Positions 1-31,398 of a stretch of 31,398 nt of DNA are shown piece after piece. The translations under genes were made by a program, and so were the position numbers. Position 1 is the stretch's first letter. Every line of letters begins with the position of its first letter. The notes under the pieces were generated by a model that saw nothing but the letters and a program-made list of their open reading frames with translations, was not told where the DNA came from and did no database searches. The stretch lies in the IMG/VR virus record IMGVR_UViG_3300030098_001887, positions 1 to 31,398 of that record; one strand, given 5' to 3'. Origin of the DNA: a virus.

Positions 1-2378
1 ATGTGTGTTTTATTAACATTAGTATCTCCATAGAGGTAAGAATTTCCAAAATTAGCAGTTGTTAATTTAACTGCAAAATCTGACGTACTAGTTACATCTA
101 AAGTTAATACTGATGATGCTGCCAAATCTACGTCTTGTGAACCTTCATTACCAACTGAGGCTGTAGCTGCAATATTGTAACCCGAACCAGTGTCTACTTT
201 GGTGTGTAGATGTGCAATAGCGTCACCACTATCTGACATAAACAAACCATTAGTTAAAATAAGCCAGAAACCAGTACTAGGAAAAGTAAAGATTCCTGAA
301 TCCTCACCTACACCAGATCCAAGTACTGCAAAACCATCTGTATCTACTCTTTCCCAATTAGCTGTAACATCAGCATTTGTACCAGCTCCAGTATTACTTG
401 TAATTCTGTGTTGATCTATTTCAGTTATTCCTGAAGCAATAGATGCCCAAGTTAGACCACCTGTATTACCTGATTGTTTTTGTAGATATTGTCCGTTAGA
501 TCCTGCATTACTTATCTGGAGATTATCCTCATCAACTGATTCAGAAGACATATGTTCTAAATCAACTGCTCCTGCTGCAATGTGTTCTGAATTGATTACA
601 TCATCTTGAATGTTATCACCATCTATACAGTCAGCAGCTAAATGAGCATGATCAATACTGCCATCTGTATAGTGTTGAGAATCTATTGCATCATTGGCTA
701 TATGAGCTGCATCAATACTGCCATCTGTATAGTGTTCAGAGTCTATTGCATCATCGGCTATCTTAGTTCCGTCAATGGCATCAGCTGCAATTCTAGCACC
801 AGCTAGGCTTCCAGAAGCAATATTACTTGCGTTTAAAGCTGATAAATTAGCACCACTTCCTGAAAATGCGGTTGCACTAACTTGTCCACTACTAGGATTA
901 TAATGTAAATGTCCATCCATTTCTAATCCATGATTCCCTGTTGTACCACCAGCATCAGCAACAAAAGGTATTAAATTATCTTCATCAGTAGCTTCATTGT
1001 CAGTAATAGTTACGTTAGTAGCATTAGTTGCTGTACCTGCAAAACTTGTAGAGGTTAGTACACCTGAACTTGGATTATAAGTTAAACCTGTATCAGATTC
1101 TAAACCTTGATCTCCTGTAGCACCATCAACAAAGACCGGATATACAGTTTCATCAGTAGAGTTGTTTGCAGAAACTGAAATATTAGAACTAGAAGATGGA
1201 CTTGCCCATTTTAATCCACCACCTTGGGCAGAATCTGCTGTTAAAATATAATCATCAGTAGGTGCATTAGAAATATCTAACTTAGCTTCTGTAATAGTAT
1301 CATCTGCAATATCTGCATTAACTATAGTACCATCTACAATTTTAGATGAGTTTACAGAGTTAGCGGATAAATGTGCAAGATCAACAGAACCATCTACAAT
1401 ATGTTCTGAGTCAACTGCATCATCTTGTATATTATCACCATCTATAATATCATTTGCTAGGTGTACATGATCAATTGAACCATCTACATATTGGTCACTG
1501 TCTACAGAGTTTGCAGACATGTGAATTAGATCAATACTTCCATCAACGTATTGATCACTATCAACTGAATTAGCAGACATATGTGCAAGGTCTATTGACC
1601 CGTCTACATATTGATCACTGTCTACAGAGTTAGCTGACATATGTACAAGGTCGATAGACCCGTCTACGTACTGATCACTATCTACAGAGTTTGCAGACAT
1701 GTGATCTAAGTCAATTGCACCTGAAGCTATTTCATCGCTATTTACTGCATCATCAGCTAAATGAGAATTATCTACACTACCATCTACCAATTCAGAAGAA
1801 TCAACAGAGTTAGCTGCCAGCATTGTGGCTGTAACTGTACCTGTATCTCCTGTCGTTACTACTGTTCCTGTTACGTTAGGAAGAGTAATTGTACGATCAG
1901 CAGTAGGATCAGTAACCGCAAGAGTGGTCTCGTATGCATTGTCTGTAGCCCCTTCAAATACAATACTGGTATCTTCACCCATATTTAGGTTACCTACCAT
2001 GACGGAAGTACCTGTATTTTCAAAAGATCTGTTTCCTATCTCTTGTGTAACATATAGGTTTTGTGTATAGTTATCATTTAGGTCTTCTGATTTTATAGCT
2101 GAACCCGCATAAAAGGTGGCTGTCAGGTTTTCAACATTCGTGTCTCTTAATATTTTTATTTTAACACCTGTTTTAGGAGCTCCCCCTGCTTCTTGTGTAG
2201 TTGTTGCTCCGCCGTCTGGTGCTGTGAATTGAATTGTCGTCGCATTGGCCAAGGACCAATTCGTAGTAGCTGTAGCATCAAGTTGAACCTCGATGTCGCT
2301 ACTCTTTAGATATGGAAATGTAAATGAGTAATTGGTGGTGGAACCATTACCCGTAAACGAATTTTCTGTAACAGCCAT
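1..2378 (-). CDS. Tail fibre protein, T7 gp17-like N-terminus (partial, runs off left edge)
   Basis: This is a structural receptor-binding fibre. The frame opens at the ATG at 2378 and stays open to base 1, so at least 792 residues are present and the receptor-binding tip is missing. Residues 1 to about 115 look like the T7 tail-fibre N-terminal domain that docks on the tail: it begins MAVTENSFTGNG, then FTFPYLKSSDIEV, an APKTGVKIKILRDT-like strand and DLNDNYTQNLYVTQE. The middle holds two blocks of 20-residue repeats with the theme NSVDSDQYVDGSIDLxHMSA (residues about 193-312 and 533-612), separated by Ser/Thr/Gly-rich beta-type sequence. The last part (GNSYLYGDTN near the edge) looks like the start of a C1q/jelly-roll-like head, which is inference. 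It starts 5 bases after the gp16-like gene, the same order as T7 16-17. Fibre identity is firm; receptor unknown. Confidence 0.9.
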   Translation of the reverse strand, partial: MAVTENSFTGNGSTTNYSFTFPYLKSSDIEVQLDATATTNWSLANATTIQFTAPDGGATTTQEAGGAPKTGVKIKILRDTNVENLTATFYAGSAIKSEDLNDNYTQNLYVTQEIGNRSFENTGTSVMVGNLNMGEDTSIVFEGATDNAYETTLAVTDPTADRTITLPNVTGTVVTTGDTGTVTATMLAANSVDSSELVDGSVDNSHLADDAVNSDEIASGAIDLDHMSANSVDSDQYVDGSIDLVHMSANSVDSDQYVDGSIDLAHMSANSVDSDQYVDGSIDLIHMSANSVDSDQYVDGSIDHVHLANDIIDGDNIQDDAVDSEHIVDGSVDLAHLSANSVNSSKIVDGTIVNADIADDTITEAKLDISNAPTDDYILTADSAQGGGLKWASPSSSSNISVSANNSTDETVYPVFVDGATGDQGLESDTGLTYNPSSGVLTSTSFAGTATNATNVTITDNEATDEDNLIPFVADAGGTTGNHGLEMDGHLHYNPSSGQVSATAFSGSGANLSALNASNIASGSLAGARIAADAIDGTKIADDAIDSEHYTDGSIDAAHIANDAIDSQHYTDGSIDHAHLAADCIDGDNIQDDVINSEHIAAGAVDLEHMSSESVDEDNLQISNAGSNGQYLQKQSGNTGGLTWASIASGITEIDQHRITSNTGAGTNADVTANWERVDTDGFAVLGSGVGEDSGIFTFPSTGFWLILTNGLFMSDSGDAIAHLHTKVDTGSGYNIAATASVGNEGSQDVDLAASSVLTLDVTSTSDFAVKLTTANFGNSYLYGDTNVNKTH
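541..780 (-). repeat. Second, degenerate block of 20-residue tail fibre repeats
   Basis: Four further 60-base units encode themes such as DDAIDSxHYTDGSIDxAHxA and DDVINSEHIAAGAVDLEHM. They are clearly related to the 1441-1800 block but more diverged. The two blocks are about 220 residues apart, with non-repeat sequence between them. Confidence 0.8.
1441..1800 (-). repeat. 60-bp tandem repeats (20 residues) in the tail fibre
   Basis: Six consecutive 60-base units can be aligned without gaps. The best four encode variants of NSVDSDQYVDGSIDLxHMSA. Third codon positions differ between units while the protein is nearly constant (for example GTAGACGGG versus GTTGATGGA), so the repeats are kept at protein level rather than being recent DNA copies. 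They probably form an extended trimeric shaft of the fibre, with the period equal to one structural turn. Confidence 0.9.
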
Positions 2379-2382
2379 ATGT

Positions 2383-5300
2383 TTAGTTACCGTAGTTTAT
2401 AAGTTGTTTTGTTTCTAAATCTCTTTTTTGTATTTTTGCAGCACCTTGAACGTCACCTGTTTTCAATCTAGCCTTGGCTTCTATAGCATTAATAATAGCT
2501 TGCTTGACATTAGGATGATCCTTCAGATAGATAGCTTCAGCTTTTTTTAAAGCATTGCGAATTATTGTATTTAATTCTTGATGTACTGGTAAGAGATTAG
2601 TTTTAAGTTGAATTCTAGCTTTATTATATTCAATACTATTTTTTCTATGATTAGATAAAGCAGCTATTTCGTCGTTATACCTTTTATTTTTCATGAGACG
2701 TTTGACTTCTTTTACAAGCCCCATGTTGCCCATAATTCTGTATATTTCTTCAGCTTCGTGTGGACTCCACTCGTAAGATCCTGTTGAATCCATTTTTATC
2801 AGAGCCTGACCTTTATACCCAATATCTTGTAACCAGATTTGCCAAGGTTCTTGTCCATCACTAACCTGAATAGGACTAATTGCATTTAATTTACGTAAGA
2901 ACCAGTTATCTGTATCTCTTACTTCTTTACCATCCCAAAAATTAATACGTTTAGCTAATGGTCCACGAGTAACTGGGAATTTATTTTTAACATAATCTAC
3001 CCAATCATCGCTTAGAATTCTTTGAGCGTCGTCTATGGCATTATTAACAACTCCAAGACCACTACTCATAGGAACCCATGAGGATGCACTTTGACCCACT
3101 AACCTACGCCACGCACGTTGATTTCCGTTTAGAGCGTCAAAGAGTGGTTCAACGCCGGCTAATGGTGATTCGTTTAAGAATGTCGCACCAACTGTCCATG
3201 TAAGCTTTGCTCCAAAGTTTTCAAGTATATGCTCGTCGCTATCAGTACCATACATAGCAAGATCACCAATTAAAGTAAGCATATGCTCTAAGCCTATTAT
3301 ACCTTTAAAACTATACCATTTATCACCTATTTTAATTGTTTTAGGCTCATAATTTAACTCATCTCGTTGTCTGTTTCTTTCACTTGCATTGTAGTGCCCA
3401 TTACCTCGAATATTACCTGCTATAGCATACTGCCAAAGAGTAGAAACAAGTAAGCTACTAAAGGCTAGTCTACCTATATACTCAGCTTTAAGTTGTTCAA
3501 AAATAACCTGAGCATTAGGTGTTTTTGCCATATTTATGCCGTGTTCAGCTAATGCTGCAGCAATATCTTGTGGACTTCTAGCATATATAGTTTTACTATA
3601 TTTACTCATCCCTGGGATAAGGCTTACAGGTGTCCAAGATGCTCCAGCCTTCATAGCATTAGAAGCTGTACGTGGGAATGTCAAAACTTCTTTTAATATG
3701 GGATATGCTGTTGTTGCTTCGGTTAACCAGTTAGAAACTCCATCATCTACATTTAATTGAATTTCACCTGCCAAAGATTTAACAACCTTATCTTTTATTA
3801 GCCCATCTTTATCAAAGAACTTATCATAATGTTTCTTTTCAGCTATCTCTATTTTTTTCCAATCGGCAAAACCAAACTCACTAAAGACATCATCGTATGC
3901 TTTTAAACGACTAATATAATGAGCTAAGTGGGTGTTAGTAAATACATCAGGAAATACCATACCAGTCATACCTACACGTGCCCACCTCATATTAGCAAAC
4001 TGTTGTAGACGTGAAGCCATCTGATATTGATAAGCTTTTCCCCACTGATTTTGTTTTTTCCAAAGTTCTGCAACACCATCTAATATTTCCCAAGAAGCAT
4101 CTTGTTTAAATACAAAGTCTTTACGATAAGTATTCATCATGGCTTTTGGATCTAAATGAGTTTTTTTCATCATTTGAAATCCGTCAATTATAGCTCTTCT
4201 ATTTGTTTCAAAGATAGCGCCGTTATAATATATAGTACGTTTCAGACCTTCAAGATTACCAGTCACTCCATGACCTAAGAAAGCTGTCATAGGTCTTAAT
4301 ATTAATTGAACACCATTACCTAATCCTGCTCTAAAAGCAGATATACCAGATAACATGTTATTATAACGCACACCCCAAGCAGCTTTAGCAAACAAATTCA
4401 TGTTCTTAGGATCAGGGCTTTTTAGTAACCCCAACGGTGTAACTTGTTGCTCAGCCCATTTAAACAGTTTAGCTAAACTATCTACGTCTCCATTAGTATG
4501 AGAAAAAGCATTAACTAATGGTTTAATTGCTTCAGGTTGTTCTCTATATAACCTTTTAAGTTCCTGAGTAAACTTCTTGTTTTTTAAATGAATACTTTCT
4601 TGAGCTAGTCCAAATTCGTCTAATATATTCTGTACAGCCTCGTCTACTTTTTCTGGGATTACTTGATCAAACCAGTTTTTATTTTTTAGAGACCATCCTG
4701 ATATATACTTGTTAAGTGCATACTCATCCATAAGGAATTGTAATTTTCCAATTACTAGGTCCATTGCTCGATTATTATCAATAAACGGAGCCATATCAGT
4801 AATAGCTTGTGAAATTGTAGCAGCTTCTCTACCTAAAGTATCCATAACTCTTGCAGAAGATTCGGTGACACTTTTACCAAGGAATTTATCTGTTAAGTCT
4901 CTCATAGCAAAGGCTGCAGCTCTAGCCTGATCTTCATTGATATATTCTACCTTTAACTTACCCATAAGTAAGTTTTTAACATCTCTATTACTATAGAATA
5001 GTTTTTTAAGATCATCTACAGTTTCAGCACCGATAATATCGTTATAAATACCCCATGCTGCTGCGTTCATCTCTTTAGCACTATATCTAAATCCATCTAC
5101 TAAGGCATTAAATCTACCAATATCTCGAGTCTCTTCTGCAACACCCATAACAGCGTCACGAGCGGTTGGTCCTGCTAATAGACCTTTTCTTCGCATAGAG
5201 TCAGTAATGATCGGTGCAGGGTCTCCAGCGGAGTTCCCAGACTTAATAGCAGCGACATCTGCCATATTACGTGCTACATTACCAGGAGGTACAGTTTGTT

Positions 5301-6627
5301 TAGCAGTTGCACCTGTTGAGAGTAAATCATTATTAATATCAGGATCTAATCCAGTTGGACCTAGATCTAATTCTAGCTGTTCAGTATCTATTAATTTTCT
5401 ATCAATAGCAGCTTCTGATTCTATCTTTTTAATCTCATCAGCTTGCTTCATTAAATCATCTATACTTTTTATTCCGCCTAATGCCTCTTCAATCGTAAGC
5501 TTTTCATTAATAAGTTTATCTAGTTTAATCTTGCTAAGGTCGGCTCCTCCTTCTTGTATTAATTCATCAATTTCTTGAAGACGTGCTAATTGAGCACCTT
5601 CAGCTCCGATTTCAGAAGTAAGTTGTTTATATCGTGCAGCATTCTCATCTAATGCTTGAAACCATTCTAGCTGCTTCTTAGCACCGCCTAAAGTGTTGTT
5701 ATCTAAAAAGATTCCTAGTAGACTACCAAACACACTAAGAGGTGCAGCTTCTAGCATATTTTTAACTTTTCTTACACCGGGACTATCGCTATCAGTAGTT
5801 TTAAATATAGCAGGTAAAGGGATTCTACCTTTAGGTCCAAATGTCTCTGGAAACATATCGCCCAAAGTAGCGCTTAATGTTTCTTCATCAGATATATCGC
5901 TTAAATACGTAATACCCACGTCTCCTAATCCATGGACGCCTAAAGTAGTAGCAAAATTTTTCCACCAAGGTAGACTCATTCTAGCAGCTTGTGGTAATTT
6001 TGCAAGTAAGAAACCCTTTGCCAATCCAGAAAATAACATAGAAGGTACTACAACAGAAGATACTTGTCGTAAAAACTGGTGAGCTGGATTATTTAATTTT
6101 GTTTCTTCATCCCATTTTTCGTCTATTCGATTAAATCCTGGTATAAGTGTACCGCCTGCATCTAAAGCGAAATCAATTAATCCAAGTCCTGGTATCATCA
6201 TACCTTGCAGTGAATTATCAAGTATTTCTATAGGGTTATTTGACCCATATATACTAGCTTTATTTGCACCCTTAGCTTCGGATACTTCCTTACTACTCAT
6301 GCCATAATACTTTCTATCAAACTCTGCCTTTAATTGTGCTCTTTTTTCCCTGTCCTCTTTATTTGCGAATACTCCTATATTCCAATAGGTATTATATTCT
6401 TCCAGCATCTTATCGTGATTCTCTTTAATAGATAAATCTACGGAACTGTTACCATACTTTGCACCGAATGGAGATGGAAATACAGGAGTGGATTCTGTAA
6501 CAGTAGGCGTCTCTGTAGCAGTTGGTGTTGCTGTAACAGTAGGTGTTTCTTCTTCTTCTAGGTTGTTTGTTGGTTCAGCCTTTTTATCTTGTTGTAACCA
6601 GCGTTGAAAGTCTTCATACGTGTCCAT
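2383..6627 (-). CDS. Large internal virion protein (T7 gp16-like position)
   Basis: At 1414 residues it is close to T7 gp16 (1318), and it sits between the gp15-like and tail fibre genes as in T7. It would be stored in the capsid core and ejected with the DNA to build a channel through the envelope. The N-terminus is acidic and carries a Thr/Pro-rich stretch of repeated TPTVTxTPT units at residues about 28-48, followed by a long helical body. Hydrophobic segments appear around residues 190-215 (SSVVVPSMLFSGLAKGFLL) and in the last third (FSSLLVSTLWQYAIAG, then GIIGLEHMLTLIGDLAMYG). I do not see the lytic transglycosylase domain found at the N-terminus of T7 gp16. It shares one base with the upstream gene (stop and ATG touch at 6627). 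The assignment rests on position, size and composition. Confidence 0.8.
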   Translation of the reverse strand: MDTYEDFQRWLQQDKKAEPTNNLEEEETPTVTATPTATETPTVTESTPVFPSPFGAKYGNSSVDLSIKENHDKMLEEYNTYWNIGVFANKEDREKRAQLKAEFDRKYYGMSSKEVSEAKGANKASIYGSNNPIEILDNSLQGMMIPGLGLIDFALDAGGTLIPGFNRIDEKWDEETKLNNPAHQFLRQVSSVVVPSMLFSGLAKGFLLAKLPQAARMSLPWWKNFATTLGVHGLGDVGITYLSDISDEETLSATLGDMFPETFGPKGRIPLPAIFKTTDSDSPGVRKVKNMLEAAPLSVFGSLLGIFLDNNTLGGAKKQLEWFQALDENAARYKQLTSEIGAEGAQLARLQEIDELIQEGGADLSKIKLDKLINEKLTIEEALGGIKSIDDLMKQADEIKKIESEAAIDRKLIDTEQLELDLGPTGLDPDINNDLLSTGATAKQTVPPGNVARNMADVAAIKSGNSAGDPAPIITDSMRRKGLLAGPTARDAVMGVAEETRDIGRFNALVDGFRYSAKEMNAAAWGIYNDIIGAETVDDLKKLFYSNRDVKNLLMGKLKVEYINEDQARAAAFAMRDLTDKFLGKSVTESSARVMDTLGREAATISQAITDMAPFIDNNRAMDLVIGKLQFLMDEYALNKYISGWSLKNKNWFDQVIPEKVDEAVQNILDEFGLAQESIHLKNKKFTQELKRLYREQPEAIKPLVNAFSHTNGDVDSLAKLFKWAEQQVTPLGLLKSPDPKNMNLFAKAAWGVRYNNMLSGISAFRAGLGNGVQLILRPMTAFLGHGVTGNLEGLKRTIYYNGAIFETNRRAIIDGFQMMKKTHLDPKAMMNTYRKDFVFKQDASWEILDGVAELWKKQNQWGKAYQYQMASRLQQFANMRWARVGMTGMVFPDVFTNTHLAHYISRLKAYDDVFSEFGFADWKKIEIAEKKHYDKFFDKDGLIKDKVVKSLAGEIQLNVDDGVSNWLTEATTAYPILKEVLTFPRTASNAMKAGASWTPVSLIPGMSKYSKTIYARSPQDIAAALAEHGINMAKTPNAQVIFEQLKAEYIGRLAFSSLLVSTLWQYAIAGNIRGNGHYNASERNRQRDELNYEPKTIKIGDKWYSFKGIIGLEHMLTLIGDLAMYGTDSDEHILENFGAKLTWTVGATFLNESPLAGVEPLFDALNGNQRAWRRLVGQSASSWVPMSSGLGVVNNAIDDAQRILSDDWVDYVKNKFPVTRGPLAKRINFWDGKEVRDTDNWFLRKLNAISPIQVSDGQEPWQIWLQDIGYKGQALIKMDSTGSYEWSPHEAEEIYRIMGNMGLVKEVKRLMKNKRYNDEIAALSNHRKNSIEYNKARIQLKTNLLPVHQELNTIIRNALKKAEAIYLKDHPNVKQAIINAIEAKARLKTGDVQGAAKIQKRDLETKQLINYGN

Positions 6628-9179
6628 TATTTTGCCTCCTTATTTTCTCGTAGGCTTTGTGCCGCCTGAGTTGCCGCCGCCGCCATGCCTGGTAGCTTTC
6701 GTGCCTTCTCATTTTCTTGTAGGCTTCGTCTAAACCATTCTTTAGCTTTAGGGTTTGTAGATAACATCAAAGCCACTTCCCATGGTTTTTTTTGTGTATC
6801 TTTAGCAACTTTATCTAAACATGTTGCCATGATTTTATCGCTTGGATTAGATATATTTTTAGAGTTAGGATAGGTTGTTTCACACCAATCAGCCCCTAGA
6901 GTCTGTACAAAAAATTTAGACTTGTCACCAACTCTTTTTTCAGTAAGTTTTTTTAAGAACTCGCTATTTGATACACCTAAGTTATCTAGTTCATTTTTAA
7001 TTATTTTTAAAAGGGCATTTTCTCCAAAAGAGTGGCCTGGTTTGTTAAGTATACTACTCAGTAGTTCGTCCGTCACTATTTTCGGTTCATTTAGTACAGT
7101 CTCTACCAGATACTTTATTTTGTCTTCCTTCGTTGTATTAACCTGATTTACCATAGTTTTTATTTCAAGTGCGGAGGTATTATTAAATACTTGACCTACC
7201 TGGGAAAGAAACATTGTCTTATTATTTCCGGTACCACCTTGTTTATGAAGAAATTGTCCTTTACCTCTTAAATTAGTCTTCTCACCATACTCTTCAAGAG
7301 TACCATCATCCTTAAAGCCTAACTGTTTATTTAGTTCTACCTTAGCTTGGCTCCAAGCTTCTCCTGCAGTTTTATACTGAGATCGGTTCTTTATAAACCA
7401 TGTAAGTTTAAAAGCTGCCATTTCTTTATTAATAGGCAATGAATGCAGCTGCTGTTTATCTAAAACGTTTGCACCATAAATTAAATCTAACAAGGATGTG
7501 TTTTCGTTGGTTACTAGACTATCGATTTCATTAATTGGGACTCCTAAAAACTGAGCTAATTCTTTAAAATTATCAACTGCCCAATTAATTTCTTGGTCTC
7601 CCTGTTTGCCTGAAAACCAAGCCTCTACAAGACTACGAGTATGACCAGCTCTAAGTTCTGTAAATAAAATATTCGTAAGTAATCTATCATCTAAATTAGT
7701 ACTAGCAAATCCTAAATACTCACCCATTCCCTGTTTAACTAGCGGATTATGTTTGTTTTTCTCAAATGCTCTCCATAGCTTTTCTGGATCGTTTTCAAAC
7801 TCATTAGTATTTAATCTGTCAAGAAAGTCTTTTGCTTCAACCTTATCCTTGTTCTGTTTGATTAATGTCTGAGCGGCGGTTAAGTTTTGGTTCTCTTTGG
7901 CCCATTCTTGTTTAAGCTCCTCTTCTATCTCAGGAAATTTTCCAAGAACAGAAATATGTTTATACTCACCTTTAAGCCCTGGAAGTGTATAACCAAGTTT
8001 GTTGTTTTCTTTTTCTCCTACTCCAAGAATTTCTTCTCGAAATAAATCCCAATTACTTGCATATCTAGGAATTTCTAGCTGGTTAAGGGCGAACTGATAA
8101 AAAGTATTGTGTTTGTTTATTACTCCCGGTTCTGCATACTCACCACTTCTTGTTATAATAGGTAGAGTGTTGAATGTAGAGAGCGCTAAATGAAACTGAT
8201 TTTGAGCTTCTGTATAATCCCCCTTCTTTATAGCTGATTGCACAAGTTTCATAGCTTCACCTACAAACTTTTTATCGTTTGTATACCTATCACCAAGATA
8301 CCACTGATTCTCCGTATGAATAGCTATCGCTCTAAACTTTTCTTGTACGTCAAGTCCAGTTTCAGAGGTCCGATTTATACCTAGATTATCTAATAGTTCT
8401 ATTGCACGATATTGTATATGTGAAGCTATATTTCTATGGTCAACTCCTTCTTCAATATCTCCTGTCTCTGTGTCTGTTAACTGATAATTTATTAAATCTT
8501 TAACAATTGAGTCAGCAGTTGATATTATATACTCACCTACTAGTTTGTGTAAGTGACGGTTGTTACTATTAAGACTAAACTTTAAATAGTTAGCGGTTTG
8601 AAGAGCAGTCCGATTATCATTATTCTTTAAGTACTTGTCATTGTTCTCAACAACCTGTTGAGTTGCCTTAGTAGTAGTACCTTGTTCGCTAAGTTTTCTA
8701 TAATAATTTCTAATATCGTCAAGTTTACCGCTTTCAAGTAATATATTAAACTCTTTAACACCATTCTTTTTATCAATTGATGTTTTTATAGTATCATAAG
8801 TTTCTGTAAGAGCTTTTGATAAAGTAGGAGACAATCGAGCCCATCTTTCAGCATCATTTTCTGCAGAACGTATCTGTCTTTTATACTGGTCATCAAGGCG
8901 CTTTTGATTCACCTGCAGGGCTTCTGCTTGCAGTTTACGAGGCTCCTCCTCTTCAATCTTATATACTAAATCTCTATTCCTTGCGTCAATTTGTGATTTT
9001 CTATTAAGAGCTTGTATTTGACGATTGGCTTCTTGTTGACTTTGTGTTTTTAAAGTATCTAAACCACGTGTTTTAATATTAGACTGAATTTGTAGTGCTC
9101 GTAAGCCATCAGCTAATGTTTGATTGTTAAATCTACCACCCTTGGCGTACCGAAGATTGGTTTTTCGTTTTCGAGTCAT
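6627..9179 (-). CDS. Internal virion protein (T7 gp15-like position)
   Basis: With the ATG at 9179 (MTRKRKTNLRYAKGGRF) this is an 850-residue protein; T7 gp15 has 747. The frame can be extended to a TTG at 9248 or an ATG at 9230, but both would overlap the upstream gene. Only the 9179 ATG has a purine-rich AGAGA about 6 bases ahead of it, so I prefer it. The N-terminus is basic. It is followed by a long, charged, Gln-rich helical region (about residues 30-150, likely coiled coil) and then helical sequence with no enzymatic motif that I recognise. Placed between the gp14-like and gp16-like genes, it is most likely the middle component of the ejected core complex. Family assignment is by synteny and size. 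Confidence 0.75.
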   Translation of the reverse strand: MTRKRKTNLRYAKGGRFNNQTLADGLRALQIQSNIKTRGLDTLKTQSQQEANRQIQALNRKSQIDARNRDLVYKIEEEEPRKLQAEALQVNQKRLDDQYKRQIRSAENDAERWARLSPTLSKALTETYDTIKTSIDKKNGVKEFNILLESGKLDDIRNYYRKLSEQGTTTKATQQVVENNDKYLKNNDNRTALQTANYLKFSLNSNNRHLHKLVGEYIISTADSIVKDLINYQLTDTETGDIEEGVDHRNIASHIQYRAIELLDNLGINRTSETGLDVQEKFRAIAIHTENQWYLGDRYTNDKKFVGEAMKLVQSAIKKGDYTEAQNQFHLALSTFNTLPIITRSGEYAEPGVINKHNTFYQFALNQLEIPRYASNWDLFREEILGVGEKENNKLGYTLPGLKGEYKHISVLGKFPEIEEELKQEWAKENQNLTAAQTLIKQNKDKVEAKDFLDRLNTNEFENDPEKLWRAFEKNKHNPLVKQGMGEYLGFASTNLDDRLLTNILFTELRAGHTRSLVEAWFSGKQGDQEINWAVDNFKELAQFLGVPINEIDSLVTNENTSLLDLIYGANVLDKQQLHSLPINKEMAAFKLTWFIKNRSQYKTAGEAWSQAKVELNKQLGFKDDGTLEEYGEKTNLRGKGQFLHKQGGTGNNKTMFLSQVGQVFNNTSALEIKTMVNQVNTTKEDKIKYLVETVLNEPKIVTDELLSSILNKPGHSFGENALLKIIKNELDNLGVSNSEFLKKLTEKRVGDKSKFFVQTLGADWCETTYPNSKNISNPSDKIMATCLDKVAKDTQKKPWEVALMLSTNPKAKEWFRRSLQENEKARKLPGMAAAATQAAQSLRENKEAK

Positions 9180-9213
9180 TTTAATCTCTATGTTTTTATT
9201 AATCCTGTGGGCT

Positions 9214-10095
9214 TTATCCGTCAGGTTCATACTCAAATATTCTACCAAGATCGGAGGCTATACCAGGTATGGCTGTAGTCCAAGCTTTTCCAGCTGCAGC
9301 AGCAGGAGATCCGAATACCCCTTCTATAGGTCTAGGTCCGAAATCATATTCTTCAAGAACTCTAGGGAATGGACTCACAGCATATGGTACTGGGTCAGGT
9401 TCAATTGGCATAGGTAATACACCCGGATCTAGCATTTTTTGAGCAAGAGCATTTAAATCAGCTTTTATCTTGTCTCTAGATATCTCAGCAATAGCATTGC
9501 GAGCTGATCTTGTAGCATTATCTAGACTTAAGTTTAATAAAGCTAATTCTATTCCAGTATTTAACGCCTTAGTACTCCGCATCTTGTCAACGCCTCGACC
9601 TGTCATACCGAGAGCTCGTACAGCTCCCACGTCTTCTAAATACTGAAGATAAGCATCATTCTTTTCATATAAATTTTCAGCTCGTATCTCTTCTAAAGCT
9701 AGACGTTCATCATTTCTAGCTGCCCTCTCTTCTTCGACATTCAGACCCAATGTTGAGTCATATATATCTGTGGATTTTTTATATTGTGCTTCGTTATCTG
9801 CTTGTTGTTGATTACGAATTTGTAAATTAAGATTATATTGTTTAAGAGCTTGAGTGTCTGTATACTCAGCTACAATCCTTTCATTTTCATTTTGTAATTC
9901 AAGCCTTCTAATGGCTTCATCTCTATCTGCTTGAAGATTCTTTTTACGAAATTCCCATGCTTGTAAATCGTATGCATGCTGATTCTGTAATCTTAAATTT
10001 TCTCTTCTTACGGCTTCTGCTTCAGACGCAGCTGATCGGCTGCCTGCGAAAAGACTTCCTGCAGCTCCAAGTACTGCTCCCCAGGGGAAAACCAT
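9214..10095 (-). CDS. Internal virion protein (T7 gp14-like position)
   Basis: This is a 293-residue protein (T7 gp14: 196). The first 20 residues (MVFPWGAVLGAAGSLFAGSR) form a small glycine/alanine-rich hydrophobic segment, as expected for a core protein that inserts into the outer membrane on ejection. Residues 20-150 are a long charged, Gln/Arg/Glu-rich helix, probably coiled coil. A Pro-rich C-terminal tail follows (MPIEPDPVPYAV). The start is well supported: GGAGGAC lies about 8 bases before the ATG at 10095, one of the best Shine-Dalgarno sequences in the window. It is 2 bases from the tail tubular protein B gene. Identity is from position, N-terminal hydrophobicity and size. Confidence 0.75.
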   Translation of the reverse strand: MVFPWGAVLGAAGSLFAGSRSAASEAEAVRRENLRLQNQHAYDLQAWEFRKKNLQADRDEAIRRLELQNENERIVAEYTDTQALKQYNLNLQIRNQQQADNEAQYKKSTDIYDSTLGLNVEEERAARNDERLALEEIRAENLYEKNDAYLQYLEDVGAVRALGMTGRGVDKMRSTKALNTGIELALLNLSLDNATRSARNAIAEISRDKIKADLNALAQKMLDPGVLPMPIEPDPVPYAVSPFPRVLEEYDFGPRPIEGVFGSPAAAAGKAWTTAIPGIASDLGRIFEYEPDG

Positions 10096-10097
10096 AA

Positions 10098-12932
10098 TTA
10101 TGTCCTCCTATAATATCGTGGTGAGTATAATCCTTCCCACATCATAGAGTTTAAAGATACAGGAAATGGCGAGTCGTTAAATAACCTTACTGTAAAGTTA
10201 TCTGTTCTCTGGTGAATCGGTAATGTAAAAATAGTATGATCTGAGACAGCAATATCATTTGCTAAATAGTCGTTAATTTGAGCAATTGGGTTTAAATTAT
10301 ACCATTCATCTAAATATATAATTATTTCATCAGCACTATAAACTAATACATTATTAGTACCACTAGCTGGTGCACTTGTAAAATGTATATACTGATTATT
10401 AATAGTATAATCTGTACCTTCGGTTAATAAGGTTGAAGCTCCTACAGGACTAGCTGTAGTCCAGTTTGTAGCACCTGTTTTTACTTTAATTATATCATAG
10501 TTACGTGGAGTAAACGTTAAGTCAAATACTTTTGTACTTCCATCTCCACTAAGAAGTTTAGATTCGTCAGATGCTGAAGTTAAAGTAATTTTAGGTAAAG
10601 GAGATGCAGTTGCACTTACTGTATAAGCTGAGCTAACTACATTATTTATCTTAACCTTAATTTGATCTCCATCTATAAAACTAAAATCTTCAGGGGTCCA
10701 CTCATAATCTTTAGTAGTTCCGTCTGCTGTATATACTCGTTTACCTTGACGTATACCTTTAGATTTTAACTTGAAACCCATAACTCCTGATAATCCGACA
10801 GCAAACTTCATGCGAGCTATTGTAAGATTTGCAGTAAAGTCACTTTGTCTCCCTCTATCATCTACTCTAACATATGTCTTAGGTAACGTAACATCAAAGT
10901 CATATTTATATCCTACTATAACGTCGCTTGCTACACTTGTTAAGTTTTTAAATGGTACTTTAAAATATGTATTACCGCTTTCGACTACACGTTCTGGAGA
11001 TATAGTAAATCCAGACTCAATAAACTGACCTGTAGCTGTAGTACCTTTGATTACGATTACAGGAGTTAAATCTGTTGCATCGTTATAAGGTATAAAACAT
11101 TTAGAAAATTCATTTGTTGAGTCATAAGATACTGAACTAGCAGTAGCGTATAAGTCGATACATGGGTTTAATTTCTGACCATCATTATTAACAATGATAG
11201 CATCATCAGGACTTTGACTTAGATTAGCTTTGCTTAATGTAAGCTGAGTGTTTTGTTTAGTAACAACATATAGCTCATCTGAATCAGCTGCCATAGTTTG
11301 TACTGTTCCTGGGGTTAGCCAGTTAAACCAAGTTTGTAATAAGTTTTCTTGCCCTTCACTGTAGGATCTAAAGAAGTATATATACTTAGAGTCTTGACCG
11401 GATAAAGCTATAAACTGGTTCTGGGCACTAGAGATCAATGTATCTACAGTAGCAGGAACCCACTCATTTATTATTTTTCCAATGTCTGCGACTTCTGGGT
11501 TTTCGTTTTCTCCACGAGTGACCATAGCAAAGATTCTAGTATAACTAGGTGTCTTGCTAACGAAATTAATTGTAGTACCTGTGTCAACAGGACTAATATC
11601 AATATCATTTTCATAGTTTGAAACAGCTCGGATAACAGTTTTAGATGGTGTTAGTATACCATCATTAGAGAACATTAAAAACTGCTGGTTCGCACTAAAT
11701 AGTACTAAACCTTGTGTAGATGGTAAGACACTGTGTAATGCCACTGGTCTAGTAGTACTTGCACTGAGGTCTATTGGATCTGCATCTGTAACAGTCTGAG
11801 CAGAAGAGTGATATAAATTATAAAACTCACCTGACTGGCTCATAGAGACATTATCCTCAGATAAAAATCCTAATCTGTTATTGTGGAAGAAGGTTTTTTG
11901 TATTTTTGCTCCTACAAAAGATGGATGTGGATTAGTATCATCATCTCCTGTACTTCTAGCTGTCCATGTTATTTTTTGGAATGTAAAAGCATTTGTACCT
12001 GTTTTTACTAGTTCATGTGGTACTGTTGAAGAGTCTAATCCTGTAGATTTACTTGGATCTAATCCTTCTGTCCAGTAGCCTGGACCACTTGTACCATCAT
12101 CAGCTACGAATTTATAAAAGTAAGGTTTGCTAACAGGTCCTTCGGTGTTTAGAATCTTTACAACATGGTCATGCGTTGATTCTAAGGGTAGTTTAGTTAA
12201 GTCAGTTGTTTGATCTCTAAACGCATTCAGCTGAGTGCCGTCTGCACCTCCTGAAGCTGTTAATGTAAATGAAGCATTACGGGAGAGTTGTATAGAGTTA
12301 TCAAGTTTAGTTGTAGTAAGTCCGGATATACTTAAAGCATCAATAGCTGTTTTAATTTTTCCTAAAGCGTCTGAGTAAGTATCATCACTATCGGAGGTAG
12401 CTGTCCAGCTAGATCCAGCAACTGTACCACTATACGCTGTACTTAAAGAAGTACCGGAAATAACAAGTGTACCTTGTCTATTTGCATTAAATGTAGGATC
12501 AGAAGTTTTATTAGCTGTTACGGCTGCATTAGTTATAATTGACCTATCTTGTACAGTTAGTACATCATAATCTGTCCGAGCTCCTGTAAGGTACGCTTGA
12601 GCCCCTGTACCATATGAAATAGTACAAGCTGCACCCGTTACAGCATTCCATACTGCAACCGCCCCTGTGGAGCCTCCATCGGGCACTGGTGTAATGCACC
12701 CTATATATTTGTCTGTTGAAGTTCTAGAGATGTAGAACCATTTTGAGTCGTCGTATGTAGTTCCTGTAGCTAGATTTGCTATCCACTGAAATCCGGGTCT
12801 TTTAGTGAGACCAAATGTAGGATCAGGGTAGCCGTTAATACACTCCTCAACTTGACCTGGGAGCTTCTTATCGTCTGATTGTCTAGATACTCCACCAAGA
12901 TAGTCGTCAACTCGTTGAGTTATTGCTGGCAT
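10098..12932 (-). CDS. Tail tubular protein B (nozzle), T7 gp12-like
   Basis: At 944 residues it is longer than T7 gp12 (794). The N-terminus is typical of the family: MPAITQRVDDYLGGVSRQSD, then a segment containing CINGYPDPTFGLTKRPGF, which in T7-type nozzles marks the first strand of the beta-propeller. The rest is beta-rich with many Asp/Thr/Gly turns. A repeated KVFDLTFTPRNYDIIKV-like motif and DGTTKDYEWTPEDFSFIDG near residues 730-830 may be an inserted domain that accounts for the extra length. It ends MMWEGLYSPRYYRRT, another recognisable nozzle signature (the strand that packs at the tail tip). The ATG overlaps the stop of the tail tube A gene by one base (TAATG), suggesting translational coupling. 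Confidence 0.9.
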   Translation of the reverse strand: MPAITQRVDDYLGGVSRQSDDKKLPGQVEECINGYPDPTFGLTKRPGFQWIANLATGTTYDDSKWFYISRTSTDKYIGCITPVPDGGSTGAVAVWNAVTGAACTISYGTGAQAYLTGARTDYDVLTVQDRSIITNAAVTANKTSDPTFNANRQGTLVISGTSLSTAYSGTVAGSSWTATSDSDDTYSDALGKIKTAIDALSISGLTTTKLDNSIQLSRNASFTLTASGGADGTQLNAFRDQTTDLTKLPLESTHDHVVKILNTEGPVSKPYFYKFVADDGTSGPGYWTEGLDPSKSTGLDSSTVPHELVKTGTNAFTFQKITWTARSTGDDDTNPHPSFVGAKIQKTFFHNNRLGFLSEDNVSMSQSGEFYNLYHSSAQTVTDADPIDLSASTTRPVALHSVLPSTQGLVLFSANQQFLMFSNDGILTPSKTVIRAVSNYENDIDISPVDTGTTINFVSKTPSYTRIFAMVTRGENENPEVADIGKIINEWVPATVDTLISSAQNQFIALSGQDSKYIYFFRSYSEGQENLLQTWFNWLTPGTVQTMAADSDELYVVTKQNTQLTLSKANLSQSPDDAIIVNNDGQKLNPCIDLYATASSVSYDSTNEFSKCFIPYNDATDLTPVIVIKGTTATGQFIESGFTISPERVVESGNTYFKVPFKNLTSVASDVIVGYKYDFDVTLPKTYVRVDDRGRQSDFTANLTIARMKFAVGLSGVMGFKLKSKGIRQGKRVYTADGTTKDYEWTPEDFSFIDGDQIKVKINNVVSSAYTVSATASPLPKITLTSASDESKLLSGDGSTKVFDLTFTPRNYDIIKVKTGATNWTTASPVGASTLLTEGTDYTINNQYIHFTSAPASGTNNVLVYSADEIIIYLDEWYNLNPIAQINDYLANDIAVSDHTIFTLPIHQRTDNFTVRLFNDSPFPVSLNSMMWEGLYSPRYYRRT

Positions 12933-13552
12933 TATCGTTGTAAAGCATGAAATGGTTGATAGCTTTGATAGTAGTTTTGTTGGTCTTGTGGATGCCCAAA
13001 CATTGTAAACTGACCTTGTTGTGTTTCGTACTCTAAAGCTAAGCTTCTAGATTCAAGTTCTTGTTCTTGTAATCGAGTATATTGAGCATTATCACCTACT
13101 ATACTACCAGATACTCGAGTGGCAGTTCTGGCTGTTATATAATTCTGTACTGGTTTAGGTAAATCTACCCAATCAAATTCCCACACTACATCGCACTCTA
13201 ACGGACTAGTGTCCCACGCATAAGTATGGTTTTGTCTATCATACAACTTGCCGTTTCTTCTTATAGCATCATGGCTTCGATTTGCAGCATTTTCTGTTAG
13301 TTTAAGTTGTATAACATTAGTAGGAATAGTTATTTCGTCATTGGCATCTGTGGTAAATTCGTAATGATACTCCTTATTAAAAGTCCATCCTTCAGATTGT
13401 ACCTCTCGTGACACCTGTAACAGTGTATCATAAGCAATCGCAACTTCCGGGTTGGTTTGGTCTAGTGTCGTTACAGGAGCTTGCCCACATGACGTTAGTA
13501 TCTGGTTTATAGCTGGTAGCTCTGTAGTAGCGTTTGTGGTTGGAAAAGGCAT
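12932..13552 (-). CDS. Tail tubular protein A (adaptor), T7 gp11-like
   Basis: This 206-residue protein (T7 gp11: 196) forms the dodecameric ring between portal and nozzle. The N-terminus TTNATTELPAINQILTSCGQAPVTTL matches the family theme (ELxAVNxxLxxIGxxPV), and EVQSEGWTFNKEY around residue 50 is the usual signature after the first helix. DLPKPVQNYITARTATR near residue 135 is the second conserved helix. The C-terminal 35 residues are rich in Gln and Tyr and low in complexity. It is the first gene after the 13556-13578 terminator and is followed without a gap by the nozzle gene. Confidence 0.92.
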   Translation of the reverse strand: MPFPTTNATTELPAINQILTSCGQAPVTTLDQTNPEVAIAYDTLLQVSREVQSEGWTFNKEYHYEFTTDANDEITIPTNVIQLKLTENAANRSHDAIRRNGKLYDRQNHTYAWDTSPLECDVVWEFDWVDLPKPVQNYITARTATRVSGSIVGDNAQYTRLQEQELESRSLALEYETQQGQFTMFGHPQDQQNYYQSYQPFHALQR

Positions 13553-13555
13553 AAT

Positions 13556-13578
13556 AAAAAAAGGGAGCCGAAGCCCCC
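13556..13578 (-). terminator. Intrinsic terminator after the capsid gene (Tphi-like position)
   Basis: On the minus strand GGGGGC-TTCG-GCTCCC (13578-13563, with one G-T pair) is followed directly by seven T residues (13562-13556). It lies between the capsid gene and tail tube A, the same place as the single major terminator of T7, which lowers expression of tail genes relative to capsid. The hairpin ends 4 bases before the tail tube A start codon. Confidence 0.9.
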
Positions 13579-13597
13579 ATATATAAAAAAAAATAAA

Positions 13598-14746
13598 TTA
13601 TGAGAAAGCAGCAGGCTTAGTTCCTGTACCAGCGAATAATTCGACAGCAGCAGCAGGGTTAAGTGCGTCGCTTCCCATTGCGAGACGTCCTAATATCACG
13701 TCACCTTGGTAAACCACGGATATGTCTCCGCTTGTTACCTGTACTTGTGGTCCGATTGCTTCAACAACACCAGCGGCTTCCTTCTGGAAGATAAGTCCGC
13801 ATGAGTTTTCGAAGTCAGAATCACCATTACCATAAGAGTTTACAGTCTTAGTAGCTGATGTACCAGCTGTTTCATCAACCATAACAACTTCTGTGAAGCT
13901 TCCTGTGTTTCCAGGATCTGTTACTCCAGGGTTTGTTGCTGATGCATCTCCGAACTTAGTACCGAATCTTCCAAAGAATGGAATATTCATTGACTTGAAG
14001 ATCTTGATTCCAGCAATTTCGATGATGCCATTACCTGATTGTAATGCGTCACCTTGCTCGTCTCTGTTAATAAGACCATTAGAACCTACAGCTTGTATAA
14101 GTTCGTAATATTGTCTTGGGTTCAACACACCCACTCTACCTTCAGTAGAAACTCCTTTTTCGTCGAGTGCAGCAGCTGCATCGTAGAAAGCGTTTACTAA
14201 AGATGTAGAGTTGTAAGCATCAGACGCCTGAGCGTTTGTACCTACACGGATCTGTGTACCACCAGGTTCAACGAAGTTAGCCTTAGTGATAGGGCTAGCT
14301 TGTCTAGCTGCCTTAGTGATTGATCTGAAGATTTTTCTGTCATATTTTTCAGCTAATGCATAGCCAATTTTTGCAGAAATTTCTCCTCTCAAATCATAGT
14401 GTGCTAGTGTTTCATCTAGCTCATAAACAAACGCCGAACTGATTAATAGGTCGTCGCAAGTTATGGTTTTTTCAGCTACTGGAGGTGCAGAATCACTGTT
14501 TCCAAGTATGCTGTTTCCGGGGGTATGATACTCCGCCGATGTGCGTCCGGTGAAAATAAATTGTAATGATTTTCCGTTGGTCAATGTACGCTTCATTACA
14601 AGGTCACGAGCTATCGTGTTCCTTTGGAAGCCTTTGAACATTTCTCCACTGAACAATTTAAGAAATAAAGCTCTCTTATCACCAGCACCATTAGCCTGAC
14701 CTAACTGGGTAAGTCCAGCAGCCAGGGTGCTATTTTGTTGTGCCAT
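13598..14746 (-). CDS. Major capsid protein, T7 gp10-like
   Basis: This 382-residue HK97-fold shell protein compares with 345 residues for T7 gp10A. It begins MAQQNSTLAAGLTQLGQANG. The N-terminal arm carries ALFLKLFSGEMFKGFQRNT and the E-loop-like LQFIFTGRTSAEYHTPG; the body has YELDETLAHYDLRGEISAKIGYALAEKYDRKIFRSITKAA-type helices, recognisable across cyanopodovirus capsids, and GVLNPRQYYELIQ. The C-terminus ends in beta sequence, VVYQGDVILGRLAMGSDALNPAAAVEL. It has its own 190-base leader and a terminator on either side, so it can be made in higher amounts than its neighbours. I see no frameshifted minor form like T7 gp10B. Confidence 0.95.
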   Translation of the reverse strand: MAQQNSTLAAGLTQLGQANGAGDKRALFLKLFSGEMFKGFQRNTIARDLVMKRTLTNGKSLQFIFTGRTSAEYHTPGNSILGNSDSAPPVAEKTITCDDLLISSAFVYELDETLAHYDLRGEISAKIGYALAEKYDRKIFRSITKAARQASPITKANFVEPGGTQIRVGTNAQASDAYNSTSLVNAFYDAAAALDEKGVSTEGRVGVLNPRQYYELIQAVGSNGLINRDEQGDALQSGNGIIEIAGIKIFKSMNIPFFGRFGTKFGDASATNPGVTDPGNTGSFTEVVMVDETAGTSATKTVNSYGNGDSDFENSCGLIFQKEAAGVVEAIGPQVQVTSGDISVVYQGDVILGRLAMGSDALNPAAAVELFAGTGTKPAAFS

Positions 14747-14936
14747 TTAAGGAATTTAAAAAGTTAATATAAATTTCTCAGCTGAATTTGTTTTAGATCT
14801 TTTGATTTTTTGTGGTCTATCCCACCGTCTAGACGGCTAAAGGTATCCTCCGTAGAGGGCTAAAGCCAAGTGAAATGAAATCCGACTCTGAGGTGTTTCA
14901 TTTCTGTGATAGTTAAGGTGTAATCCTTCAATCAAT
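14747..14936 (-). promoter_or_regulatory. Structured leader upstream of the capsid gene
   Basis: This stretch has no gene. In transcription order it holds a 9-bp perfect hairpin with a 15-base loop (GAAATGAAA at 14904-14896 pairing with TTTCATTTC at 14880-14872), then CCTC-TACG-GAGG at 14858-14847 (a UACG tetraloop), flanked by direct copies of CTTTAGCC (14865-14858 and 14842-14835), then the 12-base perfect palindrome CCGTCTAGACGG at 14836-14825, and an AT-rich run to the start codon. None of the three hairpins is followed by a T tract, so they are not terminators. They could be mRNA-stabilising or processing structures for the capsid message, or part of a phage promoter. No known T7-type promoter consensus is recognisable, and no Shine-Dalgarno precedes the capsid ATG. 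Confidence 0.55.
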
Positions 14937-14938
14937 AT

Positions 14939-14966
14939 AAAAAGGGAAAGGAGTCCGAAGACTCCC
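14939..14966 (-). terminator. Intrinsic terminator between micro-peptide gene and capsid leader
   Basis: On the minus strand GGAGTC-TTCG-GACTCC (14965-14950) forms a 6-bp stem with a UUCG loop, followed by TTTCCCTTTTT (14949-14939). The T tract is interrupted by CCC, so termination may be partial. It would end the psbA/peptide transcript before the capsid leader. Confidence 0.75.
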
Positions 14967-14992
14967 GTCCAGATTGTGTTAAGTCGCACTTA

Positions 14993-15046
14993 TTACTTTG
15001 TAGTTTTAGTGTACTCAACGCCACGATATATGTAAGTTACTGTCAT
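14993..15046 (-). CDS. 17-residue YRG peptide downstream of riboswitch-like RNA
   Basis: This small frame starts at the ATG at 15046 and encodes MTVTYIYRGVEYTKTTK, ending in TAA at 14993. GGAG (15056-15053) lies 6 bases before the ATG, a better ribosome site than most large genes here have. The core YxYRGVxY resembles the YRGxxY signature of small cyanobacterial DUF4278-type proteins, from memory of that family. The gene is framed by the pseudoknotted RNA 15 bases upstream and the terminator 27 bases downstream, so it looks like an independent regulated unit. Known Downstream-peptide RNAs of marine cyanobacteria precede ORFs of about 17-100 codons, which fits. The function of the peptide is unknown. 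Confidence 0.75.
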   Translation of the reverse strand: MTVTYIYRGVEYTKTTK

Positions 15047-15060
15047 TGTAAGCTCCATAT

Positions 15061-15116
15061 ACCAAAGCCCCGTTCCATGCTTTGGAGTCATGCGTCCCGT
15101 TAAGGATGAACGGACG
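15061..15116 (-). ncRNA. Pseudoknotted RNA, probable Downstream-peptide (glutamine-II) riboswitch
   Basis: Reading the minus strand from 15113, CCGTTC (15113-15108) pairs with GAACGG (15075-15070), enclosing two short hairpins: TCC/GGA (15106-15104 with 15097-15095) and CATG/CATG (15092-15089 with 15079-15076). The second hairpin loop contains CCAAAG (15085-15080), which is perfectly complementary to CTTTGG (15067-15062) just downstream, making a 6-bp pseudoknot. The Shine-Dalgarno of the 17-residue gene starts 6 bases after that strand. A compact three-stem junction with CGTTCA near the 5' end, a pseudoknot and a tiny downstream ORF is the arrangement of the Downstream-peptide motif, shown to bind L-glutamine and known from Synechococcus, Prochlorococcus and a cyanophage. 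Ligand is inferred by this resemblance. Control is probably translational, through access to the GGAG. Confidence 0.72.
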
Positions 15117-15122
15117 TGGCTA

Positions 15123-15326
15123 TTATTTTTTACCCTTCTTAGGCGGGCGACCTCTTTTTGTACCGTAAGTACCTTTACCTTTAGGCATGATTTTTTCAGT
15201 AATTATAATACAGTTATTTGTATAGTCAGCGGTAAATTGTAAGGGAGCGTTAGGGCTCCAGCACAGTTCTTCATATAAAGAATTTAGTGTTGCCATATCT
15301 TCATAAAGATCAGCAGGTTTTTCCAT
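15123..15326 (-). CDS. 67-residue protein with basic AT-hook-like tail
   Basis: I do not recognise the first 45 residues (acidic, with DLYEDMATLNSLYEELCW). The last 21, from Met47, are very basic and contain MPKGKGTYGTKRGRPPKKG; RGRPPKK is the core of an AT-hook, a minor-groove DNA-binding motif. Short stand-alone phage proteins of the MPKGKGTYGxxxGRPxKK type exist to my recollection, so this may be a fusion of two small ORFs, or the tail may also be made from the internal ATG at 15188. The start codon overlaps the psbA stop by one base (TAATG), so it is translated with psbA. It ends 6 bases before the riboswitch-like RNA. Confidence 0.75.
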   Translation of the reverse strand: MEKPADLYEDMATLNSLYEELCWSPNAPLQFTADYTNNCIIITEKIMPKGKGTYGTKRGRPPKKGKK

Positions 15327-16408
15327 TATCCAATGTTGGGTGAAGTTAAAGCTACCGATGTTTCATCGACAGCTGCTAAGTCAAGAGGGAAATTGTGTGC
15401 ATTTCTTTCGTGCATGACTTCAAAGCCAAGGTTGGCTCTATTTACGACGTCAGCCCATGTTGGGACAATCTTGCCATTAGCATCAACAATGGATTGGTTA
15501 AAGTTAAATCCGTTAAGGTTGAAAGCCATGGTGCAGACGCCCATACTGGTGAGCCATATGCCAACCACGGGCCAAGTAGCCAAAAAGAAATGTAAAGAGC
15601 GAGAATTATTAAAGCTTGCATATTGAAAAATTAAACGACCAAAGTAACCATGGGCAGCTACAATATTATAAGTCTCTTCTTCTTGACCAAATTTGTAGCC
15701 ATAGTTTTGAGATTCAAGTCCAGTAGTCTCTTTAATAAGCGAAGAAGTAACAAGACTTCCATGCATAGCAGCAAAAAGAGATCCACCGAATACCCCAGCA
15801 ACACCGAGCATATGGAACGGATGCATGAGGATATTGTGTTCTGCCTGGAATACGAACATAAAGTTAAAAGTACCAGAAATACCAAGAGGCATACCATCAC
15901 TAAAACTTCCCTGTCCGAAAGGATAAACTAAGAATACAGCTAATGCTGCTGAGAGAGGAGCTGTGTAAGCTACAAAGATCCAAGGTCTCATTCCTAATCT
16001 GTAAGATAGTTCCCACTGTCTTCCTGCATAGGCGGCTGCTCCTATTAAAAAATGAAAGACAATAAGTTGATATGGGCCACCATTATATAACCATTCGTCT
16101 AAGGTTGCGGCTTCCCATATAGGATAAAAATGTAGTCCAATTGCGTTCGAGGAGGGGACGACAGCTCCTGATATAATATTGTTTCCATATAATAATGAAC
16201 CGGAAACTGGCTCACGTATGCCGTCTATATCGACAGGCGGTGCTGCGATAAAGGCAAGTATAAAACATGTGGTAGCTGCGAGTAAACAAGGTATCATAAG
16301 CACCCCGAACCACCCCACGTAGAGGCGGTTTTCTGTACTAGTTACCCACTCACAAAACTTTTCCCAATTAGTAGTAGTATTATTTTTAGTAAGTGATATT
16401 GTTGCCAT
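15326..16408 (-). CDS. psbA: Photosystem II D1 protein
   Basis: This full-length D1 (360 residues) binds the redox cofactors of photosystem II in the thylakoid membrane; a phage copy replaces the host D1, which turns over quickly in light while host synthesis is shut off. The key residues are present: the YZ tyrosine in WIFVAYTAP, the Mn-cluster Asp in [10 protein letters not shown], Glu-His in [13 protein letters not shown], and His-Glu plus the C-terminal DLA processing site in [16 protein letters not shown]. The pheophytin-contact position (residue 130 in standard numbering, 131 here) is Gln, as in low-light D1 forms, not Glu. There is no intron and no frameshift. It lies 4 bases after the beta-barrel-like gene and one base before the 67-residue gene, forming a compact cassette with hli. 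Confidence 0.99.
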
Positions 16409-16412
16409 TTAA

Positions 16413-16775
16413 TTAGAATGAGAATTTAGCACCTAATTGTGTGCCGTAAGTATTAGTTGTGTCTTTGTCGAATATATTAGCGAAAGATACTTCACCATAT
16501 ATACCGAGTCTTTTCGTTGCTGCTACAGAGCCACCGAATTTACCAGAGTAGTTTGAATCTGAATCAGCTCCGTCTACGGAATTAATCGTCTTGCCACCCT
16601 GTACATACCAATCTAGTGCTCCTAGTGTGTTCTCGTAACCAAGATGTACATCAGTTGCTCTGGACTGATAATCAGATCCGGAATAAGTAGCGTTAGTCTC
16701 TACGTTAACGTAAGGACCAGCAAAAACAGGAGCTGATATAGTAGCTGCTGCTAAAGTTAATGCAATAGTTTTCAT
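16413..16775 (-). CDS. Small secreted beta-barrel-like protein (outer-membrane type)
   Basis: This 120-residue protein has a clear Sec signal peptide: MKTIALTLAAATISAPVFA, with likely cleavage before GPYVNV. The mature part (about 101 residues) alternates polar and hydrophobic residues in about six strands (PYVNVETNATY, TDVHLGYENTLG, LDWYVQGGKTI, SGKFGGSVAATKRLG, IYGEVSFANI, YGTQLGAKFSF). It ends in Phe, the classic C-terminal signal of outer-membrane beta-barrels recognised by BamA. It starts inside the hli stop (TAATG overlap) and ends 4 bases before psbA, so it belongs to the photosynthesis cassette. I recall similar short proteins in cyanomyoviruses but no assigned function. It is too short for a normal porin. 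It could form a small barrel, modify the host envelope, block superinfection, or be a periplasmic beta protein. Confidence 0.8.
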   Translation of the reverse strand: MKTIALTLAAATISAPVFAGPYVNVETNATYSGSDYQSRATDVHLGYENTLGALDWYVQGGKTINSVDGADSDSNYSGKFGGSVAATKRLGIYGEVSFANIFDKDTTNTYGTQLGAKFSF

Positions 16776-16969
16776 TAGAATATGCCTGGAATAATTTGTC
16801 CTGTGAATACGTAAGCGCCAAGAGCTGCAGCAAAGCCTAACATTGCTAGGCGTCCGTTTGTTTCTTCAGCTTCATGCCATTTATCGTTTTCGTGGTTGTG
16901 GTTTGTCATGAGTCGTGGTGGTGTTTCATTGGGGAAGATGTTTTGTTTACCATATTCGGTAGTAATCAT
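16775..16969 (-). CDS. hli: High-light-inducible protein (Hli)
   Basis: This is a 64-residue single-helix member of the chlorophyll a/b-binding family. The C-terminal half has the diagnostic AEETNGRLAMLGFAAALGAY helix (ExxNGRxAMxGF, with Glu, Asn and Arg as pigment-binding and pairing residues), ending FTGQIIPGIF. Hli proteins bind chlorophyll and carotenoid near photosystem II and protect it from excess light; cyanophages often carry one next to psbA. The N-terminal 40 residues are hydrophilic (MITTEYGKQNIFPNETPPRL); a second possible start at 16909 (MTNHNH) would give a 44-residue core form. It is the first gene of the hli, beta-barrel, psbA group. Confidence 0.96.
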   Translation of the reverse strand: MITTEYGKQNIFPNETPPRLMTNHNHENDKWHEAEETNGRLAMLGFAAALGAYVFTGQIIPGIF

Positions 16970-16995
16970 GAGTGCATTTAATAGTAGTACTTATA

Positions 16996-17022
16996 GCCGG
17001 TGACGATTTGCTTCGGGCCGGC
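16996..17022 (-). other. Inverted repeat upstream of hli
   Basis: GCCGG (16996-17000) and CCGGC (17018-17022) form a 5-bp GC-rich stem with a 17-base loop in the 59-base gap between the 152-residue gene and hli. On the minus strand it is followed by TATAAGTACTACTATTAA rather than a T run, so it is not an intrinsic terminator. It may mark a transcript boundary or processing site ahead of the photosynthesis cassette. Support is weak. Confidence 0.35.
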
Positions 17023-17028
17023 ACGAAC

Positions 17029-17487
17029 CTAACCTTGGTTATTTTCTTTATTTTTCCATTTCCAGTATTCACTAGGAAGTTGGCGATCAGCATCAATAAA
17101 CTCAGTATCATATGTAACAGGATTACCAGACGGATCTAATCCTACATGATCTTTCCAAGAATGTTCCTTACCAAAGGAAGTTTTATTAAAGATAGGTGCC
17201 CGTTGAGTAGGGTCGATGTGAGTCCCGTGTGCGATCGTCAGCGGTTTACTCCTTGCAGTATCTAGATTTGGTATTGTGAGCTGTTCGTGACTAGGTGGTG
17301 GTACATCGTTGTCGTTATCATCATCAGGATTATTATCCTCCCTTCTGTAAACATCGTGAGGAGAGCCACCGGTGAATGTAGCAGTATTCCAACCTCCTAC
17401 TAATCCAGGCACGTCTTCTACTAATCCAGGCTCAAGTGTATTAAGAATGGCCTGTCGTCTTCGTTCTTCAAGAGTAGCTATGTTCAT
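17029..17487 (-). CDS. Hypothetical protein between scaffold and hli
   Basis: I do not recognise this 152-residue protein. The N-terminus has ATLEERRRQAILNTLEPGL, probably a helix, then a glycine-containing stretch and a very acidic Asp/Asn run (REDNNPDDDNDNDVPPP, residues about 49-65), which looks like a flexible linker. The C-terminal half is polar (HGTHIDPTQRAPIF, DTEFIDADRQLPSEYWKWK). No signal peptide or membrane segment. The ATG overlaps the stop of the 64-residue gene (ATGA), so the two are co-translated. Its place in the structural module suggests a minor virion or assembly protein, which is inference only. Confidence 0.75.
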   Translation of the reverse strand: MNIATLEERRRQAILNTLEPGLVEDVPGLVGGWNTATFTGGSPHDVYRREDNNPDDDNDNDVPPPSHEQLTIPNLDTARSKPLTIAHGTHIDPTQRAPIFNKTSFGKEHSWKDHVGLDPSGNPVTYDTEFIDADRQLPSEYWKWKNKENNQG

Positions 17488-17678
17488 GGTTTTTCCTTAT
17501 TCTTATCATATGCTTCTAGCTGTTTTCTTTCGTCTTCCGTACAGAAACCTGCTTCACATTTTTGTCTTATTACATCTGCTTTCCTGCGTGTTAACTTTTT
17601 AGAGAAAAATCCACTTGATACGGGACGTTTCTGGCCTATAGTCAATCCGTTTCCTGGTCTCGGTATCCGCCGTGCCAT
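17484..17678 (-). CDS. Small basic hypothetical protein after the scaffold gene
   Basis: This 64-residue, Arg/Lys-rich protein is unrecognised. The N-terminus MARRIPRPGNGLTIGQKRPVSSGF is basic and unstructured; the C-terminal half has KLTRRKADVIRQKCEAGFCTEDERKQLEAY, which looks like a helix-turn-helix-sized pair of short helices with two cysteines 6 apart. A strong AGGAG lies about 9 bases before the ATG at 17678, so the gene is probably well translated. It follows the scaffold gene by 13 bases and overlaps the next gene by 4 bases. Confidence 0.75.
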   Translation of the reverse strand: MARRIPRPGNGLTIGQKRPVSSGFFSKKLTRRKADVIRQKCEAGFCTEDERKQLEAYDKNKEKP

Positions 17679-17691
17679 AATTAAATCTCCT

Positions 17692-18474
17692 TTAAAAATT
17701 AATGTTTGATCGTTCTAGTTTATCCATAACCTCTTTACGAAAGGCAGGATCCTTGTCGTACCGGGGATCGTTCATAGCGCTAACGACTTCTTGTTGACTT
17801 CGGAATTGGTCATTGCTTTGTCTAGGTGCTTTACCTTGTAGTGTTTTACCTTCAAACCCTACGGCATCATTGTAAGCATAAGCTAAAGATCGAATAGCAA
17901 AGAACGCTGCTAGTGGATCACCACGCTGCATTACAGCATCAAACATATCTATTTCTTCTTTGTTTAATGTGTCTTGAGCCCAAGTTAGCATATTACCATA
18001 ATTCTCATCACCGCCAACAATACCTTTTAAATCGGCTATGTCTTTTTCCGTAAAGTCTCTATTTTTAGGGGTTGAGTCTTCGTTACTTTTTTGCCTTTCA
18101 TCTAAATACAATTGTGCTAAATCTGTAGTACTCATAGACTCAAGCTTATCCAAAGTCTCTTTTGAGTACTCTTGTTTAGAAGTAGCTTCTTCCCATAAGG
18201 TATCTAAAATATTAACTGAGGTTTCTTCTGTTTCAGTTTCAGTTTCTGTTTTTTTAGCAGTTGAGGTTTCTGGCTCGTCTTGACTACTAAGTTTTTGCTG
18301 AAGCTCGAGGTAACCTTTTTCTAGCTCCTCTGCATTCTTATATTTACCTGCTAATAAGTTATCTTGAGCCTCTTGTATTTGTTCACCGACTCGTAAAGAG
18401 TCTTGTTCTTCAGCAGACAAATTATCCAGAGTTGTGGTTTCTGGTTGGCTCTCCATTGTTAATGTTTCTGACAT
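17692..18474 (-). CDS. Capsid assembly (scaffold) protein, T7 gp9-like
   Basis: At 260 residues it is slightly shorter than T7 gp9 (307). It is very acidic and helical: SAEEQDSLRVGEQIQEAQDNLLAGKYKNAEELEKGYLELQ-type sequence in the N-terminal third (KYKNAEELEKGYLELQ is a common scaffold signature in T7-like phages), a Thr/Glu linker (TETETEETS) and a helical C-terminal region containing DPRYDKDPAFRKEVMDKLERS. The C-terminal helix normally contacts the capsid protein. It lies 4 bases after the portal gene, as in T7 8-9. In T7 gene 10 would come next; here the photosynthesis cassette is inserted between them. Confidence 0.9.
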   Translation of the reverse strand: MSETLTMESQPETTTLDNLSAEEQDSLRVGEQIQEAQDNLLAGKYKNAEELEKGYLELQQKLSSQDEPETSTAKKTETETETEETSVNILDTLWEEATSKQEYSKETLDKLESMSTTDLAQLYLDERQKSNEDSTPKNRDFTEKDIADLKGIVGGDENYGNMLTWAQDTLNKEEIDMFDAVMQRGDPLAAFFAIRSLAYAYNDAVGFEGKTLQGKAPRQSNDQFRSQQEVVSAMNDPRYDKDPAFRKEVMDKLERSNINF

Positions 18475-18478
18475 CTAA

Positions 18479-20086
18479 TTATAGTGTTTGTGGTGGTGCT
18501 TGTTGTTGTTGTTGTTCTATTGCTTGTGCCTGTGCTTCTGCTTGCATCTGCTCAACTATTTGTGGATTCTTAGTAGGATCAAGCATTGGAGAGTTCATAA
18601 TATTAGGTGTTTGTTTAATAGCCTCCATTTCAGCTTGTTGAGCTAGAGCTGCTTGCTGCTCAGTTTGTACATCTTGCATTGACTTAACTAAATTAAGTAC
18701 GTCAATACCTTGTGCTGCAGCTAATCGTTTAATTACTTCTTCGGGATTTATATACGTAGTTATTGCTTCTGGTCCCATGGTAGTTGCAATAGTCTGTAAG
18801 AAGCCACCAAGTGCTTGTACATCCTGTCCTCTACCTAATGAATTTATACCAGCTACAATGATAGGTTTCACCATACCCTTGGGTATACGTGGAATCTCTC
18901 CTGTCTTCTGGAATATAGTAAGTTTTCTATTGAGATAAGGTACTAGAAACTCTACAGTGAGTAACCCAAAGAGGCCTCCGAGCTGCTGTTCTAATTCCAA
19001 TTGTGTCATGCGTACTTCTTCAGCAGTTGTACGTTCACTATGACGTACCGAGAGTATTAAAAATGCCTCGTTTAACCGCTTCTCTAAAGTTTGCATGTGC
19101 TGTAATGCCGTAGCAAAATCAGCCGTTTTTCCAACTTGTACGACTCCGATATCATCTGGACGTCCTTGGACGATTGCTCCGTTACCTGCAGAGGCGAGGG
19201 TCTGGGGTTTAGTAGTGCTGGAAGGTGATACTACAAAAACAACTTTAGCAGCTGCTGCAGAGCCTTCTACGATAGCCTGAGAGAGTGCCTCTAAAGACTT
19301 AAGATCGCCTATAAACTGACCTACTCTACCACGCCCATATGCTTCACCATCTACTGTATTAAAACGTAGGGGGAGCCAGGGGGTACTGTCAACAGGTGCT
19401 TTACTTTGTGATCCGGGAAGTATTTGATCGTGTACTTCTTGATGCCATATAAATCGGTTGTTGTCACGCTTTACGTGAGTGTAGACATCGCATTCTTTAT
19501 TCCCTTGAGGGTCATTAGGTGCTTGTTGATATTCAGCTTTAAGTGACTCATAATTAGGAATTAAATCTTTATTTATGCTTTCTTTTGTGATAATTTCAAT
19601 CACGTCGCCGTTGCCATCTCGTTCTACTACGTAACGATTAAGAGGGAATAATTTCAGTCCTGGTTTATCCATAAAGATAAGAGCATTACCACCTACAACA
19701 AGATGCTGTAATGCTTGGTGTATTACTACACGATCATCTGATGCAGCGATAGCGTCAAGAATAGTACGCTCTATCTTCGCAAAAGATAAGTCAAGTTCTG
19801 ATTTTATTTGAGGACTAAACTCTTGTCCTAACTGAGACTCATCTAGCTGTAGCTTAAAGAAGCTAGTCTGTGGAGGCACGAGTGATAGAGATAGCTTTGA
19901 TGCTAACGCTACAACCCCTTTAGCCCCTACGGATTGCCAAGGTGTCAACAGTTTTTTCATACTTTTCGAGTACTCTTCGTTTCCTCGTATAAGATATGGT
20001 AGTGTAAGTTTAGTTGCTTCTTCCGCTTCGGTTAGAAACTGGGAACGATCACTGGATAAATTATCATACCTAGATTTTGCTGTCAT
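18479..20086 (-). CDS. Portal (head-to-tail connector), T7 gp8-like
   Basis: At 535 residues it is almost the same length as T7 gp8 (536). It is the dodecameric ring at one capsid vertex through which DNA is packaged and ejected. Recognisable blocks are RSQFLTEAEEATKLTLPYL near the N-terminus, TPWQSVGAKGVVALASKLSL, DGEAYGRGRVGQFIGDLKSLE (the strongest podovirus portal signature, around residues 240-260) and RHSERTTAEEVRMTQLELEQ (about residues 350-370). The C-terminal 60 residues are Gln/Ala rich and form a helical barrel-like tail (AEAQAQAIEQQQQQAPP). Confidence 0.95.
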   Translation of the reverse strand: MTAKSRYDNLSSDRSQFLTEAEEATKLTLPYLIRGNEEYSKSMKKLLTPWQSVGAKGVVALASKLSLSLVPPQTSFFKLQLDESQLGQEFSPQIKSELDLSFAKIERTILDAIAASDDRVVIHQALQHLVVGGNALIFMDKPGLKLFPLNRYVVERDGNGDVIEIITKESINKDLIPNYESLKAEYQQAPNDPQGNKECDVYTHVKRDNNRFIWHQEVHDQILPGSQSKAPVDSTPWLPLRFNTVDGEAYGRGRVGQFIGDLKSLEALSQAIVEGSAAAAKVVFVVSPSSTTKPQTLASAGNGAIVQGRPDDIGVVQVGKTADFATALQHMQTLEKRLNEAFLILSVRHSERTTAEEVRMTQLELEQQLGGLFGLLTVEFLVPYLNRKLTIFQKTGEIPRIPKGMVKPIIVAGINSLGRGQDVQALGGFLQTIATTMGPEAITTYINPEEVIKRLAAAQGIDVLNLVKSMQDVQTEQQAALAQQAEMEAIKQTPNIMNSPMLDPTKNPQIVEQMQAEAQAQAIEQQQQQAPPQTL

Positions 20087-20089
20087 GAT

Positions 20090-20398
20090 TTAAAAATAAT
20101 TTCTATTAAACATATTAGTAAATGCTCCTACTGGTTTAAGCTTAGGATCATTCTGTATCATCATTTGGTTTAGATATGGTTGTTGTAGATCTCTTAGTCT
20201 TTTGGGACGATCTCTACGTAGGGATGGAATTGGTGTAGTTAGTGGTAGCTGTTGTGGTACGGGCAGAGTACCCTGTCCAGAAAAGTTATTAAGTAAACGT
20301 TTCCTTTGAGTCAGGGGTAACTGCCTAACAGCACCCGGTTTCATATCAGGTACATTATTCTGTACAACCGGGAATCTACTGTTTACATTAAATCTCAT
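20090..20398 (-). CDS. Hypothetical protein upstream of the portal gene
   Basis: From the first ATG (20398) this is a 102-residue protein (MRFNVNSRFPVVQNN). The frame extends 10 codons upstream to a TTG, less likely. It is rich in Pro, Gln, Arg and Asn, with LPLTQRKRLLNNFSGQGTLP and PSLRRDRPKRLRDLQQPYL, and ends TNMFNRNYF. It looks basic and largely disordered, with no membrane segment or cysteine. It overlaps the previous small gene by 11 bases and stops 3 bases before the portal gene. Its position suggests a small virion or assembly factor, but no family is recognised. Confidence 0.7.
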   Translation of the reverse strand: MRFNVNSRFPVVQNNVPDMKPGAVRQLPLTQRKRLLNNFSGQGTLPVPQQLPLTTPIPSLRRDRPKRLRDLQQPYLNQMMIQNDPKLKPVGAFTNMFNRNYF

Positions 20399-20585
20399 CT
20401 TTGTTAATCCGTTTAGTATACCATTCAACCACTGAACGTTGACCTGCTTTATACATGACAGAGTTCAGGTCTTCTTTAGGGTGGGGGTTAACTTGTGGGA
20501 ATGTTTCTTCTAGCTCTATTTGTATAGAACTAAGTGTTGGTCCAATAATGGACTCAAGCATATTGTGGGAGGTTGTTGTTTGCAT
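20388..20585 (-). CDS. Small hypothetical protein after the RNR beta gene
   Basis: About 65 residues, starting at the ATG at 20585 (a TTG two codons earlier and an ATG at 20561 are alternatives; none has a clear Shine-Dalgarno). It is acidic with a helix-like C-terminal half: LSSIQIELEETFPQ, then PKEDLNSVMYKAGQRSVVEWYTKRI. The frame overlaps the end of the RNR beta gene by about 30 bases and the start of the next ORF by 11 bases, which supports real translation in this tightly packed region. The MYKAGQRSVVEWYTKRI end is typical of small conserved phage proteins, but I cannot name it. Confidence 0.65.
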   Translation of the reverse strand: MQTTTSHNMLESIIGPTLSSIQIELEETFPQVNPHPKEDLNSVMYKAGQRSVVEWYTKRINKDEI

Positions 20586-21276
20586 GTTCAAAAAATGCTG
20601 GCATTCTAGCTGCTTTCGTATCAGAGAACTGCGGAGCCTTTCCTTGATACATTAACTGATCGCTTGCATCCAGCCAAAATTGTTTATCTAAGTATTTATC
20701 GTTAGTATTTATACCTAGTGGTTGTACTATCCAGTTAATGGTCGCCTTACGAAGTTTATCCAAACTGCTAGAAGGACGAAGACCCAACTCAGCACATACA
20801 AGGCTATTTGTAGCAACGTGGATTTGTTCATCTCTGGATATATCAGCCGATACTGTTCTGAGAGCAGCGTCACCATTAAACCTAAAGAAAGGAAGTAAAA
20901 CAAAAAATATAGCTCGTTCTGCAACGAGAGCTTTGGTAATAGTATGATCGGGGTGTTCAATCCAGGCATCTCTCAACCTCATTGCTTCGTATTCTGATCG
21001 CTCGTCAGCACCATGGGCGTCAACAATGTAACCAAGAGCGAGATCGTGTTTGATCTCATCTTTAACGTTTGACGTAAGTAATGTGCGAGCGAGCTCAGGG
21101 ACTTCTTTTTCCAGCCCTTGAGTAATAAACTCTCCAACTGGTAGCTCCATATGACGTATTGCGAGAGCACGTTTGATGGTTTCTTCAGCACCTTCTTTCA
21201 ATTCTCCTTTAGTAGGTTGGACCGGTGTCCAAGTTCTTTTTCTATCTAATAATGTTTGGTATGGATGTTTTCTCAT
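20554..21276 (-). CDS. nrdB: Ribonucleotide reductase class I beta subunit, divergent (cyanopodovirus type)
   Basis: This 240-residue ferritin-like protein would hold the dimetal site that starts radical chemistry for the adjacent alpha subunit. Candidate metal ligands fall in four helices: Glu44 (MELPVGE), Glu74 and His77 (DEIKH), Glu120 (VAERAIFF), Glu150 and His153 (DEQIH). That spacing matches R2 proteins. The residue four after the first His, where E. coli R2 has its radical Tyr122, is Leu81. It is much shorter than a normal R2 (about 375). Published reannotation of P-SSP7 RNR identified an overlooked class I beta subunit of this kind and proposed a novel subclass; this protein agrees. 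The ATG at 21276 overlaps the alpha stop by 4 bases (ATGA); an upstream ATG at 21291 is also possible. Confidence 0.8.
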   Translation of the reverse strand: MRKHPYQTLLDRKRTWTPVQPTKGELKEGAEETIKRALAIRHMELPVGEFITQGLEKEVPELARTLLTSNVKDEIKHDLALGYIVDAHGADERSEYEAMRLRDAWIEHPDHTITKALVAERAIFFVLLPFFRFNGDAALRTVSADISRDEQIHVATNSLVCAELGLRPSSSLDKLRKATINWIVQPLGINTNDKYLDKQFWLDASDQLMYQGKAPQFSDTKAARMPAFFEHANNNLPQYA

Positions 21277-22682
21277 TGTTCGCAGTCGCATTTGATCTTG
21301 TGATTGTCATCCGGTACAAAATCCGGATCAGGTACTCTTGTAAAGATCTCTTCTAAATAATCATCAACATCTGTATCAGCTAATGCAGCATAGGCATCAG
21401 ACTTATCTTGTACATCGCCCATGACTTGAAGAGAATAGTATAAAGAAGTTTGGGGACTAGCCAGCCAATCTTCTATAAATGCTTCGTTATATGTTACTAC
21501 ATCACTCCAAGAGTTGAAGCTGTAGCCGTGAAGCAATCCTGTCCTATCGAGCATGATCATGATGTTGTCTGCTACACGCTTGTAAGCGTCCCAACCAACT
21601 TCACTTGCTATCTCAACGTTTCCGTAGTTTACTCTTTCTACTCCAAATTCACCGGAGTCTCTATCTACAGTTTTGGCTATTGGTGGTGCTATCTCGGGTG
21701 TGCATGTAAAGCCGTCTAGGTCTTTACTGCGATAGCTACAACTGGCAGTGGGTGCAATAGCGAACGCCCTTACCATATTATTCTGTCTAGCTATTTGAGC
21801 TGCCTCAAAAATAGCTATATTTAACGACTCAGCTAAGAGACCTGCGGGGTCTTTAGCCGGCTTTCCTCTATTTACTTTGTCTAAAGCTGTTCCGAAATCC
21901 TCATAACTTATGCTATAACGTCTGAGGAGGTTGGCAAGACCGAGCACTCCGAGCCCAACTTGTCTGTCAATTTCCGGGGTAAGGTACTCTCCAGAGTCTC
22001 CAACACCTGTCCTGCCATGGAGATCACACAACTGGGACATGCCTGATACGAAAGCCTCTTGTAGGTTGTCGATTGTACAGGCACCGAAATTGACATGCTG
22101 TAACAAGCAAGTTCCACGTGAGGGCAGGTATACTTCAAGGCAGACGTTTCCATAGATACGCTCCCCGGATTCTGTATGTTTGATTTTATTGAGCCAAACG
22201 TCTCCTGATTTGATTCCATAGATTAAAGCATCCTTTGTAGTTTGATCTGCAAACTTCCACATGTCATCGTCAATGTCGATACAACGCTTGACCCAAGGTA
22301 ACTCAGATCTGCTTGCAGTTATAAAGTCCACCGCATCTGGGTGGGATAGATCGAGGTGCAATACAACAGCACCATTTTTGTAAGCTCCACCTCTTCTCAA
22401 GGTTTCGTTTAGAGCTGAATATATTTTACCGAAACTAACAGGACCCGTAGCTACAAGTCCTTTATTATTTGTTGTCCCTGCTGGTCTAAGCTTAGACAGG
22501 TGGATAGCACATCCAGCACCATAACGTAGTGCATGGGATGCAAACCTCCAGCTAGCTTCTATACCATTAGCACCCTCCATAGTGTCTTCGACTACAAATG
22601 TGGTGCATGAAACAGGTAATCGGGATTCTGGGTTATCCAACCAAGATTGGACCCGACCAGTGCGGGAGATTAATTGTGACAT
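21273..22682 (-). CDS. nrdA: Ribonucleotide reductase alpha subunit, short cyanopodovirus form
   Basis: It reduces ribonucleotides to deoxyribonucleotides to feed phage DNA synthesis. At 469 residues it is about 60% of a standard class I alpha, with no N-terminal ATP cone. The active-site elements are present: Cys26 in RLPVSCTTF (first redox Cys), N179-x-C181-x-E183 (YGNVCLEV) with the thiyl-radical Cys181, Cys192 (RGTCLL) as probable redox partner, the PTAS phosphate-binding motif (IAPTASCSY), and a C-terminal CDC pair (Cys465/467) for re-reduction. Relatives such as the P-SSP7 protein were long called class II (B12-dependent); the beta-subunit gene overlapping its stop codon argues for class I. 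It starts 3 bases after the tiny 46-codon ORF. Confidence 0.93.
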   Translation of the reverse strand: MSQLISRTGRVQSWLDNPESRLPVSCTTFVVEDTMEGANGIEASWRFASHALRYGAGCAIHLSKLRPAGTTNNKGLVATGPVSFGKIYSALNETLRRGGAYKNGAVVLHLDLSHPDAVDFITASRSELPWVKRCIDIDDDMWKFADQTTKDALIYGIKSGDVWLNKIKHTESGERIYGNVCLEVYLPSRGTCLLQHVNFGACTIDNLQEAFVSGMSQLCDLHGRTGVGDSGEYLTPEIDRQVGLGVLGLANLLRRYSISYEDFGTALDKVNRGKPAKDPAGLLAESLNIAIFEAAQIARQNNMVRAFAIAPTASCSYRSKDLDGFTCTPEIAPPIAKTVDRDSGEFGVERVNYGNVEIASEVGWDAYKRVADNIMIMLDRTGLLHGYSFNSWSDVVTYNEAFIEDWLASPQTSLYYSLQVMGDVQDKSDAYAALADTDVDDYLEEIFTRVPDPDFVPDDNHKIKCDCEQ

Positions 22683-22685
22683 TTT

Positions 22686-22826
22686 CTAAATAATAATAGT
22701 ATTTTCTAATAATTCTTTTAACGCATTTCCTAATGCGAAATTTTGTTTTTGTAAAGCAAGGAAGACAGTAATTACAGCCTCCTTCTGATCATAATTCTGT
22801 CTTAATTTATCTTCAATCACTCTCAT
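22686..22826 (-). CDS. 46-residue hypothetical protein between exonuclease and RNR
   Basis: It starts at the ATG at 22826, one base after the exonuclease stop, with AGGA about 7 bases upstream inside the exonuclease gene. The product MRVIEDKLRQNYDQKEAVIT... is an amphipathic helical peptide ending LKELLENTIII. In-frame starts further upstream (ATG 22844, TTG 22913) would overlap the exonuclease more. The clean spacing on both sides (1 and 3 bases) supports a real gene. Function unknown. Confidence 0.6.
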   Translation of the reverse strand: MRVIEDKLRQNYDQKEAVITVFLALQKQNFALGNALKELLENTIII

Positions 22827-22827
22827 C

Positions 22828-23577
22828 TTAAAGTCCTGCTCCATCGTTAATAGAGTAAGAGTCTCCGGGTGTCCAGAATTTTGGGGTTCTGCGTCTGAAA
22901 TCATAATCTTCAACTGTAAGTATTCGAGCTAACCGAGCGTTAACTAAAGCATCTTGTTCTGTTAACCCTTTATCTGTAAAAGCTTTTACAACTGTAGACC
23001 AGCTGTAGCCTTCTTTGTTAAAAAGAGCTTCTGCCCTCTTTACTCCTATCCCCGGTACTCCACTGTAGCCGTCTGTCTGATCACCAGCTAATGTCTGGAT
23101 TAGATGCCACTTAGCACCCTCTTCAGCGGTGATGTCTTGAGTGGTATCGAGGTTGTATAGTTTACCGGGAATCTGTTTCATGTCTTTGTCAGGTGAAACA
23201 ATAATGTTACCGGGATGTTTTGTAGCGTAAATACCCATGGCATCATCCGCTTCTAACTCAGGCAGGATCTGTACGTCCTGCTCAAGTTTTAATTCTCGTA
23301 TAATTCGTTTATATCCACACGGCTTTTTTCTATTTCTATGACCTTTGTATGCTGGTAAGATTTTTTTCCGAAAATTTATAGTATCTGAAAAGAATAAAAT
23401 CAGCGGGGTAAAGGAGCCAAATCGGTTCCTAATCTTTGAGAGCTCGTGTGTGACAGCTTTATATGCATCAGAGAAATTACTGGTAACAAGAATAACATCT
23501 TCTCCAAAGTCAATCTCAGTTTCAGCTGCTGCACAGCATTTATAAACGATATAATCTGCATCAATTAATAAATTCAT
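22828..23577 (-). CDS. 5'-3' exonuclease, T7 gp6-like (FEN family)
   Basis: This 249-residue FEN/PIN-fold nuclease (T7 gp6: 300) degrades host DNA and removes primers in phage replication and recombination. MNLLIDADYIVYKCC carries the first metal-binding Asp, and ILPAYKGHRNRKKP is the typical arch/bridge region with basic residues. ELEADDAMGI supplies the Glu-x-Asp-Asp cluster, VSPDKDMKQI the next Asp pair, and GDQTDGYSGVPGIGVKRAEAL the last Asp plus the helix-hairpin-helix DNA-binding motif. All acidic catalytic positions expected in the family appear intact. It follows the DNA polymerase ORF by 7 bases, as in T7 5-6. Confidence 0.94.
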   Translation of the reverse strand: MNLLIDADYIVYKCCAAAETEIDFGEDVILVTSNFSDAYKAVTHELSKIRNRFGSFTPLILFFSDTINFRKKILPAYKGHRNRKKPCGYKRIIRELKLEQDVQILPELEADDAMGIYATKHPGNIIVSPDKDMKQIPGKLYNLDTTQDITAEEGAKWHLIQTLAGDQTDGYSGVPGIGVKRAEALFNKEGYSWSTVVKAFTDKGLTEQDALVNARLARILTVEDYDFRRRTPKFWTPGDSYSINDGAGL

Positions 23578-23584
23578 ATGGTGG

Positions 23585-24847
23585 TTAGTGTACGTCCGCC
23601 CAAGTAGTCCCTATCTTAGCTTCCGCTGCAATAGGACATCTTAAGTGGTAATGTTCGCCAGCTAATGTGGCGGATTTTTCGAGCCATTGTGCCAATCTAT
23701 CGGCATCTTTTGGACAACATTCGTAATTCAGCTCGTCGTGTACGAATGATACTTGATGTGCTTGGTCTGGTAATTGACTGTGAATCAATACCATCCATCT
23801 TTTGGCAATGGTGGCGGCTGATCCTTGTAAGAGGTAGTTGAGAAACTTATGCCCTTTGTCAACCCTGATATGACGACCATCGACGGCACGTGCGAAATTT
23901 CTCGCTGAACACTTCTGACAAGCTTCCAGCAACTCTGCAAGACCCGGAATGGCATTAACATAAGCTTTACGTATGTTGGCTCCCTTCTTCGCTGCAGCAG
24001 TCTCCGATAACTGTTTATCAAAACTCCTCCCTAATTTAACGTTACCGGCTCCATAAAGGAAGGCGTAGGTAACTGTTTTAACTTGTCTTCTTGTAATTCC
24101 AATTTTATCTGCATTGGTTTGGTGTATATCTCCTGTCGTGAGTATTTTAGCATATCGTCCCTTGTCGTATCTGGCAAGATAATGTGCGAGCATGCGGAGC
24201 TCAATGCCGCTAAGATCAGCACTGACCAATATCTTCTTTGGACTTGCTGTGAATAGGCGTCTAAATCGTTCATCTGATGGTACTTGGGCTAAGTTAGGTT
24301 TTCTATGAGCACATCTAAATGTATTAGTAGCAACTGAACAGTGGTGATGTATCCGGCTAGACGTCGTAACAAGCTTCTGCCATGCGTTCACGCCTTCCGA
24401 GATCATCCCCAATTTCTTGGTAATATCTAGACATTTGAGAAATAACAGGGCTGTCTCCGACCCAATATCTTTTAATACGATCTCGTCGATAACCGCCTTC
24501 CCTGAAGCTGTTAGCGAGCTCGGGGTCCAATTCTCGTGCGTCTTCAGAATCCATGCTATTTGATCTCTTGATGTTGGGTTTAATTGTTTGAGTTTAGTGA
24601 AGGAAGATCCTTGTATGTATCCTTGTGTCCGGTTATTTCGCTTAGGAGTGAACACTGATCCTGCAACGAAAGCGTATTTCCTTCGTAATATGTCAGTAGT
24701 TTCTTCCAATTCTCCTCGGAGAGTTTGTTCAAGTTTCCGTGCAGAGCTTTCATCAAAATACCATCCATGTTGTTCTTGTTGTTGTAATATGTGTGCGACC
24801 TGATGTTCTAATTGGACCCAATCAGGTAAGGGTGGAAATGTTGACAT
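23585..24847 (-). CDS. DNA polymerase, polymerase domain (family A, T7 gp5-like, split gene)
   Basis: From the ATG at 24847 (MSTFPPLPDWVQLEH) this is 420 residues covering thumb, palm and fingers. Motif A is SADLSGIELR with Asp211. The O-helix is RRQVKTVTYAFLYGAG with Arg253, Lys257 and Tyr261 (equivalent to T7 Tyr526). Motif C is VHDE at 370-372. All catalytic residues are therefore present. The thumb insertion that binds thioredoxin in T7 pol looks much reduced: only about 35-40 residues lie between KYAFVAG and NPTSRDQI. The 3'-5' exonuclease lies in a separate upstream frame; the two overlap by 40 bases and are offset by -1. Either two polypeptides are made, a frameshift joins them, or one base is missing. 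The start ATG has no convincing Shine-Dalgarno. Confidence 0.93.
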   Translation of the reverse strand: MSTFPPLPDWVQLEHQVAHILQQQEQHGWYFDESSARKLEQTLRGELEETTDILRRKYAFVAGSVFTPKRNNRTQGYIQGSSFTKLKQLNPTSRDQIAWILKTHENWTPSSLTASGKAVIDEIVLKDIGSETALLFLKCLDITKKLGMISEGVNAWQKLVTTSSRIHHHCSVATNTFRCAHRKPNLAQVPSDERFRRLFTASPKKILVSADLSGIELRMLAHYLARYDKGRYAKILTTGDIHQTNADKIGITRRQVKTVTYAFLYGAGNVKLGRSFDKQLSETAAAKKGANIRKAYVNAIPGLAELLEACQKCSARNFARAVDGRHIRVDKGHKFLNYLLQGSAATIAKRWMVLIHSQLPDQAHQVSFVHDELNYECCPKDADRLAQWLEKSATLAGEHYHLRCPIAAEAKIGTTWADVH

Positions 24848-25356
24848 AATTTCTTCGTAACAATAGTGTCTTGCTCGCAGTAGTCTTCCATCTCCTTGCT
24901 CCATTCTAACCAGTTAGACGTCTCTCCAAAGTTCCCTTTGTATTCGCCTAATCGGTAGCCGTAGGATTCCAGAGAATGGCGACCATACAGCTTCTGTGGC
25001 ATACCTTCTACTTGTGCATTACGATCTACGTCTAGCATATTTGGATGGTATAACCTTGATAATAATAATGTATCTATAACTCGTCCTTCTGGTTCAAAAA
25101 ATGGATAGACTTTCTTTATTACTGGTATATCAAATCCAATGATATTATGTCCAATAATAGTATCAGCATGCATTAAATTAGTGACACCCATAAGTATGGG
25201 TTGTGCTGAGCCTGTATCGTTGAACCTGTGCACCTTACCTGTATCATAATCCAATATGACTAGGCAGTGTATTTCAGTTCTCCTTGCCTCTAGAGGTGTT
25301 GTCTCCAGATCGAACAGGAGGGTAATAGGTTTTGTCTTTGAATTTTGCTCTTTCAA
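24808..25356 (-). CDS. DNA polymerase, 3'-5' exonuclease domain (separate reading frame)
   Basis: This 182-residue frame holds the proofreading domain of the T7-type polymerase. Exo I is LLFDLETTP (Asp16, Glu18), Exo II is GHNIIGFDIPVI (Asp76) and Exo III is YCEQDTIVTKKL (Asp163), so all metal ligands are kept. The start is a TTG at 25356 with a strong AGGAG 5 bases upstream; no usable ATG lies nearby. The frame ends at a TAG at 24808, and the polymerase domain continues in the -1 frame. The T7 polymerase sequence continues straight from the Exo III helix into the thumb, so a one-base change would restore one protein of about 600 residues. Frame 0 codons up to HFHPYL followed by -1 frame DWVQLEH give the most natural join, near 24820. 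Confidence 0.9.
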   Translation of the reverse strand: MKEQNSKTKPITLLFDLETTPLEARRTEIHCLVILDYDTGKVHRFNDTGSAQPILMGVTNLMHADTIIGHNIIGFDIPVIKKVYPFFEPEGRVIDTLLLSRLYHPNMLDVDRNAQVEGMPQKLYGRHSLESYGYRLGEYKGNFGETSNWLEWSKEMEDYCEQDTIVTKKLCQHFHPYLIGSN

Positions 25357-25391
25357 TGTCGCTCCTAAGTGGTGGGTTAGGTTTAATAAGT

Positions 25392-26978
25392 CTAGAAGTC
25401 GGTTGTTGGATCGAACTCGACCTCGGTATCCGTCGTAGTTTCATAAAATTGGCACGATGATAAGTCATAAGTTAATTTTGTTGCGATTCCAGTCTGTCCT
25501 GAATAGCGGTTTTTAAGAACTCGCAGAGTTGTAACGTTGTTAGCATCTTGGCTCTGTTGGTCTCGTTCCAAAGCGATGACTGAATCGCTGATCTGAGAGA
25601 TCGAGTGAGAGCCTCGTAATTGTCCGAGGGATACACGTCCTCCCTCCTCGTGCGAATGATTGTCACTGTTGCTCCTCCTTAAGTGTGATACTAAAAATAA
25701 TGTGATACCTGTTCGTTCTACTAGACTTCTTAGCCTAGTCATGGTGGTATCAATCATGCGTCGCTCATCTCCATCTAGACCACTTAATAATATGCTAAGG
25801 TGATCTAAAAATATAATACGACATTCCAATCCACTGGCAAGGTATTCGATCCTATTGTAAATAACGTCCGGGTCAAAACTACCAAAGCCGTCAAACAAAT
25901 AAAGAGACCAATTAGCAATAGTTGTGTTAAATGCTTCGGTGAGTTCTTGTTGGTCATGTTCTCCTATATGGTAAGCTTTGCCATTAGCATTGGACATCAA
26001 TCCAAGTGCAGAACGCTTATTAGATTCTTCTAAAGCTAAATAACCGACCTTCTCTCCTTTATTAAGAAGGTCAACAGCTAATGCTCTAACAAGACTAGAT
26101 TTGCCACTACCTGTTCCGGCAGTGAGTGTAGTTAATTCACCATACCTAATTCCTTGAACCATTTTGTTTAGTCCACTGAATGGGTATAGATGATCGTAGT
26201 CTTTGGTCGGTTGAGTGACTAACTCAAGAAGGTCTTTACCTTCAACTATCCCATCCGGTGTGTATGGTTTAGCGTCCCAGATTGCTTTTCTGATTGATTC
26301 TGCATCTCCGGCTTGTAAAGCATCTGAAGCATCTTTGTAAGCATCAAGTCGAGCGATCTTAACCCTACCGGCTGGGAGTACTCCCGAGGCAGATTCAACG
26401 GCCTCACGCCCTGCTTCATCGTTGTCGAAGAATAAGACGATTTCTTGGTACCCCTGTAAAAAGGGGATTTGTTTTTGAAGGTCTTTCTTAGCACCCGCCG
26501 CACCATGAGGTAGGCTGACCATGGGCCATCCTGGCATAACTTCGTAACAACTGGCTGCATCTAGTTCTCCTTCTGTAATTACTATTCGCTTTCCTGTATT
26601 GGGAAAGAGGTGTTGTCCGAAAAGAGTGTCAGTTGTTCTACCTTCGTAGTGGAACTCTTTCTTTTTTGATTTAACTTTGAACCCAGCAACAACTCCATTC
26701 CCATCATAGTATGGGAAGCGTAAGGTGTTTCCATACCGATAGATGCGATAGAAGGTATTGGTCTTTTCGGAAATTCGTCGCTTTTGCAGCTGTTCAGCTG
26801 ATCCGAGGAATTGTATTTGTTCATTTATATTCATTAAGTAGGTGGATGTGTCCCCTTCCGCAGGGGTGTATGTCTGACACGAGAAACAGAATTTATGGCC
26901 GTCAGAGTAAACTGAATTAGCATCTGACGAACCACAATTAGTACAAGGTTCATGTGCCACAAATTCGCTTTCATTCAT
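25392..26978 (-). CDS. DNA primase-helicase, T7 gp4-like
   Basis: This 528-residue bifunctional replisome motor (T7 gp4A: 566) unwinds the fork and primes the lagging strand. The zinc-binding domain has Cys12, Cys15, Cys31 and Cys34 (CTNC...CFSC). The TOPRIM primase core has Glu136 (ITEGELDA) and the DxD at 185-187 (FFDNDEAG). The RecA-like helicase has Walker A GTGSGKSS at 288-295 and Walker B CRIIFLDHLS, followed by FLVSHLRRS and LRGSHSISQISD. The C-terminus EVEFDPTTDF is acidic and ends in Phe, the feature by which T7 gp4 contacts the polymerase. The ATG at 26978 overlaps the endonuclease stop (TAATG); an upstream TTG at 26990 is less likely. Confidence 0.97.
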   Translation of the reverse strand: MNESEFVAHEPCTNCGSSDANSVYSDGHKFCFSCQTYTPAEGDTSTYLMNINEQIQFLGSAEQLQKRRISEKTNTFYRIYRYGNTLRFPYYDGNGVVAGFKVKSKKKEFHYEGRTTDTLFGQHLFPNTGKRIVITEGELDAASCYEVMPGWPMVSLPHGAAGAKKDLQKQIPFLQGYQEIVLFFDNDEAGREAVESASGVLPAGRVKIARLDAYKDASDALQAGDAESIRKAIWDAKPYTPDGIVEGKDLLELVTQPTKDYDHLYPFSGLNKMVQGIRYGELTTLTAGTGSGKSSLVRALAVDLLNKGEKVGYLALEESNKRSALGLMSNANGKAYHIGEHDQQELTEAFNTTIANWSLYLFDGFGSFDPDVIYNRIEYLASGLECRIIFLDHLSILLSGLDGDERRMIDTTMTRLRSLVERTGITLFLVSHLRRSNSDNHSHEEGGRVSLGQLRGSHSISQISDSVIALERDQQSQDANNVTTLRVLKNRYSGQTGIATKLTYDLSSCQFYETTTDTEVEFDPTTDF

Positions 26979-27340
26979 TATGTTAACCAATCAATGGGGA
27001 TGGAATGTACCGCTGCCCACTTGATGCCATGCTTTTCGCACCACTGGGCATAGGTAGTTTTGGATCTCTTGGAGATCTTATTGAAAGGTGCTTGAAATAC
27101 CATCCGTAAATCAATATCAGGATTATCCTTAATAACTGCTAATATTTTTCGCCTATCCGCAGGTTCCCAATACCCTTTCGTCTCTAGATATATACCATTA
27201 GGTAGTATAAAGTCGGGGTTATATAGATGCTGGATCGTATAAGCAACTCGGTGAGTTTCATACTCATACGGCACACTTAATTGATCCAGTAACTTTGCGA
27301 CATGTTCTTCTAGCTTAGATCTAAAAATCTTCTTCTTCAT
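26978..27340 (-). CDS. Endonuclease I (Holliday junction resolvase), T7 gp3-like
   Basis: This 120-residue protein (T7: 149) has the PD-(D/E)XK active site of the family: Glu11 in SKLEEHV, Asp43 in YNPDFILPNG, and Glu53/Lys55 in YLETKGYW. The later FEKHGIKxA-like block is also present (WCEKHGIKWAAV). It resolves branched replication intermediates and helps break host DNA into nucleotides for reuse. The product starts MKKKIFRS, and those codons overlap in another frame the acidic tail of the ssDNA-binding protein (20-base overlap). Confidence 0.95.
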   Translation of the reverse strand: MKKKIFRSKLEEHVAKLLDQLSVPYEYETHRVAYTIQHLYNPDFILPNGIYLETKGYWEPADRRKILAVIKDNPDIDLRMVFQAPFNKISKRSKTTYAQWCEKHGIKWAAVHSIPIDWLT

Positions 27341-27893
27341 GGTCGGCTGCTGATGTTACAGCTGTTGATGACTGTGAAGCGGTTTTAAATCCCTCAGTCT
27401 TTCCGAATAGATCTGCAACATCGGCTTCATCCATTGTATCAGTATCTACAGCAGCACCTTCTTTTATTGCGACAACCTGTACACCAACCAGCTTAAGAGA
27501 ACTTCCGTAGGTAACTCCATCCTTGAGTATGTAAGGCTTCTGAAAGAAACCAAGCTTAACTGTAGATCCGCCATATAAAGGTGTCTTAGTATCTGTAACT
27601 TGTGTACCCTCAGTATCGACTATACAGGGTCTTCTATCTTCTCCCCAGGAAAACTTGATCTTATATTTACCTTCTGCTACCTCTTCCCATGGTGTAGGTT
27701 TAAGGGTAGCTCGTTTAGGATTCTTTAGCTTTGATTCAGCCCATTTAAGGACATCAGCTCGTTCAGTCTCAAGTTTGTCAATCACATCTTCATCAACAAC
27801 AGCTGATAAAGAGTAACCGAATTTGCCAGGTTCAAGTATGGCTTGAAAGCCTTCTAATTGTATCTCTTTAGTAACGTGTACGTTTTTAGGCAT
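27321..27893 (-). CDS. Single-stranded DNA-binding protein, T7 gp2.5-like
   Basis: This 190-residue protein (T7 gp2.5: 232) coats ssDNA and recruits polymerase and helicase. It is beta-rich through residue 150, with conserved-looking blocks TPWEEVAEGKYKIKFSW, PLYGGSTVKLGFFQKPY and GSSLKLVGVQVVAI, the last two being recognisable in marine T7-like phages. A flexible Ser/Thr linker follows, then the acidic tail DHEEEDF ending in Phe, the hallmark needed in T7 for partner binding. It overlaps the preceding small ORF by 8 bases and the endonuclease gene by 20 bases, in the same gene order as T7 (2.5-3-4-5). Confidence 0.93.
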   Translation of the reverse strand: MPKNVHVTKEIQLEGFQAILEPGKFGYSLSAVVDEDVIDKLETERADVLKWAESKLKNPKRATLKPTPWEEVAEGKYKIKFSWGEDRRPCIVDTEGTQVTDTKTPLYGGSTVKLGFFQKPYILKDGVTYGSSLKLVGVQVVAIKEGAAVDTDTMDEADVADLFGKTEGFKTASQSSTAVTSAADHEEEDF

Positions 27894-28101
27894 CGTGTAC
27901 TACCTCCTTGCCGTCAGCATCGAGGAGATTAGCATCGTACACTTTTTGTAGATTATCTCTATACTCAGTAAGCTCATTAATTCGATTTGTCAAAGCAGTT
28001 AATTGCTTCTCTCTTGCGTGTTGTTGAGCTGATTTCAGCGCAGCTTCTGACACTACAATTACTTGTTGCGGTGCAAAGAAACTGTCAAATATACTATACA
28101 T
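27886..28101 (-). CDS. Small coiled-coil hypothetical protein after RNA polymerase
   Basis: This 71-residue protein is not recognised. The N-terminus MYSIFDSFFAPQQVIVV is mildly hydrophobic; residues 18-60 (EAALKSAQQHAREKQLTALTNRINELTEYRDNL) form a likely amphipathic or coiled-coil helix; the end is acidic (LLDADGKEVVHDA). It starts 2 bases after the RNA polymerase stop and overlaps the ssDNA-binding gene by 8 bases, so translation is likely coupled. No T7 equivalent is obvious. Confidence 0.75.
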   Translation of the reverse strand: MYSIFDSFFAPQQVIVVSEAALKSAQQHAREKQLTALTNRINELTEYRDNLQKVYDANLLDADGKEVVHDA

Positions 28102-28103
28102 AA

Positions 28104-30455
28104 TTAACAGAAAAAATAAGTTGATTCAATAACCGATTCTGGTCGTAAATCGCCAATGATCGGTGGTTCAGTCTCTGCTCCAATCTGTGAAGCAAAGTCT
28201 CTGAGATAGTCATGTTCTGCAAACAGAAGCATGTACGTCTCTCTAATTATAGCAGATAGTTCATCCATATCACAAGCTCTACTTAAAACACTGTCATGGA
28301 TCAAAGCTATTGGGTTAGGAAATTTAGATATACCGAGATGGAGTAGGCTAGCGTCAAGACTATGGATAAGGTTAGGTGCTGTAGCAGCTTTATGCCTAGA
28401 CAAATCTACCTTATTACTCTCCTCTGTAGCTACACTAAGTTGGCATCTACCTAAGAGTTGAAGATCTAATCTCTCTACCTTCTTCTTCATTATACGTTGT
28501 TTAACGACAAAACCTGAAGGCGTCGTCCATTCGATGGAAGTAGCTCCTTTCTTGATAGATTTGGCTACCTCTGTCTCTATCCATTTCATAACTGCCATTG
28601 GTCCGGGCACAGTTAAGTGCATAGCCTGTCTAACAGTCTGAACAATCTGAGTAAGGTCGTCTTTATCGACCTCAATTCCCTTCTCTTTTAAAGCGTCTTT
28701 AATATAAGACCTATTAGAGAAAGGTTTTGCGTTGTAAGGGATAGTCATAACAGTACGCTTGACGCACTTCCTATCCCATACAGCATGTATGTTAGTTGGA
28801 ATCCCTAAGCTTAAAGCTATCTCTGCCACTTTTGCATAAGCATCTTGTGGTTTATCAGAAGGGACAACATTGACTAACTCTGCCGTGGACTTATCTCTAG
28901 CTAGACCAGCAAGTATTTGCAAGCCAGAACAGGTAGCATCGGTAGCCACGGGTAGCGAGGTTGTGTGTCTATCTCTCGCAATACAACAATGGTAGTACTC
29001 CTCACAAGCTGCGAGGAACTGCCAAGGTTCTTCTGCTCCTTCCCACTCTCCTATAAAGGCTATGGGATTATTAGCCACTGCAGCTATTAACGAAGTATTA
29101 GAGCGTGTCCAGTTTAACCTCTCCTCCATAGTAGCTTTATCAAGACCATAACTGGTCGCTACTTGGAAGGCTAACCACTTCTCAGCTCCATCATTCGGTG
29201 CTTCGTCGGCAAATTGTAATAAACTTTTCCCGAAATCTGTATCTTGGGGTGTCAAGAACGCAGGAATGGGGTAGGCACGACCACGATAGTCAAAAGACCA
29301 AGGAATATAGAACTCTAACAACCTATATCTTCTAACAGCTTCCATGATCATGCGTGTACGGCAGGATCTCTTGAACTCTGCAGCTCTTTTATTCATTACT
29401 TCTGCCGCTTCCCTTCGATACCTCTTACGGGATTCTTTATTATATTCTATGTCGAATGGCTTAGGTGGCAGGTCGTAATTTATGATAGGGAGAAACTTTC
29501 CAACAGCAATACCCCTCTCCTCTAGTGTCTCAGCAGTCTCAACTATAAACGGGTTTAACCGGTATTTTACTTGCTGGATTTTATTGAGGAAAGCTATTGG
29601 TATATCTCCCTGTATACGTGAGGGATCGCCCCTCCGGACTAAATCATGCCCTTCCATCAACTCATTCAAGACGTAACCGCCGGGAGATTCATTAGACCAA
29701 TCTTTTGGAGGTATTAACATGGGCCATGCAAGCGGGCTAAACACCTCCGCATTTGCCATGATTTCGTCCTTGATATCCATAAATTCAGCAGTTGGGGCTA
29801 CAAATATCTGAGTTTTACGCCCAGTACGAACACGTTGCTTGTAAAACCAGCCACTTACTTGCATAATACAGTCAAGCAACCAGCCTCCTAACTTAATTCT
29901 TATTGCTCTATTCCAAGGTATCCAAGGCTGTACGTTATATCTGTTCATCAATGTCTTGATAACAGTGATCTTTTGACGAGTACCTATAGCTCTATGCCAA
30001 TAATTCTCTTTTAATACAGCTAGTAAACCTGGAGCATTCTGTTCGTAGTGCCTCATTTGACACTCATCTTCAATCGCTTTACCGATAGATTCGCAGACAT
30101 TTGTTGCTATGTTACATCCGTCCTTGTATCCAAATACTTTATCGAATGTGACCTTACATGCAACAGCAGCTGCAGCTAGTGGCTCTATAGTGGCTAAATA
30201 TATGTGTATATCTTTAAATGCTGCTCCATATTTACCTTGATGTATCTTGGTATTAGTAGTTATTATCCTGTCAACAACTAATGGTAATAACGTTTCTAAA
30301 GATGCAACCCCATATAAACTAGCAGAAGCATAATTTTGCTGTTCTAATTTAAGTGTCTGATCTCTCAAACGCTTCAAACCCATAGAAATCTGAGTTCTCT
30401 CCAGTTGTATCTGCTTGTCTATCTGTTTCTGAGTGATATGTGTCGTTGAGGTCAT
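28104..30455 (-). CDS. Single-subunit phage RNA polymerase, T7 gp1-like
   Basis: At 783 residues it is about 100 shorter than T7 RNAP (883), mostly in the N-terminal domain. It transcribes phage genes from phage-specific promoters. Catalytic elements are intact: Asp506 in TDATCSGLQ (first palm Asp); the fingers O-helix RKCVKRTVMTIPYNAKPF with Arg562, Lys566 and Tyr574; and the second palm Asp721 in LIHDS. The C-terminus ESTYFFC resembles the aromatic C-terminal foot of T7 RNAP. FYIPWSFDYRGRAYPIP near residue 385 is another strong family block. The first 107 bases overlap the upstream 77-residue frame; no clear Shine-Dalgarno precedes the ATG at 30455, so a later start (30383) cannot be excluded. 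Confidence 0.97.
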   Translation of the reverse strand: MTSTTHITQKQIDKQIQLERTQISMGLKRLRDQTLKLEQQNYASASLYGVASLETLLPLVVDRIITTNTKIHQGKYGAAFKDIHIYLATIEPLAAAAVACKVTFDKVFGYKDGCNIATNVCESIGKAIEDECQMRHYEQNAPGLLAVLKENYWHRAIGTRQKITVIKTLMNRYNVQPWIPWNRAIRIKLGGWLLDCIMQVSGWFYKQRVRTGRKTQIFVAPTAEFMDIKDEIMANAEVFSPLAWPMLIPPKDWSNESPGGYVLNELMEGHDLVRRGDPSRIQGDIPIAFLNKIQQVKYRLNPFIVETAETLEERGIAVGKFLPIINYDLPPKPFDIEYNKESRKRYRREAAEVMNKRAAEFKRSCRTRMIMEAVRRYRLLEFYIPWSFDYRGRAYPIPAFLTPQDTDFGKSLLQFADEAPNDGAEKWLAFQVATSYGLDKATMEERLNWTRSNTSLIAAVANNPIAFIGEWEGAEEPWQFLAACEEYYHCCIARDRHTTSLPVATDATCSGLQILAGLARDKSTAELVNVVPSDKPQDAYAKVAEIALSLGIPTNIHAVWDRKCVKRTVMTIPYNAKPFSNRSYIKDALKEKGIEVDKDDLTQIVQTVRQAMHLTVPGPMAVMKWIETEVAKSIKKGATSIEWTTPSGFVVKQRIMKKKVERLDLQLLGRCQLSVATEESNKVDLSRHKAATAPNLIHSLDASLLHLGISKFPNPIALIHDSVLSRACDMDELSAIIRETYMLLFAEHDYLRDFASQIGAETEPPIIGDLRPESVIESTYFFC

Positions 30456-30582
30456 CTTTAATCTGTTCTAGTAGGTGTAGTCGCACCTCTTCGTAGTGAG
30501 GGTGGTACTGGTCAAGCATGTCTAGAGCTTGTTTTTCGTACGTATAAATATCAATACTCGGGATAGTAATTTTCTTTGTCAT
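30349..30582 (-). CDS. Small early hypothetical protein overlapping the RNA polymerase start
   Basis: From the ATG at 30582 (MTKKITIPSIDIYTYEKQALDML) this is 77 residues. It is rich in Asp, Glu, Tyr and His with a helical middle (YEEVRLHLLEQIKDDLNDTYH) and an acidic tail (FYGFEAFERSDT). The last 107 bases overlap the RNA polymerase N-terminus in another frame, which is long for this genome; either the overlap is real or the polymerase starts later. The upstream ORF overlaps its start by 32 bases. No family recognised. Confidence 0.6.
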   Translation of the reverse strand: MTKKITIPSIDIYTYEKQALDMLDQYHPHYEEVRLHLLEQIKDDLNDTYHSETDRQADTTGENSDFYGFEAFERSDT

Positions 30583-30889
30583 GTTCTGTGATGTATTTAG
30601 ATGGTTTTGAATGATGAATGTCTTCATGTGTGCAGACTATAATCTCAGTGTCCTTTGTAGCAAGAAGTTTTGCTAACTTTTTTTTAGCTGCGGACTTTCG
30701 TCGATACACGTATTCTGCAATTTTACCTGTTTTGCAGTTGACTGTACGGATGATACATTCATGTGATGGTAATATCTCCCACCCGTTTGCCTTCCAATCC
30801 ATAAAATCCTCAAAAGGTAATGAATCGTAGTACTGGTAAGGTACTTTAGCCAGTCTAGTCCAGTTGTTGGGAAAGTATTTCTTGGTCAT
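30551..30889 (-). CDS. Early hypothetical protein
   Basis: The frame is open from 30994, but the ATG at 30889 gives a 112-residue protein (MTKKYFPNNWTRLAKVPYQYY) with a 35-base overlap on the upstream gene instead of 140 bases, so I prefer it. It contains PFEDFMDWKANGWEILPSHECIIRTVNCKTGKIAEYVYRR-type beta sequence (about residues 25-65), a Lys-rich helix (KSAAKKKLAKLLATK) and an acidic, Tyr-rich end. Not recognised. The Lys-rich stretch may bind nucleic acid; that is a guess. Confidence 0.65.
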   Translation of the reverse strand: MTKKYFPNNWTRLAKVPYQYYDSLPFEDFMDWKANGWEILPSHECIIRTVNCKTGKIAEYVYRRKSAAKKKLAKLLATKDTEIIVCTHEDIHHSKPSKYITEHDKENYYPEY

Positions 30890-31073
30890 AAGGTTTGAAT
30901 CGTCGGTTATGGTTTGAGTGAACGTCTCTGTATACGTCCTTGAGTGCTGTTCCGTACCAATCTTTAGCCATGCTGTCAGCCCGATATGCTGCATCTATGT
31001 CATCAATAGCGAAAAAGCAAACAGTACGGGAATCTTCAAATTCCGCACAATAATAGTGATGAGTTGCTGTCAT
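30855..31073 (-). CDS. Early small hypothetical protein
   Basis: This 72-residue protein starts at the ATG at 31073. It begins MTATHHYYCAEFEDSRTVCFFAIDDIDAAYRADSM, a beta-beta-alpha-like pattern of the type seen in small phage proteins, followed by WYGTALKDVYRDVHSNHN. There is no signal or membrane segment. The frame overlaps the next gene by 35 bases. No family recognised and no Shine-Dalgarno visible. Confidence 0.6.
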   Translation of the reverse strand: MTATHHYYCAEFEDSRTVCFFAIDDIDAAYRADSMAKDWYGTALKDVYRDVHSNHNRRFKPYDQEILSQQLD

Positions 31074-31115
31074 TTAGGGTATCTTGGTTGTGAACGCAAG
31101 GATTTAATAAACATT

Positions 31116-31373
31116 TTAGTTCTTTTCCTCGCAGCTCGTATAATTTGTGGTTTCTTTTTGTATTTGGGCAGCTTTTTGCTGTGTTTCTGCCAATTTGGTG
31201 TTATTGCCATAGTTCCAGTGTCGAATTACTCCACTAATAATGAAAATATTTGTAATAAGATAGGTAATAAATACAAATGTACGTACGATTGCAACAGTAT
31301 TATCATATTCCTGAGTTTTATCGTCTGAAAAACTACCTAATGCATACTTCCAAATTTTCCACATATTATCCAT
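31116..31373 (-). CDS. Small one-pass membrane protein
   Basis: This 85-residue protein starts MDNMWKIWKYALGSFSDDKTQEYDN. One clear membrane helix follows at about residues 27-50 (VAIVRTFVFITYLITNIFII), then a polar, Gln/Lys/Thr-rich tail (KLAETQQKAAQIQKETTN) that may be a short coiled coil. It is a plausible inner-membrane protein with the tail on one side. Short proteins of the type LWK..xxFSDDxTxxYDNxVAIxRT recur in cyanophages to my recollection, without function. It is the first gene in this window in transcription order; 42 gene-free bases separate it from the next gene. Confidence 0.7.
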   Translation of the reverse strand: MDNMWKIWKYALGSFSDDKTQEYDNTVAIVRTFVFITYLITNIFIISGVIRHWNYGNNTKLAETQQKAAQIQKETTNYTSCEEKN

Positions 31374-31398
31374 AAGGATTGTAGTAATATAAAGTGTA

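Follow-up and report, generated by a model that had tools for sequence, protein, structure and literature searches.

Between psbA and the capsid gene of a lytic cyanophage lies a short structured RNA, which raises two questions: what does the RNA sense, and which gene does it control? Marine cyanophages reshape host photosynthesis and carbon flow. The RNA was found in a 31,398-nt IMG/VR virus record, the whole of which was analyzed here (the window). Its genes, every one encoded on the minus strand, run in the order RNA polymerase, DNA polymerase, ribonucleotide reductase, portal, scaffold, hli, psbA, capsid, and tail tubes; their names come in part from Pfam/PHROG hits, in part from annotated relatives, and for the rest from inspection of the proteins. 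Such an order is that of T7-like cyanopodoviruses and agrees with the lytic cyanopodovirus setting described in an earlier sequence-only reading, which had proposed a glutamine-sensing RNA of the Downstream-peptide class at this locus.

Identity and fold of the aptamer

Downstream-peptide RNA (RF01704) now carries the name Glutamine-II. A cmscan search returned RF01704 at 15115-15061 on the minus strand, where the element had been placed, with 48.4 bits (gathering cut-off 33 bits), an E value of 5.3e-9, and a full-length match to model positions 1-60. No other Rfam family was matched anywhere in the 31,398-nt window. The proposed class was thereby upheld, and Glutamine-I (glnA, RF01739) was rejected as the class because the window scores 14.8 bits against a cut-off of 35 bits.

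The helices were mapped on the crystal structure of a Prochlorococcus Glutamine-II RNA (PMC6698751); all coordinates below refer to the minus strand. The pseudoknot (PK) joins CGUUC (15112-15108) to GAACG (15075-15071). P1 pairs UCC (15106-15104) with GGA (15097-15095) in the hairpin TCC-TTAACG-GGA at 15106-15095, and is followed by the linking strand CGCA (15094-15091). P2 pairs CCAAAG (15085-15080) with CUUUGG (15067-15062). The sequence-only reading had found these helices and arranged them otherwise. Its outer helix CCGTTC/GAACGG (15113-15108/15075-15070) is real and equals the PK of the crystal structure, with a sixth base pair that competes with the C19:G41 pair, and its pseudoknot CCAAAG/CTTTGG is a real helix that equals P2. 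One of its two inner hairpins is P1, and the second falls outside the accepted fold.

The pocket is complete. Compared with the crystallized sequence, the conserved pocket segments of RF01704 are present in the window as CGUUCA, CGCA, and AUGGAACGGG, and in the numbering of PMC6698751 the whole set C1, G2, G18, C19, A33, and G35-G42 is found. It includes the contact nucleotides C1, G2, G18, C39, and G40, as well as both the C19:G41 and the A33:G42 pair. RF01704 elements occupy the 5' UTR of an ORF of 17-100 aa, and a 17-aa ORF follows here at 15046-14993. By these sequence features the window element is a Glutamine-II riboswitch, and its intact pocket predicts glutamine binding. The crystallized RNA has a Kd of 190 μM for L-glutamine (PMC6698751), and relatives of this class respond to glutamine as ON switches that are likely translational (PMC6698751, PMC6316151). 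By analogy with these relatives, the phage copy would also bind glutamine and turn expression on.

A conserved-core pattern matched at least 120 loci in IMG/VR; in genomes of bacteria and archaea it matched at least 119. Requiring at least 5 pairs in P2 left 122 phage and 69 genome-collection loci among the matches listed. Since the pattern fixes the PK sequence, helix covariation was judged on P1 and P2, in 106 distinct phage copies among the matches listed. Both helices consist of 98-100% standard pairs through P2 pair 5, and P2 pairs 6 and 7 are standard in 88% and 80% of these copies. Compensating changes, which the earlier reading had named as a check, are abundant: many compensatory pair types occur in P1 and P2 above the level of shuffles, and P2 pair 4 (TA57/AT27/CG17) is standard in 105/106 copies, compared with 55 in shuffles. 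When whole records were searched with RF01704, 26 of 27 held exactly one copy over the cut-off; the remaining record (L119) was a chance pattern match that lacks P2 and has no such copy. None of the 14 control genomes exceeded the cut-off. The E value of 5e-9, the empty controls, and the compensatory changes together indicate that the window element is not a chance match.

Genome context and the capsid leader RNA

On the minus strand of the window, the switch is preceded by psbA (15326-16408) and a 67-aa DUF7191 ORF (15123-15326), and followed by the capsid gene, which starts at 14746. DNA resembling the DUF7191 ORF underlies hypothetical proteins in the T4-like phages ACG-2014b and P-TIM68. 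Farther upstream, Phage_OMP (PF24653), a 120-aa cyanophage outer-membrane-like beta-barrel protein, is encoded at 16413-16775 (minus). Its relatives stand before or after the switch, varying by phage, which suggests that accessory genes insert at this junction.

Leaving out the window, 121 phage loci among the matches listed were compared. Going downstream along the strand of the switch, a capsid gene is met within 3 kb in 96; in most of the other 25 the sequence stops soon after the switch, the exception being L017, with 2.9 kb and no capsid hit. psbA is found within 3 kb upstream in 83/121. In several contigs without psbA upstream (L022, L030, and L063), the switch follows scaffold or hli and precedes the capsid gene where the sequence reaches it; in L042 psbA lies downstream. 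These contigs, in which no psbA separates the switch from hli or scaffold, rule psbA out as the target. The psbA/capsid neighborhood that had been stressed for this locus was right as to the place upstream of the capsid gene, and the proximity of psbA is incidental, as the switch persists without it.

Searches of 23 cyanopodovirus records with RF01704 gave a copy over the cut-off in 14, one per genome and always in the region that precedes the capsid gene: P-SSP7, 9515-10a, P-GSP1, MedDCM S05-C849 and S28-C3, S-RIP1, S-RIP2, S-TIP28, S-TIP37, P-SSP3, NATL1A-7, S-CBP1, S-CBP4, and SS120-1. The S05-C849 record stops short of the capsid gene, and the order in S-RIP1 is read across the record ends because this linear record has its capsid gene at the opposite end. 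Weak remnants below the cut-off occur in S-SBP1 and S-CBP3, and no copy was found in the records of S-B28, DSL-LC07, S-SRP01, S-CBP2, S-CBP42, P60, and Syn5. T7-like cyanophages carry the switch almost as a standard feature, with or without psbA.

This synteny raises the possibility that the switch governs the capsid operon, with glutamine gating the late structural genes through a common transcript, and the site between scaffold or auxiliary genes and the capsid gene is indeed conserved from genus to genus, in phages with psbA as in those without. We regard this as improbable. Among the phage loci listed, the capsid start lies about 230-1500 nt past the switch, often behind other ORFs; in the window a terminator-like hairpin intervenes; and the expression platform described below acts at the start of a peptide. 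Moreover, the capsid gene has a conserved leader RNA of its own, which is found also in phages that lack the switch.

The leader, a second structured RNA (14905-14810, core 14870-14810, minus), immediately precedes the capsid gene and represents a candidate new RNA family as judged by sequence comparison; the Rfam scan of the window had no match for it. In an RNAalifold alignment of 43 sequences, 7 of its 13 pairs are changed on both sides, with almost no breaks. Searched with a model of the leader, 21 of the 23 podovirus records each showed a single copy ahead of the capsid gene, strong in about 15 and weak but in place in the rest, both with and without the glutamine switch. In Syn5 and S-CBP2 the model had no hit at that gene, and it had none anywhere in the two T4-like phages and two host genomes searched. 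A further 56 IMG/VR loci were retrieved, and in every one the leader is followed by the capsid gene, at a distance of 47-102 nt except in one. The hairpin 5' of the leader has a tRNA T-loop-like sequence (GGUUCRANUCC or GGUGCAAGUCC) in some phages and carries CACCUCAGAGUCGGA instead in the others; examples are L006 70-167 (-), L086 2458-2553, and L012 8262-8358 (-). tRNA genes were considered as the source of these hairpins and discarded, as ARAGORN found none there except in NATL1A-7, where a real tRNA-Gly occupies the site (L251 1225-1295).

The YRG micropeptide

The tiny downstream ORF reported earlier was confirmed: it begins with ATG at 15046, its stop ends at 14993 (minus), and it encodes the 17-aa micropeptide MTVTYIYRGVEYTKTTK, with a YRG/DUF4278-like core. 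Among the matches listed, a YRG peptide follows the switch in 118/122 phage loci, and in the other four (L062, L069, L092, and L124) the sequence stops about 30 nt after the core. It is likewise present in 65 of the 69 listed genome-collection loci, the other four resembling chance pattern matches. The cis target of the switch is therefore almost certainly this micropeptide, and neither psbA nor the capsid gene.

After refinement, 116 phage ORFs encode peptides of 13-42 aa, most commonly 17, with exceptions of 51 and 60 aa. ATG is the start in 111/116, and 26/116 have no clear Shine-Dalgarno. Across 87 distinct nucleotide cores, the Y-R-G-x-x-Y core is invariant while its codons vary synonymously. 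As Y-R-G formed part of the criterion by which the ORFs were recognized, independent evidence comes from the second tyrosine, from the synonymous variation, and from a frame test. In that test the peptide frame has a pN/pS of 0.48 overall and 0.30 in close pairs, whereas values of 1.26 and 1.43 were obtained for the +1 and +2 frames, which contain stops in over half of the sequences. The YRG core is thus under purifying selection. Two phages keep an intact YRG peptide upstream of the capsid gene behind a decayed aptamer, namely S-CBP3 (L253; degenerated, 16.1 bits) and S-SBP1 (L245; truncated to positions 25-60, 19.6 bits), which suggests that the peptide is probably the selected product.

Host loci among the matches listed encode mostly products of 33-72 aa, usually with 2-3 YRG repeats. 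Two host peptides scored 33.1 and 42.9 bits with PF14105 (DUF4278), above its cut-off of 25.3 bits. Two phage peptides reached 24.5 and 20.2 bits, below that cut-off; these were other copies, the 17-aa window peptide being under the 20-aa minimum of the Pfam scan. By sequence resemblance, we take the phage peptide to be a miniature, with a single repeat, of the host DUF4278/YRG proteins.

Just past the ORF, at 14949..14966 (minus), the window has a terminator-like hairpin, GGGAGTC-TTCG-GACTCCT, followed by TTCCCTTTTT. It may end a transcript comprising switch and peptide. Among the matches listed, 27/111 phage loci have such a site after the peptide, against about 7 in shuffles, and the idea of a universal terminator was dropped on this count.

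A short transcript of this kind recalls Yfr6, a host transcript of about 250 nt that has the Glutamine-II motif as its 5' UTR (PMC2864571), and a dual-function small RNA in which the transcript, not the peptide, is the main actor could be envisaged. When Prochlorococcus MED4 is infected by phage, two YRG-peptide loci show an early rise of their antisense RNAs, namely Yfr14, which lies opposite Yfr6, and asMED4_04601 (PMC2518516). The rise of Yfr14, together with the hairpin in the window, would fit such an RNA. Strong protein-level selection on the YRG core and a sequence 3' of the ORF that differs widely among phages make it an unlikely account.

The expression platform and its place among known systems

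How could the aptamer control the peptide? The Shine-Dalgarno GGAG lies at 15056-15053, 5 nt beyond P2. Pairing of GGAG with a linker anti-Shine-Dalgarno CUCC, which is present in the window, was considered as the platform and rejected, as it is not conserved in other phages (for example, AAACC in L005 and L002). In a calculation without pseudoknot energies, Shine-Dalgarno accessibility was equal with P2 formed and broken. This calculation exposed a pairing of the Shine-Dalgarno into the ORF, which we propose as the platform helix P3 (15025..15063, minus). In P3, GGUAUAUG (15063-15056), which includes the first G of GGAG, pairs with CAUAUAUC in the Y-I-Y-R codons (15032-15025), and the stem extends inward across the remaining Shine-Dalgarno. 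G15063 and G15062 are common to P2 and P3. Accessibility is unchanged in the calculation because the rest of P3 is still paired when P2 forms.

P3 is the minimum-free-energy fold of the window region (-10.7 kcal/mol, z -2.3), and over 67 short-peptide loci the mean z of the region is -1.75; in many longer-peptide phages P3 is weak or missing. The pairing covaries between UTR and codons. In 97 sequences, 74% of P3 positions pair in register, vs at most 49% when one strand is slid by 1-3 nt, and three pairs beat all shuffles (71/97 vs a mean of 50, 67 vs 43, and 71 vs 50). The UTR is coupled to codon -1 in 46/46 cases: leaders that have UA at both covarying sites go with GTA (V) and relatives, and those that have CU there go with AAG (K) and relatives. 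All six independent tree pairs are concordant for this coupling (p 0.03), a figure that co-transfer could inflate as UTR and codons lie about 40 nt apart. Tyrosine codon usage follows the same geometry, with TAT in 81/87 at the P3-paired Y0 and TAC in 72/87 at the unpaired Y+5. Removing the two shared G weakens P3 from a median of -10.8 to -7.0 kcal/mol.

We consider it probable that the element is a Glutamine-II riboswitch that turns on translation of the YRG micropeptide in cis, via P3, at high glutamine. When glutamine is low, the leader GGUAUAUGGAG, which contains the Shine-Dalgarno and overlaps the last pairs of P2, would pair with the Y-V/I-Y-R codons; with P3 formed, initiation at the peptide start would be blocked (OFF state). 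Glutamine would stabilize the PK and P2, and P2 would claim the two G needed by P3, weakening it by about 4 kcal/mol. Loosening of P3 in this way, which is expected from the two G common to both helices, would free the Shine-Dalgarno so that the peptide is made. For the window RNA, we infer that switching rests on the competition for the shared pairs and on PK stability.

Host DUF4278 proteins resemble the N-terminus of the glutamine synthetase inactivating factor IF17 (PMC6316151). The phage peptide might thus act on host nitrogen metabolism, possibly on glutamine synthetase, as a mini-mimic of these proteins, and when made at high glutamine it could tune the host enzyme. More tentatively, and with appreciable doubt, we suggest that T7-like cyanophages adjust host glutamine synthesis through a glutamine-activated, one-repeat DUF4278 mimic whose own codons form the OFF hairpin. 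If this is true, a whole nitrogen sensor-effector circuit would be contained in about 120 nt.

That the element is a vestige or passenger of host origin without function in the phage, as its lack of a clear copy in 7/23 podovirus records might suggest, is very hard to reconcile with compensatory changes in P1, P2, and P3 and a pN/pS well under 1 across diverse genomes. An aptamer variant sensing a ligand other than glutamine is just as improbable: P1 and P2 of the phage copies differ in length and sequence from the host ones, but the ligand-contact nucleotides are all identical to those of the crystallized RNA.

The preferred reading, a glutamine-responsive switch for the YRG micropeptide, builds on a known class, and glutamine riboswitches in phages are also known already, from T4-like cyanophages (PMC9602691, PMC9964418) and from Melnitz and two other isolates (PMC9004378). 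The Glutamine-I (glnA, RF01739) elements of the marine myophages Melnitz, P-SSM2, and S-PM2 resemble the window RNA as glutamine-sensing RNAs in marine phages and belong to another aptamer class; that of Melnitz adjoins the tmRNA gene (PMC9004378). In our searches, the T4-like P-SSM2 and S-PM2 matched the class I model better than class II, at 35.1 (just above the cut-off) and 33.3 bits (just under). Elements of Glutamine-I type, scoring around or below the Rfam cut-off, lie at 245155-245206 in P-SSM2 (AY939844) and at 142317-142415 in S-PM2 (AJ630128), the latter as two in tandem. PhotoRC-II and manA/wcaG RNAs are likewise structured cis-regulatory RNAs near cyanophage metabolic genes (PMC2864571), and neither matched 14700-15350 at E up to 1.

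What is new is the synteny across podoviruses, together with the miniature peptide and the P2/P3 platform. No account of them was found in the literature searched; as this covered few subscription papers, the lack of an account counts for little. The host DUF4278/YRG genes, among them Yfr6 and PMM1846 of Prochlorococcus MED4, likened to the IF17 N-terminus, share with the phage peptide a YRG core under glutamine riboswitch control, whereas the phage peptide is far shorter and its scanned copies fall under the Pfam cut-off. The presence of switch and micropeptide in P-SSP7 makes nitrogen sensing by cyanophages testable in an established infection system.

The closest known system is Glutamine-II itself (RF01704), with which the window shares the PK, P1, P2, pocket nucleotides, a short YRG ORF, and a marine cyanobacterial setting. 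Unlike the host copies, the window copy is carried by a lytic T7-like phage and precedes the capsid gene, and its peptide has one YRG unit (17 aa) instead of two or more in mostly 33-72 aa. For this class, an alternative fold hiding the ribosome binding site has been inferred in the structural literature (PMC6698751), and P2/P3 offers a concrete candidate for the expression platform. In contrast to its relatives, the window RNA is proposed to build its Shine-Dalgarno hairpin from the codons of the peptide itself, which suggests that a riboswitch can constrain the codons of its product and apparently also the amino acids (K or V ahead of YRG).
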